This document shows positions 1-64,000 of a stretch of DNA of 64,000 nt, piece by piece (the first letter of the stretch is position 1; each line of letters begins with the position of its first letter). Below the pieces are notes generated by a model. It was not told the DNA's origin, did not search any database, and saw nothing but the letters and a program-made list of their open reading frames with translations. A program made the translations under genes and the position numbers. The stretch is from Nitrospira japonica (GTDB lineage Bacteria > Nitrospirota > Nitrospiria > Nitrospirales > Nitrospiraceae), in the NCBI RefSeq assembly GCF_900169565.1, contig NZ_LT828648.1, positions 1,366,876-1,430,875 on the forward strand, in the 5' to 3' direction.

Positions 1-2
1 CG

Positions 3-203
3 GCGGGCATTCTGATGAACAGCGGCAGGATCAACGGATCGATCACGGCCGCGGAAAAGATCAGCGTTCACAAGCCAGGTATCCTGGTGGGCGACATTCG
101 CACCCCGTTGATCGCCATCGAAGAGGGGTCGCACTTTCATGGCATGTGCGACATGGGATTAGAGAGCCGGCCGGACGAATCCGCCGTCACGCTTGCCTCA
201 TAG
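3..203 (+). CDS. Bactofilin family protein, 3' end only
   Basis: The reading frame is open from the window edge to a TAG stop. It shows the repetitive beta-helical pattern of bactofilins (polymer-forming cytoskeletal proteins), with short repeats such as GRINGSITA and GILVGDIRT, in which hydrophobic residues and glycines alternate. Bactofilins polymerise without nucleotide and act as scaffolds for cell-shape or envelope proteins. Only about 66 C-terminal residues are visible; the true start lies outside the window. It ends 67 bases before mnmA on the same strand. The assignment rests on the repeat pattern alone. Confidence 0.7.
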   Translation, partial: AGILMNSGRINGSITAAEKISVHKPGILVGDIRTPLIAIEEGSHFHGMCDMGLESRPDESAVTLAS

Positions 204-270
204 CGACAGGAAACGTTTCTCCGCACTCGTCTAGCGCTTTCCCTTCTGTCTCGGTAGAATACGTCCCACT

Positions 271-1353
271 ATGACGCGTCCGACTGTACTCCTCGGTATG
301 AGTGGCGGAGTCGACAGCTCCGTGGCCGCAGCCTTGCTGGTTCGGCAAGGGTACGACGTTCGAGGCGTCACCCTCCAAGTCTGGGAACCCGAAGGCGATG
401 ATGCCCCTGTTTCAAAAAAGTGGCAGGAACGAGGCTGCTGCAAAATCGGGATCGCGAAATTCGTCTCGAACAGACTGAACATCCCCTATGAGGTTATCGA
501 CACGCGGCAGGCGTTCAGGCAGGGAGTCATCGACGATTTTCTCCGTGGCTATAGAGAAGGAACGACTCCGAATCCCTGCGTGCGGTGCAACGAACGCGTC
601 AAACTGCGGCATCTCATCGAGCTGGCCGAGGCCCGCGGTATCCAATACGTCGCGACGGGCCATTACGTTCGGACCGGCCAAAGGGACGGCCAGACCGCTC
701 TCTACCGGTCCGTGGATGTCAAGAAGGACCAGAGTTACTTTCTCTATCGCCTGCGTGCCGACTGGCTGCCTCGTCTGATCTTTCCCGTAGGGGGGATGCA
801 CAAGACCGAGGTTTGGCGCGAGGCGGAAGCGCTGGGGCTGCCGGCGGACGAACTGAAGGAAAGCCAGGAAATCTGCTTTGTCAGCCGCGGCGACTATCGG
901 ACCTTCATCGAAGCAGAAATGCCCGAGGCGAAAAAGGCCGGAGCCTTCGTCGACCGTGAAGGCCGATACCTCGGTGCTCACGACGGGGTTGCGTTCTATA
1001 CGCCCGGCCAACGCCGAGGCCTCGGCGTGGCGACCGGCCAGCGACTGTATGTCCAGGAAGTCCACGCCGCGACGAACATCGTCGTCTTGGGACCGGAAGA
1101 CTCGCTCGCACGAGACAGCTGCCAGGTCGACGATCTCAATTTGTTGGATCCAAGACTGTTCACGGGGCCGATTCGAGCCGAAGTCAAAATTCGACATGCC
1201 ACTCCGGCCTGCCTCGCGACGATTGAGCCCGTCGATCAGACGGCGGTTCGTATCCGCTTCGACCAGCCTCTGAGAGCTGTGAGTCCCGGCCAGTCCGCCG
1301 TCTTCTATCAGGAGGACGCGGTTCTCGGCGGCGGAATCATTCGCGCCGACTAG
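271..1353 (+). CDS. mnmA: tRNA-specific 2-thiouridylase MnmA
   Basis: A 360-residue protein of the usual MnmA length. It uses ATP to adenylate U34 of tRNA-Lys, -Glu and -Gln, then inserts sulfur to give 2-thiouridine. The N-terminal PP-loop SGGVDSS lies at about residues 11-17. The two catalytic cysteines are visible: Cys103 in NPCVRC, and Cys202 in the ICFV motif, which receives the persulfide. The C-terminal beta-barrel typical of the family is present. An ATG start with TAGAAT 12-17 bases upstream suggests a short leader. The gene is followed by the ATP synthase operon after a 128-base gap that contains a good promoter. Confidence 0.97.
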   Translation: MTRPTVLLGMSGGVDSSVAAALLVRQGYDVRGVTLQVWEPEGDDAPVSKKWQERGCCKIGIAKFVSNRLNIPYEVIDTRQAFRQGVIDDFLRGYREGTTPNPCVRCNERVKLRHLIELAEARGIQYVATGHYVRTGQRDGQTALYRSVDVKKDQSYFLYRLRADWLPRLIFPVGGMHKTEVWREAEALGLPADELKESQEICFVSRGDYRTFIEAEMPEAKKAGAFVDREGRYLGAHDGVAFYTPGQRRGLGVATGQRLYVQEVHAATNIVVLGPEDSLARDSCQVDDLNLLDPRLFTGPIRAEVKIRHATPACLATIEPVDQTAVRIRFDQPLRAVSPGQSAVFYQEDAVLGGGIIRAD

Positions 1354-1378
1354 TATTTCAGCGGCCGAGTCTCTCGTA

Positions 1379-1408
1379 TTGACAGTTCCCATCAGCCAGT
1401 GCTAACTT
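1379..1408 (+). promoter_or_regulatory. Candidate sigma70 promoter of the atp operon
   Basis: A perfect -35 hexamer TTGACA (1379-1384) is followed after 18 bases by TAACTT (1403-1408), a moderate -10. It lies in the gap between mnmA and atpH, about 74 bases before the atpH start, so it could give the F1 operon its own transcript. No transcript data are available. Confidence 0.5.
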
Positions 1409-1481
1409 TGCGCGCCGATTTTCGTGCGCTCAGCACGAAAGCTTCCCGTTTGTCTAAAAGAGGAAAGAGCGAGCCCGCACA

Positions 1482-2021
1482 GTGATAAAGACGGCAGTTG
1501 CGCGACGTTACGCACAGGCACTCTTCGAGCTTCTCGACCCCTCGTCCATAGAAGCCACAAGAGGTACCCTCGACGGTCTCGGGCAGGCGATGAAAGAGTC
1601 CGCCTCCCTCCGCCACGTGGTGGCCTCACCGGCCTTCGGGGTCGATGATAAGATCACCGTATTGACGGAACTCGGCAACCGTTTGGGCTGTCCTCCGGCC
1701 GCGAAGGCCTTTTTTGCCCAGCTCGTGAAGAAGCATCGGGTCGCATTCCTGCCTGAGATCGCAGAAGCCTTTGCCAATCTTGTCGATCGTTCAAAAGGAA
1801 CACAGCACGTGTTGGTGTCCTCGGCCATCGCACTTCCGTCGGCGGAGCAGGACCGCATCAAGGCCCGCCTGCGCGACACGTTGAAGCGCGAAGTCGACGT
1901 CGCCTTTCAGACCGATGCCGCCCTACTGGCCGGTCTCCAGATCCAGATCGGGAGCCGTGTGGTCGACAGCACTGTTCGGGGACGTCTGAACACCATGCGG
2001 GCAGCGCTGACGCGCGAATAG
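1482..2021 (+). CDS. atpH: ATP synthase F1 subunit delta
   Basis: A 179-residue OSCP/delta-family protein that links the F1 alpha3beta3 head to the peripheral stalk. It starts with [13 protein letters not shown], the usual delta signature, and has the conserved C-terminal region near [18 protein letters not shown]. The start is a GTG preceded by AGAGGAAAG about 15 bases upstream. It is the first gene of an F1-only operon; no F0 genes (a, c, b) precede it, because mnmA lies directly upstream. atpA begins 19 bases after the stop. Confidence 0.95.
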
Positions 2022-2040
2022 CAGCTATAGAGGAGCAGCC

Positions 2041-3558
2041 ATGCAGATCAAAGCGGACGAAATCAGCGCGATCATCAAAGAGAAGATCAAGGGCTTCGAC
2101 AAGCAGGTCGACGTCAAGGAAACCGGATCGGTCATCCAAGTGGGAGACGGCATCGCCAAGGTCTATGGCTTGGATGGCGCCATGGCCGGCGAAATGTTGG
2201 AATTCCCCGGCGGCCTCTACGGCATCGCGCTCAATCTCGAAGAAGACAACGTCGGCGCCGTGCTGATGGGCGACGACGTCGGCATCAAGGAGGGCGACCC
2301 GGTCAAGCGCACCGGCCGCATCGCGGAGATCCCTGTCGGAGAGGCCTTGATCGGCCGTGTCGTGAACGCCATCGGGCAGCCCATCGACGGTAAAGGGCCG
2401 ATCACGTCGCAGCACTCCTCTCGTATTGAGGTGGTGGCTCCGGGCGTCAATACCCGCCAATCGGTTCGCGAACCCCTGCAGACCGGCATCAAGGCCATCG
2501 ATGCCATGATTCCGATCGGACGGGGACAACGGGAGCTGATCATCGGCGACCGGCAGACCGGAAAGACCGCCATCGCCGTTGATACCATCATCAATCAAAA
2601 GGGCCTGGGTGTCTTCTGCATCTACGTCGCCATCGGGCAAAAGCGTTCGACCGTCGCCCGCGTGGTCAAGACCCTCGAAGAAAACCACGCCATGGAATAC
2701 AGCATGGTCGTATCGGCGACCGCCAGCGATGCGGCTCCGATGCAGTTCCTGGCCCCGTTCGCCGGCGCCGCCATCGGTGAATATTTTCGGGACAACGGCA
2801 AGCATGCGCTGATCGTCTACGACGATCTGTCGAAGCACGCGGTCGCCTATCGGCAATTGTCGCTCTTGTTGCGGAGACCTCCCGGCCGCGAGGCGTATCC
2901 CGGCGACGTGTTCTATCTCCACTCCCGCCTGCTTGAGCGCGCGGCAAAGCTGAGCGACAAGCTGGGCGGCGGAAGTCTCACGGCGTTGCCGATCATCGAA
3001 ACGCAGGCCGGAGACGTCTCGGCCTATATCCCGACCAACGTCATCTCCATCACGGACGGTCAGATCTATCTCGGGAGCGATCTGTTTTACTCGGGCATCC
3101 GGCCGGCGATCAACGTCGGGTTGTCGGTGTCGCGTGTCGGAGGCTCGGCCCAAATCAAGACGATGAAGCAGGTGGCCGGTACCCTTCGTCTCGACCTCGC
3201 GCAGTACCGGGAGATGGCGGCCTTCTCGCAATTCGGCAGCGAACTCGACAAGGCGACGCAGATGCAGCTGGCGCGCGGCGTCCGAATGGTCGAGCTGTTG
3301 AAGCAGGGGCAGTACAAGCCGATGCCGGTGAGCGATCAGGTGCTGTCCATCTATGCGGGCGTGAACGGCTTTCTCGACGACGTCCCGGTGGACAAGGTTC
3401 AACAGTTCGAAGCCGATTTTCTCCACTACGTTCAGCAACATCATGCGGAACTGAAGAAGGAAATCGTCAGCATCGGCAAGATCGACGACAAGGTCGGGGG
3501 CCGGCTCAAGGAAATCCTCACGACGTTCAAGCAGAAGATGGGGTATGGGGCCAAGTAG
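2041..3558 (+). CDS. atpA: ATP synthase F1 subunit alpha
   Basis: A 505-residue alpha subunit of the F1 head, holding the non-catalytic nucleotide sites. The Walker A motif GDRQTGKT lies at residues 169-176. The N-terminal beta-barrel, the nucleotide-binding core and the C-terminal helical domain are all present at normal length. A GAGGAGCAGCC ribosome-binding site precedes the ATG. It is the second gene of the operon, and is followed by a 57-base spacer that carries heptanucleotide repeats before atpG. The long open frame on the opposite strand is a compositional shadow. Confidence 0.98.
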
Positions 3559-3563
3559 CACCG

Positions 3564-3590
3564 TTCAATGTTGAATCGTCAGTGTTGAGT
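3564..3590. repeat. Short heptanucleotide-type repeat in the atpA-atpG spacer
   Basis: The spacer holds TTCAATGTTGAAT (3564-3576), which contains the palindrome TTCAATGTTGAA, followed by the related GTGTTGAGT (3582-3590). These are variants of the 7-base unit that is expanded between atpG and atpD. Function is unknown; it could form a small hairpin in the transcript. Confidence 0.6.
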
Positions 3591-3615
3591 TTACGGAGAA
3601 TAGACCGCACGTTGT

Positions 3616-4494
3616 ATGCCTAGTCTTCAATCGTTGCGCCGCAAGATTGCGGCCTTCAAAAATACGCAGAAGATCACCAAGGCCATGAAGATGGTGGCCG
3701 CGGCCAAATTGAAGCGATCGCAAGACCGCATCCTGGCCGCAAGACCCTATGCGCACAAGATGCGCAGCGTCTTGGGAAATCTGAGCCGGCGGGTCAACCG
3801 TACGGCCCATCCGTTGCTGAGGAAGCACGGAGGCCGGAAAGTGGAAATCCTCGTCGTGACCAGCGACCGGGGCCTTTGCGGCGGCTTCAACGGCAACATC
3901 ATCAGGAAGACCGTGGAATTCCTCCGGCAATCGGAAGCGCAAGGACTTCAGGTGAATCTGAGCATCGTGGGCCGGAAGGGTCGCGACTATTTCCGGCGTC
4001 GCGCGTGGCCTATCCGTCAAGAATGGACCGGTGTGTTCGATAAACTCAGCTTTGAGCACGCCATCGATATCGGCGACGACGTGAGCAGTAATTTTGTGAA
4101 CGGCACCTTCGACGAGGCGTACGTCGTGTATAACGAATTCAAGTCCGCGATTCAGCAGCGGGTCATTGTCGAAAAGCTTTTTCCGATCGACGCGGCGGCC
4201 GAGTTCGGTTCGGTCCAGGCCGAAGGCACCACCGGAGGAAGTTATCTCTATGAGCCGGATGAAGCGGAGCTCCTGAACGCCTTGGTCCCGAAGCACGTGC
4301 AAGTGCAGGCGTACCGCATTCTGTTGGAATCCGCGGCGGCGGAGCACGGGGCGCGCATGGCGGCCATGGACGGGGCGACGAGGAATGCCGGGCAGCTCAT
4401 CAAGAAGGTCACGTTGTATTACAACAAAACCCGGCAGGCTGCGATTACCAAGGAACTGATGGACATCGTCGGAGGCGCGGAAGCGCTCAAATAA
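3616..4494 (+). CDS. atpG: ATP synthase F1 subunit gamma
   Basis: A 292-residue gamma subunit, the rotating central shaft of F1. It begins MPSLQSLRRKIAAFKNTQKITKAMKMVAA, the usual N-terminal helix, and ends with the matching C-terminal helix (RNAGQLIKKVTLYYNKTRQAAITKEL). The conserved SDRGLCGGFN motif follows the first helix. It is third in the F1 operon. No strong ribosome-binding site is seen before the ATG, so translation may be coupled to atpA or depend on the structured spacer. Confidence 0.97.
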   Translation: MPSLQSLRRKIAAFKNTQKITKAMKMVAAAKLKRSQDRILAARPYAHKMRSVLGNLSRRVNRTAHPLLRKHGGRKVEILVVTSDRGLCGGFNGNIIRKTVEFLRQSEAQGLQVNLSIVGRKGRDYFRRRAWPIRQEWTGVFDKLSFEHAIDIGDDVSSNFVNGTFDEAYVVYNEFKSAIQQRVIVEKLFPIDAAAEFGSVQAEGTTGGSYLYEPDEAELLNALVPKHVQVQAYRILLESAAAEHGARMAAMDGATRNAGQLIKKVTLYYNKTRQAAITKELMDIVGGAEALK

Positions 4495-4581
4495 ATGTTG
4501 AATGCTCAATGTTCAATGTTGAATCGCTGCGGCCCAACGCGGCATTCCGCCGCTGAACATTCAACATTCAACATTCAACAT
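4495..4581. repeat. Inverted heptanucleotide repeat arrays between atpG and atpD
   Basis: Four tandem 7-base units of the type ATGTTGA (4495-4522, two of them with changes) are followed by a GC-rich centre of about 30 bases. Four units of the complementary type TCAACAT then follow (4554-4581, the first being TGAACAT). The two arrays are inverted, so the transcript can fold into a long stem. The centre adds an inner GCGGC/GCCGC pairing. There is no T-tract, so this is unlikely to be a plain terminator. It lies 17 bases before the atpD start. Confidence 0.85.
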
Positions 4582-4589
4582 TTCAGTGA

Positions 4590-6041
<1,452 letters not shown>

Positions 6042-6098
6042 ACTGTGCGGAGATAGCGAGAAGATTGCGTTTCACGAAATACCCTTCATGAGGTTCGA

Positions 6099-6524
6099 GT
6101 GGCCGGGAAGATTCTTCTAGAAGTCGTGACGCCGGAAAAGCTGCTTCTGAGCCAGCAAGTGGATGAAGTCATTGCGCCGGGCTCCGAGGGAGAGTTCGGG
6201 GTATTGCCGGGCCATTGCCATTTCCTCTCGACCTTGCGAATCGGAGAGCTCCGCTATCGTGTGGGAGAGCGAACGCTTCACATGGCCGTGCTCTGGGGCT
6301 ACGCCGAAGTGACGCCCGATCGCGTCACCATTATGGCCGAGATCGCGGAGAAGGCGGAGGACATCGATGTGGGGAGAGCTCAGGCCGCCGTTGAATCGGC
6401 GGAGCGACGCCTGAAAGCCGGCGGTCTTCCCTCTGAACTGAAAGAGGCTGAAATCAGCCTCGAAAAATCCCGCCTCAGGAAGAAACTGGCCGAGCGGCAT
6501 CAGAATCGGCCCAGCCACGCGTGA
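6099..6524 (+). CDS. atpC: ATP synthase F1 subunit epsilon
   Basis: A 141-residue epsilon subunit, which joins gamma to the c-ring and can inhibit ATP hydrolysis. The N-terminal beta-sandwich carries the conserved APGSEGEFGVLPGH motif (about residues 27-40), and the C-terminus is a helical hairpin rich in Ala, Glu and Lys. The start is GTG, 57 bases after atpD. It is the last gene of the F1 operon and runs towards a convergent gene that ends at 6635. Confidence 0.95.
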   Translation: MAGKILLEVVTPEKLLLSQQVDEVIAPGSEGEFGVLPGHCHFLSTLRIGELRYRVGERTLHMAVLWGYAEVTPDRVTIMAEIAEKAEDIDVGRAQAAVESAERRLKAGGLPSELKEAEISLEKSRLRKKLAERHQNRPSHA

Positions 6525-6634
6525 TTGTGTCGTTCTTGACGGCTGCCTAGCGTTGGGACTACGGTCCGGGTCCTTATCCGTTCGAGGCCCGGTATTCCCG
6601 CCCGCCCCCAGCGATTCCTTTCCTTCCTGTATCC

Positions 6635-7210
6635 CTATTTGTTCAATGGGATTTCGATGAGCAAGCCACCCATGACGTCGTTCATCTTGAAATCGTGTTT
6701 CGGACTCCTGGGATGGGTATTGTGACAAGCGATGCATGTTTCGCTGACGGCATGGTCTGGATAGATGGCCTGGAAATAGACCTGAGTGCCGACCGTCACC
6801 CTGGCCGTCGCCGTTCTGTCCGGGTGATCCCGAACGGTCTCCAATCCCTTCCTTTCTATCTCCCCATACGGACCGTTATCTGGATTGATCGGCCATAAAC
6901 TGATCAGCCGGTACCGGACCGTACTTCCCGTCTTTGCCGCGAGATCACCCGACTCTTTGAGGAACTGCGCCGGAAGCGGCAAGAGGTTCTTCTTGGCTCG
7001 CCAATCCTCGCTTGCGGCCGGTCCCTGCCCTTTCTGCATGCGTTCCACCACATGAATGGTATAAAACGTCCGGTCTGCTTCGAGGATGGCGTGGATATAG
7101 TCGGCCACTGTTCCCGGAGGAATTGCCTCTTGGTCGGAGGCCATTGAGACGGTCGGCAACACATTGAGGAGAAATAGGCTCAACGCGAGACAAACCAGCG
7201 CGTTCATCAT
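6635..7210 (-). CDS. DUF3365-type haem-binding periplasmic protein
   Basis: A 191-residue secreted protein. Residues 1-24 form a signal peptide ending MAS. One haem c motif CIACH (Cys159, Cys162, His163) lies near the C-terminus inside SETCIACHNTHP, and the rest resembles the DUF3365/Tll0287 haem-sensor fold (LRLISLWPINPDNGP-like segment). Such proteins are thought to sense redox state or small ligands in the periplasm. A strong AGGAGG precedes two adjacent ATG codons (7210 and 7207). It is a single gene, convergent with the ATP synthase operon. The redox partner is unknown. Confidence 0.75.
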   Translation of the reverse strand: MMNALVCLALSLFLLNVLPTVSMASDQEAIPPGTVADYIHAILEADRTFYTIHVVERMQKGQGPAASEDWRAKKNLLPLPAQFLKESGDLAAKTGSTVRYRLISLWPINPDNGPYGEIERKGLETVRDHPDRTATARVTVGTQVYFQAIYPDHAVSETCIACHNTHPRSPKHDFKMNDVMGGLLIEIPLNK

Positions 7211-7325
7211 CGGACCTCCTTTGGCGCTCGAAATACTGACAGAGGTAGTTCTAGGATAGCCTTCTCAGCACGAGGAGGCAACGGTCTGAATCTCGGATTG
7301 CATTTCCGGGAAACAGTCTAGTAGC

Positions 7326-8336
7326 GTGGCGGTGATGATTACGGAATTTATCATCACCTCCGGGGAGCAGCCCAAGCGCCTCGATGTCTTTCTGGTCAAC
7401 CGCGAGCGTGACGTCTCCCGGTCGGTCCTTCAGCGGCTCATCACGCTTGGTAGGATTCGCATCAATGGTGAACTCGTCAAGCCGAGCCAGAAAATCAAGC
7501 CGGGTGACAAGATCACGATGGATGTGCCGAAGCCTGAACCTCTGGAAATCAAAGGTGAGGCCATTCCACTGGAGATCCTCTTTGAAGACGAGCATCTCCT
7601 CGTCTTGAACAAACCCGCGGGTATTGTCGCGCACCCGGCCCCCGGGAACTGGTCAGGCACCCTCGTGAACGCCCTCCTCCATCACTTTCAAACCTCGGGA
7701 GGCACCATCTCCACGATTGGTGGGAAGGAACGGCCCGGTCTCGTCCATCGCCTGGACAAGGAGACGTCCGGCGTCATGGTCGTGGCAAAGAATGACCAGG
7801 CCCATCGACACCTGGCGCTGCAATTCAAACAGCATACGATTGCGCGAGTGTATGAGGCTCTGGTGCAAGGAATCCCGAAGACAGGTCGTGGCGTGATTGA
7901 TCTGTCCATCGGGCGCGACTCAAAGGAACGCAAGAAGTTCTCCGCGCGCACGTCCAGGCCGCGCACGTCCGTGACGGAATACGTGGTCCACTGTCGATAT
8001 GTCAAAATTGCGGCGCATGTCCTGCTCTATCCACGCACCGGTCGCACGCACCAACTCCGGGTGCATTTGTCCTCGTTGGGTCACCCGATTCTCGGTGATC
8101 CCACCTATGGAGGGCGTAAGGTCTGCCGGATTCTGGAACTGGATGTCCCCAGGGTGATGCTGCATGCTCGGACGTTGGGCTTCACCCATCCCTCGACGGG
8201 AGAATTCCAGGAGTATACGGTCTCCTTGCCGGACGACATGGAAGAGGTCAGGCGATATCTCGAACAGACCCTCCCGGGCCAGAACCGGGGGGCGAGCGCT
8301 GCTCCATTGTCCTATACGAAAAGGGTGGATTCATGA
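7326..8336 (+). CDS. RluA/RluD-family 23S rRNA pseudouridine synthase
   Basis: A 336-residue protein with an N-terminal S4 RNA-binding domain (about 15-75) and a pseudouridine synthase domain. The catalytic motif HRLDKETSG holds the Asp at residue 144, counted from the GTG at 7326. RTGRTHQLRVHL is the second family motif. The target is probably U1911/U1915/U1917 of 23S rRNA if it is RluD, but RluA or RluC specificity cannot be excluded. An ATG at 7335 is an alternative start. The stop overlaps the next gene by four bases (ATGA), so the two are translationally coupled. Confidence 0.9.
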   Translation: MAVMITEFIITSGEQPKRLDVFLVNRERDVSRSVLQRLITLGRIRINGELVKPSQKIKPGDKITMDVPKPEPLEIKGEAIPLEILFEDEHLLVLNKPAGIVAHPAPGNWSGTLVNALLHHFQTSGGTISTIGGKERPGLVHRLDKETSGVMVVAKNDQAHRHLALQFKQHTIARVYEALVQGIPKTGRGVIDLSIGRDSKERKKFSARTSRPRTSVTEYVVHCRYVKIAAHVLLYPRTGRTHQLRVHLSSLGHPILGDPTYGGRKVCRILELDVPRVMLHARTLGFTHPSTGEFQEYTVSLPDDMEEVRRYLEQTLPGQNRGASAAPLSYTKRVDS

Positions 8337-8755
8337 CCGCGACAGATGTGCTGGAAACGGTCGGCGGACTGACCTCGCAACTGAAAGCCTATGCCGTCAA
8401 ATTGCCGTCGATCGTCTTTTTGACCGTGGTGCCGACCGGCATCAAACCGACACCGGAAGCGATCGAAGAATATGAGCACATTGTTTCGCGATTCCGCCAG
8501 CAGAGCGCGGGCACCTCGTATAAGGGACTCAACGAACTGCTGGTCGAATCGCTGGAAGCCTTTGAAGTCGGAAAGTTGCTCGGCTCGGTTCAACCGCTAT
8601 TGGCTGTTCTGGATCATCTGGAGCGCATGCAGCGAGACAAAGAAGCGGAGGTTGGACGCACGGACGAAAAGCGGCTCTCCGATTACCGCGCGGCGCTGAA
8701 TAAGATCCTGCCGGGCAACAAGCCGGAATTGGATGGGGCCGGCCGGGGACTGTAA
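8333..8755 (+). CDS. Hypothetical helical protein coupled to the pseudouridine synthase
   Basis: A 140-residue soluble protein with no family that I recognise. It is predicted to be largely helical and has charged stretches (EHLERMQRDKEAEV-like). Its ATG overlaps the stop of the upstream rRNA-modifying enzyme in an ATGA, which suggests coupled expression and supports it being a real gene. It has no cysteines, signal peptide or membrane segment. Base composition is like its neighbours. Confidence 0.7.
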   Translation: MTATDVLETVGGLTSQLKAYAVKLPSIVFLTVVPTGIKPTPEAIEEYEHIVSRFRQQSAGTSYKGLNELLVESLEAFEVGKLLGSVQPLLAVLDHLERMQRDKEAEVGRTDEKRLSDYRAALNKILPGNKPELDGAGRGL

Positions 8756-8838
8756 GGGGTCATTCGAAGTGAGTCCTGCTGAAGTTGTGAGGTGATTCAG
8801 AAACCCTGACTGAAACGCTGTACTCGTAATCGTTCAGA

Positions 8839-9018
8839 TCAGTGGCCCATCTTCGGCCCTGTCGCATTGGCCCCTTCCGACGTCAGTTTGAATCGGACCA
8901 AAGAGCCGCAGTGAGGGCATTTCGCGCGAATCGTCTCTTCGTCGAGCAACTCGTAATCATCCTGCTTCAGCCACATCAACTGAAAACACTTGGAACAGCT
9001 GCGCACTTGCGTTGCCAT
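8839..9018 (-). CDS. Small zinc-ribbon protein (59 aa)
   Basis: This short gene encodes 59 residues. Two Cys pairs are visible: CSKC near residue 8-11 and CPHC near residue 34-37, a classic zinc-ribbon layout. A GAGGA ribosome-binding site lies 5 bases before the ATG. The middle of the protein (QDDYELLDEETIRAKCPHCG) resembles zinc-ribbon proteins of the MJ0042/transcription-factor type. It lies alone between genes on the other strand. Its role is unknown; nucleic-acid or protein binding is possible. Confidence 0.75.
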   Translation of the reverse strand: MATQVRSCSKCFQLMWLKQDDYELLDEETIRAKCPHCGSLVRFKLTSEGANATGPKMGH

Positions 9019-9078
9019 AAGTTTCCTCGTACACTAGCGCCGTTTGGATCTACTCGCGGGGAGTTACTTTAGTACAAG

Positions 9079-9510
9079 ATGCCTTCCTCCCTCAAGACCG
9101 CCTTGGTGTTTTCCGACAAAAAGGATTTGCAGACAGCCCAGCTTCTCGGCCTCTTTCATCAAGCACCCTGGGCCAAAGATCGAACGCTTGAGGATGCCAA
9201 AGACATGCTGCGGCACACTGACCTCATTCTCAGCGCCTGGGATGGGGAGCATCTCGTCGGATTCGGGCGAGTCTTGACCGACTTTGTCTACCGAGCCACG
9301 ATATGGGACGTGATCGTGGATAAGGCCTACCAAAAGCAAGGGATCGGAACGGAGATCGTGCAGCGCATCCTTCATCATCCGAGACTGCGCCGGGTCGAGC
9401 TCTTCTGGCTGTGCACGAGACGGCCGGCCTTCTATGAAAAGATGGGGTTCAGCGCGAGGGAACAGACCGGCATGGTCTGGAGCAGGTCGAAACAAATCAG
9501 GCAGGAATGA
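9079..9510 (+). CDS. GNAT-family N-acetyltransferase
   Basis: A 143-residue single-domain acetyltransferase. The acetyl-CoA motif lies near KAYQKQGIGTEIVQRIL, which matches the Q/RxxGxG/A signature of motif A. LVGFGRVLTDF is the preceding beta-4 strand region, and FYEKMGF is the usual C-terminal motif. The substrate cannot be told from the sequence. It stands alone, and the divergent small zinc ribbon starts 60 bases upstream on the other strand. Confidence 0.85.
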   Translation: MPSSLKTALVFSDKKDLQTAQLLGLFHQAPWAKDRTLEDAKDMLRHTDLILSAWDGEHLVGFGRVLTDFVYRATIWDVIVDKAYQKQGIGTEIVQRILHHPRLRRVELFWLCTRRPAFYEKMGFSAREQTGMVWSRSKQIRQE

Positions 9511-9642
9511 CTCGATAGCCGCCCTCGCTTCCGCAGTGTCCCCCTCCTCCGACCGGATTCTCCGGTGTCCCGGCCTAAGGAAATCGCCGTTCGCATTGTT
9601 CATGCACAGCAGAACGAAAGAAGACCGTGGGGCAAGCCTGCG

Positions 9643-10458
9643 CTAGGCCGCCGAGCGACGTCTTTTGGGAGAAAACAGAATGGACAGGAAAAACACGCTC
9701 GTAGCCAGGAGGACGATGGCGGGGCCTGAGGGGATATCCCACAAGGCGGAGATGAGGACGCCGCAGACCGCCGTGCTCATACCGATGATCAGCGAATACC
9801 AGGTCAAGGTGGAGAGGCTATGCGTCAGTTGATACGCCGTCGAGGCCGGAATAAGGATCATCGCAAAGACCAGGATTGCACCGACCGTTTTGAGTGAGAC
9901 AACCACGGTCAGGGCGATCAGGCTCAGCAACAGGAAAAACATGCGGCGGGCCGGCACACCCGATGCCTCGGCCATTTCCTGGTCAAACGCGATAAAATAC
10001 AGTTCTTTGGAAAACAGCACCATCACCCCGATGATGAAGATGGCGAGCGCGATGATCGTGCGCAGCTCATCCTGGGTGACCGACAGCACGTTTCCAAAAA
10101 GATAGCCGTAGACCTCCGCATTGTATGTCTTCATCAATCCGATAAATAAGATCGCCAGTGCCATTGTGGCGGTGTAGAGAATGCCGATCGAGACGTCCAG
10201 CTTCATCCGGCCGTGCTCCTCGACCCAGCCGGTGATCCATACAGTCGTCAAGCCAAACAGCACAGCCAGTGCCAGCGGCGACCATCCTATCAAGTATCCG
10301 AGCGCGACGCCGGCGAACGCCGCGTGAGCCGTCCCGGCTCCGACGAAGGCCAGCCCGCGCAGGACGACAAACACGCCGACGACGGAGCAAAGGCCTCCGA
10401 CCAGGGCTGCCGCCAGTACAGAACGCTGCATGAAATCGTAAGCGAAAAGTTCCAACAT
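9643..10458 (-). CDS. Zn/Mn ABC transporter permease (ABC-3 family)
   Basis: A 271-residue inner-membrane protein with about eight hydrophobic segments, typical of ZnuB/MntB permeases. The family motif GLAFVGAGTAHAAFAGVALG lies near residues 34-53. It is the third gene of a minus-strand importer operon, 9 bases after the ATPase gene. It ends in a basic tail (SPKRRR). Zinc or manganese is the likely substrate; the metal cannot be settled from the permease. Confidence 0.92.
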   Translation of the reverse strand: MLELFAYDFMQRSVLAAALVGGLCSVVGVFVVLRGLAFVGAGTAHAAFAGVALGYLIGWSPLALAVLFGLTTVWITGWVEEHGRMKLDVSIGILYTATMALAILFIGLMKTYNAEVYGYLFGNVLSVTQDELRTIIALAIFIIGVMVLFSKELYFIAFDQEMAEASGVPARRMFFLLLSLIALTVVVSLKTVGAILVFAMILIPASTAYQLTHSLSTLTWYSLIIGMSTAVCGVLISALWDIPSGPAIVLLATSVFFLSILFSPKRRRSAA

Positions 10459-10467
10459 GGCCGGGTC

Positions 10468-11265
10468 TCAGTGGTGGTGGTGATAGTCTTCGACCAGGAT
10501 CGTGTCGTGTGCGGTGATGACCACGTCCTTTCCGTAGACTAGACGCAGGATGTCCGGCTTCAACACTTCCGCCGGAGGGCCTGAGGCAAACAGGCGGGTT
10601 TTCAACAGCACCAACCGATCGACGCGGGAACGGATCATGTTGATGTCGTGAGTAATGAGCAGCACGGTCAGCCCCAGCTCGTTATGGAGTTTTTGCACGA
10701 GATCGATCACGCTGTGCTGCGTGGGAATATCCAGTCCGGTCGTCGGCTCATCCAGCAGCAATACCTTAGGCTGCTGCGCGAGTGCCCGCGCAATGAAGAC
10801 CCGCTGTTGTTGTCCGCCCGACAACTGTCCCAACCCGGTGTTGCGATGCCCCTCCATTCCCACGTGCGCGAGAGCCTCGACCGCGATGTCCCTGTCCCGC
10901 TTGGTTGGACGAGCGAACAAGCCGAGAGCGCCGTATCGACCCATCATGACGGTTTCGAGCACCGTGACCGGAAAATGTCGATCGACCACGCCCTTTTGAG
11001 GCAGGTAACCGATTCTGGCCCGGTGATGACAGCGCAATTTATCGCACGCGCAGTCAAAAATTCTGAGATGCCCGGAAGTCGGCGGCATCAGGCCCAACAC
11101 CGCCCGGCACAAGGTCGTCTTGCCGGAGCCGTTCGGACCGATGACCCCGATGAATTCCCCTTCGTGGATGTCCAGTGAGACGTCTTCGAGCGCCACAACG
11201 CCGGGAAACTGGAATGTGGCATGGTCGAAGCGGATGATGGCCTGTGAACGGAGTGACACGCTCAC
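10468..11265 (-). CDS. Zn/Mn ABC transporter ATP-binding protein
   Basis: A 265-residue ABC ATPase that powers the importer. Walker A GPNGSGKT is at about 43-50, the signature is LSGGQQQR, Walker B is VLLLDEP, and the switch His is in ITHD. The protein ends in four histidines (DYHHHH), an unusual native tail that could bind the metal or be incidental. It sits between the binding-protein gene and the permease gene, in the order binding protein, ATPase, permease. Confidence 0.93.
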   Translation of the reverse strand: MSVSLRSQAIIRFDHATFQFPGVVALEDVSLDIHEGEFIGVIGPNGSGKTTLCRAVLGLMPPTSGHLRIFDCACDKLRCHHRARIGYLPQKGVVDRHFPVTVLETVMMGRYGALGLFARPTKRDRDIAVEALAHVGMEGHRNTGLGQLSGGQQQRVFIARALAQQPKVLLLDEPTTGLDIPTQHSVIDLVQKLHNELGLTVLLITHDINMIRSRVDRLVLLKTRLFASGPPAEVLKPDILRLVYGKDVVITAHDTILVEDYHHHH

Positions 11266-11298
11266 GTCTCCGTGGCGGGCGACAGGCAGGAGGTGTGG

Positions 11299-12240
11299 TC
11301 AAGCGGCTTCGAGTGCATTGACCAATTGGAGCACATTGTAACGCAACATGTCGAGATAGGTGTCCGTTCGAGGCAATCCACCGGGAAGGGTCGTGAGCAC
11401 CACGACGCGCGCACCGGTTTCCTTTGCCAGAAGGTCAGGAAATTTCTGGCTGAGTTGAATCTCGGAGACCACGACTTTGACCCTGTGGCGCTTCATCGTT
11501 TGAATCAGCTCTTGGATATGCCGCGCACTCGGCTCCCCGCCCGACTGCAACTGAATCGTTCCGACGATATCGAATCGGAACCGCCTGGCCAGGTAGGGCC
11601 AAGCCGGGTGGTGCGCGACGAATTGCCGGTCTGCCAAGCCCTTGACCCTGCCGGTCAGTTCGACCTGCAGCCGGTCCAGGCGGGTGAGATAGGCTGCCTG
11701 GTTCTTGCGATACTCCTCCGCGTGTTCGGGGTCGGCTTGTATCAGTGCTTCGGTGATGTGCCGGACCATCATCACCGCATTGGCCGGATCGAGCCATACG
11801 TGCGGATTTCCTTCGGCGGTCGACTCCCCGCCGGCATGGCCGTCTTCAGCAGCGTGGGCATCACCGATCAGTCCTATGCCGGTGGAGGTCGTGACGACGC
11901 GCAGGGCAGATCCTCCGGCATTCTTCACCAGGGGCGATACCCATACCTCCAATCCGATTCCTACTTGAAACAGGAGGCGGGCTTTGCGCACGGCAATGAG
12001 GTCGCTTGGCTTCGGCGAATAGGTATGTTCATTCTCGTATCCCTTCAGCAATGAAGTGACCAAGACCCGCGGCCCTCCGACTTGCTCGACGAAGTCTTTG
12101 AGCACGGGGATCGTGACGACGACGTTCAATCCCTCATTCGGAACGTTCGCCGATACCAGAGCGGGAACGACCACGGAGAAGAGAAGCTGCAGTGCGAGCA
12201 GCAGGGCGCACAGATTCGATCGCAATACGGGCGCAGGCAT
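11299..12240 (-). CDS. Zn/Mn ABC transporter periplasmic binding protein
   Basis: A 313-residue cluster A-I (ZnuA/TroA-type) binding protein. I chose the ATG at 12240 because it opens a clean signal peptide ending near LVSA. Metal-ligand histidines are visible in the NEHTYSPKPSD and NPHVWLDP motifs and in AHHPAWPYLARRF. A short acidic, His-containing loop (HAAEDGHAGG) lies in the position of the His-rich zinc loop of ZnuA, though it is much shorter. It is first in the operon. An open frame runs further upstream to 12441, but that part looks like untranslated leader. Confidence 0.92.
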   Translation of the reverse strand: MPAPVLRSNLCALLLALQLLFSVVVPALVSANVPNEGLNVVVTIPVLKDFVEQVGGPRVLVTSLLKGYENEHTYSPKPSDLIAVRKARLLFQVGIGLEVWVSPLVKNAGGSALRVVTTSTGIGLIGDAHAAEDGHAGGESTAEGNPHVWLDPANAVMMVRHITEALIQADPEHAEEYRKNQAAYLTRLDRLQVELTGRVKGLADRQFVAHHPAWPYLARRFRFDIVGTIQLQSGGEPSARHIQELIQTMKRHRVKVVVSEIQLSQKFPDLLAKETGARVVVLTTLPGGLPRTDTYLDMLRYNVLQLVNALEAA

Positions 12241-12544
12241 GGGGTGGGGACCGTAACATCGGGGCCATGCGAAGTCAACGCAACGCAGGCCCTGGCAATG
12301 TGTCAGTTTTCTCTCTGCGCCATGCCGGGACAGCGGGCGCCATCTCCCATCAGGACTCAATGCCGGGGAGAACGCCTCGCCCGGATTCTCGCTTCCGCGC
12401 GAATGGCACACGCCAGTGCTGCTGACTGCAAACTGACCCACAAACCGGGCCCCGGCCGCCTGCGCACGGCTGCTTGACCGCGGGCGAGAGTTCCATTAGC
12501 GTAGCGGCGCTCAACGGCACCCTGATCAGCGGAGGATGAGAGTC
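12241..12544. other. Divergent promoter region of the metal importer and anmK
   Basis: About 300 bases without a gene separate the importer (minus) from anmK (plus). I see no clear sigma70 promoter or Zur-type inverted repeat by eye. It contains a short imperfect hairpin of a widespread repeat type (12378-12410), described separately. Confidence 0.4.
12378..12410 (-). repeat. REP-like short hairpin repeat
   Basis: Read on the minus strand, the sequence resembles the dispersed bacterial repeat CATTCNCGCGNAAGCGNGAATCC. ATTCGCGC and GCGAGAAT pair with one mismatch around GGAA (12385-12404). It lies in the leader of the importer operon. Only one copy was noticed in the window. Confidence 0.4.
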
Positions 12545-13711
12545 ATGAAGGTAATTGGACTGATGTCCGGGACATCGGGCGACGGAGTCGACGCCGCACT
12601 GGTTGAAATCGCAGGGCGAACGCCATCACTTCAAGTGAAGACCCTTGCCGCGGAAACGCTCGCCTATCCGCGCACGCTTCAGCAACGGATTCTGACCGCT
12701 TCGGTATCAGGAACCGTCGGCGAAATCTGTCATTTGAATGCCTTGTTGGGTGAATGGTTCGCCGATGCGGCGTTGCAGATCATTCGAGCCGCCAACCTTC
12801 GTCCCGCCGACGTGGCATTGATCGGCTCACACGGCCAAACCGTCCATCATCTTCCCCGCGGCATTCAGGCGCGGGGGGTGGGATCCATTCGTTCCACACT
12901 GCAGATCGCCGAGCCCGCGGTCATTGCCGAGCGAACGGGAATTACCACGATCGCAAACTTTCGAGCTCGAGATGTCGCGGCCGGCGGTCAAGGCGCTCCT
13001 CTCACCCCCGCGGTCCATGCCCTCCTCTTCCGGCATCCACGCCGCGCAAGACTCGTGGTGAATCTCGGCGGTATCAGTAATGTCACATACGTCCCGCCGG
13101 GGAAGACCGACGAAGGGGTCATGGCGTTCGACACCGGTCCCGCTAACATGGTGCTCGACAGCCTCGTGGCTCGCATGACGAACGGCCGCCTTGCCATGGA
13201 TCGCGATGGGAAGATGGCGCTCCGCGGGAAAGCGGACAGTAGGCTCTTGAGCAAGCTATTGGCGCATCCCTTTCTGTCGCAACGACCCCCGAAATCGACC
13301 GGAAGAGAGCAATTCGGCGCAGCGTTGGCCGAGGAACTGCTCGAGGCCCCGCACAAATTGTCCATGGAGGATCTTCTTGCGACGTGCAGCGCGTGGACGG
13401 CCAAAGCCGTCGGAGCGTCACGCCGCTGGATCAGGGGCCATATCGATGAAGTGGTGGTAGGAGGAGGCGGGGTCCGAAATCGGGCGATCATGGCTCAATT
13501 GTCCGCGGTGTTCGCTCCGGTCCCGGTCACGACCTTTGATGCACTGGGATGGGACAGCAAGGCCTTTGAAGCAGTCGCCTTCGCCGTCCTGGCCTACCGA
13601 ACGGCCAAAGGACAGTGGGGCAATCTTCCGGCCGTGACGGGAGCCACCCATCCGGTTATTCTGGGCGCGATCGTGCCGGCCGGGCCACAATGGATTCGAC
13701 TGTTCAAATAG
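12545..13711 (+). CDS. anmK: Anhydro-N-acetylmuramic acid kinase
   Basis: About 388 residues, the usual AnmK length. The enzyme opens the 1,6-anhydro ring of anhMurNAc and phosphorylates it to MurNAc-6-phosphate during cell-wall recycling. The family signature IGLMSGTSGDGVDAA is at the N-terminus, and LVVNLGGISNVT, FDTGPANMVLD and GGGVRNRAIM follow in order. I chose the ATG at 12545 because GGAGG lies 9 bases before it; the ATG at 12536 touches GGAGG. The last codons precede or overlap the DUF2726 gene, depending on that gene's start. Confidence 0.93.
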   Translation: MKVIGLMSGTSGDGVDAALVEIAGRTPSLQVKTLAAETLAYPRTLQQRILTASVSGTVGEICHLNALLGEWFADAALQIIRAANLRPADVALIGSHGQTVHHLPRGIQARGVGSIRSTLQIAEPAVIAERTGITTIANFRARDVAAGGQGAPLTPAVHALLFRHPRRARLVVNLGGISNVTYVPPGKTDEGVMAFDTGPANMVLDSLVARMTNGRLAMDRDGKMALRGKADSRLLSKLLAHPFLSQRPPKSTGREQFGAALAEELLEAPHKLSMEDLLATCSAWTAKAVGASRRWIRGHIDEVVVGGGGVRNRAIMAQLSAVFAPVPVTTFDALGWDSKAFEAVAFAVLAYRTAKGQWGNLPAVTGATHPVILGAIVPAGPQWIRLFK

Positions 13712-13722
13712 GCCAGCCCGGC

Positions 13723-14232
13723 ATGGATCAAGTACTTTTCTGGAGCGCCCTGGTCATCGGCATCTGTGCGATGTGGTGGTTCAAGGCCAGCAGAAAGCAG
13801 ACCCCCACACAAACGGAAGAGCGTACCCTCCCAACGGGCGTTATCCTGGAACCGCAGCCTCTTCTCAGCGATCGGGATGTGCGGCTTTACAATCTGCTCC
13901 GGATGGCGGCGCAGGACCGCTATATCATACTGGCACGGGTTCCGCTGTTGGGAATCCTGAGGGTGCAGGTCGAGGGCTCCGGGCGGATGCAGATGCTGCG
14001 CCGCATGGCACTTCAGCACGTGGACTTCGTGCTGATTCATCCGGGCTGTCGCCTCGTCGAACACGTTGTGCAAGTTGAAGGCGACCAGGAATTGAACGCA
14101 CGCGAGACGGAAAAACGTCAGGACATCCGGAGAATCGTTCATGCCTCCGGTATCCACCTGGTCGTTCTTGAAGCGGATCGGTTCTATTCAGTGCGGCAGC
14201 TGGAAGAAATGCTGGGTCTTGCCGGCGAGTGA
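13723..14232 (+). CDS. Membrane-anchored DUF2726 protein
   Basis: About 169 residues. One transmembrane helix lies near the N-terminus (VLFWSALVIGICAMWWF) and is followed by a DUF2726 domain, seen in LLSDRDVRLYNLL, HVDFVLIHPGC and GIHLVVLEADRFYSVRQL. DUF2726 has a restriction-endonuclease-like fold, but the catalytic acid/Lys set is not clearly kept here: the Lys expected after HVDFVL is missing. An ATG at 13690 would overlap anmK; the ATG at 13723 avoids this. Neither has a good ribosome-binding site. Function unknown. Confidence 0.65.
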   Translation: MDQVLFWSALVIGICAMWWFKASRKQTPTQTEERTLPTGVILEPQPLLSDRDVRLYNLLRMAAQDRYIILARVPLLGILRVQVEGSGRMQMLRRMALQHVDFVLIHPGCRLVEHVVQVEGDQELNARETEKRQDIRRIVHASGIHLVVLEADRFYSVRQLEEMLGLAGE

Positions 14233-14246
14233 GCGGCAGTGCCGCT
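14232..14246. terminator. Short hairpin between convergent genes
   Basis: AGCGGC and GCCGCT pair around AGT immediately after the DUF2726 stop. It is followed by a weak pyrimidine run (TCTC), not a T-tract. It lies between two convergent genes and may help to end transcription from either side. Confidence 0.35.
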
Positions 14247-14273
14247 TCTCAGCTCCTCCGAACGAACGTGCCG

Positions 14274-14780
14274 CTATTCCGGTAACGTTGTCGATTCGGC
14301 TCGGGGCTGTTCCATATCGAGCGCCTTTCTCGCCGCCTCGGCCTCCGGACTGTCCGGATATTCGTCGAGCACGCGCTCGTACATCATTCGTGCTTTCTCA
14401 TGGTCTTTGAGCTTGGTATAGGTCTGGCCGATCTTGAGGGTCGACGCGGGCAGCTTGGGGCTGAGGGGGTAGTAGGAAACCACATTATAGAATGAAGCCA
14501 AGGCATCCTTGTAACGCCCCATCCGGTACTGACATTCCCCGACCCAGTATTGTGCGTTCGCCGCAAGCGCGGTTTGGGCATGGAGTTCGAGGAACAGGCG
14601 AAAACCGGCGAGAGCCGCTTCGTAATCCCGGTGCTTGAATTCTTCCATGACCCGATCATACAAATGACGTGACGTATCCTGAACCTGCCCCGGAGCGGCG
14701 GAGGCCAGAACGGGATTGAGGCATAGCGGCAGGAGAATTCCGAACACGGCAACGATCCGAGGCCTATACGATAGTGTCAT
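14274..14780 (-). CDS. Periplasmic tetratricopeptide protein, CpoB/YbgF-like
   Basis: 168 residues from the ATG at 14780, chosen because GGAGG lies 6 bases upstream of it. A signal peptide of about 27 residues (ending VLASA) precedes three tetratricopeptide repeats, seen in LYDRVMEEFKHRDYEAALAGF, AQYWVGECQYRMGRYKDALASF and IGQTYTKLKDHEKARMMYERVLDEYP. This is the pattern of the C-terminal part of YbgF/CpoB, which links peptidoglycan synthesis to Tol-Pal. No tol or pal gene is nearby, so that function is only suggested. Confidence 0.8.
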   Translation of the reverse strand: MTLSYRPRIVAVFGILLPLCLNPVLASAAPGQVQDTSRHLYDRVMEEFKHRDYEAALAGFRLFLELHAQTALAANAQYWVGECQYRMGRYKDALASFYNVVSYYPLSPKLPASTLKIGQTYTKLKDHEKARMMYERVLDEYPDSPEAEAARKALDMEQPRAESTTLPE

Positions 14781-15091
14781 CGCCATCCTCCGAAATGGGT
14801 CACGGTGGCTTCGTGGGACCATGGGGATGTCGCAATCGTCGTGCCAGCCGTCGGCAGTAGAGGCGATAGGCAAATCGGGTAAAGGCTCGTCAATGCATAG
14901 AGTTGTATCCGAGGGGTTCTGTCACTTCAGAGAGATTCAACAGAATTGTACGAGTCTGTCTGTGCAGACCCGCGGCTTGACAAATGTGAATCCGCAGTTC
15001 CCTCACGCGCTCGACATATGTGTCATGCCGGATTGGAGAGCGGGCGGTTTCATGACGCGCAATTACGCCTGTGCCATTGAGTTGTAGAACG
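14781..15091. other. Divergent intergenic region (about 310 bases)
   Basis: Lies between the TPR gene (minus) and the beta-helix gene (plus). It holds a TTGACA (14977-14982) and just upstream a small inverted repeat, GTCTG and CAGAC (14954-14969). No convincing -10 follows at the right distance. Short open frames here do not look coding. Confidence 0.35.
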
Positions 15092-15904
15092 ATGAGCACT
15101 GAGCAGGATCATCGAGACAGGCAGGACATTCCCCCGAATCCACTTGGGGGAAGAACACTGGTGGTGGACGCCCGGGATGCCAAGGCCTATCCGAGGCCGA
15201 GCGACGCGCTCGCAGAGGCGGACGCGTTAGATCAAGTCTTCGTCCGGCCGGGAACCTATGAGGACAAGATCTTTGTGGCCTCTCGGCCGATCGCCCTCAT
15301 CGGTGCCGGCCGGGATCTGGTTCAGGTATTCTCGCGGCGTGGTGCGCCCTTGTACCTGCAGCAAGTGCCGAGCGGGAGAATCAGTGGGATCAGCTTCCGC
15401 TATGTCGGAAGCGACCAGCATTCTGCCATGAATCTCCTTGATTCCACCTGCACCGTCACACAATGCCGCGCCATGGAGGGCATCCTTTCAGGCGTCGTCA
15501 TCTACGGACCCGAATCCAGGCCGACGTTTGTGGGCAACGAGTTTTGTGGCAATCGGGAGTCGGGCTTGTTCGTGTTCGCCGGCGCGCAGCCTCGCCTGGC
15601 TGAGAATGTCTCCCGGGGCAATCATCATTTCGGCATTGCGGTACGAGACGACGGCAGTTACCCCGAACTGGTGAGAAATCAGTGCCGTGAGAATATGATG
15701 AGCGGCATCCTGCTGTTTCATCATGCCAAAGCGCTCCTGATGGACAACCGCTGTACGGACAATTCCCACTGGGGTTTCGTGATGACGCCAGACTGCATCC
15801 CGTCTCCGGATCAGGATGCCCTGGAATCCTCCAATACGCTGACGCCTAATCCACGGGGTGCGGTATCGGTGACCGAAACGCCGCTCTCTGAAATCGGGCG
15901 ATAA
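15092..15904 (+). CDS. Right-handed parallel beta-helix protein
   Basis: 270 residues. An initial segment (TLVVDARDAKAYPRPSDALAEA, then VRPGTYEDKIFV) is followed by repeated short strands such as RPTFVGNEFCGNRESGLFVFAG and QPRLAENVSRGNHHFGIAVRD, the pattern of NosD/pectate-lyase-like beta-helices (PbH1 repeats). No signal peptide is seen, so it may be cytoplasmic. I chose the ATG at 15092 because the protein from there opens with a normal soluble N-terminus. The ligand, likely a sugar or a protein, is unknown. Confidence 0.75.
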   Translation: MSTEQDHRDRQDIPPNPLGGRTLVVDARDAKAYPRPSDALAEADALDQVFVRPGTYEDKIFVASRPIALIGAGRDLVQVFSRRGAPLYLQQVPSGRISGISFRYVGSDQHSAMNLLDSTCTVTQCRAMEGILSGVVIYGPESRPTFVGNEFCGNRESGLFVFAGAQPRLAENVSRGNHHFGIAVRDDGSYPELVRNQCRENMMSGILLFHHAKALLMDNRCTDNSHWGFVMTPDCIPSPDQDALESSNTLTPNPRGAVSVTETPLSEIGR

Positions 15905-15919
15905 GAGGTCAGAGGATGT

Positions 15920-16849
15920 TCAGGACTCGGCGTGGGCGGATTGCGTGTGGTAGCCGGAGGCTTCGTGAAAATAGAAGCCGCTGCCTCCTTGCTGCTTCGC
16001 GCGGTACATCGCTTCATCCGAATGTTTGAGAAGCTCGTCTATTCCCTGATCATCGTGCGGATAAACGGTGATTCCGATACTCACGCCGATTGATACGTGA
16101 TGGCCTTTCAATTCAAAGGCCGAGGAGATAGCCTCCGCGATCCGCTTGGCCACTACGACGATACTGGCCTCCGACGGCACCCCTTCCAGAATGATCGTAA
16201 ATTCATCGCCCCCCATGCGGGCGACGGTATCGACTTCGCGGACGCAGCTTTTCAATCGTTCCGACACCGCCTTCAACAATTCATCGCCGATGTCGTGGCC
16301 TAATGTATCGTTGACGGCCTTGAAGCGGTCGAGATCCAACAACATCAGCCCGATGGGCTGCTGGAGCCGTTTACTGCGGGCCATCGCTTGGATCAATCGG
16401 TCCCGAAACAGGCTGCGGTTGACCAAACCGGTAAGGTGATCGTATTGGGCGAGATAGGTCAGGCGTTCTTCCGTACGTTTGCGCTCGATCGCATACCGTA
16501 CCGCCCTGGCGAGCAGTTCGGGATGTCCCTGTCCTTTGACCAGATAGTCCTGGGCTCCCTGTTGCACCGCTTGCAGGGCCAGAGCCTGGTCACTCACACC
16601 ACTGAGTACGACCACCGGGATCGCCGGATTAGTCGCATGCACCTGCCGAACCGTCGGCAACCCAAAGGCGTCGGGAAGAGAGAGATCGAGAAGAATGGCG
16701 TCAAAACGGGTTTGACCGATGAGTGCCAATCCGTCGGCCAAGGTCTTGACGTGCGTAATGCGGAATTCCTCTATGCTCCATTCGGCCAACAGATCTTGGG
16801 TAAATTGGGCATCGACATCGTTGTCTTCTATAAGAAGAACGGCGATCAT
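15920..16849 (-). CDS. Response regulator with GGDEF diguanylate cyclase domain
   Basis: 309 residues. An N-terminal receiver domain (about 1-120) carries the acidic pocket (IEDND) and the phospho-acceptor Asp in ILLDLSLPD. A GGDEF domain follows (about 140-300) with an intact MGGDEF active site, so it should make cyclic di-GMP on activation. DHLTGLVNRSLFRDRL is the usual GGDEF start motif. There is no inhibitory RxxD motif just before the active site. No cognate kinase is adjacent. A PilZ protein encoded 600 bases away may be a receptor for the same second messenger. Confidence 0.92.
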   Translation of the reverse strand: MIAVLLIEDNDVDAQFTQDLLAEWSIEEFRITHVKTLADGLALIGQTRFDAILLDLSLPDAFGLPTVRQVHATNPAIPVVVLSGVSDQALALQAVQQGAQDYLVKGQGHPELLARAVRYAIERKRTEERLTYLAQYDHLTGLVNRSLFRDRLIQAMARSKRLQQPIGLMLLDLDRFKAVNDTLGHDIGDELLKAVSERLKSCVREVDTVARMGGDEFTIILEGVPSEASIVVVAKRIAEAISSAFELKGHHVSIGVSIGITVYPHDDQGIDELLKHSDEAMYRAKQQGGSGFYFHEASGYHTQSAHAES

Positions 16850-17084
16850 CGCTGGTTAACTCGTGTAGGAGACGTGATAAAGACGCGTGCAATTACCCGC
16901 TTGATTATAGCCAAGCGTGGAATACGGAGGAACAAAAAGTAGGAATATTGCACAGGGTTGGGAGATCATAAGCCTCGAGAGGTAGAACGGTGGAGACTAG
17001 GACACTCGCTCCATGTTGTTCGCGGCTTCGCAGGGGAATCTGTATTTCTTGGTGACGCGCCCGGAAGACAGGGCCTGATGGAGA

Positions 17085-17414
17085 TCAGCCTTGGGGGAGC
17101 GGAGGATACGGATAGGCACCGGTCGGCGGCTGCTCGGGCCCGACAGCCCCTTCACAGGCGTATCCCGGCTCGAAGGGCCAGAGGAGCGCCCGCCCGAATT
17201 TCGATCCCCGAACGTGGATATAGCGGAAGGTGACCCCGAGCCGATCAGCCTCTTCCTGCATCGTGGAAAGACAGCCTTCATAGGAGAAGGACCGTCGGCC
17301 TATGAGGATCGGCTCACCGGTTTGACTGTGGAACACCGTAAATGGCTCTGCGCAGCCGGCAAGACCCAGCATCAGGAGTGCAAGCCCTTGTAAGAAGACC
17401 CGCCTCGACCACAT
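17085..17414 (-). CDS. Small lipoprotein of unknown function
   Basis: 109 residues with a lipoprotein signal peptide. The N-terminus (MWSRRVFLQG, then a hydrophobic run ending LAGC) gives a lipobox with Cys21 as the lipidated residue. The twin arginine near the start resembles a weak Tat signal. The mature part is about 88 residues, ends in a proline-rich tail, and has no recognisable domain. The gene stands alone. Confidence 0.7.
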   Translation of the reverse strand: MWSRRVFLQGLALLMLGLAGCAEPFTVFHSQTGEPILIGRRSFSYEGCLSTMQEEADRLGVTFRYIHVRGSKFGRALLWPFEPGYACEGAVGPEQPPTGAYPYPPLPQG

Positions 17415-17449
17415 ATGTCGATTGTAGCAGATACAGTTCGGAAATTGGA

Positions 17450-17788
17450 CTATTGAATAGCCCTCGATACGCCAGGTTTCTCAACGACAGGGTTTCGGAT
17501 CAAGCGTCCCAAGCGTACCTGGTCAGTACCCGGCATACGGATAAACTCCACGCCGAAGTACCGTCCCTGACACCACCGGACTCTTGCCAAGCCCACCGAC
17601 AGCGGAGGGGTCTGGTCGGGGAACAAAACCTTTAATTCGAGATAGGAACCCGAACGGACGGCCTTCTTACTGGTGATCGCGCATCCTGGGACTGAGAGGT
17701 TCAGAACAGTCCCTTCTCCCACAAACGATTCACCCGCGAATACAACCGGAAGGCGCGTATCGACTCTGGTGCAGTAGCGAAGCTTCAT
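17450..17788 (-). CDS. PilZ-domain protein
   Basis: 112 residues from the ATG at 17788, preceded at 6 bases by GGAGGAG. The PilZ pattern is visible: the basic R-x3-R type segment TRVDTRLPV, then LNLSVPGCAI, in which the usual D/NxSxxG is NLSVPG. Such domains bind cyclic di-GMP and change conformation. The first Arg-rich motif is not perfect, so ligand binding is likely but not certain. A diguanylate cyclase is encoded close by on the same strand. Confidence 0.75.
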   Translation of the reverse strand: MKLRYCTRVDTRLPVVFAGESFVGEGTVLNLSVPGCAITSKKAVRSGSYLELKVLFPDQTPPLSVGLARVRWCQGRYFGVEFIRMPGTDQVRLGRLIRNPVVEKPGVSRAIQ

Positions 17789-17986
17789 GATGGGCTCCTC
17801 CACGGTTCCCTCAGCTCTTCCTGCCTGTCGGCAACGTGTGGTTATAGGCCACCATAATCAGACACACTATTGTCTGTCTGCCCTACAGAAGTTGGGAACA
17901 GGGGGAAAGACTACCGTGGTTGAAGTGGACCTAATACGACGGGAAGGCGGCTAGAGCCGCGAAGCTCTGCAAACTGGGCATGGAGG

Positions 17987-18184
17987 CTAGACGGGCTTTT
18001 CCGCTATATATTCAAGGTACTTCCACAGTTCTTTTGCCTCGCCCTCTCCGAAGACCAACGGGGTATTGTTGGCGGATCCGGCGAAATAGACTTTGACGCT
18101 CATTTCGTCCTGCCAGGCTTGCACTTCGCAATAGGCGATGCTGTCAAGGTTCAAGGCCCGTTTGCCGATTCGGACATAATGCAT
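17987..18184 (-). CDS. Small conserved-looking protein (65 aa)
   Basis: 65 residues from the ATG at 18184, with GAGGAG 8 bases upstream. The sequence (MHYVRIGKRALNLDSIAYCEV, then a run of beta-strands) looks like a small beta-rich fold ending in a helix (AKELWKYLEYIAEKPV). An open frame runs further upstream, but the ribosome-binding site supports the shorter protein. No family recognised. Confidence 0.65.
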   Translation of the reverse strand: MHYVRIGKRALNLDSIAYCEVQAWQDEMSVKVYFAGSANNTPLVFGEGEAKELWKYLEYIAEKPV

Positions 18185-18419
18185 GGGTGATGCTCCTCGC
18201 TCCGCGACCCTCCGACTATAGCATCGGAGAATCGGCTCACCTACGACATCATGCTTTTCGTCCGCAGCCGGCTGCGGAACGCGCAGCTCACTCCAAACTT
18301 GTTCGTTCAACCACGAGATTGGATGAGGCGAACATGGCGGCGTCGGATTGGGCTCGATCATTTTGAAAGGACAATCAGCCTTCAATCGTCGATTTGCCGA
18401 CCTGTTCTGGCCAGTACAA

Positions 18420-19157
18420 TTACGGGAATTGAATGGAAAGGCCGCCGAGGACGTGATGCGAATCGAAAGTTGCTCGGTAGCTGTCCGTGGAGAACCCGGT
18501 TACGGCGTTCTGATAGCTCAATTCCGAAGTAAAGTGCGTGAACCGGTATTGCGTGAAGAGGCCGATGTTCTTCGTCAACATGAAGGTCACCCCCGCGTCC
18601 ACCTTCGCTCCTACCGAGACATCCGTCTCATGCTGATTTTGTGGTTGCACGTTCATGGGCGTTCCCGCGTAGGTTATAAACAAAGACGGACCGGCACTCA
18701 TATACGGTTGGAGCCGGCCATGCGGAAACGCGTCGCTCCGAAGAAGCGGAATCCTCAGCCGTAAGACATCAAATCCGATGCCAAATACGGGCAACGACCA
18801 CTGAAACGGAGCCGGCGAGGTTGTCGTCTGTCCCCCACTGGTCACGGTACTCGGTACCGACTGACCGGGTGCGTTGACACGGAAAAAGAAGACATCGAGC
18901 CCGAAGCCGAGCCAGTCGAAGCGATCGAGCCAATAGCCGGTTCGGCCGCCGACGGTCCATGTGTCGCTAACGGATAAGCCTTGATTGGTGGTCGTCGTCC
19001 CGCTGGTGCTGCTGACGGTCACGTCGGTCTTGTTTGTGAAGACCGCACCGCCATAAATGTCGGCATACATTTCGGCGGAGGTTTCGTGAGGAACCAGGAA
19101 CAACAGCACGAAGGACCAAAGAATCAATGGTTGGACCCGCCTGCGATGCACCATCAC
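18420..19157 (-). CDS. Outer-membrane beta-barrel protein
   Basis: 245 residues. A signal peptide (ending ETSA, about residue 29) is followed by alternating hydrophobic and polar strands typical of an eight-stranded OmpA/OmpW-like barrel. It ends HVLGGLSIQFP, with the aromatic residue near the C-terminus that is typical of outer-membrane insertion. A Thr/Ser-rich loop (SSTSGTTTTNQG) is probably surface exposed. The gene stands alone and no partner is visible. Confidence 0.75.
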   Translation of the reverse strand: MMVHRRRVQPLILWSFVLLFLVPHETSAEMYADIYGGAVFTNKTDVTVSSTSGTTTTNQGLSVSDTWTVGGRTGYWLDRFDWLGFGLDVFFFRVNAPGQSVPSTVTSGGQTTTSPAPFQWSLPVFGIGFDVLRLRIPLLRSDAFPHGRLQPYMSAGPSLFITYAGTPMNVQPQNQHETDVSVGAKVDAGVTFMLTKNIGLFTQYRFTHFTSELSYQNAVTGFSTDSYRATFDSHHVLGGLSIQFP

Positions 19158-19384
19158 ATGCCTCCATACGCCAGGAAACTACGTAAGAAGTCTAGCGTGA
19201 TCTTTTGACTTGTCAACCTGCACGCCCCCTCTGGGAAGTGGTTGCAAGTCGAGAAGCACCTCTAGATACCATTGATTTGAGTCAGAGAAATGCCCGGGAC
19301 TTAGGTGCGAATGTCAGACAGCGAACGTATGAGGTATGTGACGGAATGATACCGGGAAGGTGGTTTCTTGGGCAGGGAATTCAA

Positions 19385-19888
19385 TTAGGACTCATACGCC
19401 TCCTTCCAATGCTTGTCCATTTGCACCTTCTGACTATTCACTTCATATACCACTGCATCTGAATTTTCCACCTCATGAAGGAGAAGCCATTTACTATGGA
19501 CAACGAGCTGCGCTCCATCGCGACACTTATGAATCAACTTGCCCTCCCAAAAGCCTCTTTGCACCAACTGTGTTTCGATTGATGACAACGAACAAGGGAA
19601 GATTGTCTTCAGGAGGAAATGGGAAGTTTTTCCTACCGTCTCGTTAGCATCCCAGCCATACAATCGTTTGGCACCCTGATTCCAACCCTGAATAGTACCA
19701 TCGGTATTGCGAATCAAGATCGCATCCTCGAGTCGGTCGGCATAGAAATCTATGACGTATGGCTGTTGTCTGAACTGGGACGTAATCCCACTTGGCACAG
19801 AAGCGGGACTAACAGCATTGCCGGCAAGCAAACCTTTTAGTCGAAGAGCTCGTTGCTCGAGGAGATGCCAGGAAGCTGCGGCGAGCAT
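19385..19888 (-). pseudogene. Remnant: acyltransferase-like C-terminus joined to a PAS domain
   Basis: A 167-residue open frame. Its start (AAASWHLLEQRALRLKGLL) matches the last membrane helix and tail of acyltransferase-3 (OafA-type) proteins. A PAS domain follows (about 45-150), seen in LEDAILIRNTDGTIQGWNQGAKRLYG. It begins exactly where an acyltransferase N-terminal fragment ends in another frame (19888-20004), so most of the enzyme is missing. I read this as a decayed gene. A real small PAS protein starting here is the alternative. Confidence 0.5.
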
Positions 19889-20004
19889 TAACGTGAACCA
19901 AGGGCGATAGGGAAGGAATGAACCAGCAGCACAGCTAAGGCCGCGGCTATTCGAATGAGGTTAAAATTATTGTCGCGGCCTTGAGTGTAATGAGACAGCT
20001 TCAT
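19888..20004 (-). pseudogene. Remnant of acyltransferase-3 N-terminus
   Basis: 38 codons that look like the start of an OafA-type membrane acyltransferase (NNFNLIRIAAALAVLLVHSF, the usual first helix with its conserved His and Arg). It stops at TAA after GSR. The C-terminal part of such a protein follows at once in a different frame. This fits an internal deletion of several hundred codons in a membrane O-acyltransferase. Confidence 0.55.
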
Positions 20005-20182
20005 GAGTCGGCCTGGGGTGAAGAGCAGTGATCCAATATAATGAGTACACTGCGGCTGCAGGTCTTTAGTACTCGGGGAAGCCCCGCGCCCCCTTGAATC
20101 GCCACGGTTGATTCTTGCTGCGGGTACCACCACCCTGAAGTGGCTCAGGTAGACCTCGTTCAACCGACCGACTCTCAATCTT

Positions 20183-20392
20183 TCACTGCAACCCTTCGCG
20201 CATCCGAACTGCCTTGACATTGGCCTCATGCCATTGTCCCGCCTCATGCTCGCTTCCTGTCCATGGACACTGATCGCATTCGACCAACCCATTGTCCACC
20301 TGAAGGTCCAGGCACCCACAATGAGGACAATGCGGCACTGGTTTCTTTAGATCTTCGAGAAGCCTCAGGCCTCCTATTGGCAATGCATTCAC
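20183..20392 (-). CDS. Small zinc-ribbon protein (69 aa)
   Basis: 69 residues starting at a GTG with GGGAGG 7 bases upstream. Four cysteines form two CxxC pairs: CPHC near residue 22 and CDQC near residue 39, a zinc-ribbon layout. The C-terminus is basic and helical. It could be a nucleic-acid binding or regulatory protein. It stands alone in a sparse region. Confidence 0.6.
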   Translation of the reverse strand: MNALPIGGLRLLEDLKKPVPHCPHCGCLDLQVDNGLVECDQCPWTGSEHEAGQWHEANVKAVRMREGLQ

Positions 20393-20794
20393 AATGAACC
20401 TCCCTTGTCTCGTTGACAGCAGAAAGACCCTCCCGGCGTCCTGCAGGGACGGAAGGAGCGTGGAAGACGGCGCACGATCCAGTCTAAATTACAAGGAAGC
20501 AGGCGGAGGGTCGACTTGCGAGGGACTTGAGAGGTAACGCTGATGTCGCGGAGTTGCCACCGTATCTCCTACTACTTCTCTATAGTTTCATATTGGAGAA
20601 GGGCAAAACAAGCACTCTTTCTTCCAGATGATCCGCATCGTCATTCTACATCCTCGCGGGAATTATCACTGCCAGCGAGCAGGCCTCGCTCCTTAAATTC
20701 TCCTGACCAGAACTTTCCCTAGAATCGAGGATTCACGGGGCATAATATACATGACCCAACAGCTCAAGTGACCCAACCTTCGACGGAGGATGCA
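20393..20794. other. Intergenic region before uspA (about 400 bases)
   Basis: No gene seen. It is less GC-rich than the surroundings in its second half. A TAATAT-like element (about 20744-20750) lies 45 bases before uspA and could be a -10, but no matching -35 is evident. A short frame downstream of the small zinc ribbon does not look coding. Confidence 0.35.
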
Positions 20795-21274
20795 ATGCGC
20801 ATTCTGCTAGCCATCGACGAGTCCGAAAGCTCTCATCGCGCTGTCAAGTATGTGGGATCTCTTTTGCACCGAACACCTGATGTGGCCATCACGATCTTTC
20901 ATGTCCTCAAACCTATGCCCAGGGGGTTGCTGGAGCATGGGGGATCGGAGAGTCCGGCCGTCGAAGCACAAATGGATCAGCAGCTACACAAGGACCAGGA
21001 AGACTGGATTCGAAAGCAACGGGAATCCCAGTGTCATGTCCTGCAGAGCGCGTGTCAGACCTTGAAAGACTCCGGATTTGACATACAGCGAGTAACCCTG
21101 AAGTTTGGCCATGAGGACGATATCGCGAGAAACATTCTTGAAGAGGCACGAGGTCACGAAACGATCGTGGTGGGGCGCCATGGGATGTCCCGGATCAAAC
21201 GTCTCTTCGGCGGCGGCGTGACCGATCAGATACTGCGCGATGCGAAGGGCTTTGCGATTTGGATCGTGGAATGA
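20795..21274 (+). CDS. Universal stress protein, UspA family
   Basis: 159 residues from the ATG at 20795, chosen because GGAGG lies 5 bases upstream. One Usp domain is present: MRILLAIDESESSHRAVKYV at the start, and VVGRHGMSRIKRLFGGGVTDQIL at the end. The latter is close to the ATP-binding G-2x-G-9x-G(S/T) motif but has VTD where S/T is usual, so ATP binding may be altered. These proteins help survival under stress. No neighbours share an obvious role. Confidence 0.88.
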   Translation: MRILLAIDESESSHRAVKYVGSLLHRTPDVAITIFHVLKPMPRGLLEHGGSESPAVEAQMDQQLHKDQEDWIRKQRESQCHVLQSACQTLKDSGFDIQRVTLKFGHEDDIARNILEEARGHETIVVGRHGMSRIKRLFGGGVTDQILRDAKGFAIWIVE

Positions 21275-21403
21275 AATAGAATAGGCAAGATGTATACATT
21301 GACCAGCCGTTTTTGACGAGTTCGTGATTTAACTTTGAGCCACCATTTTACTATGTTCTCACCGACAGGACTAGAAACACGGATTAGCCCGTCGATGGCT
21401 ACA

Positions 21404-21646
21404 TTAATGACCCCAATAGGTATTGAAGAGCCCTCCCCCCGTCTCATAGCTTTCAGGATTTGACTGGTACAACGACATGGACGTGGTGGGGATATTGTAA
21501 TAGTGACATAGCCATTCATCGTTCGCGAATCTGTCCTCGACATGGGCACGGGGCGGATCATCCGTGCCGTGATTCCAACCGAGCACCCATTGAGTCCTAG
21601 ACAAGAAGGAGGAAACCACGGACGAAAGAAATAGACTGAGCCCCAT
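21404..21646 (-). CDS. Small secreted hypothetical protein (80 aa)
   Basis: 80 residues from the ATG at 21646, with GAGG 6 bases upstream. An N-terminal hydrophobic stretch (GLSLFLSSVVSSFLS) resembles a signal peptide or anchor. The rest is rich in Trp, Tyr and Asn and ends in a Gly/Tyr/Trp tail. No family recognised. Composition differs from nearby core genes, so it may be an accessory gene, or a spurious frame with a good start site. Confidence 0.45.
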   Translation of the reverse strand: MGLSLFLSSVVSSFLSRTQWVLGWNHGTDDPPRAHVEDRFANDEWLCHYYNIPTTSMSLYQSNPESYETGGGLFNTYWGH

Positions 21647-22117
21647 GATTTTCCTCACCGTTCCCGTCGTCTTCGTGAGCAAGAAATGCACATTCATGGT
21701 GTCCCTCGCTTTCTCGTCACATCCTTGCTTATTCCATTTGTCCTGTATCTATGGTCTCGCATTAATCAAACCATGCATTCGCCCGATGCATTTGCCACGC
21801 CAGTGCAGCGACTCTCCTTCGCGCCTCAGCCCAGGCTCGATTTCACCGAATTTTCCCCTCCGCTTCATCGCATAATCAATTATTCCTGGTTCTCTTAGCA
21901 TGCACTAGGTGTCTACCTAGTCATTTCATGCCAGAATTATTGCTCCCCTTGCGGACAAATTGCGCCACCGAAGAGTCGTCAAGGGCGAGGCACATGGCTG
22001 ACGACAGGCATGTGTGCGGTCGGCTCTCCAGAGATCGTTGGCATCTGCCAGAAGTCTATTGACTGGCCAAGGTCCCTATGGGGCACGGTGTCAAACAGCT
22101 GACACCCAGTGTGCCAC
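21647..22117. other. Intergenic region (about 470 bases)
   Basis: Lies between the small secreted gene and the CBM48 gene. Two short plus-strand frames with hydrophobic starts exist here (from about 21645 and 21686), but they lack ribosome-binding sites and family signatures. I see no promoter pair that I would trust. It is more AT-rich than the core regions. Confidence 0.35.
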
Positions 22118-22450
22118 TCACCGTGCAGGATCGATGGTTCGAACCGAATTAAACGTGCCGTGCTCATTGGCGATCCGATCAAGATTCAATGGGTCTTCTT
22201 CCCACCGCTGCCCGTTAATCACAAACTTATATTGATAGATGCCGGATTCGAGTCGCAGTGTGACTTTCCATAATCCGCCAGTATCCGGTTTGAGAGGGCG
22301 AGCTTCTGGATTCCACTGATTAAAAGTTCCAGCGACGGTGACGGTGGTTGCCGAGGGGTCAAAGTATTCGAATGTCACCGACCGTTTGAGAGATCGTCGA
22401 GGCGAGGTGCGAGGCAAAACAGGTTTCTTGAGAGGACTTGGTTTCTTCAT
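22118..22450 (-). CDS. Stand-alone CBM48/glycogen-binding protein
   Basis: 110 residues. A basic, Pro/Lys/Arg-rich N-terminus of about 25 residues leads into a CBM48 (isoamylase N-terminal/AMPK-beta-like) carbohydrate-binding domain: VTVAGTFNQWNPEARPL, then WKVTLRLESGIYQYKFVINGQRW. The conserved Trp residues that stack on glucose are present. No catalytic domain follows, so it is probably a glycogen-targeting or regulatory subunit, as in small CBM48 proteins near glycogen enzymes; none of those enzymes is in this window. Confidence 0.8.
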   Translation of the reverse strand: MKKPSPLKKPVLPRTSPRRSLKRSVTFEYFDPSATTVTVAGTFNQWNPEARPLKPDTGGLWKVTLRLESGIYQYKFVINGQRWEEDPLNLDRIANEHGTFNSVRTIDPAR

Positions 22451-23006
22451 ATATCCGTTTCTCCATCATGCGGGTCGCTCCGCTGCGATACCGATACCTG
22501 CCAGGTTGCGTCGGTTACGTTGCCGCTCAAATGGACTGTAATTTCATAAACGCCTGCTGGGATGTACGAATGTTCGCGCATTTCACCAGGGTGACTACGA
22601 AGAAGAAACTGGGAGGGGCCCTAGGAGCGATCAGAGGAGACAGAATAACGGAAGAGCCCACTTCCTTTCGAAAGTGAGCCCTACCTGCTAGAGGTGTAAA
22701 ACCCTCTTCGTTCCGCTTCGCAGCGCCGCGCAGGGGCATCCTCGCAATGGGAATGCTCCTGACGAGCGTCAGTGCCGCCGCGCTACTCTCTTCCACTAAT
22801 AGCCCGCCCTTGGAAGTTCGACCCCCCATCTCTTGGCAAGCCGTCGCTCGAAAATACGTGCATTTTTGTCTTGGATCTGTTCGGCTCTGTCAGCTCTCAC
22901 AGTTTCGATGGCCATGTAAATCGTATAGAGTCTCCTCGCTGGCAGATCGCTACATCCATCGAGTCGGCTGGCTAAAGGCCGGCTCTCTACGAAAGGAGTG
23001 ATGATT
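22451..23006. other. Intergenic region before the SYLF gene (about 550 bases)
   Basis: No convincing gene. Several short frames overlap on both strands, none with a ribosome-binding site or family motif. The last 60 bases contain the AAAGGAG of the SYLF gene. The region marks the end of a sparsely coded stretch. Confidence 0.35.
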
Positions 23007-23576
23007 ATGAGGGAACCAGTCTCTCGTGGTTTGCAGCTCGTGGCTATGGTGGCAGGCTCCGCGCTGTTATTGAACGCATGGCTCGCTGGCCCGGCGTCGG
23101 CGGCTTCGGCAAAAGAAATCGACGCCGGGGCGGACGAAGCCATCGTGAAATTCGAACAGGAGGTCAAAGGCGGCAAAGCCTTCATCGAGAGCAGTAAAGG
23201 CATGCTGGTGTTCCCCAAGGTCATCAAAGGTGGCGCGGGGTTTGGCGGAGAGTATGGAGAGGGCGCATTCCGGGTCAAAAGCAAGACGGTCGATTACTAC
23301 AGCATGTTGCAGGGTTCGTTTGGACTGCAATTGGGCGGAGAGATCAAGACCATCTATCTCGTGTTTCTTGATGAAGCCGCGATGAAAAAATTCCATGATG
23401 GCGAGGGGTGGAAGGCCGGAGTGGACGGCTCCGTTTCACTCGTGACCCTAGGCGCTGGGGGAACGATCGATACCAATAACATGAAGGATCCGATCGTAGC
23501 CTTTGTGTTAGGTCAAAAAGGCCTCATGTACAACCTTTCGCTCGAAGGGACGAAGTTCACAAAACAGAAAAAGTAG
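23007..23576 (+). CDS. Secreted SYLF/Ysc84-family lipid-binding protein
   Basis: 189 residues from the ATG at 23007 (GGAG lies 8 bases upstream; two closer starts are too near to it). A signal peptide ends near PASAAS. The mature protein shows the SYLF pattern: KGMLVFPKVIKGGAGFGGEYGEGAF, then YYSMLQGSFGLQLGGE and FLDEAAMKKFHDGEGWKAGVDGS. In eukaryotes the domain binds phosphoinositides; bacterial members are periplasmic or membrane-associated with unknown ligands. It stands alone. Confidence 0.88.
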   Translation: MREPVSRGLQLVAMVAGSALLLNAWLAGPASAASAKEIDAGADEAIVKFEQEVKGGKAFIESSKGMLVFPKVIKGGAGFGGEYGEGAFRVKSKTVDYYSMLQGSFGLQLGGEIKTIYLVFLDEAAMKKFHDGEGWKAGVDGSVSLVTLGAGGTIDTNNMKDPIVAFVLGQKGLMYNLSLEGTKFTKQKK

Positions 23577-23794
23577 CGCTCGACCTTTATTCTCCCTTGG
23601 GCATCCTGGTTGTCCGTTCTGTGGGCACCATTCTTCTCCCTGGCCCCGATACCTAGTCTCAGGTGGCGGGGGCGCACATTTTCGCACGCTTCGCTGCGTT
23701 CTCCTTAATACGGAAAGCCAGGCAAGAATTGGTCAGGCGCTGTGCCTAATGTTGGGATCGCTGTTGGAGTGGCTTGGGGGGAAGCTAAATAACT

Positions 23795-23871
<77 letters not shown>

Positions 23872-23877
23872 GGCGGA

Positions 23878-23906
23878 ATCTAACAAAGCGTTGAACGGCA
23901 AGTCAA
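23878..23906 (-). promoter_or_regulatory. Promoter of the initiator tRNA
   Basis: On the minus strand TTGACT (23906-23901) is followed after 17 bases by TTAGAT (23883-23878). Transcription would begin a few bases from the tRNA 5' end. Spacing and position fit a strong tRNA promoter. Confidence 0.7.
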
Positions 23907-23959
23907 GCAACAGCCGAGCGCCGGTTGCATTCGCGGAAGACGGATGCTAAAGCGGTGGC

Positions 23960-24904
23960 ATGCGCGTCATTTTCATGGGCACACCGGATTTCGCCGTTCC
24001 TTCGCTGGAAGCCCTTCTGAATTCCGACGACGAGGTCGTCGGAGTGGTCACGCAACCGGATCGGCCCAAGGGCCGCGGCCAGACAATGACGTTCTCGCCG
24101 GTGAAGGATCTCGCCGTGGGCCGGCAGATTCCCATTCTGCAGCCGACGAAGATGAAAGATCCCGATTTTCTGGCGGCCTTGCAGAAATGGGATGCCGACG
24201 TCATCGCGGTGGCGGCGTTCGGCCGAATCCTGCCTCCGTCAATTCTTTCCCTGCCACGTCATGGATGCCTCAACGTGCACGGCTCTCTGCTGCCGCGTTA
24301 TCGCGGCGCAGCACCCATCCAATGGGCGATCATCGAGGGCGAAACCGAAACCGGTATCACGACCATGCTGATGGACGAAGGCATGGATACAGGCGCGATC
24401 CTCCTCCAGGAACGGATGGCCATCGAGCCACAGGATACGGCCGGCAGCCTGTCCGTTCGCATGGCCGCACTGGGCGGACGATTGCTCAGTGAGACCATGA
24501 AGCATTTGAAATCCGGGACGCTCATGCCGAGCCCGCAGGATGATCGCCAAGCCACGCTCGCTCCGATCCTGAAAAAGGAAGATGGGCTTATCGATTGGAA
24601 TGAACCGGCCCGCTCCCTTGCCAATAGAATTCGCGGATTGAGTCCCTGGCCTGGCGCGTATACGTTCTCGCATGCCGACCGGTGGGTGCTCTGGAAGGCC
24701 GCTCCACTGAGCGAACCGGCTTCCGCAGCGCCCGGCACCATCGTGGACGTGACGAAACAGGCGCTTCATATTGCAACCGGCGACGGGCTTCTGGCGGTCA
24801 ACGAACTTCAGGTGGCCAACAGCCGTCGGATGATGGTGGCGCAGTATCTCGCCGGGCATCCCATCCAACCGGGCCTGCGTTTGGGCGTGCCCTCGCCGGT
24901 GTAG
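23960..24904 (+). CDS. fmt: Methionyl-tRNA formyltransferase
   Basis: 314 residues, the usual Fmt length. It formylates Met on initiator tRNA using 10-formyl-tetrahydrofolate. The N-terminus MRVIFMGTPDFAVPSLEAL is the family signature; the catalytic Asn-His-Asp set lies near CLNVHGSLLPRYRGAAPIQWAI. The C-terminal tRNA-binding domain is present. It is encoded opposite the initiator tRNA gene, which starts only 89 bases away. rsmB follows after 17 bases. Confidence 0.97.
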   Translation: MRVIFMGTPDFAVPSLEALLNSDDEVVGVVTQPDRPKGRGQTMTFSPVKDLAVGRQIPILQPTKMKDPDFLAALQKWDADVIAVAAFGRILPPSILSLPRHGCLNVHGSLLPRYRGAAPIQWAIIEGETETGITTMLMDEGMDTGAILLQERMAIEPQDTAGSLSVRMAALGGRLLSETMKHLKSGTLMPSPQDDRQATLAPILKKEDGLIDWNEPARSLANRIRGLSPWPGAYTFSHADRWVLWKAAPLSEPASAAPGTIVDVTKQALHIATGDGLLAVNELQVANSRRMMVAQYLAGHPIQPGLRLGVPSPV

Positions 24905-24921
24905 CTTTGGTTCAATGACAC

Positions 24922-26346
24922 ATGGGCACCGAAACCCGTCCCTCCGTACGCAAACCCTCCGCACGATCGATCGCATTGGCCGTGCTCGTGGAATCGGTTC
25001 AATCGGCTGATCCCATCGATGGGCTTTTGGAGCGGGCTTGCGCGCCGATCAGCCATGATCCGAGGGAACGAGCGCTGGCCGTCGAACTTGTCTACGGAGT
25101 CCTGAGACATCAGGGAACGATCGACTGGAGGCTGCAGCCGGTTCTCGACAAGCCGATGCGAAAGCTGCCGCGGCTGATTCAGATGCTTCTCCGAATGGCC
25201 GCTCATCAGCTCCTCTCTCTCGACCGCATCCCTCATTCGGCGGCGGTCAACGAGTCGGTTCAATTGGCCAAAATCAACGTTCCCGTTTTGGGAAGAGATT
25301 GGAGCGGTTTCGTCAACGCCGTTCTGCGTGCCCTGCTTAGAAACCCTGAGCCGTCTTGGCCTTCCGCGAAGGACGACTCGATCCGCTCGCTCTCCGTGCG
25401 GTATTCCGTTCCGGAATGGCTGACCTGTCGATGGGTCGATCGGCTTGGGGCTGACGAGGCCGAGGCGGCTTGTGCCCATTCCGTCACCGTTCCACCCGTG
25501 ACACTCAGAGTAAATCGGCTCAAGGCGACGCGCGATGACTTTCTCGAACGGCTTCGACAAAGCGGGATATCGGCCTCCCCCACTCGGGTGAGTCCGGTCG
25601 GGATTACGATCGAGCCGCGCGGGCCCATCACGTCGCTCCCCGGCTTTTCGGAAGGCTGTTTCTATGTCGAGGACGAGGCGGCCCAGCTCATCCCTCCTCT
25701 TCTCGGTGTGAACTCCGGCGAAGCGATCCTCGATGCCTGTGCGGCGCCGGGAGGAAAGGCGACCCATATAGCCGAATTGATCGGAGACCGGGGCACCATC
25801 CTGGCTGTCGATAAGAAAGGAGCCAGGCTCGATCTCGTTGCCGCCAACTGCACGAGGTTGGGATTGCGAAGCGTCGTGGCGATCACCGGCGATGCCCGCT
25901 ACAGGGACGAATGGCAAAGGACCGCGACGCATTCCCATGATCCTTCCGAAGTCCGGAAAACGCTCGTCGACCGCGTACTGGTTGACGCTCCTTGCAGCGG
26001 GCTCGGAGTGTTGCGCCGGCATCCCGAGGCGAAGTGGCGGAAGGACGGCGCCGCACTCGCGCGCCATCAAAAACTGCAGCTGGAAATCCTTGATGCGCTC
26101 AGCGCAAGCTTGCGGCCCGGCGGCGTGCTGGTCTATAGTACCTGTTCGGTCGAGCCGGAAGAGACTCACGCCGTCATTGAGAGATTCCTCAATGCTCATG
26201 CAGACTTCCGACGAGAGTCGCTCGCGCCGTGGCTGCCGAATGAAGCACAGAATCTCCTGACCGGCCACGGAGACCTGACCACGGAGAATAACCGGTACGG
26301 GATGGACGTCTTCTACGCCTCACGCCTCAGGAAACGAGATTCATGA
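24922..26346 (+). CDS. rsmB: 16S rRNA (cytosine-967) methyltransferase RsmB
   Basis: 474 residues. An N-terminal NusB-like domain (SIALAVLVESVQ... ALAVELVYGVLRHQGTIDW) precedes the SAM-dependent RNA m5C methyltransferase core. The catalytic cysteines are in DAPCSGLGVLRRHPEAKW and YSTCSVEPEE; the SAM site is DACAAPGGKATHIAE. It follows fmt, the common order in bacteria (fmt-rsmB). Its last four bases overlap the rpe start (ATGA). Confidence 0.95.
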   Translation: MGTETRPSVRKPSARSIALAVLVESVQSADPIDGLLERACAPISHDPRERALAVELVYGVLRHQGTIDWRLQPVLDKPMRKLPRLIQMLLRMAAHQLLSLDRIPHSAAVNESVQLAKINVPVLGRDWSGFVNAVLRALLRNPEPSWPSAKDDSIRSLSVRYSVPEWLTCRWVDRLGADEAEAACAHSVTVPPVTLRVNRLKATRDDFLERLRQSGISASPTRVSPVGITIEPRGPITSLPGFSEGCFYVEDEAAQLIPPLLGVNSGEAILDACAAPGGKATHIAELIGDRGTILAVDKKGARLDLVAANCTRLGLRSVVAITGDARYRDEWQRTATHSHDPSEVRKTLVDRVLVDAPCSGLGVLRRHPEAKWRKDGAALARHQKLQLEILDALSASLRPGGVLVYSTCSVEPEETHAVIERFLNAHADFRRESLAPWLPNEAQNLLTGHGDLTTENNRYGMDVFYASRLRKRDS

Positions 26347-27023
26347 CCAGACCCGCCCGCATCGCTCCCTCGATTCTGTCGGCCGACTTTGCCCGACTGG
26401 CGGATGAAGTCGCCGCGGTGGAGCGCGGGGGCGCGGATTTTCTGCACGTCGACGTGATGGACGGCCACTTCGTGCCCAATCTGACCGTCGGCCCGCCGAT
26501 CGTCGAATCGTTGAAAAAGGTCACCAAGCTTCCGCTGGACGTTCATTTGATGATCACGAACGCGGATGCCTTCATCCCGGAGTTTGCCGCTGCAGGGGCC
26601 AGCTATCTGACCGTGCACGTCGAAGCCTGCCCCCATCTTCACCGGACGGTGCAGTTGATCAAGGAACATGGCGTCAAGGCCGGCGTGACGTTGAACCCCG
26701 CAACGTCGCTGCGCACGCTTGACGAAATTCTTCCGGATGTCGATTTGGTTCTGATCATGTCGGTCAATCCGGGATTCGGCGGGCAAAAATTCATCGACCA
26801 CTGTCTTCAGAAAGTCGCGAACGCCAGGCGGATGCTGGATCAGATCCACAGTCACGCCCTTTTGGAAGTCGACGGCGGCATCAAAGTGGACAATGCCGGC
26901 CGCATTCTGGCTGCCGGGGCGGAAGTGCTGGTGGCGGGTTCGGCGGTCTTCTCCAGCCCGGACTACGGCGCCACCATCGCGGCATTGCGCGCCGCCGGGC
27001 AGCCGGCTTCGGCGCATCGATAG
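26343..27023 (+). CDS. rpe: Ribulose-phosphate 3-epimerase
   Basis: 226 residues. It interconverts ribulose-5-phosphate and xylulose-5-phosphate in the pentose-phosphate and Calvin pathways. TIM-barrel motifs are intact: PSILSADFARL, HVDVMDGHFVPNLTVGP (metal-ligand Asp and His), MSVNPGFGGQKFI, and EVDGGIK. Coupled to rsmB by an ATGA overlap. pheS follows after 8 bases with a GTG start. Confidence 0.96.
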   Translation: MTRPARIAPSILSADFARLADEVAAVERGGADFLHVDVMDGHFVPNLTVGPPIVESLKKVTKLPLDVHLMITNADAFIPEFAAAGASYLTVHVEACPHLHRTVQLIKEHGVKAGVTLNPATSLRTLDEILPDVDLVLIMSVNPGFGGQKFIDHCLQKVANARRMLDQIHSHALLEVDGGIKVDNAGRILAAGAEVLVAGSAVFSSPDYGATIAALRAAGQPASAHR

Positions 27024-27031
27024 GGCCTGGG

Positions 27032-28594
27032 GTGGATATCGCAGCTCTCATCGACAGTCTGCATCCCCTGGAAATCAGGGTCCTCTCGGCGTTCTCCGAC
27101 AACGGTGACCGCGCGATGGAGACCGAGCAGTTGGCCGCGGCTGCCGGACTGGAAGCCTCTCAGATCAGCATGGCGGTGGAGTGGCTGTTGGCCAAATCGC
27201 TCCTCGCCGTCGAAAAAGAAACCGTCACGCCCATCGTGTCACTGACCAAGACCGGCGAGCAGTATATCGAAAAACCATCGCCGATCGAGATGGTCCTGTC
27301 CGTCGCGCGCGAGGCCGCGAGCACGGGCAAACGCCTCACCATCCAGGACCTGCAGACCCGCGAACACCTTGAGCCGTCGGATGTCAGCGGGGCCATCGGG
27401 GCCTTGAAAAAGGAAGGGGCCCTCTTGATCGTTCAGGGCGGCTGCCTCGAGTCGACGGGAAGGTCGAGTCCCACCGCTGAAACCCTGCGGGGATTGCTCC
27501 AACAGCTTCAGCACGGATCTCGAACTCTGGAGACCTTCTCCGAATTCGAGCAACGCGTGATCGATGCGCATGCCGTCAAGCGCGGAAAGGTCAAGGAGCC
27601 CTTTCGAGTCGATGATCGCGTGACCCGCCTGTTGAAGCCGACGGCCGAGGGTCTGGATGCGTTGAAACACCTGTCCCAGCAGGACGCGGCCGAGGAAGTC
27701 TCCCAGCTGACGCCTGAACTCTTAAAAGAGGGCGGCTGGAAAACGAAGCGATTCCGCAAGTACACCATCAGTCTGCGGGCACCCAGGATCGCTCCGGGAC
27801 GGCGCCATCCCTATCGCGAATTTCTCGATACGGTCAAAACCAAGCTTGTCAGCATGGGCTTCCAGGAAATGCGGGGGTCGCTGGTCGAGACCGAGTTCTG
27901 GGACATGGACGCGCTGTTCATGCCGCAGTTTCACCCGGCCCGCGATATCCACGACGTCTATTTTGTGAAGAGTCCCACGCATGCCCGGAGTGTGGCAGAG
28001 CCCTTCCTCACACGCGTGAAAGAGGTCCATGAGCGGGGAGGAAACACCGGATCGACCGGCTGGGGCTACACGTTCGACTTGCAGCGGGCCAGTCGGTTGG
28101 TCCTGCGGAGCCAGGGCACGGCGGTATCCGCCCACCGGCTGGCGTCCAATCCGCTGATTCCCGGGAAATATTTTTCGATCGCCCGGTGCTTTCGCTATGA
28201 TCAGGTCGATGCGACTCACGCGACGGACTTTTTCCAGGTTGAAGGGATCGTACTGGGCGAAGATATCAATTTCCGGACGCTGCTCGGCCTCCTGAATCTC
28301 TTTGCGAGGGAAGTTGCCCAGGCAAAGGAGGTCAAATTCCTTCCGGCCTATTTTCCTTTCACGGAGCCGTCGGTGGAATTGCATGTGCGCCATCCCCGTC
28401 TTGGCTGGATCGAGCTCGGCGGTGCCGGGCTCTTCCGTCCGGAGGTCGCCGCGCCTCTCGGCGTGCAGGTGCCGGTGATCGCCTGGGGATTGGGGCTTGA
28501 CCGCATGGCGATGGTGGCGCTGGGTATTCATGACATCCGTGAACTCTTCACCGACAATCTCGATCTCATCCGCTCCACCCGCGGAGTCGTCTAG
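27032..28594 (+). CDS. pheS: Phenylalanyl-tRNA synthetase alpha subunit, archaeal/eukaryotic type
   Basis: 520 residues, far longer than the usual bacterial PheS (about 340). The extra N-terminal part (about 1-240) contains winged-helix-like segments, such as AGLEASQISMAVEWLLAKSLLAV, as in archaeal and eukaryotic PheRS. The class II catalytic core starts near HPYREFLDTVKTKLVSMGFQEMRGS and includes DATHATDFFQVEGIV and the Gly-rich motif 3 with GLGLDRMAM. The start is GTG. It lies 8 bases after rpe and is paired with pheT. Confidence 0.93.
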   Translation: MDIAALIDSLHPLEIRVLSAFSDNGDRAMETEQLAAAAGLEASQISMAVEWLLAKSLLAVEKETVTPIVSLTKTGEQYIEKPSPIEMVLSVAREAASTGKRLTIQDLQTREHLEPSDVSGAIGALKKEGALLIVQGGCLESTGRSSPTAETLRGLLQQLQHGSRTLETFSEFEQRVIDAHAVKRGKVKEPFRVDDRVTRLLKPTAEGLDALKHLSQQDAAEEVSQLTPELLKEGGWKTKRFRKYTISLRAPRIAPGRRHPYREFLDTVKTKLVSMGFQEMRGSLVETEFWDMDALFMPQFHPARDIHDVYFVKSPTHARSVAEPFLTRVKEVHERGGNTGSTGWGYTFDLQRASRLVLRSQGTAVSAHRLASNPLIPGKYFSIARCFRYDQVDATHATDFFQVEGIVLGEDINFRTLLGLLNLFAREVAQAKEVKFLPAYFPFTEPSVELHVRHPRLGWIELGGAGLFRPEVAAPLGVQVPVIAWGLGLDRMAMVALGIHDIRELFTDNLDLIRSTRGVV

Positions 28595-28596
28595 GC

Positions 28597-30312
28597 ATGC
28601 CGACCATTACGATCTTCAGACAGGATCTCGAACAACTGCTGGCGGGGCCGGCCAAACCTCCCTCACCGGTCACGTCCGACCAATTGGACGAGTGGCTGAT
28701 GTTGGTCAAGGGAGAACTCAAAGGACAGAGTCCCGACACCGGTGAGCTGCGGATCGAACTACAAGATAGCAACCGACCCGATCTGTGGTGCTGTGAAGGG
28801 ATCGCACGGCAAATCCGTATCAAGCAAACCGGGGCGACCGTTCCCTATACGTTTCTGTCACAGCCAGGTCCCCCGGCCAAGCAGGTCGTAGTAACGGCAG
28901 GATTGGAAGAGCTGAGACCCTATGTGGCGGCTTGCACGGCGACCGGGTATCGAGTCACTCAGGAGGGACTGGCGCAGCTGATCCAGACGCAGGAAAAACT
29001 GGCGGAGATCTTCGGACGCAAGCGCCGCACGGTCTCCATCGGCCTCTATCGTTTGCCCGCGATCGAGTTTCCCGTTTCTTATGAAGCCGTGGCGCCTGAC
29101 AGCGCCAGGTTTACCCCGTTGGGCATGACGACGGTCATGACGCTCGGCGAGATGCTGCTGGTCCATCCGAAGGGGCTTGAGTTCGGCGGGATCGTCGCGG
29201 GAAAAGAGCGGGTTCCATTGCTTCGAGACGCCAAGGGGCAAATCCTATCCTTCCCTCCGATCATCAACAGCAGGGAAATCGGCGAGGTCCGCGTGGGCGA
29301 CGACGCCTTGTTCGTCGAAGTGACGGGGACGGACCTCTCGATGGTCATTCTGACGCTCAACATTTTTGCGGCGAATTTGGCCGACCGGGGCGCGGCGATC
29401 GAGCCCGTGGAAGTCGTCTATCCGTTCAAGACTGATCTGGGGCAGCGTGTGGTGACGCCCCGTGACCTGGGCCGAGAGCGGACGCTCTCACTCGCCACCA
29501 TCGAGCGGGCGCTTGGGCAGGCGATGGACGCGCGGGAGGTGAGTCAGGCGCTCCGGAGTTACGGATATGGGGTAACGGTGGACCAGGAAGACGTCACTGT
29601 GCGGCTTCCGATCTATCGGCATGACCTCATGCATCCCATGGACGTGGTGGAAGACGTGGCGATCAGTCGTGGGTTTTCCGAATTCCTTCCCGTCATGCCG
29701 TCGCAATTCACGGTCGGCGGTCTCTCGAGCCTGGAGACGCTTTCCGATCGCGCTAGGGGCTTGATGGTCGGCATGGGGTTCCAGGAGATCATCTCGAATA
29801 TTCTCGGCTCACCCCAGTTACTGTGCGATGCCATGCGATTGAACGGAACGGAATGGGGACGGCTGGTGCAGGTCGACAACGTCATGTCGCAGAATTTTTC
29901 GGCGCTGCGCCAATGGATGTTGCCGTCGTTGCTGCGGGTGGAAGCCGCGTCCAGCCGGGCCTTTTTCCCTCACCGCCTTTTCGAAGCGGGTGAGGTCGCG
30001 CGGCCCGATCCGGCTCACGAACTGGGCGGAGAGACGGTGATGATGTTAGGCGCGCTGATCGCGCATGCGGAGGCCAACTTTTCCGAGATCCACTCCTGCC
30101 TGGACGCGCTGCTCTATTATCTCGATTGCGCCTACAAACTCGAATCGGTCCAACATCCCTCGTTTCTCGAGGGGCGAGCCGGTCGTATCGTGGGCGATGA
30201 CGGCACAGTGTTGGGAGTCATCGGGGAGTTGCACCCGGAAGTGCTCGAACGCTGGCAAATCACCGTTCCTGCCGTATCCTTCGAGATCGATCTCTCGGCA
30301 CTGGACACATGA
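28597..30312 (+). CDS. pheT: Phenylalanyl-tRNA synthetase beta subunit, archaeal/eukaryotic type
   Basis: 571 residues, much shorter than the bacterial PheT (about 800). It starts at the archaeal-style N-terminus (MPTITIFRQDLEQLL) and has IELQDSNRPDLWCCEGIARQI, a family mark. No EMAP-like tRNA-binding domain and no C-terminal FDX-ACB domain are seen. The B3/B4 editing region, a B5 domain and the catalytic-like core are present. It follows pheS after 2 bases, and runs convergent with rplT. Confidence 0.92.
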   Translation: MPTITIFRQDLEQLLAGPAKPPSPVTSDQLDEWLMLVKGELKGQSPDTGELRIELQDSNRPDLWCCEGIARQIRIKQTGATVPYTFLSQPGPPAKQVVVTAGLEELRPYVAACTATGYRVTQEGLAQLIQTQEKLAEIFGRKRRTVSIGLYRLPAIEFPVSYEAVAPDSARFTPLGMTTVMTLGEMLLVHPKGLEFGGIVAGKERVPLLRDAKGQILSFPPIINSREIGEVRVGDDALFVEVTGTDLSMVILTLNIFAANLADRGAAIEPVEVVYPFKTDLGQRVVTPRDLGRERTLSLATIERALGQAMDAREVSQALRSYGYGVTVDQEDVTVRLPIYRHDLMHPMDVVEDVAISRGFSEFLPVMPSQFTVGGLSSLETLSDRARGLMVGMGFQEIISNILGSPQLLCDAMRLNGTEWGRLVQVDNVMSQNFSALRQWMLPSLLRVEAASSRAFFPHRLFEAGEVARPDPAHELGGETVMMLGALIAHAEANFSEIHSCLDALLYYLDCAYKLESVQHPSFLEGRAGRIVGDDGTVLGVIGELHPEVLERWQITVPAVSFEIDLSALDT

Positions 30313-30375
30313 TCGTGGATGGGGATCCTCCACGCGCCGGGTCGCGCGCGGAGGCGTAAAGAACCGGCGGTTCCG

Positions 30376-30744
30376 TTACGCGCCGGCCGGCGTCAACTGC
30401 TTCTTGGCCAACCCGATCAACTGTTCGAATCCCGCCGCATCCTTGATGGCCATATCCGAGAGGATCTTGCGATCGAGCAGCACGTTGGCCTTTTTCAAGG
30501 CGCTGATAAAGCGCCCGTAGGACAGGCCCTGCGCTCTGGTCGCGGCGCTGATACGGGCGATCCAGAGTTGGCGGAAATCCCGTTTCCGGTTCTTTCTGCC
30601 CGTATACGCATATTGTTGGCCCTTATCGACGGATTCGGTTGCCGACCTGAACAGGCGGCTCTTGGCTCCGTATTGGCCTTTCGCAAGCTTCAGCCGCTTC
30701 TTCCTTCTGGCCCGTGTTTTCGGTCCACCTTTTACGCGTGGCAT
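30376..30744 (-). CDS. rplT: 50S ribosomal protein L20
   Basis: 122 residues, very basic. It begins MPRVKGGPKTRARRKKRLKLAKG, the usual L20 N-terminus, with RDFRQLWIARISAATRAQGLSYGRFISALK in the middle. L20 is needed for early 50S assembly and often represses its own operon. It is last in thrS-infC-rpmI-rplT on the minus strand. The bacterial pheST pair that usually follows is absent here; archaeal-type pheST lies convergent instead. Confidence 0.98.
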   Translation of the reverse strand: MPRVKGGPKTRARRKKRLKLAKGQYGAKSRLFRSATESVDKGQQYAYTGRKNRKRDFRQLWIARISAATRAQGLSYGRFISALKKANVLLDRKILSDMAIKDAAGFEQLIGLAKKQLTPAGA

Positions 30745-30781
30745 GGGAGAGTACTCCTTTTCGGTTGATGCTCAAGATCGC

Positions 30782-30976
30782 TTATTGATAGGGAAGCAGG
30801 CGTGCCAGCGCGGAGGCCTTCGTCGGGTCGACGACGACCGATCCGCTCAGGCGGCGCTTCCGCTCGCGATTCTTGCTGGTCAGAATGTGCCGCTTTCCGG
30901 CCTTCTTCCGCACGAATTTTCCTGTGCCGGTCTTGTGAAACCGCTTGCTGGCTCCGCTATGTGATTTCATCTTCAT
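30782..30976 (-). CDS. rpmI: 50S ribosomal protein L35
   Basis: 64 residues, basic, beginning [21 protein letters not shown] and ending with [16 protein letters not shown], the L35 signature. It lies between infC and rplT, as in most bacteria. Confidence 0.97.
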
Positions 30977-31013
30977 ACGTCGTGGTCCTTTGGTTAAACG
31001 TGGTCGTGTGGGG

Positions 31014-31523
31014 TCAGTTCTTGGGTGCCACGATCATGATGAGGCTTCGGCCTTCCATCCGCGGGGCGTATTCGATTGTGCCGGTGTCCGCCAATTGTTC
31101 GATCACGGAGCTCATGAGCGACCGGCCCATCTCTTGGTTGGCCATTTCGCGTCCCCGATACGTGAGGGTGATCTTGGTCTTGTTTCCTTCTTCCAGGAAC
31201 GTCTTGATTTGCCGGACCTTGATTTCCAGATCGTGCTTGTCCGTTCTGGGACGCAACTTGATTTCCTTCACCTGTGTCGATTTCTGATGTCGCCGGTTCT
31301 GGTGGTCCTTCTTGCTCAACTCATACTTATATTTCCCGTAGTCCATGATGCGACAGACGGGAGGAGCCGAGGTGGGGGCGACCTCTACCAGATCGTAGCC
31401 GCCTTCCTGCGCCTGACGAAACGCTTCCGGGGTCGGAAGAATACCAAGTTGTTCACCCTCCGGGCCGATCACTCTGACTTCACGTACTCTGATTTCGCGG
31501 TTCACGCGCAGTTTGGGGACGAT
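31014..31523 (-). CDS. infC: Translation initiation factor IF-3, probable ATC start
   Basis: 169 residues. The N-domain ([23 protein letters not shown]), the linker ([29 protein letters not shown]) and the C-domain are complete. The nearest ATG (31562) would overlap thrS by 29 bases. An ATC at 31523-31521 lies just after GAGAGGTGG, which follows the thrS stop, and it begins the normal IF-3 N-terminus. Rare AUU/AUC starts in infC let IF-3 limit its own translation. I chose ATC. Confidence 0.9.
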
Positions 31524-31533
31524 AGGCCACCTC

Positions 31534-33462
31534 TCATGATGTCGGTGAAAGTTGTTGTGCACCCCGGTCTGCTTCCCGGCGGAGAAGGTCCAGAGCTCCG
31601 GCGACCGTCATGCTCCCGAGATTGGCGCCGCTGCGTCCGCGTACGGAGACCGAACCGCTCTGTACTTCACGGTCTCCGACCACGAACATGAAGGGGATCT
31701 TGGCCTTCTCAGCTTCCCTGATCTTGAGACCGATCTTTTCGTTGCGGAGGTCGGCGTCTGCGCGGAAGCCGGACGCTTTCATGTCGGCGGCCACCTTGGC
31801 GGCGTACTCGCGTTGGTTGTCGGTGATCGACATCACCACGGCCTGAACCGGCGCCAGCCAGGTCGGAAAGGCGCCCCCGTAATGTTCGATCAAGATTCCG
31901 AAGAACCGCTCGATCGAACCGAGCAGTGCGCGGTGAATCATGATGGGTTGATGAGCCTTGCCGTCCTCTCCGATGTAACCCAATTCGAATCGTTCCGGAT
32001 TGTTGAAATCCACCTGCACGGTCGAACATTGCCAGGATCGTCCCAGCGCGTCCTTGATCTTGATGTCGATCTTCGGGCCGTAAAAGGCGCCGCCCCCCGC
32101 GTCCAGTTGAAAGGCGATGTTCCGGCCCTTCAAGGCCGCCTCGAGCGCGCTCGTGGCCAGGCTCCAATGCTCGTCGCCTCCCACTGATTCCTTCGGCCTG
32201 GTGGACAAGAAGACCTCAAACTCGGCGAATCCGAACGTCCGTAGCATGAAGAAGGTGAAGTCGAGCACGCGACTGACTTCGGATTCGATCTGGTCCGGAC
32301 GGCAAAAGAGGTGGGCATCGTCCTGCGTGAATCCCCTCACGCGCAAAAGACCGTGAAGCACGCCCGTGCGTTCGTAGCGGTAGACGGTTCCGAGCTCCCC
32401 GTATCGGACAGGCAAGTCGCGGTAACTCCGAAGCCGCGATTTGTAGATCATGATGTGATACGGACAGTTCATCGGCTTCAGCTGGTAGTCGCTTCCTTCC
32501 AGCTTCATGGCCGCAAACATGTTTTCGCGGTAGTAGTCCACATGGCCGCTGGTTTTCCAGAGATCAAGCCGAGCGACGTGCGGGGAGTACACTAACTCGT
32601 AACCGTCCTTTATGTGCTGCTCGCGCCAGAAGTTTTCGATCAACAGCCTGATGGCCGCTCCCTTCGGGTGCCAGAGAACGAGGCCCGGGCCGATTTCATC
32701 CTGGATCGAGATGAGATCCAGCTCTTTCCCGACTTTTCGATGATCGCGGCGTTTGATTTCCTCCAGGCGCGCAAGATGGGCGTCCAGTTCACCCTTCGTC
32801 GGAAAGGAGGTCCCGTAAATCCGCTGCAACATCGGATTACGCTCATCGCCACGCCAGTAGGCTCCGGCCGTGGTCAACAGCTTGAATGCGCCGACGTGGC
32901 CCGTCGTCGGGAGATGCGGGCCGCGGCAAAGATCGACGAAATCTCCCTGGCTATACGCCGTGATCGGCTCGCCGTCCGGAAATCCTTCGATGAGTTCCAC
33001 CTTGTACTGCTCACCACGCGAGCGGAAGAAGTCGATGGCTTCTGGTTTGCTGAATTCCCGTTTGGTGATTGTCAGATTGCGTCCGATAATTTCCGCGACT
33101 CGTTCTTCGATCTTGACCAGGTCTTCAGGCGTAAAAGGCCGGTCGAATGCGAAATCATAATAAAAGCCGTCCTCGAGCGCGGGACCGATCGTCAGTTGCG
33201 CGGAAGGAAACAGCTCCTTGACGGCCTGGGCCATGATGTGAGTGCTGCTGTGCCGATAGACCTCGCGACCCTCCATGCTGTCGAAACGAAGCGGTTCGAT
33301 CGTGGCGTCGCCCGCCAGCGGCTTCGAAAGATCCACCACCTGGCCATTGACCTTGGCGGCCAAGACTTGGGGATCCAACGCGCCCAGAGACGAAAGCGCG
33401 GTCTGAACGGATCCACCGTTGTCAATCGTCAGAGCCGGCCCATTTTTCACCACGACTTTCAT
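31534..33462 (-). CDS. thrS: Threonyl-tRNA synthetase
   Basis: 642 residues, the usual ThrRS length. An N-terminal TGS domain (about 1-60) is followed by the editing domain with HSSTHIMAQAVKELFP (the HxxxH zinc/editing motif), then the class II catalytic core with RVRGFTQDDAHLFCR and GSIERFFGILIEHYGG, and the C-terminal anticodon-binding domain. It is the first gene of thrS-infC-rpmI-rplT, downstream of tRNA-Val on the same strand. Confidence 0.98.
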   Translation of the reverse strand: MKVVVKNGPALTIDNGGSVQTALSSLGALDPQVLAAKVNGQVVDLSKPLAGDATIEPLRFDSMEGREVYRHSSTHIMAQAVKELFPSAQLTIGPALEDGFYYDFAFDRPFTPEDLVKIEERVAEIIGRNLTITKREFSKPEAIDFFRSRGEQYKVELIEGFPDGEPITAYSQGDFVDLCRGPHLPTTGHVGAFKLLTTAGAYWRGDERNPMLQRIYGTSFPTKGELDAHLARLEEIKRRDHRKVGKELDLISIQDEIGPGLVLWHPKGAAIRLLIENFWREQHIKDGYELVYSPHVARLDLWKTSGHVDYYRENMFAAMKLEGSDYQLKPMNCPYHIMIYKSRLRSYRDLPVRYGELGTVYRYERTGVLHGLLRVRGFTQDDAHLFCRPDQIESEVSRVLDFTFFMLRTFGFAEFEVFLSTRPKESVGGDEHWSLATSALEAALKGRNIAFQLDAGGGAFYGPKIDIKIKDALGRSWQCSTVQVDFNNPERFELGYIGEDGKAHQPIMIHRALLGSIERFFGILIEHYGGAFPTWLAPVQAVVMSITDNQREYAAKVAADMKASGFRADADLRNEKIGLKIREAEKAKIPFMFVVGDREVQSGSVSVRGRSGANLGSMTVAGALDLLRREADRGAQQLSPTS

Positions 33463-33539
33463 CGGCTTACACGCTGATCGTCGTCAAAAATAAGAAAGGC
33501 ACCCCGCCTCGGAGAGGCGCACGGATGCCCTCAGCCGAA

Positions 33540-33615
33540 TGGTAGGCGCGGACGGTCTTGAACCGTCGACCTCTACCGTGTCAAGGTAGCGCTCTCCCCC
33601 TGAGCTACGCGCCTA
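33540..33615 (-). tRNA. tRNA-Val (GAC)
   Basis: A tRNA on the minus strand with acceptor stem TAGGCGC / GCGCCTA and encoded CCA. The D-arm is GTAGCTCAGGGGGAGAGC, the anticodon stem is CTACC / GGTAG with loop TTGACAC, so the anticodon is GAC (Val). The T-arm GACGGTTCAAGACCGTC is intact. It lies about 80 bases upstream of thrS. Confidence 0.95.
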
Positions 33616-33629
33616 TCGTCCGGATGCGC

Positions 33630-33659
33630 ATGCTAATATAGCCCCGACTGACGTGTCAA
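33630..33659 (-). promoter_or_regulatory. Candidate promoter of tRNA-Val
   Basis: On the minus strand TTGACA (33659-33654) is followed after 18 bases by TAGCAT (33635-33630). Start of transcription would be about 8 bases before the tRNA 5' end. Confidence 0.45.
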
Positions 33660-33666
33660 GAAACGA

Positions 33667-33715
33667 GCAAAGGAGAAGAGGGCCCGCGCAGTCTCGCGGA
33701 CGCTCTTCCCCTTTG
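33667..33715 (-). terminator. Long hairpin downstream of the HU gene
   Basis: On the minus strand, AAAGG and GAAGAG segments pair with CTCTTC and CCTTT across a CCGCG/CGCGG inner stem, making a long imperfect hairpin. It lies 40 bases after the HU stop and is followed by a T-rich GTTTCTT. This fits an intrinsic terminator that separates HU from tRNA-Val. Confidence 0.6.
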
Positions 33716-33753
33716 CTGCGTGAGAAGCGATTTCGCGTCGGTCGGGCGAGCGC

Positions 33754-34026
33754 TTAGCGGACCGCCGACTTCAACACCTTTCCTGCGGAAAACTTCGGCA
33801 CCTTTGCGGCCGGGATCCGAAGCGTTTCGCCAGTTCGCGGGTTACGACCAAGCCGCGCCTTTCGGCGCGAGATGGTAAAGGTTCCGAAATTCACCAGGGA
33901 CACGCGCTGCCCCTTCTTTAGGGAGGACGTGACTGCTCCGGTAAAGGCCTGGAGCGCATTTCCTGCCGCCACCTTCGTAATTCCGGCGGAGGCCGCCATT
34001 TTTGCGATCAACTCTTCTTTTGTCAT
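33754..34026 (-). CDS. HU-family DNA-binding protein
   Basis: 90 residues, the length of HU. It begins MTKEELIAKMAASAGITKVAAGNALQAF and has the DNA-binding arm FGTFTISRRKARLGRNPRTGETLRIPA, including the conserved Arg-Asn-Pro. It bends and packs DNA. A second protein of this superfamily, closer to IHF, is encoded at 58130-58408. The gene is followed by a terminator-like hairpin. Confidence 0.95.
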   Translation of the reverse strand: MTKEELIAKMAASAGITKVAAGNALQAFTGAVTSSLKKGQRVSLVNFGTFTISRRKARLGRNPRTGETLRIPAAKVPKFSAGKVLKSAVR

Positions 34027-34106
34027 TATGCCCCTCCTGTAATGGTGGTTGGGATGCGGTCAGGTGTTTTCCCCGATTTCAGCGGGCCCTTCGGGCAGGC
34101 GCTTGT

Positions 34107-34697
34107 CTAGGCGTCGCGCATACGGGCCGGTCGTCCCCGCTTAACGGGAATATGCAGTTCTTGGATCTTTTTTCTCAAAGTATTCCGATTTAACCCCAGT
34201 AACTCGGCCGCTTGGATCTGGTTGCCTTTGGTTTCCTGGAGTGCCCTGGTGATCAGCGGGCGCTCAATGGCGGATATCAACATGGGATGGAGATTTCTTC
34301 CCGAGCCATTCCGCATACCTTTGACGAAATCACCCATTTTTCGCTCGATAAAGTCCTCCAGGGAGGGCGCTGCCTGTCCGTTGGCCGCGGCATGCTTGGA
34401 TCGATTCAGCGTCTGCATGAATTTCGAGACTCTTCGCAGCGCTGAACGGGTGCCGGTGATGATGAGCGCCTGCGTGAGATCGAGATGACCGGGTAAAGCC
34501 GGTACCACACCGTGAGTACCGGGTTTTGCCTCGAGGATAACCGCATCAAAGATCCGCTTGGCCGAGTCCTTCGACAGGGCCGCAGCGTCTCGCACCGTGG
34601 TGACGGACGCGTCTTTAAACGCCTGCCTGAACTGGGTTTGAATATCCGCATCGCTGCTCAGCAGCAGCACGCTGAAAGCCGATGGAGAGAGTGTCAT
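34107..34697 (-). CDS. Receiver-like/Fis-type regulatory protein
   Basis: 196 residues. The N-terminus (about 8-95) resembles a response-regulator fold without a clear phospho-acceptor Asp in the usual place. A linker leads to a Fis-type helix-turn-helix at the C-terminus: RPLITRALQETKGNQIQAAELLGLNRNTLRKKIQEL. Fis-type domains alone bind DNA. It may act as a phosphorylation-independent regulator. Its targets are unknown; it is divergent from the sulfur operon. Confidence 0.8.
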   Translation of the reverse strand: MTLSPSAFSVLLLSSDADIQTQFRQAFKDASVTTVRDAAALSKDSAKRIFDAVILEAKPGTHGVVPALPGHLDLTQALIITGTRSALRRVSKFMQTLNRSKHAAANGQAAPSLEDFIERKMGDFVKGMRNGSGRNLHPMLISAIERPLITRALQETKGNQIQAAELLGLNRNTLRKKIQELHIPVKRGRPARMRDA

Positions 34698-35110
34698 GAA
34701 CTACCACCCGAAGAAGAGGGCCGGATTATTGCCCAGAGCCCAGGTGATGTCAACGGCGAAAAATATGAAGTGACGGTGTCGTGACGTCATGAACGGCGCA
34801 CGCTGAGACGCGACGACGAAGTACCTTTTCATCCCACGTCGGGATCAGTGAGCTGTTGCGATCGCACGGTGCGACCGATGACTATGCCCATTGGACATCC
34901 CGCGGCACTTTCCGAACGTTGCTCGTATCGTGGTCGACCTGTTCCTGGGCATTGCGGATGTACCGATTCACCGGCATCGCATTTTCATCTTCTATAGTCC
35001 ATGTTCGTATCGTTGTTTGAGGGGTGCGAGAGGTTTGACAACCCCCGAGACCCATGCCCGAGAACGATTGAGAGAACACCCCGGGCGATTGGCGTCTGTA
35101 TCCGGGCACC

Positions 35111-35140
35111 TTGACAACCTGCAAAGCGGGACAGTAACAT
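35111..35140 (+). promoter_or_regulatory. Candidate promoter of the sulfate-assimilation operon
   Basis: TTGACA (35111-35116), 18 bases, then TAACAT (35135-35140). Transcription would start near 35147, inside the palindrome at 35146-35159. It lies 27 bases before the Rrf2 start codon. Confidence 0.55.
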
Positions 35141-35145
35141 CTCAA

Positions 35146-35159
35146 ATTCCTACCGGAAT
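35146..35159. promoter_or_regulatory. Candidate Rrf2 operator palindrome
   Basis: ATTCC and GGAAT form a perfect 5-base inverted repeat around TACC. It overlaps the predicted transcription start, so a bound dimer could block the promoter. CymR-type Rrf2 proteins bind related ATTCC/GGAAT-like sites, which makes autoregulation likely. Confidence 0.5.
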
Positions 35160-35167
35160 AGTCGTAT

Positions 35168-35617
35168 ATGAAGGTATCTCTTCGATCTACATATGGAATT
35201 ATGGCGGCCGTTGATCTAGCCATGCATAGCGGGCTCCTCCCGGTTCAGGCGAAATCAATTGCCAAGCGCCAGGGAATACCCGCACGGTTTTTGGAACAGG
35301 TGCTACACGCCATGAAGAAAGCTGGCCTGGTGTCTAGTCAGCGCGGCGCTCAAGGTGGGTACGTCTTATCGAAGAAGCCGACCGAACTCTCCATTGCGGA
35401 AGTGCTGGAGGCGCTTGACGGCCCCTTCCTGACCGGAAATGGCTCGAACGGCCGTCCGCCATTTCAACGTATGACCAAATCGGAACTCCTGCTCGCAAAA
35501 GTGTGGGAACGAGTTCAGGAAGCGGAACGGCACGTGTTGGAAGCCATCACGATCGACGAGTTAGCCGGGAAGCAACGCGTGCTCGATCAACAACGCACCC
35601 TTATGTACCACATCTGA
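35168..35617 (+). CDS. Rrf2-family transcriptional regulator, likely sulfur-related
   Basis: 149 residues, one winged-helix domain. The Rrf2 pattern is clear: MKVSLRSTYGIMAAVDLAMHS, then SIAKRQGIPARFLEQVLHAMKKAGLVSSQRGAQGGYVLSK. The protein has no cysteines, so it does not hold an Fe-S cluster as IscR or NsrR do. It resembles CymR, which senses cysteine status by binding another protein. It heads the operon of sulfate-assimilation genes, and its stop codon TGA overlaps the GAGGT ribosome-binding site of the next gene. Confidence 0.88.
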   Translation: MKVSLRSTYGIMAAVDLAMHSGLLPVQAKSIAKRQGIPARFLEQVLHAMKKAGLVSSQRGAQGGYVLSKKPTELSIAEVLEALDGPFLTGNGSNGRPPFQRMTKSELLLAKVWERVQEAERHVLEAITIDELAGKQRVLDQQRTLMYHI

Positions 35618-35627
35618 GGTTATGATC

Positions 35628-38081
35628 ATGACTGCCAAGACCCTTACCTCCGGGCTCGTCCAGACGCATCCGATTCCGCCGGCGATCGCCGACGAAATCG
35701 AGACGTTTGAGCAGGAGTCCAAGCGCCTCCTGTCAGGAGAGATCGTCACCGACCTGTTCAAACCTTTCCGGTTGCAATATGGCATCTATGGCCAGCGGCA
35801 GCCCGGGGTCCAGATGATCCGCATCAAGATCCCTTTTGGGGGGCTGAACGCCAATCAATTGCGCCGGGTCGCCGAACTTGCCGAGCGGTATGCCACCGGA
35901 GTGGGGCACGTGACCACCAGGCAGGACATCCAACTCCATTTCGTGGAGCTGAAGGACGTGCCCGACGTGATGCGCGGTCTGGCGGAAGTAGGGTTGACCA
36001 CTCGGGAGGCCTGCGCCAATACCGTGCGAAATGTGACCGGCTGCCATCTCGCCGGAGTCTGCCAGGGCGAGGTGTTTGACATCACTCCCTATGCCAAGAC
36101 GGTGGCCTATCACCTATTGCGGAACCCGTTGAATCAAAGCCTGCCGCGCAAATTCAAGATCGCTTTTTCCGGTTGCAAGCATGACTGCGCGTTGACGCCG
36201 ATCCACGACATCGGTCTCTTGGCCGTGAAGCGGGAAGACGGCGTCATCGGATTCCGCATGGTCGCCGGCGGCGGACTTGGATCCGCGCCGCGTATCGCTC
36301 AAGTCCTCCGCGAGTTCACGCCGATGAACGAGCTGATTCCGAGCGTCGAAGCCGTCATCAAGGTGTTCGATACGCTCGGCAACCGGAAGAATCGGAACAA
36401 AGCCCGGATGAAATTCGTGATCGACAAGCTCGGATTCGCCGAGTTCAAGCGCCGATGGGAAGAGGCGTACGTCAGCATGGGGCATGCGCGCCCCGCGGAC
36501 GACACTCTCAGACTCCTCGAATATGAGGACAAACCGGCGCCCTTGATCATGCCCGAACCGGTGAAGTCGAACCGCGTCTCGGGAAACGGCCGTGTCAACG
36601 GCTCGACGGAAGAGACGCCGTTCGATATGTGGAAGCGGACGAACGTCGTGCGTCAGAAGCAGCCTGGTTACGTGGCCGCCGTCGTCAAATTGTTCATGGG
36701 TGACTTGACGACCGATCAAATGTTGGTCGTGTCCGATCTCGCGGAACGCTACTCGAACGGCAACATCCGCACCACGATCAATCAAAACATGATCATTCGC
36801 TGGATTCCCGAATCGGCGATCAGGGGCCTTTACGACGACTTGGCGTCGAAGGGACTCGCCGATCCCGGAGCCGAATTGGTGGAGGACATCATCGCCTGTC
36901 CCGGTACCGATACATGCGGCCTGGGCATTACGTCATCCAAAGGGCTGGCACGGGCCCTGGCGGAGGTGTTCCCGGCGGGTCGCGTGCCGGAAGATCTGAA
37001 AGACGTCAGCGTCAAAATCAGCGGATGCCACAATTCGTGCGCGCAGCATCACATCGCCACGATCGGTCTGCACGGAGTCGGCAAACGCATCGGAGAGCAC
37101 ACGGCGCCGTTCTACGAATTGCATCTTGGCGGCAAAGTGAACGGAACGGCCAAGATCGGACAGATGACGGTGAAACTTCCGGCCAAAGCCGTATCCGCGG
37201 CAATCACGCACCTGATCGACGTATATCGCCGGGACCGCAAGCCCAGTGAAGGGCTGCCGGCATTCATCGAGCGAGTCGGCAAGAACGCCCTCAAGGACGA
37301 GTTGATCCCCTATACCATCGTGCCGGCCTTCGACGACGATCCCACCTTCTATTACGATTGGGAGGGAGAGGAAGAGTTCGTCCTGGAAGATCTTGGGCCG
37401 GGCGAGTGCGCCGGCGGCGCGCTGGAGATGATCGAAAACGGCATTCTTGAAGCGGATCAAGAGCTGTATCAAGCCCGGCTCCTGATCGATAACCATCAAT
37501 ATTCGGTGTCTGTGAACAAATCGTACCGGGCGGTTTTGGCCGCCGCCAAGGCGCTCTTGGTGACGGAAGGCCTCGAGCCGTCGACCGATGCGGAAACGTT
37601 CGGCGAATTCGAACGCCGCATTGCGAGTCACGGTGTCGTACCGGGGCAGTACCGGGAGTTGGGCAAGAAGGTCGGAGATCTGGGGCCGAAGGACACGACG
37701 CTGGAATCGGCTCGGGAAAAAATGGCGTTTGCGAAGGGATTCGTCGATGCCTGCCGTGCGGCGACTGAGCAGATGGGGAAAGATCTGAAGTTGGCGCCGA
37801 CGGCCCCTGCGCCGACTCCGGCGAAGCCGGCTGCACCCGTGCCGACCGGCGCCCCACTGTATGATCTGCGCGGCGTCGCCTGTCCGCTCAATTATGTGAA
37901 GACCAAACTGAAGCTGGAGATGATGGATGCCGGCGAGAAACTGGAAGTCTGGCTGGACGCCGGGGAGCCGATCAAGAATGTGCCGATGAGCTTGAAGAAC
38001 GACGGACATCTTATCCATCTGCAGGAGGCGTTGGAGCCGGAGGCGGTGCATTTCAGGATCTTGGTCGAGAAAGTCGAGTAG
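35628..38081 (+). CDS. Siroheme nitrite/sulfite reductase with HEPN-like and TusA-like C-terminal domains
   Basis: 817 residues from the ATG at 35628 (GAGGT lies 7 bases upstream). Residues about 40-580 form two siroheme-reductase halves. Both carry full C-x5-C/C-x3-C cluster motifs: Cys139/145 with Cys183/187, and Cys424/430 with Cys467/471. In CysI and NirA only the second half keeps them. Residues about 606-713 look HEPN-like (helical, with YRAVLAAAKALL). An Ala/Pro linker leads to a TusA-like domain (about 740-815) with the sulfur-carrier CPLN motif, Cys752. In this operon it most likely reduces sulfite to sulfide. Confidence 0.88.
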   Translation: MTAKTLTSGLVQTHPIPPAIADEIETFEQESKRLLSGEIVTDLFKPFRLQYGIYGQRQPGVQMIRIKIPFGGLNANQLRRVAELAERYATGVGHVTTRQDIQLHFVELKDVPDVMRGLAEVGLTTREACANTVRNVTGCHLAGVCQGEVFDITPYAKTVAYHLLRNPLNQSLPRKFKIAFSGCKHDCALTPIHDIGLLAVKREDGVIGFRMVAGGGLGSAPRIAQVLREFTPMNELIPSVEAVIKVFDTLGNRKNRNKARMKFVIDKLGFAEFKRRWEEAYVSMGHARPADDTLRLLEYEDKPAPLIMPEPVKSNRVSGNGRVNGSTEETPFDMWKRTNVVRQKQPGYVAAVVKLFMGDLTTDQMLVVSDLAERYSNGNIRTTINQNMIIRWIPESAIRGLYDDLASKGLADPGAELVEDIIACPGTDTCGLGITSSKGLARALAEVFPAGRVPEDLKDVSVKISGCHNSCAQHHIATIGLHGVGKRIGEHTAPFYELHLGGKVNGTAKIGQMTVKLPAKAVSAAITHLIDVYRRDRKPSEGLPAFIERVGKNALKDELIPYTIVPAFDDDPTFYYDWEGEEEFVLEDLGPGECAGGALEMIENGILEADQELYQARLLIDNHQYSVSVNKSYRAVLAAAKALLVTEGLEPSTDAETFGEFERRIASHGVVPGQYRELGKKVGDLGPKDTTLESAREKMAFAKGFVDACRAATEQMGKDLKLAPTAPAPTPAKPAAPVPTGAPLYDLRGVACPLNYVKTKLKLEMMDAGEKLEVWLDAGEPIKNVPMSLKNDGHLIHLQEALEPEAVHFRILVEKVE

Positions 38082-38087
38082 TCCGGC

Positions 38088-38807
38088 ATGACGCAGGTAT
38101 CCCCTAACGATATGGAAGCCCTACAGGTGTGGAGCGACTCGTTCGCGTCGAAGCAGCCGCAGGAGGTGTTGGCTGCGGCGATCGAACGATATGCGCCGAA
38201 GATCGTCCTGGCCTGCAGCTTCGGCGCGGAAGACGTGGTGCTGGTGGATATGGTTCATCGCATCAATCCGTCGGTGCCGTTGTTTTATCTCGACACGGAC
38301 TTCCTGTTTCCCGAGACCCATGCAACCAGGGATCGGATCGCGGAACGGTACAACTTGAAGCCGGCACAAATGCTCCAAGTCAAGTCGCTGTTGACGCCCG
38401 CGGATCAGACGGCGCGGCACGGGGAAGCCTTATGGGCCAAGGATCCCGATCAATGCTGCAAGATTCGGAAAGTGGAACCCTTGAACAGAATATTGAAGAC
38501 CTATGACGCCTGGATCACCGGCATCCGGCGGGAGCAGTCTCCAACGCGCGCCAACGCCAAGATGATTGAATGGGACAACATTTTCGGGCTGGTCAAAGTC
38601 AATCCATTGGCGGCGTGGACGTGGGCGGACGTCTGGACCTATATCAAGATCTACGAAGTGCCGTACAACGAATTGCATGATCGCAACTATCCCAGCATCG
38701 GCTGCACGCACTGTACGAAACCGGTGATGCCCGGGGAAGACCCTCGCTCCGGCCGGTGGCAGGGGCGTGAGAAAACGGAATGCGGACTCCATAAGAAGGC
38801 TTCTTGA
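38088..38807 (+). CDS. cysH: Assimilatory adenylyl-sulfate (APS) reductase
   Basis: 239 residues. The PP-loop-like motif SFGAEDVVL lies near residue 45. The [4Fe-4S] ligands of APS-type enzymes are present: Cys123-Cys124 and Cys206-x2-Cys209. The catalytic Cys232 is in KTECGLH near the C-terminus. These iron-sulfur cysteines mark APS rather than PAPS reductases. It makes sulfite, the substrate of the hemoprotein encoded 7 bases upstream. Its stop overlaps the next start. Confidence 0.95.
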   Translation: MTQVSPNDMEALQVWSDSFASKQPQEVLAAAIERYAPKIVLACSFGAEDVVLVDMVHRINPSVPLFYLDTDFLFPETHATRDRIAERYNLKPAQMLQVKSLLTPADQTARHGEALWAKDPDQCCKIRKVEPLNRILKTYDAWITGIRREQSPTRANAKMIEWDNIFGLVKVNPLAAWTWADVWTYIKIYEVPYNELHDRNYPSIGCTHCTKPVMPGEDPRSGRWQGREKTECGLHKKAS

Positions 38808-39859
38808 TGTCGATGCATGAATTCATTGCGAAAATCGCCAAAGGTCAGAAAGCCTCGAAGGACCTCACCTGGGACGAGGCCAAGCGTGCCATGAAATCGC
38901 TGATCGAGGGCCAGGCGACTCCCGCTCAGATCGGGGCGTTCCTGGTCGCGATGCGGGTGAAAATGGAATCGGTCACCGAACTGGCGGCGTTTACTGCGGC
39001 TGCTCGCTCCTACGTGGCTCCCGTTCCGACACCGCAAGACATCAATGTCGTGGACCTGCCCAGTTATGCCGGCAAACAGGATACCTTTCATGCGCTGGCC
39101 GGGGCGGCGATCGTCGCGGCGGCAGCCGGGGCGGCCGTTCTCATGCATGGATACGACGGAATTCCGGGCCGCCCGGGTCAAGCCGGAGTTCTCGAGGCGT
39201 TGGGCGTACCGATCGATCTGGATCCCAAGGCGGCCGGAGAGGCCGTGACGAAACAAGGATTTGCCTACCTGGACATCGGGCTCTACCATCCTCCACTGTA
39301 TCGATTTCTTGAACTGCGCCGGGAACTCGGCGTGCGAAGCGTCTTTCATCCGGTTGCGCGATTGCTCAACCCGGCCCGCAGCCGTTCTCAAGTGATCGGA
39401 TTGACCCACCCGCCGTATTTTGAGAAGACGGCGGAGGCGCTTCGGATGTTGGGAGCGCCGAGAGCGCTCGTGATTCGCGGTGTTGAAGGAGATCCGGAGC
39501 TGTCGATCGCGATGGTGACCAAGGTGTTGGAATTGCGTGACGACCGGATCACTCCCCTGACCCTGGCGCCGAAGGACGTGGGATTGAATCTCGGAACATC
39601 TCGCGATATGGGCGGGTTCCCGCCAGAGCAACGGGACAAGGAGGCGCTGCTTCTGCGCCGAGTCCTGCAGAATCAGGTGCAGGGAGGCGCTCGCGATTGG
39701 GTACTCTACAACGCGGCGATGTTGCTCTATGCCGCAGGAAAAGAATCCTCGCTGGCCGCGTGTATACCGCGGGCCAAGCGGGCTCTTGAAGACGGGGCCG
39801 CGGCGCGAAAGCTCGAAGCACTCGGCCGGCAGCCGATCGCCGCGGCTTCGGCCGGCTGA
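38807..39859 (+). CDS. TrpD2-like glycosyltransferase-family protein
   Basis: 350 residues from the ATG at 38807, which overlaps the cysH stop. It has the fold pattern of anthranilate phosphoribosyltransferase-like proteins (an N-terminal helical bundle, DLTWDEAKRAMKSLIEGQATPAQIGAFLVAMRVK, then an alpha/beta domain), but the catalytic GTGGD motif is replaced. It therefore fits the TrpD2/YbiB group, some of which bind nucleic acids and lack the TrpD activity. Its place inside the sulfur operon is unexplained. Confidence 0.75.
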   Translation: MSMHEFIAKIAKGQKASKDLTWDEAKRAMKSLIEGQATPAQIGAFLVAMRVKMESVTELAAFTAAARSYVAPVPTPQDINVVDLPSYAGKQDTFHALAGAAIVAAAAGAAVLMHGYDGIPGRPGQAGVLEALGVPIDLDPKAAGEAVTKQGFAYLDIGLYHPPLYRFLELRRELGVRSVFHPVARLLNPARSRSQVIGLTHPPYFEKTAEALRMLGAPRALVIRGVEGDPELSIAMVTKVLELRDDRITPLTLAPKDVGLNLGTSRDMGGFPPEQRDKEALLLRRVLQNQVQGGARDWVLYNAAMLLYAAGKESSLAACIPRAKRALEDGAAARKLEALGRQPIAAASAG

Positions 39860-39885
39860 TGCGTACGTGAGGAGAGGATCGACCC

Positions 39886-40683
39886 GTGAAACATTTGCGT
39901 CAGCTTGAAGACCAAAGCGTCTATATTCTTCGAGAAGCCTACAAGCATTTCGACAACCTCGCCATGCTCTGGTCGATGGGGAAGGACTCGACTGTCCTGT
40001 TATGGCTGGCGCGCAAGGCGTTCTTCGGTCATGTTCCGTTTCCGCTCCTGCACGTGGACACCAGCTACAAGATTCCCGCCATGATCGAGTACCGCGATCG
40101 ATTGGCGCGCGAATGGCATCTCAACCTCGTCGTCGGACAGAATAAAGAAGCACTTGCCGCCGGTATGAATCACACCTTGGGACGCGTGACCTGCTGCACG
40201 GCGCTCAAGACGAACGGCCTGAAACAGCTTCTTGAGCAAAAGGGCTACACCGGCGTGATCCTCGGCGTTCGGGCGGACGAAGAGGGAACCAGGGCGAAGG
40301 AACGATACTTCTCGCCGCGGGACAAGCATGGGGACTGGGATTTTCGGGATCAGCCGCCCGAGCTATGGGATCAGTTCAAGACGACCTTTCCGCCGGGCAC
40401 CCACATCCGTATTCACCCGCTGTTGGATTGGACGGAGATCAACATCTGGGAGTACATCAAACTGGAGAATATTCCGTTCATCGACCTGTACCTCGACAAG
40501 GGCGACGGCACCCGCTATCGGAGCCTCGGATGCGCCCCCTGCACGATGCCGATCAAATCGACCGCCAAGAACGTGGACGACATCATCGAGGAATTGCGCC
40601 ATACGACCGTCGCGGAGCGGTCAGGTCGCGCGCAGGATGAGGGACGCGGAATGGAATTGCTCCGCAAAGACGGATACATGTGA
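39886..40683 (+). CDS. cysD: Sulfate adenylyltransferase subunit 2
   Basis: 265 residues, GTG start. The PP-loop SMGKDST lies near residue 31-37, followed by [16 protein letters not shown] and the [19 protein letters not shown] motif that CysD proteins share. It adenylates sulfate to APS together with the CysN GTPase encoded 31 bases downstream. The APS made here feeds the reductase encoded upstream. Confidence 0.96.
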
Positions 40684-40714
40684 TGCCGCCGCGCCGAGAG
40701 GAGTGTCCCGCACT

Positions 40715-42559
40715 ATGACGTCCCATTCATCCAAACCGTCCGAACATCTCAACATCGTCATCGTCGGTCACGTCGATCACGGGAAGTCGACGTTGCTCGG
40801 CCGTCTCTATGCGGATACGGGATCCCTCCCGGACGGTAAGCTGGAAAAGGTGCAGGCGATTTGCCGCCAGCAAGGCAAGGAGTTCGAGTACGCATTTCTG
40901 TTCGATGCCTTTCTCGAGGAGCAGGAGCAGGGCATCACGATCGATACGGCCCGCACGTTTTTCATCTGGCAGGGCCGCCAGTACATCATCATCGATGCGC
41001 CCGGACACAAGGAATTTCTGAAGAACATGATTTCAGGGGCCGCCCGGGCGGAAGCCGCCCTGCTCCTGATCGACGCACTCGAAGGCGTGAAGGAACAGTC
41101 CAAAAAACACGGCTATCTGCTCTCGCTCCTGGGAGTGCGCCAGTTTGCGGTGGTGGTCAACAAAATGGACCTTGTCGGTTACCGTCAGGATGTCTTCGAC
41201 GGGATCGAAAAGGAATATCGGGAATTTCTGAGCCAGTTCGGCGCCGTGCCGGAACGTGTCATCCCGGTGAGCGCGAAAATGGGTGATAACATCGCCAAGC
41301 GCGGCTCGGTCATGGCGTGGTACGACGGACCCACCGTTCTGGATGCGCTGCATCTGTTCAAAAAAGAGACGGCCAGATCGGAACAGCCGCTTCGGTTTCC
41401 CATCCAGGACGTCTACAAGTTCGATGCGCGGCGGATCATCACCGGCCGCATCGCGGCTGGTCGGCTGAAGGTCGGAGATCACCTGGTGTTTTCCCCTTCG
41501 AACAAACGCGCCAATATCCGATCCGTTGAGGCGTTCAATATCGAGCCGCCGCCGACCGGCGCGGAAGCCGGTCAGTCGGTCGGCATCACGCTCGACGAAC
41601 AGATTTTCATCGAGCGCGGTGAGATTGCGACCCATCAGTCGCAGTTGCCGCTGGTCTCGACGGCGTTTCGCGCCAACCTGTTCTGGCTGGGGCGGCGCCC
41701 CCTGGAGAAAGGCCGCAAGTATCTCCTGCGCGTCGCGACGAACGAGGTGGATTGCGAGATTGCCGTGATTCACAAGATCATCGACACCATGGATTTGGCG
41801 CAGCAGCAGGGGAGTACGTCGGTCGCGAGAAATCAGGTGGCGGAATTGACGGTGCGGACGAAGGCTCCGGTCGCGTTCGACCTGTCATCCTCCTTTGAAG
41901 CGACCGGCCGGTTTGTCTTGGTCGACGAATATGACATCGCGGGCGGCGGGATCGTCACGGAAGTGATCCACGACGATCAGGAATTCCTACGTGAGGAAGC
42001 CCGGCGACGGGATTTTGCGTGGGTCAAAGGGGAAGTCGGTATCGAAGAGCGGGCGCAACAATACGGCCACCGGGCGGCGATCGTCCTGGTTACCGGGGGC
42101 CGGCATACCGGGAAGTCCTTTCTCGCCAAGAAACTGGAGGCCCGGCTCGTGGCCGACGGTCGACATGCCTATCTGCTCGATGGGGAAAATCTCCGGCGGG
42201 GACTCGATGCGGACCTTTCGGAGCACGAGCGGGGGCAGACGGCAGAGATGGGTCGCCGGTACGGAGAAGTGGCGCGGCTCCTCGTCGACACGGGGTTGAT
42301 CGTGGTGTCCACGACGAACCCGTTCGGGATGGGATATGCCGAAGCCGCGCAGGCGATCAGGACGTTGGTGCATCCGGCGCCGGTCATTGCCGTGCATATG
42401 AGCAAGCTGCCCGAAGAGGCACCTGCCGGTACGGATCTCATCTTCACGGGCCCCGCGGATTTTGACGCGGCGACTCGCCGGATCATCGAGGAGTTGAAAC
42501 GCCGGGGCGTCCTGGCGCACGCTATTGGCGCCAAACCGACGTTTCAATATTCGATCTGA
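40715..42559 (+). CDS. cysNC: Sulfate adenylyltransferase subunit 1 fused to an altered APS-kinase domain
   Basis: 614 residues from the ATG at 40715. Residues 1-430 are the EF-Tu-like CysN GTPase, with GHVDHGKST at 18-26, DAPGHKEF and NKMDLV. The C-terminal part (about 450-614) resembles APS kinase, with a P-loop GGRHTGKS (461-468), [31 protein letters not shown], but without the usual RxxN after the Arg or the DPKGLYKKA lid. The kinase may be weak, altered or regulatory. An open frame extends upstream only because cysD lies in another frame. Confidence 0.93.
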
Positions 42560-42566
42560 GGGACTG

Positions 42567-42578
42567 GCTCCGCGGAGC
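42567..42578. repeat. Perfect 12-base palindrome after cysNC
   Basis: GCTCCGCGGAGC lies 8 bases past the cysNC stop and could fold as a small hairpin. No T-tract follows. It may help to stabilise the end of the operon transcript. Confidence 0.3.
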
Positions 42579-42726
42579 TGTGCTCGTCCTTTTTGTTCAG
42601 GAACAGGGACAGTCGCGGATCGGAGGCGACGTTCCCTTGGTCCGCCATCGGTTGGTTTGACTCTCCGGAAACCCCTATGTTACCGTACCTTCTCGCAATA
42701 TCCACAGGTTTGGCGAGGCGATCGAT

Positions 42727-43647
42727 ATGGCTCCCGACAAAGATCTGAAGACGATTCTTGGTAAGCTTCGGTACTCCGACGACGCCAAGGTCGTGCAGCA
42801 GATCACCGAGCAGATGCAACAGGTGCAAGCCAGAATGACGGGCATCAAGCATAAGCTCGTCGTCATGAGCGGCAAGGGCGGCGTGGGCAAAAGCATGACC
42901 ACGGTGAATCTGGCCCTGGCCTTAGCGCGGCAGCACAGCCGTGTCGGCCTACTCGATGTGGATTTGAACGGCCCCTGCGTTCCTCGGATGCTTGGCCTTC
43001 ATGGCCGGTCGTTGACCATGACCCCGGAAGGAGCGCTGCCGCCGGTCGGTCCGTTGAATATCAAAGTCGCCTCCATGGATTTTTTTCTGGGAGCCGCCTC
43101 TCCGGTCAGATGGAAAGGGCCGATGGATGTCAGTCCAGTCTGGCTGGGCCTCATGGAAATGAACGTCATCCGGGAATTCCTGGCCGACGTCGTCTGGGGC
43201 GAGTTGGACTATCTGCTTGCGGATCTCCCGCCCGGTGCCGCCGCAGACAAACCGCCTGTCATCGCGGGCTTCATTCCCGATCTGGCCGGCGCCATCGTCG
43301 TAACGACCCCTTCCGAGGTTGCCTCGGATGTCGTCCAGAAATCCGTCACCTATGCGCGTGACATGGGGATCAAAGTGCTGGGCATCGTCGAAAACATGAG
43401 CGAATACCGCTGCCCGTCCTGCGGTGAACAGAACGAATTATTCGAGGGCAATACCGAAGCCATGTGCGAAGTGTTGGATCTCCCCCTTCTCGGCCGTATC
43501 CCCTTTGACCGGAAGCTTGCCCGCACCTTCGACAAGGGCGAACCATTGCTGGATGAGACGTATCCGACCATCCAGCGTTACCAGGAAATCGCCGGACGTA
43601 TTCGAACGCTGCTGGATTATAAGAAGGTCCTGGCCGAAAAACTGTGA
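42727..43647 (+). CDS. Mrp/NBP35-family ATP-binding Fe-S carrier
   Basis: 306 residues. A deviant Walker A SGKGGVGKSMTT lies near 49-60, followed by the DVDLNGP switch, DLPPG, and CPSC near the C-terminus (YRCPSCG), a pair typical of the Fe-S binding site of Mrp proteins. Such proteins carry [4Fe-4S] clusters to apoenzymes. The gene follows the sulfur operon after 167 bases, so a role in maturing nearby Fe-S enzymes is possible but not shown. A zinc-ribbon/PCP_red gene follows after 22 bases. Confidence 0.9.
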   Translation: MAPDKDLKTILGKLRYSDDAKVVQQITEQMQQVQARMTGIKHKLVVMSGKGGVGKSMTTVNLALALARQHSRVGLLDVDLNGPCVPRMLGLHGRSLTMTPEGALPPVGPLNIKVASMDFFLGAASPVRWKGPMDVSPVWLGLMEMNVIREFLADVVWGELDYLLADLPPGAAADKPPVIAGFIPDLAGAIVVTTPSEVASDVVQKSVTYARDMGIKVLGIVENMSEYRCPSCGEQNELFEGNTEAMCEVLDLPLLGRIPFDRKLARTFDKGEPLLDETYPTIQRYQEIAGRIRTLLDYKKVLAEKL

Positions 43648-43669
43648 CGCTCATCCAAGAGGAGATGCC

Positions 43670-44425
43670 ATGAAATTCGTGTGCCTCAATTGCGAAACCT
43701 ACATGAACTTCGAAAAGGTCGAAAAGCCCGGAGAAGGGTCTCTCGGGGTGTTTTTCGGCTGCCCGTCCTGCGGGGCAAAATTTTCGATGGTCACCAATCC
43801 GGGCGAAACGCAAATGGTCAGTTCGCTGGGCGTGAAGTTGGGCGGGAGGACCGTGGCGGCCGAGCCATTCGAGATGACGAGGGGGACATTGAAGGATGAA
43901 GCGCTGGCCGGGTCAGGCCAGATGGCGGCGTATTTAAATGAGAAGATTCAGGGCGGCCAACCCGCCTCCGCCGCTCCCGCGGCGACACCCAAGAGTGGCG
44001 ACAAGGCCGGAAGCAGCGGCTGCCCCTTTTCCGCGATGGTGGCCGAGATGGGACTCACCTCTTCCGGCAAACCCGCCAACGGCGCGCCTGCGGCGTCGGA
44101 GTTCACCTGGACGGCTGATGCCAAGGAAAAACTCGACCGGCTGCCTGTTTTCGTGAAGCCGATGGTTCAGAGCAGCGTGGAAGCCTATGCCAGAAAGCAA
44201 GGCTATACGACCATTACGCTGCAAGTGATGGATGACTCCAAGAACGACTCTCCCAACGGCATCGCGTGGACTCGCGAAGCGGAGCAACGACTCGACAATA
44301 TTCCCGACTTTATCCGTCCGATGGCCCGCAAGGAAATCGAACGGCTGGCCAAAGAGCGCGGCGTCCCTACAATCACGGCGCAAGTGATGGACGACGCTAA
44401 AGACAAGTTCATGAAATTCATGTAG
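43670..44425 (+). CDS. Zinc-ribbon protein with two PCP_red domains
   Basis: 251 residues from the ATG at 43670 (AGAGGAG precedes it). An N-terminal zinc ribbon has CLNC (residues 5-8) and CPSC (about 32-35). A linker leads to two PCP_red domains (about 143-187 and 203-248), each with WT-x-(D/E)A, a Leu near PxF(I/V)(R/K)P, and a repeated ITAQVMDD-type end. PCP_red is otherwise known from the C-terminus of the BchB subunit of protochlorophyllide reductase, but no photosynthesis genes are in this window. It is coupled to Mrp by 22 bases, suggesting an Fe-S related role. Confidence 0.75.
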   Translation: MKFVCLNCETYMNFEKVEKPGEGSLGVFFGCPSCGAKFSMVTNPGETQMVSSLGVKLGGRTVAAEPFEMTRGTLKDEALAGSGQMAAYLNEKIQGGQPASAAPAATPKSGDKAGSSGCPFSAMVAEMGLTSSGKPANGAPAASEFTWTADAKEKLDRLPVFVKPMVQSSVEAYARKQGYTTITLQVMDDSKNDSPNGIAWTREAEQRLDNIPDFIRPMARKEIERLAKERGVPTITAQVMDDAKDKFMKFM

Positions 44426-44476
44426 ATGGCCACTCGGTCGGGATCGACTTCCAACAAGGCCTGTCCGGAGCACCGG

Positions 44477-45259
44477 ATGGGCCTTTTCTTTGCTCGCCTC
44501 GTGGGTCTTGCACGAATGACCGGCCGACAAGTCGGGCCGGTCCTTCTATGCGCCGTTCTGTGGGCAGCCCTGACACCGGTTCTCTTGTCCGCTCAACATG
44601 CCGAACTGCATCCTGCCGCAGTCACGGCCGGCTCCCATCACGACGGACATCCCGTCTCTGCAGATGGTTGGGAAGGCTCGGCCGCCGGCATCGCCTATTC
44701 CGAGCGGAACCATCACGTGGCCGGCCTATTCGTGATGCTGATGGGATTGGCGGAACTCGGCTATGCCTGCCGGTGGTCGACGTTGGCTTGGATCAGATTC
44801 GTGACGCCGGCCGCGATGCTCACGACCGGCCTGTTTTTGTTGATTTGGAGCGATCATGAGGCTTGGCCGATCGGCTCGCTGACCTTCACTCAATCGTTCT
44901 TTGGGGACGAGTCCGAGATCGTACAGCACAAGGTATTTGGGCTGGCGGCTGTGGTCGTCGGCGTGATCGAGCTGATACGACGGCTTGGCGGCCTGCGACG
45001 AGTCTGGTGGATGGCTCCGTTTCCTCTCATGGCCATCGCCGGCGGCCTGATGTTGTTCGCCCATTCGCACGGCGGCCACCCATCAGGGGAAAAAATCGCC
45101 TTGCACCATGCCATTATGGGTACGATGGCGATGACGGCCGGCTCAAGTAAGCTGCTCTCTGGCTGGAGGAAGGAGTCGCAAGCTTCTTTGCGATGGGAGG
45201 TCGTTTGGGCCTGCCTGATTGTGGTCATCGGCGCGCAGTTGCTCATCTATTCCGAGTAG
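44477..45259 (+). CDS. Histidine-rich polytopic membrane protein
   Basis: About 260 residues from the ATG at 44477, chosen because GGAG lies 6 bases upstream. About six hydrophobic segments are visible. His-rich stretches (SHHDGHPVS, ERNHHVAG, HSHGGHPSG) lie in extracytoplasmic loops and could bind copper or another metal. The segment WPIGSLTFTQSFFGDESEIVQHKVFGLAAV resembles the C-terminal part of some CopD-type copper proteins, but I am not sure of the family. It follows the PCP_red gene on the same strand. Confidence 0.6.
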   Translation: MGLFFARLVGLARMTGRQVGPVLLCAVLWAALTPVLLSAQHAELHPAAVTAGSHHDGHPVSADGWEGSAAGIAYSERNHHVAGLFVMLMGLAELGYACRWSTLAWIRFVTPAAMLTTGLFLLIWSDHEAWPIGSLTFTQSFFGDESEIVQHKVFGLAAVVVGVIELIRRLGGLRRVWWMAPFPLMAIAGGLMLFAHSHGGHPSGEKIALHHAIMGTMAMTAGSSKLLSGWRKESQASLRWEVVWACLIVVIGAQLLIYSE

Positions 45260-45271
45260 TTCCGCACAAGA

Positions 45272-45300
45272 GCCTGTGATCGAGCAACCGGCTCACAGGC
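45272..45300. terminator. Perfect 8-base inverted repeat after the membrane protein
   Basis: GCCTGTGA and TCACAGGC pair around a 13-base loop, 12 bases after the stop. No T-tract follows, so it may be a weak terminator or transcript stabiliser before yebC. Confidence 0.4.
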
Positions 45301-45415
45301 GACGCCCGCGTAATTGACACCCTTCCGAACCCTGTGTTACCTGTACCGAATCACCACGCAGCCACGACACAGTACCGGAAAGATCCAGCCGGCGATCGGC
45401 TGAGGAGAGTGCCAT

Positions 45416-46174
45416 ATGGGCGGCCATAGTCATTGGGCGACGATCAAGCGCCATAAATCGGCTCAGGATGCCAAGCGGGGAAAAATCTTTACCCGGATCA
45501 TCCGGGAATTGACCATCGCAGCCCGAGGCGGCGGTGATCCCGATGGGAATCCCCGGTTGCGATTGGCCATTGCCAAAGCCAAAGAAGCCAACATGCCGGG
45601 CGATACGATGAAGAAGGCGATTCAACGCGGCACCGGGGAGTTGCCGGGTGTCTCTTACGAAGAGTTCAGCCTCGAAGGATACGGGCCAGGAGGAACGGCC
45701 CTGCTGCTCGAAATCACCAGCGATAACCGCAATCGCACGGTCGCCGAGATCCGCAGCCTCTTCACCAAGAACCATGGCAACATGGCTGAAGCCGGTGCAG
45801 TCGCCTGGCAATTCCATAAGAAGGGTCTGCTGACCATCGACAAGGGTAAGGTCGAGGAAGATGCCTTGTTGTCGTTGGCCTTGGATGCCGGCGCGGAGGA
45901 CGTCAAGTCCGGTGAGAAGAGTTTCGAGGTCATCACGAATCCTCAGGACTTCGAAGCGGTGAAAAAAGCCTTGGCTGACGCGAAGGTGGATCCGTCGCTT
46001 GCCGAGCTCACGTTCGTCCCGCAGAATACGATCCGGCTCGAGGAAAAGGACGCGGAGCAGATGCTCAAGCTGATGGAAGTCATGGACGAACACGACGACG
46101 TCCAGAAGGTGCACGCCAATTTCGACATTCCGGACGACGTGATGGAAAAAGTCGCCGCCGCCGCGGCGGGGTAG
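45416..46174 (+). CDS. YebC/PmpR-family regulatory protein
   Basis: 252 residues. It begins GGHSHWATIKRHKSAQDAKRGKIFTRIIREL, the family signature, and keeps the full three-domain length. Members of this family are now linked to relief of ribosome stalling on proline-rich tracts and in some species to gene regulation. It lies directly before ruvA, the common order (yebC-ruvA-ruvB; ruvC is absent from this cluster). GAGGAGAG precedes the ATG. Confidence 0.95.
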   Translation: MGGHSHWATIKRHKSAQDAKRGKIFTRIIRELTIAARGGGDPDGNPRLRLAIAKAKEANMPGDTMKKAIQRGTGELPGVSYEEFSLEGYGPGGTALLLEITSDNRNRTVAEIRSLFTKNHGNMAEAGAVAWQFHKKGLLTIDKGKVEEDALLSLALDAGAEDVKSGEKSFEVITNPQDFEAVKKALADAKVDPSLAELTFVPQNTIRLEEKDAEQMLKLMEVMDEHDDVQKVHANFDIPDDVMEKVAAAAAG

Positions 46175-46217
46175 CGCCGGCTGAAGATTTCTTCCCTTCC
46201 GGAACGCCGCACGACGC

Positions 46218-46826
46218 ATGATCGCCTCACTGACGGGCCGATTGGCCTTCAAGGCGCCGACCCATCTGACCCTTGACGTGCAGGGAGTCGGATACGACGT
46301 TCTGATTCCGCTCAGCACGTACTACGGTCTCCCCGACCTGAACGCCACACTCGCTCTCAATATTCATACTCATGTCCGTGAGGACGCGATTCTGTTGTTC
46401 GGCTTCAGCAGCCGGCAGGAAAAGGAGACGTTTCTGCTGCTGACGACGGTGTCCGGGGTCGGCCCGAAGACCGCCTTGGGCATTCTCTCCGCCTTGCCGG
46501 TGAGCGATTTGGTATCCGCCATTCATGCAGGTGACGTCGAAAAACTCGAAACCATCCCGGGCATCGGGAAGAAATCTGCCGGACGGCTCGTGCTGGAACT
46601 GAAGGACAAACTCGGCAAGCTGCATCCCGGCCCGGCCGCCCCCGCGGTTGGTCTCGGGTCCCAACACGACAGGGACGCTGAGGATGCGCTGTCGGCGCTG
46701 ACGAATCTCGGCTATCGATTGCAGGACGCGAAAGAGGCGCTGAAACGGGTCCGACAGGAACGACCGGCTCCGCTCAGTCTGCAGGAACTCATCCGCCATT
46801 CGTTAAAAGAATTGGCCAGGGGGTAA
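46218..46826 (+). CDS. ruvA: Holliday junction DNA helicase subunit RuvA
   Basis: 202 residues. RuvA binds four-way junctions and directs the RuvB motor. The N-terminal OB-fold (MIASLTGRLAFKAPTHLTLDVQGVGYDV), the two helix-hairpin-helix motifs (LLTTVSGVGPKTALGIL and LETIPGIGKKSAGRLVLELKDKL) and the C-terminal three-helix domain that contacts RuvB are present. ruvB is not adjacent, because a secreted protein gene lies between them. Confidence 0.96.
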   Translation: MIASLTGRLAFKAPTHLTLDVQGVGYDVLIPLSTYYGLPDLNATLALNIHTHVREDAILLFGFSSRQEKETFLLLTTVSGVGPKTALGILSALPVSDLVSAIHAGDVEKLETIPGIGKKSAGRLVLELKDKLGKLHPGPAAPAVGLGSQHDRDAEDALSALTNLGYRLQDAKEALKRVRQERPAPLSLQELIRHSLKELARG

Positions 46827-46829
46827 GGT

Positions 46830-47327
46830 ATGGGAATCACCGGGTATCGTCCGTCCGTAAAGGGGATCTGTGCGTTGGTCGCCGCGGGCGTATTCCTTGC
46901 GGCTTCGCCAGCCGCGCAGGCCGACAATGCCGGCGCAGAACCGAAGAGCATCCGAAAAACCTGCGGACAATGTCCGGACGGCTATGCAATCACCGGCGTC
47001 ACCGAGGCGCCGTCCATTTGCAAGGACGGGGATCCGACGCTGGTGGAATGCGTTCCATTGGGCGCCAATCTTCTGGCCGTTTGCGGCGCGTGCCCGGATG
47101 GATATCAGGAAGTCGGCCGCTCATCCGTGCCCTCCCGCTGCGGCCGTCAGGAAGGCGGGAAGCTCAGTCAATGCCAGTTGCAGAAATTCGAATCGACTCT
47201 GCCGGATCCGAGCCAAGGAAGAAAGACCTGCCCTCCCGATTGCGGAAGCACCGCGACGCCGGGACAGGGGGCCATTCCGCCTCCAACCAGATACCTGCCG
47301 ACACCGGAAAAGCAGTCAGGACAATGA
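46830..47327 (+). CDS. Secreted cysteine-rich protein between ruvA and ruvB
   Basis: 165 residues with a signal peptide (ending AAQAD, about residue 32). The mature part has two repeats of the form CGxCPDGY (CGQCPDGY near 46 and CGACPDGY near 85), each followed by further cysteines, and a proline-rich tail. The pattern suggests disulfide-linked small domains. It starts 3 bases after ruvA and ends 25 bases before ruvB, so it is probably co-transcribed with DNA-repair genes, which is odd for a secreted protein. No family recognised. Confidence 0.7.
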
Positions 47328-47352
47328 ATCGAGACCGGCAAGAACGACTACG

Positions 47353-48360
47353 ATGACGCCGCAACGAATCGTGAGTCCGCAATTGACCGACGAGGAGCGA
47401 AGCATGGAGACCGTGCTTCGTCCCCAGTCGCTGGACGAATACGTCGGGCAGCTCCGTATGAAAGAATCCCTTCGGATTTGCATCGAGGCGGCCAGACAGC
47501 GCCGCGAAGCGCTGGACCACACCATTTTCTATGGTCCCCCCGGCCTCGGGAAGACCACGATCGCCCACATCATTGCCCGTGAAATGGGCGGGACTCTCCA
47601 AGCCACTTCCGGGCTGGTGTTGGCTCACGCCGGAGATTTGGCCTCCGTGCTCACGAATCTTCAGGAGCATGATGTCCTGTTCATCGACGAAATCCATCGG
47701 CTCCCCGCTGCAGTGGAGGAAGCGCTTTATCCGGCCATGGAGGATTTCCAGCTGGATTTGGTCGTGGGCCAGGGGCCTGCGGCCCGTACGGTCAAGCTCG
47801 ATCTGCCACGGTTCACGCTGGTGGGAGCCACGACGAAGGCCGGAGCGTTGACCTCTCCGCTGCGCGATCGGTTTGGGTTGGTGTATCGCCTGGATTTCTA
47901 TACCCCGGCGGAGTTGCAGCTCATCGTGACGCGCTCGGCCGGCCTCCTCAACATTCCCATAGAATCGACCGGCGCGGACGAGATCGCCATGCGCGCACGA
48001 GGAACTCCCCGAATCGTCAATCGCTTGGTCAAGCGCGTCCGCGATTACGCGCAGGTGAAAGCCGATGGACGGATCACGAGGGCCGTGGCTCAGGAGGCAC
48101 TGGCCTGGCTTGGAGTGGATGCGGCCGGTTTCGACGAGATGGACCGCAAGATCCTCCTGACGATCATCGAGAAATTCGGCGGGGGACCCGTCGGGGTCGA
48201 GTCCTTGGCGGCTGCGGTGCAGGAAGACCGGAGTACGCTCGAGGACGTGCATGAACCCTATCTGATCCAGGCGGGCTACCTCGAACGGACCGGACGCGGA
48301 CGCCAGGCCAGCAAGTTGGCGCACGATCATTTCAACAAGCCGTCCCACCGTCTGCTGTGA
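47353..48360 (+). CDS. ruvB: Holliday junction DNA helicase motor RuvB
   Basis: 335 residues from the ATG at 47353. Walker [10 protein letters not shown], Walker [10 protein letters not shown], sensor 1 [11 protein letters not shown] and the arginine finger region (LRDRFG) are all present. A C-terminal winged helix binds DNA. The open frame runs upstream only because it lies out of frame with the secreted gene. It forms the RuvAB motor with the upstream ruvA product. Confidence 0.96.
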
Positions 48361-48554
48361 TTCCGGCCGCCTCTCGTGCCCGCCGGGGAATCGATGGAAA
48401 AACCTGCCGCACCGTGTTCCCATAAATGCTCGAAAGTTCTAGGGTCTCCTTGCATTTCCTGACCACAATCCTGTATCATTTCGCGTTTGCTCTCACCTGT
48501 TCTGCTTCTGGACGTTCGTCCAACTCATGAGGCACGGGTGGAGGGGGACTATGC

Positions 48555-49631
48555 ATGTCTGGAGATCTCTCCGAACACCGAAAAGAAATTGACCGAATCG
48601 ACGACGAGATTCTTCGTCTCCTCAACGTTCGGTCCAAGAGCGTTATTGAGATCGGCAGGCTGAAAAAACAACAGGATGCCGATGCCAATCTCCACACGCC
48701 TGCTCGCGAAGCCGCGATCATCGAGCGCCTCGTGGCCCAAAATACCGGTCCGTTCCCTTCGGAAGGGATCCGGCCCGTGTACCGGGAAATCATGTCGGCG
48801 TCCCTGTCGCTCGAAGGCCCTCAGAAGGTGGCCTACCTGGGACCACGGGCGACCTTTACCCATATGGCCTGTATGCAGAAATTCGGGTCTTCCGCTCAGT
48901 ACATCCCCGTCCACAGCATCAAAGAAGTCTTCAGCGAAGTGGAGCGAGGCCGGGCGAATTTCGGAGTGGTCCCGATCGAAAATACGACCGAAGGCGTCGT
49001 GAACCATACGCTCGACATGTTCATCGACTCGAATCTGTTGATCTATGGGGAGGTCCTCCAGGAGGTGTCGCATCATCTCTTGTCCAAATCGGGGGTACCG
49101 GAAGAGATCAAGAAAATCAGTTCGCATCCGCATGCCATTGCGCAATGCCGCAATTGGCTGGAGACCCATATGCCTCACGTGCCGGTTTCCGAGGTTGCCA
49201 GCACGGCCCGAGCCGCCGAACTCTGCCTCGAGGACGCGTCCGTTGCGGCGATCGCGTCCCAGTTGGCCGCCGAACTCTACGGCCTGAAGGTCATCAAGTC
49301 GCGGATCGAGGACAATTTGAACAATTTTACTCGTTTTCTCGTCCTCTCTCAGAAGGCACCCGAGCGGACGGGGAAGGACAAGACCTCGCTCATGCTCTCG
49401 ATCAAAGACAAGGTGGGGGCGCTCTACGATCTGCTTCGCCCGTTCGCCTCGCATGGCCTCAGCATGACCAAGATCGAATCCCGTCCGTCCAGGCGAAAGG
49501 CCTGGGAGTATATTTTCTTTGTCGACATCGAAGGCCACATCGAAGAAGACCGGGTGAAGAAGGCGGTCGAGGACATCACCGGCCGCTGCCTCTTTATGAA
49601 GGTGTTGGGATCCTATCCCGCACACAGCTAA
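48555..49631 (+). CDS. pheA: Bifunctional chorismate mutase/prephenate dehydratase
   Basis: 358 residues. An N-terminal AroQ-type chorismate mutase (about 8-88; HRKEIDRIDDEILRLLNVRSKSVIEIGRLK) is followed by prephenate dehydratase (about 93-270; VAYLGPRATFTHMA, then PIENTTEGVVNHTLDMF with the catalytic Thr region) and an ACT domain with ESRP that binds phenylalanine for feedback control. It heads a run of aromatic amino acid genes. Confidence 0.96.
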   Translation: MSGDLSEHRKEIDRIDDEILRLLNVRSKSVIEIGRLKKQQDADANLHTPAREAAIIERLVAQNTGPFPSEGIRPVYREIMSASLSLEGPQKVAYLGPRATFTHMACMQKFGSSAQYIPVHSIKEVFSEVERGRANFGVVPIENTTEGVVNHTLDMFIDSNLLIYGEVLQEVSHHLLSKSGVPEEIKKISSHPHAIAQCRNWLETHMPHVPVSEVASTARAAELCLEDASVAAIASQLAAELYGLKVIKSRIEDNLNNFTRFLVLSQKAPERTGKDKTSLMLSIKDKVGALYDLLRPFASHGLSMTKIESRPSRRKAWEYIFFVDIEGHIEEDRVKKAVEDITGRCLFMKVLGSYPAHS

Positions 49632-49635
49632 TCTC

Positions 49636-50718
49636 ATGACCATCCACGTCCATCCCGATATCCTGTCGTTGAGCCCCTATGTGCCGGGCAAACCCATCGA
49701 GGAATTGCAGCGCGAGTTCGGCCTGGAGCGAGTGATCAAGCTGGCCTCGAACGAGAATCCCCTGGGCCCCTCTCCGAAAGCATTGGCCGTCCTCAACGAA
49801 GGGATGGCCACGTTGCATCGGTATCCCGACGGTGGCGCCTTCCGGTTGCGGCAGGCCCTGGCCGATCGCTGGAAAGTGACGCCCGACCAGGTCATTCTCG
49901 GGAACGGTTCCGACGAGTTGCTGGGATTGCTGGCAAGAACCTTTCTGTCGCCGGGCGACGAAGCCGTCATGGCGGATCACACCTTCGTGATCTACAAAAT
50001 GGAAGTGGTCGCGGCGCACGGGAAAGCGGTCACGGTGCCGTTGGTCCAGTGGAGGCACGACGTGGCGGCGATGGCCGAGGCCATGACTCCGCGCACCAAG
50101 CTCTTATTCCTTTGCAATCCCAATAATCCGACCGGGACGATGGTCTCACGGGAAGAGGTGGCCCGCCTGCTTTCACAGGTGCCGGAACATGTGGTCGTCG
50201 TGTTCGACGAGGCGTATTTCGAATACGTCCGGAGCGCGGACTTCCCGGATTCGATGACCTATGTTCGGCAGGGACGCAACGCCATCGTGTTACGCACGTT
50301 TTCAAAGATTTACGGGTTGGCCGGCTTACGGATCGGGTACGGCATCACGACGCCGGAGATCACCAATTTGCTCAACCGGGTCCGGCCGCCGTTCAACGCC
50401 AACAGCCTGGCGCAACTGGGGGCATTGGCCGCCCTGGGGGACGATGAGCACGTCGCGACGAGTCGTGCGGTGAACGAGAGCGGCATGGACCAGCTCAAAA
50501 GCGGTTTGGCTGCCCTGGGGTGTATGCCGGTGCCGAGTGAAGCCAATTTCCTCTATTTTGATGCCGGGTGCGATGGCCGCCGGATTTTTGAGGCGCTGCT
50601 GCGGCAAGGCGTGATCGTTCGCCACATCGAGGGCCGAATGGTACGTGTGACCGTCGGACAAGCGGAAGAGAACCAGATATTCCTGACGGCGCTCGCACGC
50701 GTCTTGAAGACGGGCTGA
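49636..50718 (+). CDS. hisC: Histidinol-phosphate aminotransferase, likely also aromatic
   Basis: 360 residues, a class II aminotransferase of HisC type. The PLP Lys is in RTFSKIYGLAGLRIGYG, and ASNENPLGPSPKA is the substrate-binding N-terminal motif. It lies 4 bases after pheA and before DAHP synthase and tyrA, so it probably also transaminates phenylpyruvate and 4-hydroxyphenylpyruvate to Phe and Tyr. No his genes are nearby. Confidence 0.92.
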   Translation: MTIHVHPDILSLSPYVPGKPIEELQREFGLERVIKLASNENPLGPSPKALAVLNEGMATLHRYPDGGAFRLRQALADRWKVTPDQVILGNGSDELLGLLARTFLSPGDEAVMADHTFVIYKMEVVAAHGKAVTVPLVQWRHDVAAMAEAMTPRTKLLFLCNPNNPTGTMVSREEVARLLSQVPEHVVVVFDEAYFEYVRSADFPDSMTYVRQGRNAIVLRTFSKIYGLAGLRIGYGITTPEITNLLNRVRPPFNANSLAQLGALAALGDDEHVATSRAVNESGMDQLKSGLAALGCMPVPSEANFLYFDAGCDGRRIFEALLRQGVIVRHIEGRMVRVTVGQAEENQIFLTALARVLKTG

Positions 50719-50736
50719 TTAACACGTGAGGGAACC

Positions 50737-51750
50737 ATGATCATCGTCTTGAGGCCGGACGCATCGGAACGCGAAGTCGATCACATCGTTGATCGGCTTC
50801 GGGAGCTGGGGCTGAAATCGCAATTGTCGACCGGACAGGAGCGGACGATCATCGGCGTGATCGGCGATGACCGCATTCTGCAGAATCAACCGCTGACGGC
50901 CCTGCCCGGCGTCGAAAGCGTGCTCCCCATTCTGGCGCCATGGAAGCTCGTGAGCCGGGAATTCAAGAAAGACGGCACCGTGATCGACGTGGGCGGCGTC
51001 AAGATCGGCGGCAACAAGTTGGCGATCATGGCGGGGCCTTGCGCGGTGGAACGCCTTGAATTGACGGTCGGGATCGCGCACGAAGTCAAAGCAGCCGGCG
51101 CCTCCATCCTGCGAGGCGGCGCCTACAAGCCGCGGACCTCGCCCTACTCTTTCCAAGGACTGGGCCGCGAAGGCTTGGACTATTTGATCGAAGCGAGGAA
51201 GCAGACGGGATTGCCGGTCGTCAGCGAGATTTTGGATACCAGGGACATCGAGCTCTTTCTCGAAAAGGCCGACATCATTCAAATTGGCGCCCGGAACATG
51301 CAGAACTTCGAGCTGTTGAAGGAAGTCGGGGCCTACGACAAGCCGGTTCTGCTGAAACGCGGCCTGTCGGCGACGATCAAGGAATTTCTCCTGTCGGCGG
51401 AATACATCATGTCACGCGGCAATCGCAACGTCATGCTGTGCGAACGCGGCATCAGAACGTTCGAGACGCAGTATCGCAACACCCTTGATTTGGCGGCGAT
51501 TCCGACCTTGAAGGAATTGTCGCATCTGCCGGTCATCGTCGATCCCAGTCATGCGACGGGCAAGTGGAATTTGGTCGCGCCGATGTCCAAGGCCGCCGTG
51601 GCGGCCGGCGCCGACGGCATCCTCATCGAAGTGCACTCCAATCCCGAATGCGCGCTCTGCGACGGGGAGGAGTCCATCAAGCCGACCAAGTTCAAGGAGC
51701 TGATGCAGGACATGCGGAAAATCGCCGTCGCGGTCGGCCGCGAATTGTAA
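50737..51750 (+). CDS. aroF: 3-Deoxy-7-phosphoheptulonate (DAHP) synthase
   Basis: 337 residues. An N-terminal ferredoxin-like regulatory domain (about 1-70), as in Thermotoga-type enzymes, is followed by the type I beta catalytic barrel: [49 protein letters not shown] and [12 protein letters not shown]. It catalyses the first step of the shikimate pathway. The N-domain usually mediates feedback by Tyr or Phe. The genes on both sides use its end products. Confidence 0.94.
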
Positions 51751-51794
51751 GGGAGGAATCGGGACGCAGGCTCTACCGGCGTCCCTCTCGGTCC

Positions 51795-52691
51795 ATGGCG
51801 CTTCATTTCTCACAAGTCGCGATCATCGGAGTCGGCTTGATCGGAGGGTCTCTGGCCATGATCCTCCGTAGAAACGGACTGGCGGACAGCGTCGTCGGCG
51901 TCGGCCGTCGCATCGAGAATCTCAAGACCGCCGTTCAAATGGGCGCCATCGACCGCTACGTCGTCGATCCGAAGGAAGGCGTCGCGGAGGCCGACGTGGT
52001 TGTCTTGGCCACACCGGTTGATACGTATGAGGGACATCTGTCCGAGTGGGCGTCCTGTTTGAAGCCCGGCGCCATTGTGACGGACGTGGGCAGCGTCAAG
52101 GGAGCACTGGTGGAACATGCCGAACGGACCTTGCCGCGGGGTGTCCGCTTTGTCGGCGCGCATCCCATCGCGGGAAAAGAAAAAACCGGCGTGGCGGCCG
52201 GATCGGATCGTCTGTTTGCGGGAGCACGGTGCATTGTGACCCCGACGTCGAAGACCGACCCGCAGGCGCTCGAGCAGATCACGGCCATGTGGCAGGCCAC
52301 CGGCGCAACCGTTCTGAGCATGGATCCGTATCTTCACGATCAGATTCTCGGTGCGGTCAGCCATTTGCCGCATGTCGCGGCCTTCGCATTGATGGACGCG
52401 TTGATCGAGATTCGCGGCCGGGTGCCGGGGCTCGATCTGGCCGGCCATTCCGGAGGAGGATTGCGGGATACGACCAGAATCGCCGCCAGTTCTCCGGAGA
52501 TGTGGCGGGACATTTTTCTTTGGAATAGGGACAATATCGTCGCCTTCATTGAACGGTATGAAGAGGCATTGGGACGGTTGAAAGAACTCATCCGCGCGGG
52601 CGACGCCGCCGGCATCGAAAAGGCATTGGAACGGGCCAAGCAGGAAAGGGAACGATTCCCGGCGCCCGTCGCCGTGACTCCATCGCCATGA
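51795..52691 (+). CDS. tyrA: Prephenate dehydrogenase
   Basis: 298 residues from the ATG at 51795. A Rossmann motif GVGLIGGSLA starts the protein. HPIAGKEKTGV and SHLPHVAAFALMDAL are the family catalytic motifs. It makes 4-hydroxyphenylpyruvate with NAD(P). The open frame extends upstream through the DAHP synthase gene, but only in a shadow frame. It ends in an ATGA overlap with aroA. There is no ACT domain. Confidence 0.94.
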   Translation: MALHFSQVAIIGVGLIGGSLAMILRRNGLADSVVGVGRRIENLKTAVQMGAIDRYVVDPKEGVAEADVVVLATPVDTYEGHLSEWASCLKPGAIVTDVGSVKGALVEHAERTLPRGVRFVGAHPIAGKEKTGVAAGSDRLFAGARCIVTPTSKTDPQALEQITAMWQATGATVLSMDPYLHDQILGAVSHLPHVAAFALMDALIEIRGRVPGLDLAGHSGGGLRDTTRIAASSPEMWRDIFLWNRDNIVAFIERYEEALGRLKELIRAGDAAGIEKALERAKQERERFPAPVAVTPSP

Positions 52692-54010
52692 CGACACTTA
52701 CGGTGAAAGCCGGGCCTCCGCTCCTGGGCACTATCGCGGTTCCGGGGGACAAATCGATTACGCATCGTGCGATCATTCTGGCCGCCCTCGCCGAAGGCAC
52801 CGGCACGATCCGGGACTATTGCCGCGGAGAAGACTGCCTCAATACGATGCGGGCGCTCCAGTCGCTCGGGATCAAGATCGAAGAAACCTCGGAAATGCTT
52901 CGCGTGCACGGCAAGGGGCTCTGGGGCCTGACGGAGTCGGGTGACGTCATCGATTGCGGAAATTCCGGCACCGGCATTCGTCTTTTGGCCGGTCTTCTGG
53001 CCGGACAGGATTTCTTTACGGTGCTGACGGGCGATGCGTCGATCCGGCGACGTCCGATGGGCCGCATCGTCAAACCGCTGCGCGAAATGGGCGCCACAAT
53101 CGCGGGGCGAAAAGGCGGAGAATTGGCTCCTCTGGCCGTCACGGGCGGCAAACTGCGCGGTATCACCTACTCCTCGCCGGTCGCCAGCGCCCAGGTCAAA
53201 TCCTCGTTGCTGCTTGCGGCGCTGTTCGCGCAAGGTACGACCACGATCATGGAGCCGAGACTCTCCCGAGACCATACCGAGCGCATGTGCCGGTTTTTCG
53301 GTGTTCCGCTCAGGCATGACGGGACGACGATCATCATGGAAGGTCGTCCGTCGGTCGGATGGGCCGCGGCCCCGGTCCTCAGGATCCCGGGTGACCTGTC
53401 CGCCGCGGCGTTTTTCATCGTCGGCGCGAGCATCGTTCCGGGATCGGATCTTCTGCTCACGGGGATCGGAGTGAATCCGACCAGGTCGGGAATTTTGGAC
53501 ATCCTGCGCCGCATGGGGGCGGACATTCAGCTGTTACGGCAGCGTGAAGAAGCCGGTGAACCCGTCGCGGATATCAGAGTGAAGGCCGCGCCTCTGCGCG
53601 GGGTGACGATCGGACCGGACTCGATTCCTCAAACCATCGATGAGTTCCCGATTCTCTTCGTGGCGGCTGCCCTGGCCGAAGGAGAAACGGTGATTACCGG
53701 AGCCGAAGAGTTGCGTGTGAAAGAAAGCGATCGGATCGCCACGATGGCGGCCGAACTGCGTCAGATGGGCGCCCGGATCATCGAACGGCCGGACGGCGTG
53801 GTGATTCAAGGACTCGGGCGGCCGGCCGAAAACGGGTGCTTCGCGGCGGCTCGGGGCCGAAGTCACGGCGATCATCGGGTCGCGATGTCGCTGGCGATCG
53901 CCGGACTGACGGCGGATGCCGAGACGACCATCGACGACACGGCCTGCATCGAGACGTCGTTCCCTGATTTCAGCGGACGGCTGGCGGCCTTGCGGACCGG
54001 AAGCCGCTAA
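52688..54010 (+). CDS. aroA: 5-Enolpyruvylshikimate-3-phosphate synthase
   Basis: 440 residues. The N-terminal GDKSITHRAIILAALAEG motif, GNSGTGIRLLAG, SSPVASAQVKSSLLLAALFA, and DEFPILFVAAALAEGET are as expected for EPSP synthase. It makes the precursor of chorismate. It overlaps tyrA by four bases and is followed after 22 bases by cmk, a widely conserved neighbourhood (aroA-cmk-rpsA). Confidence 0.96.
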   Translation: MTTLTVKAGPPLLGTIAVPGDKSITHRAIILAALAEGTGTIRDYCRGEDCLNTMRALQSLGIKIEETSEMLRVHGKGLWGLTESGDVIDCGNSGTGIRLLAGLLAGQDFFTVLTGDASIRRRPMGRIVKPLREMGATIAGRKGGELAPLAVTGGKLRGITYSSPVASAQVKSSLLLAALFAQGTTTIMEPRLSRDHTERMCRFFGVPLRHDGTTIIMEGRPSVGWAAAPVLRIPGDLSAAAFFIVGASIVPGSDLLLTGIGVNPTRSGILDILRRMGADIQLLRQREEAGEPVADIRVKAAPLRGVTIGPDSIPQTIDEFPILFVAAALAEGETVITGAEELRVKESDRIATMAAELRQMGARIIERPDGVVIQGLGRPAENGCFAAARGRSHGDHRVAMSLAIAGLTADAETTIDDTACIETSFPDFSGRLAALRTGSR

Positions 54011-54032
54011 CGCGCAGAGGGAGAAGTGCCTC

Positions 54033-54692
54033 ATGATCGTGGCGATCGATGGACCAGCCGGTGTGGGCAAAAGTACGGTTGCCAGGCTATTGGCCGGTCG
54101 GCTGAAGTATCTGTACCTGGATACAGGAGCGTTGTACCGGGCGGTCGCATGGACGGTGCTGCAGCGCGGGGTCGACATGGCGGATCAGAAGGCGGTTGCG
54201 GCATTGCTGCCCTTGACGTCTTTGAAGATGGAGTTCGAAAACGAGACGGTGGTCGTTCGCGTCAATGACAAGGATGTGACCGGAGAGCTTCGAAGCCCCG
54301 CCGTGTCGGCTTCAGCCTCGGTCGTTTCGGCCATTCCAGCAGTCAGAGCCTGGCTCTTGCCGGTGCAGCGCAGTATCGGTGAGAGGGGATCCGTTGTGGC
54401 GGAAGGGCGAGATATCGGTACCAAGGTCTTTCCGTCTGCTCCTGTGAAATTCTTCCTGGAAGCGGATCCGACGGTGCGGGCCGAGCGCCGGCACAGGGAA
54501 TTGGTGGCGGCCGGCCATGCGCGGGAGATCGAACAGACCAGCACGGAAATGGCGGGACGGGACAGCAGAGATCGGAGTCGCGCGGTGGCGCCGCTGGTTC
54601 CGGCGGAAGATGCGCACCACATCGATACTTCCCGATTGTCGGCGGCGGAAGTAGTCGACCTGATGATGGGTATCATTGCGGCGAAACTGTGA
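54033..54692 (+). CDS. cmk: Cytidylate kinase
   Basis: 219 residues from the ATG at 54033 (AGAGGGAGAAG precedes it). The P-loop GPAGVGKST is near the start, followed by YLDTGALYRAVAW, VAEGRDIGTKVFPSA and the lid RDSRDRSRAVAPLVPAEDAHHIDTS. It phosphorylates CMP and dCMP. Its stop overlaps the plsC start in GTGA, so the two are coupled. Confidence 0.95.
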   Translation: MIVAIDGPAGVGKSTVARLLAGRLKYLYLDTGALYRAVAWTVLQRGVDMADQKAVAALLPLTSLKMEFENETVVVRVNDKDVTGELRSPAVSASASVVSAIPAVRAWLLPVQRSIGERGSVVAEGRDIGTKVFPSAPVKFFLEADPTVRAERRHRELVAAGHAREIEQTSTEMAGRDSRDRSRAVAPLVPAEDAHHIDTSRLSAAEVVDLMMGIIAAKL

Positions 54693-55339
54693 GTTCAGTA
54701 GTGTACTGGTGGCTCTGGGTCCTGACGAGGGCCGTCGGTTGGATCCTTCTCGGGTACCGGGTGGAGGGCCAGGTTCCGCGACGGGGCGGAATGCTGGTCG
54801 CGGCCAACCATGCCAGTTACGCGGATATCCCGCTGCTAGGATGTGGAATGCGGCGGCGGGCATGGTATTTGGGGCGCAGTGATCTGTTCGTGCCGGGTGT
54901 GAAAGGGCTTCTTCAATGGCTGGGATGGATTCCGTTGAAGCTTGGACGATTGGATCGTCGGGCCTTCGAGAAGGCGGTGGCCTTGATCCAACAAGGCAAG
55001 GTCGTCGTCATATTCCCTGAAGGGGGGCGAACCCTCACGGGGCACTTGCGGGAGGCGAAACCGGGATTGGGTATGATCGTCGCACAGACCGGTTGTCCGG
55101 TCGTTCCGGCATACTTGAACGGCACGTATGAGGTGCTTCCTCCCGGGGCGAAGCGGCCCCGGCGTCATCCCGTGACCGTGCGGTTCGGAGAACCGATGAC
55201 GTTCGGCCGTCCCGCCGACGGAGGAGACACGAAACAGTTTTATCGGCATGTGAGTCGGGCAGTGATGGAAAGGATCGCGGCGCTTGGAGGGGTGGAACCC
55301 CCGGGCCATGGTCCGGGCAGCCGGAGCGCGCCACGCTGA
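54689..55339 (+). CDS. plsC: 1-Acyl-sn-glycerol-3-phosphate acyltransferase
   Basis: 216 residues with an N-terminal membrane segment. The catalytic HX4D motif is NHASYAD, followed by FPEGGRT, the glycerol-3-phosphate binding motif, and PVVPAYLNGTYE. It makes phosphatidic acid. The start is GTG. The same order (cmk-plsC-rpsA) occurs in many bacteria. rpsA follows after 60 bases. Confidence 0.93.
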   Translation: MSSVVYWWLWVLTRAVGWILLGYRVEGQVPRRGGMLVAANHASYADIPLLGCGMRRRAWYLGRSDLFVPGVKGLLQWLGWIPLKLGRLDRRAFEKAVALIQQGKVVVIFPEGGRTLTGHLREAKPGLGMIVAQTGCPVVPAYLNGTYEVLPPGAKRPRRHPVTVRFGEPMTFGRPADGGDTKQFYRHVSRAVMERIAALGGVEPPGHGPGSRSAPR

Positions 55340-55399
55340 GTGAGCTTCGGCGATTATGCATATCAGCACCGACGGTCGTCGGGAGAGTAGGACAGACCC

Positions 55400-57115
<1,716 letters not shown>

Positions 57116-57127
57116 TCCGTGATTCAT

Positions 57128-57152
57128 GCGGCGCCGCAGGTCGCGGCGCCGC
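57128..57152. repeat. Duplicated perfect palindrome in the rpsA-sppA gap
   Basis: The 10-base palindrome GCGGCGCCGC occurs twice, at 57128-57137 and 57143-57152, separated by 5 bases. The RNA can fold in more than one way. No T-tract is present; it may attenuate or protect the transcript. Confidence 0.5.
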
Positions 57153-57173
57153 GTATCGTGAGCCGTACGAATA

Positions 57174-58082
57174 ATGAATGCGACGATGAATCAGGGCACG
57201 GGAGAGCCTGCGGGCAGGTGGCCCCTGAGGCGAAAGATCCTCTGGGGAGTGCTTGGGGTGATGGGATTGATGTTTTTCATCAACACCTTCTTCCCGGATC
57301 TCGACCTTTCAGCGGAAGACCGGATCGCGCTCGTGCGCGTGGAAGGCGTCATCCTGGATTCCCAATCGACGGTCACCGAACTCAAGCGCTTCGGGGAGAA
57401 TCCTTCCATCAAGGCCATCGTGTTGCGGATCGACAGCCCCGGCGGCGGCGTCGTGCCTTCACAGGAGATCTACGACGCAGTCCAGCGCGTCCGCAACAAG
57501 AACAGCAAAGCGGTCATCGCCTCGATGGGTACGGTTGCCGCGTCAGGCGGCTACTACATCGCCTCCGCCACGGACCGGATCATCGCCAATCCGGGGACCT
57601 TGACGGGCAGCATCGGGGTCATCATGGAGACGGCGAACGTCGAAGGCCTGTTAAAAAAGATCGGGGTCGAAGGCATCGTCGTCAAGAGCGGGAAGTTCAA
57701 GGACGTGGGGTCTCCGTTGCGCAGGATGAGCGACGAAGAACGAGCGTTGCTGCAGTCCGTCATGGACGACGTACACAAGCAATTCATCGAGGCGGTGGCA
57801 TCCGGACGCGCAATGGAGCCAGCGGCGGTGCAAGCGCTTGCGGACGGCCGGATTTTCACGGGGCGGCAGGCCAAGGAGGCCAAGCTGGTCGATGAATTGG
57901 GCAATCTGGAAGACGCCATTCAACTGGCTGCGGATTTGGCCGGCATCGAAGGCGAGCCGAAGGTCGTTGAGCCGCGCCGGAGGTTTTCGATCAGGGAGTT
58001 GATCGAATCCCGGCTCACGGCGGTCTTGCCGAAACTGGACTTCTATTCCGGAGTGAGCCTCAAGTATCTGATGGCGTTTTAA
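57174..58082 (+). CDS. sppA: Signal peptide peptidase SppA, short form
   Basis: 302 residues from the ATG at 57174 (a second ATG is at 57186). One N-terminal membrane helix (KILWGVLGVMGLMFFINTFF) anchors it. The catalytic Ser124 is in GTVAASGGYYIAS and the Lys171 in VVKSGKFKD, the Ser/Lys dyad of this family. It degrades leftover signal peptides in the membrane. It is followed by the IHF/HU gene. Confidence 0.94.
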   Translation: MNATMNQGTGEPAGRWPLRRKILWGVLGVMGLMFFINTFFPDLDLSAEDRIALVRVEGVILDSQSTVTELKRFGENPSIKAIVLRIDSPGGGVVPSQEIYDAVQRVRNKNSKAVIASMGTVAASGGYYIASATDRIIANPGTLTGSIGVIMETANVEGLLKKIGVEGIVVKSGKFKDVGSPLRRMSDEERALLQSVMDDVHKQFIEAVASGRAMEPAAVQALADGRIFTGRQAKEAKLVDELGNLEDAIQLAADLAGIEGEPKVVEPRRRFSIRELIESRLTAVLPKLDFYSGVSLKYLMAF

Positions 58083-58129
58083 CGTGGCCGATAGACCGGT
58101 TGCGTCTCAAAGCGAAAGGGGAATCGGAT

Positions 58130-58408
58130 ATGACGAAAGCCCAGATCATTGAACGAGTCTCCGAACAGGTGACGACCTTGACGAAGCGGCAAGCCGAAAT
58201 CGTCGTCAATACCATCTTCGACTGTGTGCGGGACTCGCTGAAAAACGGCGACAAGACGGAAATTCGAGGGTTCGGGAGCTTTCGCCTCAGGGCTCGCCGC
58301 ATGAAAGAAGGCCGCAACCCGAAGACGGGAGCCACGGTGGCTGTGCCTGCCAAGAAAGTCCCGTTCTTCAAGGCCGGCAAGGAACTGAAAGAACTCCTCA
58401 ATCAGTAG
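58130..58408 (+). CDS. Integration host factor/HU-type DNA-binding protein
   Basis: 92 residues from the ATG at 58130 (AAAGGGGAA precedes it). It begins MTKAQIIERVSEQV, and FGSFRLRARRMKEGRNPKTGATVAVPAKKVPFFKAGKELKELLN is closer to IHF than to HU because of the extended C-terminal helix. It bends DNA. Whether it works alone or with another subunit is unclear; an HU-type protein is encoded at 33754. It follows sppA and precedes the PCP_red gene. Confidence 0.9.
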   Translation: MTKAQIIERVSEQVTTLTKRQAEIVVNTIFDCVRDSLKNGDKTEIRGFGSFRLRARRMKEGRNPKTGATVAVPAKKVPFFKAGKELKELLNQ

Positions 58409-58420
58409 GGAGTATTAGCC

Positions 58421-59422
58421 ATGAGCGCATCGGATGCCGACGATACCGCTGTGACCGACGTACGCTGGACTGACGGTGCATTGAAGCGCATGGATCGCGC
58501 TCCGATGTTCCTTCGAGGCATGGTCCGCCGTCTCGCGGAAAAGAAGGCCAGGGAATTGGGTCTGGCGGAAATTACGGAAACCACACTCGATCAGTTCAAG
58601 AATCAGATGATGGGGCGCATGGGCGGCGAATCGGGAATGGCCGATGCCGCAGCCCAAATGGAGCAAGGGCACCTGCCGTGGACCGCCGCGGCCAAGGAGC
58701 GGCTGAACACCGTTCCGGAGTTCATGCGCGGCATGATCAAGCAGATCGCGGAAGAGGTTGCCAAGGAAGGGGGGCATCTCGAGGTCAACATCGACTTGTT
58801 CGAAAAGGTCGAAGCGATGGGCGATATGCGCGACAGCGCCCTGGCCGCTCTGCCCTGGACGGAGGACGCTCTGGCGGCACTCCAGGAAAAGGTCAAGCAG
58901 TCGCCTCCGATCGCCGTCGAGTTCGTGACCGACATGCTGAAGCACGACACCGAGGATCTCGCGCGAGAGAAAGGCCTCACACAGATCACGGGCGAGGTCC
59001 TCAGAAATTTATGGGACGAGCCGCAGGAACGGGTGGCGTGGACCGACGAAGCCTGGAAGCGGCTGCAGACGTCTCCGGATTTCGTCCGGAGCGGAATTCG
59101 CAAAGCTGCCGAACGGCGGGCGAGAAAGTTGGGGTTGAAGGAAATCGATTCGGACCACCTCACCACGTTTCGCAACCAGGCGATGATGAAGGCGGTCAAA
59201 CGGATCCGCTCGTTCGGCTACAACGAATTGACCTTCGATGCCTTCGACACGGCGCTGGAAAAAACCAAGCGCCTCAAGGGAAATGAACAAGCGGAATTGC
59301 GCCTGAAGGAGATCCGCGGCCATTTCGCCGATCCGGAAACCAAGAAGCCGGAAGGCGGAACGCTTGGGGCCGAACTGATGGACCGGTTTCGGCGGTACCT
59401 CAAGGGTGAAGGCACGCTCTAA
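58421..59422 (+). CDS. Protein built of repeated PCP_red-type domains
   Basis: 333 residues. At least four PCP_red-like units are visible at about 13-60, 85-130, 143-190 and 205-255. Each starts with a Trp-Thr-x-(D/E)-Ala type segment, has a Pro-x-Phe motif and ends in an EITETT-like stretch. It contains no cysteine. It is related to the protein encoded at 43670. The 3' end overlaps the first arm of a terminator. Function unknown; it follows an IHF-like gene by 12 bases. Confidence 0.75.
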   Translation: MSASDADDTAVTDVRWTDGALKRMDRAPMFLRGMVRRLAEKKARELGLAEITETTLDQFKNQMMGRMGGESGMADAAAQMEQGHLPWTAAAKERLNTVPEFMRGMIKQIAEEVAKEGGHLEVNIDLFEKVEAMGDMRDSALAALPWTEDALAALQEKVKQSPPIAVEFVTDMLKHDTEDLAREKGLTQITGEVLRNLWDEPQERVAWTDEAWKRLQTSPDFVRSGIRKAAERRARKLGLKEIDSDHLTTFRNQAMMKAVKRIRSFGYNELTFDAFDTALEKTKRLKGNEQAELRLKEIRGHFADPETKKPEGGTLGAELMDRFRRYLKGEGTL

Positions 59423-59439
59423 GGAGCGTGCCCGCTTTT
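59411..59439 (+). terminator. Intrinsic terminator of the aromatic/housekeeping run
   Basis: GGCACGCTC and GAGCGTGCC pair perfectly over 9 bases around TAAG and are followed by CGCTTTT. The stop codon of the upstream gene lies inside the stem and loop. This is the clearest terminator in the window. Confidence 0.85.
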
Positions 59440-59526
59440 GTCGATCGGTTCCGGATCGTGCGGGGTTGCCGGACGGGCTCCTCCTAGAGCGTGGAAACCC
59501 GATCCGATGACCCCGTCGAAACGGAT

Positions 59527-59847
59527 TCAGGTGGTCGCGGCCTGTTTAGGCCAAAACTTGTGGCGGATCTGCGGCAGCGGCTCGTTGTCGAGGTTCGGGA
59601 TGTCATAGAGGCAGCGGTCAATCAACGCCACTTCATCCTCGGTCAGATCCAGCGTCACGCGTTTCTTCCAGAACTGGTCCAGGGTAAAGTAATCTCCGGA
59701 CTGAGGCTTCTCTCCCAGGAACGTCTTCATCTTCTCAAACCCCGCCGTATCCACTCCGGCAATCCGGCCCTTGTTCCGATCCTGACACCAGTGCAGGACC
59801 TCGGCGATTCCGTACATGGTGATGTCTACCTTCACAGTCTTGCTCAT
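59527..59847 (-). CDS. Hypothetical protein (106 aa)
   Basis: 106 residues, with a GGAGGA ribosome-binding site 8 bases before the ATG. It is soluble, with a possible mixed alpha/beta fold (VKVDITMYGIAEVLHWCQDRNKG). It has two Cys residues, one in VLHWCQDR and one in IDRCLYDIP. No family recognised. It is convergent with the terminator of the PCP_red gene. Confidence 0.65.
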   Translation of the reverse strand: MSKTVKVDITMYGIAEVLHWCQDRNKGRIAGVDTAGFEKMKTFLGEKPQSGDYFTLDQFWKKRVTLDLTEDEVALIDRCLYDIPNLDNEPLPQIRHKFWPKQAATT

Positions 59848-60102
59848 GGTACTCCTCCTTAAGAAGAGCGGTAGTCTACCCCAGGTCTCGGCTCATTTTC
59901 AAAGGCTTTGAACGGATGTCCCGGCCATGCCCTCGAAGGCACTTGCCGCGTCCGAAATGATTGCCTTGGAAAGACCTCGCTCAGTATACTCAGCCCCTTG
60001 CTTCGAACCATGCCATGTACGCGTCACCATTCTAGGGTCGAGAATCCCGAATCCTTCAGGGTTTGGACGGGTTGGGCAGTGCCTTACCGTGAGTCGGGCC
60101 GG

Positions 60103-61281
60103 GTGGGCCGGCAACCATACTGGCACGCGTCTTTCGTCGTCTGTGCCCTGTTCATCGTTCTGTCCTCACTTGCCTGCTCGAAGCAGGACCCCTATGTGCC
60201 GCCGGATCTCCTCTATTATTTCGCCAGTTACAAAGTGGGGAAGAATCCGACGACGATCACTACCATGGACGTGAACCAGGACGGCCTCACCGATTTGGTT
60301 ACCACCAACATCGCGAGCGATACCCTGTCCATTCTCGTGGGGAACGGAGACGGGACGTTTCGCGATCAACTGCAGCTGCACGTATGCCAGGAGCCACGGT
60401 CACTTGCGACCGGCTTGTTCAATGCCGACACTCATCCCGATATCGTCCTCGCGTGCTCGGGCAGTGACCAGATCGCCATTCTGTTCGGTCGTGCCGACGG
60501 CAAATTCGACGAAGGGCCTCAATACCCGGTCCATAGGACACCCATCGCCGTGGCGAGCGACGACTTGAACGGTGATCATGCGGCCGACTTGGTCGTCGCA
60601 CTCAGAAACGACAAGATCAAGATTTTTCTGGGTCTCGGCAACGGCGAATTCAAGCACGGACCACAATACGAGTATGGCGATACTCCGACCTCTGTCGCGT
60701 TGTCGGACTTGAACGGCGATTCCATCCCTGACGTGGTCGTGACGAACGGCGGCCCGATGTCCAACGCCGTCTCGATATGGATCGGGAATGGGGACGGAAC
60801 GTTCCGCATGCCGACCGACTACAAATCGGGAAAACGACCGCTTGGCGTCAGTTTCGCCGACTTCAACAACGACAAGATCCGCGATCTTCTGGTGATCAAC
60901 GGCGAGCGCGACAGTTTTTCCACGTTTTTGGGGAACGGGAACGGCACGTTTCAACCCGGCCGAGACTCCGGAGCAGACGCCGGTCCCAATTTCGGCCTCG
61001 CGCGGGATTTCAACGGAGACCGGCGAACCGATGTGGCCATTGTCAATCTTCAATCGAACGACCTGTCGATTCTCTTCGGCCGTGGCGACGGGACTTTCGA
61101 ATATCCGCCGCGGAACTACAAGACCAAATCGGGTCCCTTTGCCGTCGCCGTCTTTCGGGCGACGACCAAGGACGCCGAGGAACCGGGTCTGGTGACGGCG
61201 GATAACGGGGCGGGGACGGTGTCCGTGTTCCTCCATCGAGGACTAAAGTCACCGGTGCCGCCTGCAGTTGCCGCGCCGTGA
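60103..61281 (+). CDS. FG-GAP/VCBS-repeat lipoprotein
   Basis: 392 residues from a GTG at 60103, which gives a 25-residue lipoprotein signal ending LSSLAC (Cys25). An in-frame ATG at 60010 would give an implausible 56-residue signal. About seven repeats follow, each with a calcium-type DxNxDxxxD loop: DVNQDGLTD, DLNGDHAAD, DLNGDSIPD, DFNNDKIRD, DFNGDRRTD, and a less exact first and last. This is a beta-propeller like integrin FG-GAP domains, likely on the outer surface. Ligand unknown. Confidence 0.8.
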   Translation: MGRQPYWHASFVVCALFIVLSSLACSKQDPYVPPDLLYYFASYKVGKNPTTITTMDVNQDGLTDLVTTNIASDTLSILVGNGDGTFRDQLQLHVCQEPRSLATGLFNADTHPDIVLACSGSDQIAILFGRADGKFDEGPQYPVHRTPIAVASDDLNGDHAADLVVALRNDKIKIFLGLGNGEFKHGPQYEYGDTPTSVALSDLNGDSIPDVVVTNGGPMSNAVSIWIGNGDGTFRMPTDYKSGKRPLGVSFADFNNDKIRDLLVINGERDSFSTFLGNGNGTFQPGRDSGADAGPNFGLARDFNGDRRTDVAIVNLQSNDLSILFGRGDGTFEYPPRNYKTKSGPFAVAVFRATTKDAEEPGLVTADNGAGTVSVFLHRGLKSPVPPAVAAP

Positions 61282-61408
61282 CGGCCGGCCGTACGCGTGA
61301 AGTCATCCACGGGCGATCAAATCCGGCGTCTGCTTGACTCTCCACAGACCGTCCGCTAGAGTGACCGACAGGCGCGGGTTTGCGGTGTCGCGCTGTGACT
61401 GAGGCGCG

Positions 61409-61612
61409 ATGGCGAGATCGTTCACATGGTGGTTCGGGATCGGCGCGCTGCTTACGCTTTCGGTTCTTATGGTGCAAGGAGGCGTGCGGGACTTGATCGA
61501 CGGAACCCACCCGGCGGGAGGGACAAATCCCTACCTTTCGTTCGGTACGACAATTTTCGGCGGGGGGCTTTTGGCCGGATGTCTTGCCTTGGTTATGAAA
61601 AGAATCGGATGA
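61409..61612 (+). CDS. Small membrane protein (67 aa)
   Basis: 67 residues with two hydrophobic segments (WWFGIGALLTLSVLMV and TTIFGGGLLAGCLALVM) joined by a Gly/Pro-rich loop. GAGGCG lies shortly upstream of the ATG. No family recognised. Confidence 0.5.
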   Translation: MARSFTWWFGIGALLTLSVLMVQGGVRDLIDGTHPAGGTNPYLSFGTTIFGGGLLAGCLALVMKRIG

Positions 61613-61639
61613 TCGCCTCGTGGCACGTCAGGGCCTGCG

Positions 61640-61828
61640 ATGCATTGCCTCAAATGTAAAGGTTTCATGATGGTCGAGCGGCATTATACGATGGTGAATC
61701 GCCGTCTCTACGCGCGCTGTCTGAACTGCGGATTTTGGATCGATCTCGCCGACCTTCTTCGGTTCTTTCATAAAGTCATCGACAGCGGATTCCGTGGCAG
61801 CAAGGTTCGGGAATCCTTCACGTTGTAG
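61640..61828 (+). CDS. Small zinc-ribbon-like protein (62 aa)
   Basis: 62 residues. Cys pairs CLKC (residues 3-6) and CLNC (residues 27-30) form a possible zinc ribbon; a helix (DLADLLRFFHKVIDS) follows. It ends 20 bases before the carboxypeptidase gene. No function can be stated. Confidence 0.55.
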   Translation: MHCLKCKGFMMVERHYTMVNRRLYARCLNCGFWIDLADLLRFFHKVIDSGFRGSKVRESFTL

Positions 61829-61847
61829 TCAGGGGGCGGTGACCGTC

Positions 61848-62765
61848 ATGCGCGTGCGGAATACCGGACCGATCCCGCGGCCTCGCCTGGGCGCGACCGT
61901 ACTATTGTTGGGGATTCTGATCACGGGCCTGGCCGGCGTCATGCCTTCCACTGTGGAAGGCAAGCGCACCTCGGTATCGCCGAGGTCCAACCATGTCTCG
62001 GGCGTCGACGGCACCACACTTCCGTGGCGACGCGTTCCGGCTCATAGCATTCTCTTGAAGGAACTCAATAGCGGGCGTGTCCTGTATGAACACGAATCAG
62101 CCAAGCGGCTCTCACCGGCAAGCCTGACGAAAATCATGTCGGCGCTGGTAATCCTCGAACGAGGTCACTTGGATGATCTGGTGACCGTCAGCCCGACGGC
62201 CGCGCGTGCCCATAAGATTCATCTCCGACTCAAGCCAGGTCAGGTCTTTACGCTCGAAGACCTTCTCAAGGGCATGCTCATCATGTCGGCGAACGATGCC
62301 TGCCTGGCGGCAGTGGAACATGTCGGCGGAGACGAGTCGCAGTTCGTGTCGCTCATGAACGCCAAGGCGGCCGCCCTAGGGCTGTCGGACACCCATTTCA
62401 ACAATGGCTGCGGCTTCGACCACCCCAACCACTATTCAACCGCCGAAGATCTGGCACGATTGAGCGTAATCGCGCTCGAACAGCCGACGTTCCGTCGGCT
62501 GGTTCGTGAGGAACGGGCGATCATCATGCCGATCAACGGCACACACGCCCACGTGCTGCACACGACCAACAGGCTGCTGGGGCGCATTCCTGGCGTTGAG
62601 GGAGTGAAGACCGGGTTTACCTCCAAGGCCGGACGTTGTCTGATTGCAAAAGTTTCGCAGAACGGCAGTGACTTGCTGCTCGTCATTCTCAATTCCAATC
62701 GCCGCTGGAACACGGCGATGAGCCTGATCAACTACGGCCTTCGCACGTCCGACCCCATTCACTAA
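61848..62765 (+). CDS. D-alanyl-D-alanine carboxypeptidase (PBP5/DacF family)
   Basis: 305 residues from the ATG at 61848. A signal/anchor segment (ATVLLLGILITGLAGVMPST) leads to the penicillin-binding fold. The three active-site motifs are present: SLTK (Ser92, Lys95), SAN (Ser147, Asn149) and KTG (Lys254). It trims the fifth D-Ala from peptidoglycan stem peptides in the periplasm. The C-terminal beta domain of PBP5 is missing, as in many short DacF proteins. Confidence 0.92.
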   Translation: MRVRNTGPIPRPRLGATVLLLGILITGLAGVMPSTVEGKRTSVSPRSNHVSGVDGTTLPWRRVPAHSILLKELNSGRVLYEHESAKRLSPASLTKIMSALVILERGHLDDLVTVSPTAARAHKIHLRLKPGQVFTLEDLLKGMLIMSANDACLAAVEHVGGDESQFVSLMNAKAAALGLSDTHFNNGCGFDHPNHYSTAEDLARLSVIALEQPTFRRLVREERAIIMPINGTHAHVLHTTNRLLGRIPGVEGVKTGFTSKAGRCLIAKVSQNGSDLLLVILNSNRRWNTAMSLINYGLRTSDPIH

Positions 62766-62864
62766 TCGAGTCATACCGCCACGCGGCCGCAATTCCTCGG
62801 GAGGCGGTGGCGCGTTGGTGTCATTCGAGTCGGACAGAAACGAAGTCAGGCGAGAGGGACCGGA

Positions 62865-63398
62865 TCAGCGGAGCGGGGAAAACTCGATGTTCACGTCTTT
62901 CCCAAGGTAGTTGATCACAAAGCCTTGCTTGTCATAGGCGAGGACGGCTCCCATGACATTCTCGTCTCCGTAGTCCTCCTGCCCCAGCAACTTGCGAACA
63001 TCTTCCGGGCTCTCGCTGTTGAGGACGTTCCGGAAGACGCCGCGTGTCTTGTACGCGAATCTATTGTTCACGAAAATAAGGTCGACTTTCCCGTCCTGAA
63101 CCCGCACGCCGGCCATCGGGCCTGTGGGTTTTCGCTGGTCCAGAAGAAAAATAAACAAGGCCTCCTGTTCAACCTTCACCCCCGGGATCTTCTCGTTGAC
63201 CAGTACATCGAGAGCCTTTGCTTCGCTGTCGCCAAGCTTCACCCCGAATAGCGACACCTCGGAACTTTTGATGCTCTTGGCATCCATCACGTCGTTCTTG
63301 CTCAATTCATAGGGTTCCGCGGATCCTGCTGAAACGGAGAGGCACATGGCGGCTAAGGACATACAGGTCAGCATCGCAGCTCGCACGATTGCGCTCAT
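62865..63398 (-). CDS. Secreted hypothetical protein (177 aa)
   Basis: 177 residues with a signal peptide of about 28 residues (ending AGSAE). The mature part has no cysteines and no domain that I recognise; it looks alpha/beta (EVSLFGVKLGDSEAKALDVLVN, VNNRFAYKTRGVF). The pattern LGDSEAKALDVL resembles substrate-binding or SmpA-like small periplasmic folds, but I cannot place it. A good AAGGAGG-type sequence precedes the ATG. Confidence 0.65.
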   Translation of the reverse strand: MSAIVRAAMLTCMSLAAMCLSVSAGSAEPYELSKNDVMDAKSIKSSEVSLFGVKLGDSEAKALDVLVNEKIPGVKVEQEALFIFLLDQRKPTGPMAGVRVQDGKVDLIFVNNRFAYKTRGVFRNVLNSESPEDVRKLLGQEDYGDENVMGAVLAYDKQGFVINYLGKDVNIEFSPLR

Positions 63399-63534
63399 TC
63401 ATTCCTCCTTGAGACACATACCCGTATGACTGTGGGAAGCCACTGCTTCAGTGCGGGGGCACATGGGCAGGCTCATTTTAACGAAGGCAAGAGGTAACTT
63501 GCAAGGAAAGGCTTGGATTCCTGAATGGTTAGGC

Positions 63535-63693
63535 CTAGAAGGAGGGGTGCTTCTTGGCCGCAATCTTGTGGGCTGGACGGCGGATACCGGCTGAAAGGCG
63601 TCCCGGTATCTCGTCCATGACCGTACGGCAGAGCAGGCCAAATTCCCGCGCCGCGAGGTTTTGATAGTGGCCGGTCTTGTAGGCCAAACCAAC
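63535..63693 (-). pseudogene. C-terminal remnant of an unknown gene
   Basis: In this minus frame a coding-like segment (LAYKTGHYQNLAAREFGLLCRTVMDEIPGRL, then a basic tail) ends at a TAG. Its N-terminal part is missing; the frame upstream runs into the haemoglobin remnant read from the other strand. The gene family is not identified. It meets the plus-strand remnant near 63694-63710. Confidence 0.45.
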
Positions 63694-63704
63694 AGGATGG
63701 TGCG

Positions 63705-63947
63705 GAATCGGATCGTAAGCAGCATCTGGTGGACCAAGTATGTAGTGGAGCCGGAGGACTTTGCATCTACAAGGGGCGGGACATGAAAACGACACATGCA
63801 GGAATGAAGATCTCGGAAGCAGAATTCGGAGCGTTAATAGGGGATCTTGTGAAAGCGCTCACTTCATTCAATGCGCCGTCCCGTGAGCAACAGGAACTTC
63901 TCGCCGTTTTGGGCCCCATGAAAAAGGACATCGTCGAATATCCGTAG
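63705..63947 (+). pseudogene. 3' remnant of a group 1 truncated haemoglobin
   Basis: The frame holds HLVDQVC, GAGG, YKGRDMKTTHAGM and the C-terminal LGPMKKDIV, which together match the second half of group 1 truncated haemoglobins, including the distal/proximal His region (KTTHAGM). The first half, with the Phe-Tyr and first haem contacts, is absent. It ends in a normal stop. A start at GTG 63729 would give 72 residues, too short to hold haem. Confidence 0.6.
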
Positions 63948-64000
63948 GATCGGAGAGAGAGTCCTGCAAGAGAACGCCGGTGTCAGGTAGTGATTAACAG

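Follow-up and report, generated by a model that had tools for sequence, protein, structure and literature searches.

Known Archaeal-Type PheRS of Bacteria

According to the literature, archaeal-type phenylalanyl-tRNA synthetase (PheRS) is present in the bacterial genera Spirochaeta, Borrelia and Treponema, and the paper in question (Andam and Gogarten 2011, PMC3191353) gives subunit lengths of 513–528 and 514–573 aa and names the Thermococcales as the nearest archaea. A search for the term "Nitrospir" in that paper returned no match. Neither archaeal PheRS in Nitrospira or other Nitrospirota nor its arrangement at rplT was found in searches of open-access literature; subscription papers may have them.

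The pheST pair described here lies in a window of 64,000 nucleotides, the whole stretch of Nitrospira japonica DNA that was analysed. It resembles that of the spirochaetes in type, subunit length range, nearest archaea and membership of the same bacterial clade, but the spirochaete pair lies away from rplT, and the Nitrospirota type is class-wide, with switching inside the phylum. Domain content, the pocket Asn and the N-terminal fold of PheT are shared with archaeal and eukaryotic cytosolic PheRS (P. horikoshii, 2cxi; human, 3l4g); the host is, however, a bacterium, and identity of its PheT to the aligned archaeal sequences is only 32–37%. With E. coli K-12 the locus has in common the thrS-infC-rpmI-rplT neighbourhood, which in E. 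coli is followed co-directionally by pheS-pheT. The E. coli enzyme is of the bacterial type and encoded on the rplT strand, whereas pheT of N. japonica is opposed to rplT. WOR-3 (L307), Myxococcota (L316) and Planctomycetia (L351) are also bacteria with archaeal-type PheRS, but they form a separate clade (100/100).

The pheST Locus of N. japonica

The features of the locus are listed in Table 1. The pheS and pheT genes are the last two of a fmt-rsmB-rpe-pheS-pheT run, in which the stop codon of rpe and the GTG start of pheS are separated by 8 bp. As the initial annotation had pointed out, the order thrS-infC-rpmI-rplT is broken at rplT by an archaeal-type pair on the opposite strand. In-situ displacement, defined as foreign genes in the native slot and orientation, would require the same strand as well as the same place; in the window the place is the same and the strand is opposite to that of the bacterial slot, therefore this is no simple gene-for-gene swap. 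No regulatory RNA was found near pheST (two tRNAs are the only Rfam matches in the window), and promoter and terminator matches occurred at chance level only. The GC and GC3 of pheS and pheT agree with those of the neighbouring genes, which is the expected outcome of an old import.

Table 1. Coordinates of pheST and neighbouring features in the window.
Feature	Position	Strand	Remarks
fmt	23960..24904	+	TIGR00460, 307 bits
rsmB	24922..26346	+	TIGR00563, 363.3 bits
rpe	26343..27023	+	TIGR01163, 310.2 bits; upstream neighbour, same gene run as pheST
pheS	27032..28594	+	GTG start; 520 aa; archaeal/eukaryotic-type PheRS alpha subunit; NF003210, PF01409
pheT	28597..30312	+	571 aa; archaeal-type beta subunit; TIGR00471
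PheT Asn224 codon	29266..29268	+	aligned with P. horikoshii Asn217, editing pocket
pheT-rplT gap	30313..30375	.	63 bp, tail to tail
rplT (50S L20)	30376..30744	-	TIGR01032, 150.6 bits; end of thrS-infC-rpmI-rplT run
rpmI (50S L35)	30782..30976	-	TIGR00001, 83.7 bits
infC (IF-3)	31014..31562	-	TIGR00168, 223.9 bits
thrS	31534..33462	-	TIGR00418, 725.6 bits

Profile searches bore out the archaeal type that had been assigned to both subunits, and the lengths of 520 and 571 residues, coordinates and strands given for them are all correct. PheS scored 570.9 bits with NF003210 (cut-off, 350), a match spanning residues 9–517, and its core scored 275.9 bits with PF01409 in Pfam. PheT reached 437.3 bits with the archaeal model TIGR00471 (cut-off, 282.65), while its score with the bacterial model TIGR00472 (104.8 bits) is below the cut-off of 402.65. 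The only Pfam domains in PheT are B5 and CLM, the latter extending up to residue 566 of 571; neither a tRNA_bind (EMAP-like, B2) nor a C-terminal FDX-ACB (B8) domain was found with Pfam, in line with what had been noted from the sequence.

The genome of N. japonica consists of one contig and is 99.96% complete, and pheS and pheT were each found as a single copy by profile search. The search for a bacterial-type pheST elsewhere, by which the initial annotation could have been overturned, revealed neither such a pair nor a second pheS or pheT in the complete genome. The only other match to TIGR00472 in the genome (22.9 bits) is part of methionyl-tRNA synthetase, not PheT. Archaeal-type PheT was also sought on mobile elements: no plasmid record covered 80% of the query, four weak plasmid matches being to the C-terminal part of bacterial PheT that is common to both types, and none of 19 pattern matches in viral contigs was confirmed.

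Phylogeny of PheS and PheT

Two sets of archaeal-type sequences were used. Of the 59 rows for archaeal-type loci of Nitrospirota, 26 went into the 81-row tree, together with seven loci of a second phylum, 12 of spirochaetes, seven of other bacteria and 29 of archaea; the 45-row tree is a subset, the long branches PLANCT_ACE L337 and Micrarchaeota L354 being among the rows dropped. Both subunits fall into one clade of bacteria that comprises Nitrospirota, part of Spirochaetota, Fermentibacterota and part of that second phylum. In the careful concatenated PheST tree (45 rows), this clade has a support of 100/100 and a stem of 0.67, and its sister consists of Thermococci, Methanofastidiosia and the DPANN archaeon L350 (100/100). 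PheS alone and PheT alone both repeat the bacterial clade and the grouping with the archaeal sister (100* and 99*). Thus, pheST of these bacterial phyla forms one archaeal-type clade with Thermococci and Methanofastidiosia as its nearest outside relatives, and neither subunit falls within the bacterial-type enzymes, as it would have if the proposed transfer were wrong. A single clade of both bacterial groups with archaeal-type PheRS was rejected (p-AU 1.2e-10).

The Nitrospirota rows form one clade at 99/97 in the careful 45-row tree. Within the archaeal-type tree, members of the class are supported at 86/85, the order of the window's genome at 100/100, and the PheST of families f16 and f37 are sisters (100/100). 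In the 81-row tree, PLANCT_ACE L337 grouped with Nitrospirota (98*). The bacterial-type PheST of Nitrospirota possibly form one clade (28 rows; support 59, not rejected). In the trees of this type, f14, f18 and an 18-family clade group together at 96* in the larger set, in which six loci (five duplicate genomes and the redundant L036 of f14) were skipped, and at 89 in the reduced one, from which four long or gappy rows were dropped.

Distribution and Gene Order in Nitrospirota

PheT scored above the TIGR00471 cut-off in 164 of the 295 Nitrospirota genomes and above that of TIGR00472 in 119. As read from the tables, not one of the 295 passes both, and no family mixes the two types. Archaeal-type PheT occurs in all eleven sampled families of the class (f1–f11) and in six further families of the phylum; within the class, each genome in which PheT passes one of the cut-offs has the archaeal type and lacks the bacterial PheT. 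Since the archaeal type is class-wide and the composition is native, a recent import was rejected, and the transfer of archaeal pheST is ancient. The transfer read from the N. japonica sequence is not an event local to this organism: it is common to the class and six more families, and spirochaetes and other bacteria have the enzyme as well.

Tail-to-tail placement of the archaeal pair beside rplT is found over most of the lineage: pheT faces rplT in 37 of the 39 archaeal-type Nitrospirota loci that have rplT in the stretch. The remaining two (L101 and L102), both from family f37, are co-directional and have the order thrS-infC-rpmI-rplT-pheS-pheT with archaeal-type pheST; only there does the archaeal pair occupy the native slot in the native orientation. 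Bacterial-type Nitrospirota loci with rplT in the stretch are co-directional without exception (17/17). No rplT was present in 19 of the 58 archaeal-type Nitrospirota stretches, nine of which span more than 8 kb on either side of pheT, nor in any of the 20 stretches with archaeal-type loci outside the phylum, including all eight from spirochaetes. Downstream of pheT, f37 has no informative genes in common with its bacterial-type relatives, therefore a swap is unreadable from these flanks.

The RpoBC tree of the organisms implies at least three changes of PheRS type. Its quick version (56 rows, as G028 and G198 of 58 genomes had no rpoB match) contains a 26-row clade (100*) that holds all of the bacterial-type families together with archaeal-type f16 and f37, while archaeal-type f12, f20, f13, f19 and the class (f1–f11) lie outside. 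In the careful version, from which G282 of f3 (21% filled) was dropped, the 26-row clade is dissolved, f17 is at the base and the deep order of families is without resolution, and f37 branches as the sister group of 18 bacterial-type families (100/99). Archaeal-type families as a single clade were rejected (p-AU 0.011) in an AU test for which the Planctomycetota and Fermentibacterota rows were dropped too.

Origin of the Archaeal-Type Pair

It is very probable that pheST is the only PheRS of the cell, that it is an ancient archaeal-type import received via bacteria, and that the bacterial pair was lost in a Nitrospirota ancestor. An archaeon near Thermococci/Methanofastidiosia may have given pheST once to a bacterium, from which it would have moved among bacterial phyla and reached an early Nitrospirota ancestor. 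There, the pair may have settled beside rplT, the usual site of bacterial pheST, with subsequent loss of the bacterial pair. Of the transfer and replacement that had initially been proposed, the transfer is supported by the trees and by the lack of a bacterial pheST in the genome, while replacement at the rplT spot is an inference: the position is retained, but the orientation of the pair is reversed, and the order of swaps in the phylum is without resolution on the organism tree. Points against this reading are the opposite strand of the window's pair, the archaeal-type stretches that lack rplT and the deep order of the families, as well as the possible single clade of bacterial-type PheST, which would suit an ancestor in which the bacterial pair persisted.

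The last common ancestor of Nitrospirota may, with some plausibility, have had the archaeal pair, the bacterial-type families (including f14 and f18) having reverted, partly into the same rplT slot. The position of f12, f20, f13, f19 and f1–f11 outside the 26-row clade of the quick tree and the rejection of a single archaeal-type clade favour such two-way traffic, and retention of an ancestral copy would fit f37 being sister to 18 bacterial-type families, yet having a PheST sister to that of f16. However, the 26-row clade is lost and f17 is basal in the careful tree, and the bacterial-type PheST are compatible with a single origin in the phylum, which fits retention better than repeated re-acquisition. 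A history in which all Nitrospirota descend from an ancestor with archaeal PheRS beside rplT, and roughly half of the families returned to a bacterial enzyme at that slot, is rather unlikely; if true, one essential enzyme was exchanged both ways between archaeal and bacterial kinds at one locus. Import into one Nitrospirota lineage, followed by spread of the archaeal pair to families such as f16 and f37 and removal of the bacterial pair each time, can be entertained tentatively. The f37 loci would be its direct example, since their archaeal pair stands co-directionally behind rplT, at the site of the bacterial pair in the sister families, and the grouping of bacterial-type f14, f18 and the 18-family clade agrees with it; on the other hand, the archaeal-type tree broadly matches the organism groups, including the class and the window's order, so that the history looks mostly vertical, and the f37 flank beyond pheT is uninformative.

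Coexistence of the two pairs in the ancestor at a single locus, the bacterial behind rplT and the archaeal facing it, followed by differential loss, would account by a single insertion for both layouts, and each type can be one clade within Nitrospirota. This is improbable, as none of the 295 genomes passes both cut-offs and rpe-rsmB-fmt was never seen downstream of a bacterial pair. Contamination, mis-binning or a PheRS-like paralogue in place of the working enzyme has a negligible probability. At least one MAG (Tildeniella, G296) carries eukaryotic-looking PheRS copies beside bacterial PheT, so scans of this kind do have to reckon with contamination, but the single-contig genome with pheST as its only PheRS refutes this for N. 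japonica, and the pair is found again with these neighbours across many genomes.

With these findings, the well-known passage of an essential enzyme between domains, described for spirochaetes, takes in an entire class of Nitrospirota as well, and several phyla are tied to one transfer. The pheST pair is usable as a shared-ancestry marker for deep Nitrospirota branches, and the phylum offers replicate natural swaps of PheRS next to otherwise constant neighbours.

Predicted Function of PheS and PheT

Judged by its sequence, pheST would encode an (alpha-beta)2 PheRS of the archaeal/eukaryotic kind, in which PheS is predicted to perform phenylalanine activation and transfer. The long N-terminal part of PheS noted earlier is real: besides the NF003210 match, the structure model has a pLDDT of mostly 82–93 over residues 1–210 (lower in the first ten), with a helix/strand pattern that is compatible with winged-helix domains. 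In archaeal/eukaryotic-type PheRS, a PheS of about 500 aa has such an extension, made up of DNA-binding folds of which two are winged-helix. In Foldseek, 525 columns of the model aligned with the alpha subunit of human cytosolic PheRS (3l4g_C, full length) at an rmsd of 18.7, so the packing of the domains is unmatched. The VIA rows for PheS cover residues 254–518 only, with no chain across the N-terminal part. The tRNA may be held with the help of these N-terminal domains rather than a C-terminal B8.

The PheT model matches the N-terminal fragment of P. horikoshii PheT (2cxi_A) with a TMt of 0.95 and an rmsd of 1.6 over 362 columns. According to a published study (PMC3275996), Asn217 of P. horikoshii has a role in the PheRS editing pocket, and human cytosolic PheRS leaves meta-tyrosine uncleared. 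The pocket Asn (217 in P. horikoshii, 238 in human) corresponds to Asn224 of PheT and is invariant in 18 of the 18 aligned sequences. The B3/B4 part of PheT would clear Tyr-tRNA(Phe) by a putative archaeal-type pocket with Asn224 instead of the bacterial His, and the archaeon-like proofreading predicted for these bacteria could matter under oxidative stress.

Organization and Copy Number of the pheST Locus

The genome of N. japonica that contains the window is a single contig of 4,084,817 bases, 99.96% complete. As claimed in the initial annotation, the pheST pair lies at the rplT end of the gene cluster but on the opposite strand, and no bacterial-type pheST was found elsewhere in the complete genome with TIGR00472 and the general PheS model. 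TIGR00472 matched the PheT of the window (104 bits, via shared C-terminal domains) and one further place (22.9 bits), rejected as a second PheT because it falls in methionyl-tRNA synthetase; the PheS model matched a single place. As there is no other PheS or PheT place, the pair is the predicted PheRS of the cell. On the fmt side, the short gap after rpe suggests co-transcription of pheS with this gene. The base composition of pheS (GC 0.61, GC3 0.75; neighbouring genes 0.55–0.62 and 0.68–0.76) fits long residence in the genome.

Genes of the pheST locus identified by profile matches in the window
Gene	Position	Strand	Spacing
fmt		+	
rsmB		+	
rpe		+	
pheS	27032–28594	+	8 bp after rpe
pheT	28597–30312	+	
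rplT	30376–30744	-	63 bp after pheT, tail to tail
rpmI		-	
infC		-	
thrS		-	

Enzyme Type, Domains and Structure

Profile searches gave 571 bits for PheS (520 aa) with NF003210. For PheT (571 aa), the archaeal model TIGR00471 gives 437 bits, whereas the bacterial TIGR00472 reaches 105 bits, short of its cut-off of 403. Pfam detects the class II core of PheS and, in PheT, B5 and CLM alone. Both the archaeal type of the pair and the lack of EMAP-like and FDX-ACB domains in PheT proved correct. The predicted PheT model matches 2cxi_A, the N-terminal fragment of P. horikoshii PheT (TMt 0.95, rmsd 1.6, 362 columns). The best alignment of the PheS model is to full-length human cytosolic PheRS alpha (525 columns), with poorly matched domain packing (rmsd 18.7). 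PheT Asn224, invariant in 18/18 aligned sequences, aligns to P. horikoshii Asn217, which is described as standing where bacteria have an editing His (PMC3275996). As far as can be said from the family knowledge in that paper, the predicted enzyme would make Phe-tRNA with its alpha subunit and edit Tyr-tRNA(Phe) with its beta subunit; archaeal/eukaryotic PheRS are described there as lacking the B8 anticodon-binding domain and bearing N-terminal DNA-binding-like domains on alpha.

Origin of the pheST Pair

Tree rows were drawn from a scan of genome contigs with a degenerate archaeal-type PheS motif (at least 80 named loci; rows taken among the matches listed) and from searches by phylum. Trees of PheS alone (109 rows), PheS+PheT (81 rows) and, more carefully, PheS+PheT (45 rows) concur on the main groupings; paired supports below are from careful trees, single ones from others, including quick trees. 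In the tree of PheS alone, the sequence from the window stands next to named records of Nitrospira and other Nitrospirota, which is the basis for assigning the phylum. In the 45-row tree, Nitrospirota (99/97), Spirochaetota (100/99), Fermentibacterota and the phylum of locus L366 form one bacterial clade (100/100, stem 0.67), which groups with Thermococci, Methanofastidiosia and a DPANN archaeon (100/100), nested in other archaea. PheS alone and PheT alone each recover the clade (100) and this union (99), so both subunits have archaeal relatives. The link of spirochaete PheRS to Thermococcales, described in PMC3191353, was reproduced and serves as a positive control. Inside the clade, branching among the phyla is weakly supported (89/83 for Nitrospirota plus spirochaetes). 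WOR-3 (L307), Myxococcota (L316) and Planctomycetia (L351) form a separate archaeal-type clade; a single clade of all bacterial archaeal-type PheRS was rejected (p-AU 1.2e-10).

The single copy, trees and family scores together uphold gene transfer of an archaeal-type pheST, the main reading of the initial annotation. The pair is an old import, shared and inherited, not peculiar to the N. japonica genome. Import of archaeal-type PheRS into bacteria is a known kind of event, to which the Nitrospirota case belongs; new, within the literature searched, are how widely it extends in the phylum, its conserved arrangement with rplT and the repeated switching of type.

PheRS of the planctomycetotal genome G299 (L337, L545) grouped with Nitrospirota on a long branch (98, 81-row tree), pointing to a probable later transfer; 19/59 genomes of its phylum lack a PheT that passes the bacterial model. 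The cyanobacterial Tildeniella MAG G296 (L308, L435, L438) has archaeal-type plus bacterial PheT, and its PheS groups with eukaryotes; the eukaryotic-type PheS and archaeal-type PheT are likely eukaryotic contamination.

Distribution and rplT Neighbourhood

TIGR00471 was passed by 164 and TIGR00472 by 119 of the 295 Nitrospirota genomes, none passing both and 12 passing neither. Among genomes over a cut-off, each of the 39 families (f1–f39) has one type: archaeal in f1–f11 (the class of N. japonica), f12, f13, f16, f19, f20 and f37, and bacterial in f14, f15, f17, f18, f21–f23, f25–f36, f38 and f39; the single genome of f24 shows no more than a partial match to the bacterial model, under the cut-off. 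Spirochaetota (27/149 genomes over TIGR00471) are also mixed, and 18/64 genomes pass in the phylum of L366. The bacterial-type Nitrospirota PheT (L103–L107, L110–L122, L124) are mostly about 680–720 aa, match the bacterial model from about position 157 and seem, by sequence, to lack the EMAP-like domain; those of f14, f17 and genome G154 reach full length, at about 803 aa. The short form likewise occurs in many Planctomycetota.

In total, 80 stretches around pheT were mapped by tblastn. Among the 58 archaeal-type stretches, 37 have rplT downstream of pheT and on the other strand, and two, both from f37, have it upstream and co-directional; 19 do not contain it. Among the 22 bacterial-type stretches, rplT precedes pheT co-directionally in 17 and is outside the stretch in five. 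The pheT–rplT gaps in f1 are 63–144 bp. As rplT occurs in 0/20 archaeal-type stretches from outside the phylum (spirochaetes, Fermentibacterota, Planctomycetota, phylum of L366), location beside rplT is a trait of archaeal-type Nitrospirota. This location is also the usual bacterial pheST slot, as in E. coli, but in archaeal-type Nitrospirota, f37 excepted, the direction is reversed.

Changes of PheRS Type within the Phylum

A careful RpoB+RpoC tree (55 rows) left the backbone of the phylum unresolved. In it, archaeal-type f16 is firmly joined to bacterial-type f14 (99/96) and next to f18 (95/96); rows of 18 bacterial-type families likewise group firmly with archaeal-type f37 (100/99). On this tree at least three changes of type are required, and 0% of 200 bootstrap trees need just one. 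One clade of all archaeal-type families was rejected (p-AU 0.011).

The archaeal-type PheST of f16 and f37 are sisters (100/100, 45-row tree). Read one way, both families retained the ancestral archaeal pair and their relatives reverted to bacterial pairs; many re-acquisitions are, however, disfavoured, because the bacterial-type Nitrospirota PheST are compatible with a single origin (support 59, with other phyla thinly sampled). The alternative reading is a transfer of the archaeal pair between f16 and f37.

The bacterial-type PheST of G154 (L123, f27) is full length and stands apart from its relatives on a long branch, possibly reflecting another exchange. RpoB of f20 (G010, G019; L597, L598) is about 1720 aa versus about 1340 usually; a large insertion is indicated, since the split rpoB model matches (positions 8–221 and from 254/272 on) lie some 1.4 kb apart.

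Follow-up and report, generated by a model that had tools for sequence, protein, structure and literature searches.

A sulfate-assimilation operon and its sulfite reductase-HEPN-TusA fusion

The window, a 64,000-nucleotide stretch of the Nitrospira japonica genome (contig NZ_LT828648.1), was found to carry a gene (35628..38081, +) for a sulfite reductase fused to HEPN and TusA-like domains in a single chain of 817 aa, as assigned by Pfam profiles and an AlphaFold2 model. An alternative in-frame ATG at 35622, 6 bases upstream, would give a product of 819 aa. The gene is part of a sulfate-assimilation operon. An Rrf2-family regulator gene of CymR/IscR-like type (35168..35617, +; Rrf2 110 bits) precedes the reductase gene by 4-10 bases; it scored 98 bits with the CymR model, which is below the cut-off of that model, and an Rrf2-family gene was kept in 25 of 41 reductase loci. 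Upstream of the regulator gene, a sigma-70-like sequence, TTGACA-18-TAACAT (35111..35140, +; 10/12 matches), is a candidate operon promoter, although a weak one, as four such sites were detected in the region compared to a chance mean of 3.0. Within 6 bases of the end of the reductase gene starts cysH of the APS-reductase type (CC...CxxC; 38088..38807, +), the source of sulfite, followed by a TrpD2/YbiB-like glycosyltransferase-family gene (38804..39859, +), cysD (39886..40683, +) and a cysN-APS kinase fusion (cysNC, 40679..42559, +, start approximate). The TrpD2/YbiB-like gene was a neighbour in 17 of the 41 loci and was retained even at loci with aprAB and sat (L141, L142, L162 and others). 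The sulfate operon is followed by an Mrp/ApbC-type Fe-S carrier gene and the gene next to it (together 42727-44425, the second listed at 43424-44425 with an approximate start), which are conserved across several Nitrospira loci.

Profile searches of the genome, which is a single contig of 4.08 Mb and 99.96% complete, identified the reductase of the window as the only NIR_SIR protein of N. japonica. CysJ was absent from this complete genome (19 bits with a model that has a cut-off of 668), as were DsrC and DsrAB. The reductase family was found across the Nitrospirales and related Nitrospirota. In distant Nitrospirota, the reductase gene is located beside aprA, aprB, sat and a TauE sulfite exporter gene instead of cysH, cysD and cysN. 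This exchange of the sulfite-making enzymes, while the reductase stays, is strong evidence for a function as sulfite reductase. DsrA was over cut-off in 83 of 198 genomes, and by manual comparison none of these 83 carried the reductase family.

The reductase core is composed of two NIR_SIR_ferr/NIR_SIR halves on one chain, with two stretches matched by each of the Pfam models NIR_SIR (192 bits) and NIR_SIR_ferr (129 bits). The first half (35787..36464, +; NIR_SIR_ferr at residues 54-121 and NIR_SIR at 130-279) supplies R98, R134, K175 and K177, and the second (36636..37307, +) supplies the cluster ligands Cys424, Cys430, Cys467 and Cys471. The AlphaFold2 model, built from 52 related sequences with a mean pLDDT of 86.8, had Mycobacterium tuberculosis NirA (1zj8) as the best fold match of its reductase part (Z 39.6 over 476 residues, 29% identity). 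Thus, the siroheme reductase core proposed in a preliminary description of this DNA was recovered by both approaches, and so were the two domains that it had placed after the core. The TusA-like domain (37851..38078, +), with Cys752 in a CPLN motif, was matched by Pfam at residues 746-811 (52 bits, cut-off 28.6) and by fold to TusA/TsuB over residues 738-816 (Z 12-14). The HEPN-like segment (37419..37778, +), which had been considered the least certain assignment, proved correct as a fold, because residues 596-717 of the model matched the HEPN protein 2hsb with a Z of 16.3 (119 residues aligned, 2.6 A). The Pfam model PF05168 was scored at 24.6 bits against a cut-off of 22 for residues 607-653, and under the cut-off in some other family members. 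No R-x4-6-H RNase motif was conserved in this domain: any such string was present in only 23 of 94 family members, and the columns of the string in the window protein itself were not conserved among the 94. An RNase function was therefore rejected, and the HEPN domain is probably not an RNase.

The catalytic centre and the cysteines of the first half

Residue conservation was counted over 94 non-redundant family members. The four cluster cysteines of the second half were invariant (94/94), as were R98, R134, K175 and K177 of the first half, which align with the sulfite sites of CysI and DsrA, the lysines forming a K-x-K. The sulfite site of known sulfite reductases is made up of two arginines and two lysines (PMC10229431), and the PRKFK motif of the window reductase together with R98 and R134 matches these four residues. 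By sequence, the enzyme is predicted to have one classical catalytic site, formed by the second-half cluster and the first-half R98, R134, K175 and K177.

The preliminary description had reported C-x5-C and C-x3-C motifs in both halves and had suggested that the chain carries two siroheme-Fe4S4 centres. The motifs were confirmed at Cys139/145/183/187 and Cys424/430/467/471 with full spacing in both halves, and at the positions used by DsrA and DsrB. The first-half set (36042..36188, +), a predicted extra [4Fe-4S] cluster or relic, was kept in 94, 91, 94 and 91 of the 94 members at the respective positions. All four cysteines were found in 91 members, down to about 40% identity, and with the second-half set at 94/94 the two-set pattern is not due to chance. 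A fused, DsrAB-like chain with a second siroheme, either structural or catalytic, would account for this spacing and would fit the view of assimilatory enzymes as descendants of a two-centre ancestor that have lost one centre (PMC10229431). By contrast, the residues that such a centre would need were missing. Since the fold is pseudo-two-fold, a siroheme on the first-half cluster would require cations from the second half, where the mirror residues are instead N/Q (for R98), E (R134), G/D (K175) and S/D (K177). DsrB, which holds the structural siroheme of DsrA, keeps a TTRN motif and an arginine at -6 from the cluster cysteine, and from pseudo-symmetry we infer that these arginines touch that siroheme; the Nitrospirota family is without both. 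The missing mirror cations and DsrB-type arginines make a second catalytic siroheme on the window reductase very unlikely and a structural siroheme at the first-half cluster unlikely. The two-siroheme proposal was thus rejected as the favoured explanation, and in either form it is considered improbable.

The first-half set itself also argued against a second siroheme centre. Variation of these cysteines among homologues, which the preliminary description had named as evidence against its proposal, was observed in the wider family: a clade of Nitrospirota (f9, L136-138) has Ser145 and His187 in place of two of the cysteines, and the set is reduced to two of four in Thermus and to none in Bacteroidota and Proteobacteria. 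The earlier statement that CysI and NirA keep the cysteines in one half only was too strong, as three of the four first-half cysteines are present in NirA of Nitrospira (L170) and of Haloferax (L203). In a tree of 39 sequences, the f9 clade was nested among Nitrospirota sequences with all four cysteines. The order of the Thermus, Bacteroidota, Proteobacteria and Nitrospirota clades was not resolved in this tree, in which some branches are long, and so it cannot distinguish whether the set is ancestral or was regained. The erosion outside the family indicates that the first-half cysteines are dispensable for sulfite reduction, yet they are maintained in the Nitrospirota. Most likely, they hold a lone, siroheme-free [4Fe-4S] cluster (our first guess) or are a relic (our second).

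A further pair of residues linked the reductase to M. tuberculosis NirA. Tyr54 (35787..35789, +) and Cys129 (36012..36014, +) were each invariant (94/94) and correspond in the alignment to positions 80 and 172 of the 1zj8 sequence, which, with a common offset of 11, we take to be Tyr69 and Cys161 of NirA. A Cys-Tyr bond in this enzyme is named in the title of a paper cited in PMC8092218, and Tyr54 and Cys129, judged by the alignment, probably form a similar crosslink. Proteins of 1073-1097 aa are encoded by other Nitrospirota (L167, L168, L169 and L172); in L168, a NirB-like flavoprotein part (Pyr_redox_2, Rubredoxin_C and BFD [2Fe-2S]) is joined to a siroheme reductase with both halves complete, in which C129 is kept and a Cys stands in place of Tyr54.

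The GxGEC arm, TusA and candidate sulfur acceptors

Between the reductase and HEPN domains, we identified a GPGECAG motif (residues 590-596; 37395..37415, +) with an invariant cysteine, Cys594. G590, G592, E593, C594 and G596 were each found in 94 of 94 members, and despite this full conservation the pLDDT was below 50 at residues 590-592 and 594-597. The related protein of Thermus oshimai ends with GRGECAV, such that GxGEC is its C-terminal tail, and in the Bacteroidota proteins GVGECAG or EVGECAG precedes a HEPN-like region, with TusA absent. A conserved cysteine on what appears to be a mobile tail recalls, by analogy, DsrC.

TusA was fused to the reductase in 88 of the 94 members, all 88 of which have the CPxN motif. 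In five loci (L152-L156) TusA is instead encoded by a separate gene directly downstream of the reductase gene, in one (L166) it is missing, and in another (L139) the TusA domain of the reductase is doubled. At this last locus, DsrE/DsrE/DsrH-like genes (L139:1477-3462, -) lie between the two-TusA reductase gene and sat, in a genome without a DsrA over cut-off. The split and duplicated TusA and the DsrE/DsrH neighbours support a physical link between the reductase and its carrier, as well as a traffic in persulfide. Thus, the earlier suggestion that sulfide or persulfide is handed to a carrier on the same chain is plausible as a reading. The reaction can do without such a hand-off, as the Bacteroidota and Thermus members are without a fused TusA and L166 has lost it.

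No genes known to accept sulfur from TusA were detected beside the reductase in the N. japonica genome. A TusA protein of 80 aa that stands alone and shares about 61% identity with the fused domain is encoded elsewhere (L182:6177-6419, -; G000, about 3,450,700) near cobA-hemD and hemA genes of the siroheme route. A separate cluster (L181:6037-11020, -) encodes CysK, threonine synthase (ThrC), a MoaD/SAMP-like carrier, a NIL-like protein, MoeB without rhodanese and a JAB protease, and is a candidate CysO-type cysteine route. By analogy, the stand-alone TusA and this cluster are possible acceptors of the reductase sulfur, a role that has been predicted for operons similar to the latter (PMC1779556). 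Co-occurrence with JAB/ThiS was considered as support for a CysO-type acceptor and set aside as uninformative: JAB was present in 187 of 198 genomes, and co-occurrence of a gene near-universal in the phylum with the reductase tells nothing. In one genome (G202), a JAB gene is about 10 kb from the reductase gene, with no ThiS/E1 evident alongside by eye. A plasmid search with the HEPN-TusA part returned ordinary TusA only.

Proposed function, alternatives and relation to known systems

Taken together, these results are best explained by an assimilatory sulfite reductase with one siroheme-[4Fe-4S] centre, an extra first-half cluster or its relic, and a sulfur carrier in cis, a reading to which we assign a probability of roughly 0.6. 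By this model, CysD and CysN(C) would turn sulfate into APS, CysH would make sulfite from APS, and the window enzyme would serve as the sulfite reductase of N. japonica assimilation and carry out the six-electron reduction. The electrons would probably come from ferredoxin, as no CysJ is present. Sulfite would be bound by R98, R134, K175 and K177 at the single catalytic siroheme-[4Fe-4S], with its cluster on Cys424/430/467/471. The first-half cysteines would hold a plain [4Fe-4S] cluster, for electron transfer or structure, or be the fading relic of an ancestral two-centre dimer. The reduced sulfur would leave as a persulfide on Cys752 of the TusA domain, Cys594 on the flexible GxGEC arm being perhaps an intermediate on the way, and the HEPN domain would have a non-catalytic role, in docking or as a hinge. 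A bolder version is put forward only tentatively and with some doubt: Cys594 would enter the siroheme pocket, accept the sulfur in the manner of DsrC, which acts in trans, and pass it to TusA on the same chain, with no release of free sulfide, and the first-half [4Fe-4S], inherited from a two-centre ancestor, would be the point of electron entry.

The alternative that we take most seriously, although it is rated as no better than possible, is that the first-half cysteines are relic or structural (without cofactor, in a disulfide or on zinc), that TusA and HEPN serve only for docking, and that free sulfide goes to cysteine synthase. This is consistent with the variation of the first-half cysteines in relatives whose enzyme is otherwise retained, with the lack of a fused TusA in Bacteroidota, Thermus and L166, and with the presence of a cysK gene (L181). 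By contrast, relic cysteines are hard to reconcile with a set complete in 91 of 94 members, and a mere docking role with a CPxN that is invariant wherever TusA is present and a split TusA that stays adjacent. We give very little weight to the oxidative direction, in which persulfide sulfur from TusA would be converted to sulfite as by reverse DsrAB. Although TusA and the DsrE/DsrH, AprAB and Sat neighbours resemble a sulfur-oxidation set (PMC7596348), the partners in Nitrospira are the assimilatory CysH, CysD and CysNC behind an Rrf2 regulator, N. japonica has neither DsrC nor DsrAB, and assimilation would be left without a sulfite reductase, the window gene encoding the sole NIR_SIR protein. 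It is likewise highly improbable that the enzyme chiefly reduces nitrite and serves nitrogen assimilation. Its NirA-type similarity (the best NCBIfam score was to the NirA family, at 288 bits and below the cut-off of 523, and the best fold match was M. tuberculosis NirA) and the lack of another NIR_SIR gene in the genome would agree with such a function. However, both lysines found in sulfite reductases are present in PRKFK, compared to PRKFN in Nitrospira NirA and PRKWN in tobacco root NiR, the operon is one of sulfate assimilation, and there are Nitrospira that carry a separate NirA besides the reductase (L170).

Nitrospira are central nitrifiers, and the window gene looks like their sulfite reductase, the sole one in the N. 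japonica genome. If the carrier in cis is real, sulfate assimilation would end in a protected persulfide relay and not in diffusing sulfide, which would be the assimilatory equivalent of DsrAB-DsrC. With the first-half cysteines, the accepted view that one of two ancestral centres was lost from assimilatory enzymes can be tested on a living intermediate, by asking whether a cluster is still present where siroheme is gone. The enzyme thus has two testable features, the predicted lone cluster of the first half and the proposed relay through Cys594 and TusA.

Among known systems, the M. tuberculosis NirA/SirA-type ferredoxin sulfite reductase (1zj8) is similar in fold, in its Tyr69/Cys161 pair and in having one siroheme-Fe4S4, and differs in lacking the first-half cysteine set, the GxGEC arm, HEPN and TusA. 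E. coli CysI (1aop) and plant Sir share the two-half fold, the second-half cluster and the R/R/K/K site; CysI, by contrast, uses the flavoprotein CysJ, absent in N. japonica, and is without the first-half set and C-terminal domains. DsrAB is similar in having cluster cysteines in both halves and, with DsrC, passes sulfur to a carrier cysteine (PMC10229431), whereas the window reductase is a single chain with no ferredoxin insertion, a mirror site without the cations of DsrB, and no DsrC. Sulfite reductases of the same lineage, with GxGEC, C129 and Y54, occur in Bacteroidota (L200-202), where the HEPN-like C-terminus is also shared, and in Thermus oshimai (L196), where the protein stops at the GxGEC tail; both are without TusA and have none and two, respectively, of the four first-half cysteines. 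Operons of SirA(TusA), sulfite reductase, ThiS, E1 and JAB and ThiS-fused sulfite reductases have been predicted, with the SirA(TusA) genes adjoining sulfite reductases proposed to serve sulfur transfer (PMC1779556), and a rhodanese-fused halobacterial NirA is on record (PMC11237513); these share with the window reductase the linking of a sulfite or nitrite reductase to a small sulfur carrier, on one chain or through the operon. The carrier in these fusions is ThiS or rhodanese, compared to TusA with HEPN here, and a TusA and HEPN fusion of sulfite reductase was not found in the literature searched. Assimilatory sulfite reductases, including E. coli CysIJ, have been reported to produce zero-valent sulfur directly (PMC13188885). 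Thus, the core is that of a known NirA/CysI-type assimilatory sulfite reductase, while the HEPN-TusA form, widespread in Nitrospirota, is apparently new, as are the observations of the invariant GxGEC with Cys594, the Tyr54/Cys129 pair and the clades with split or doubled TusA.
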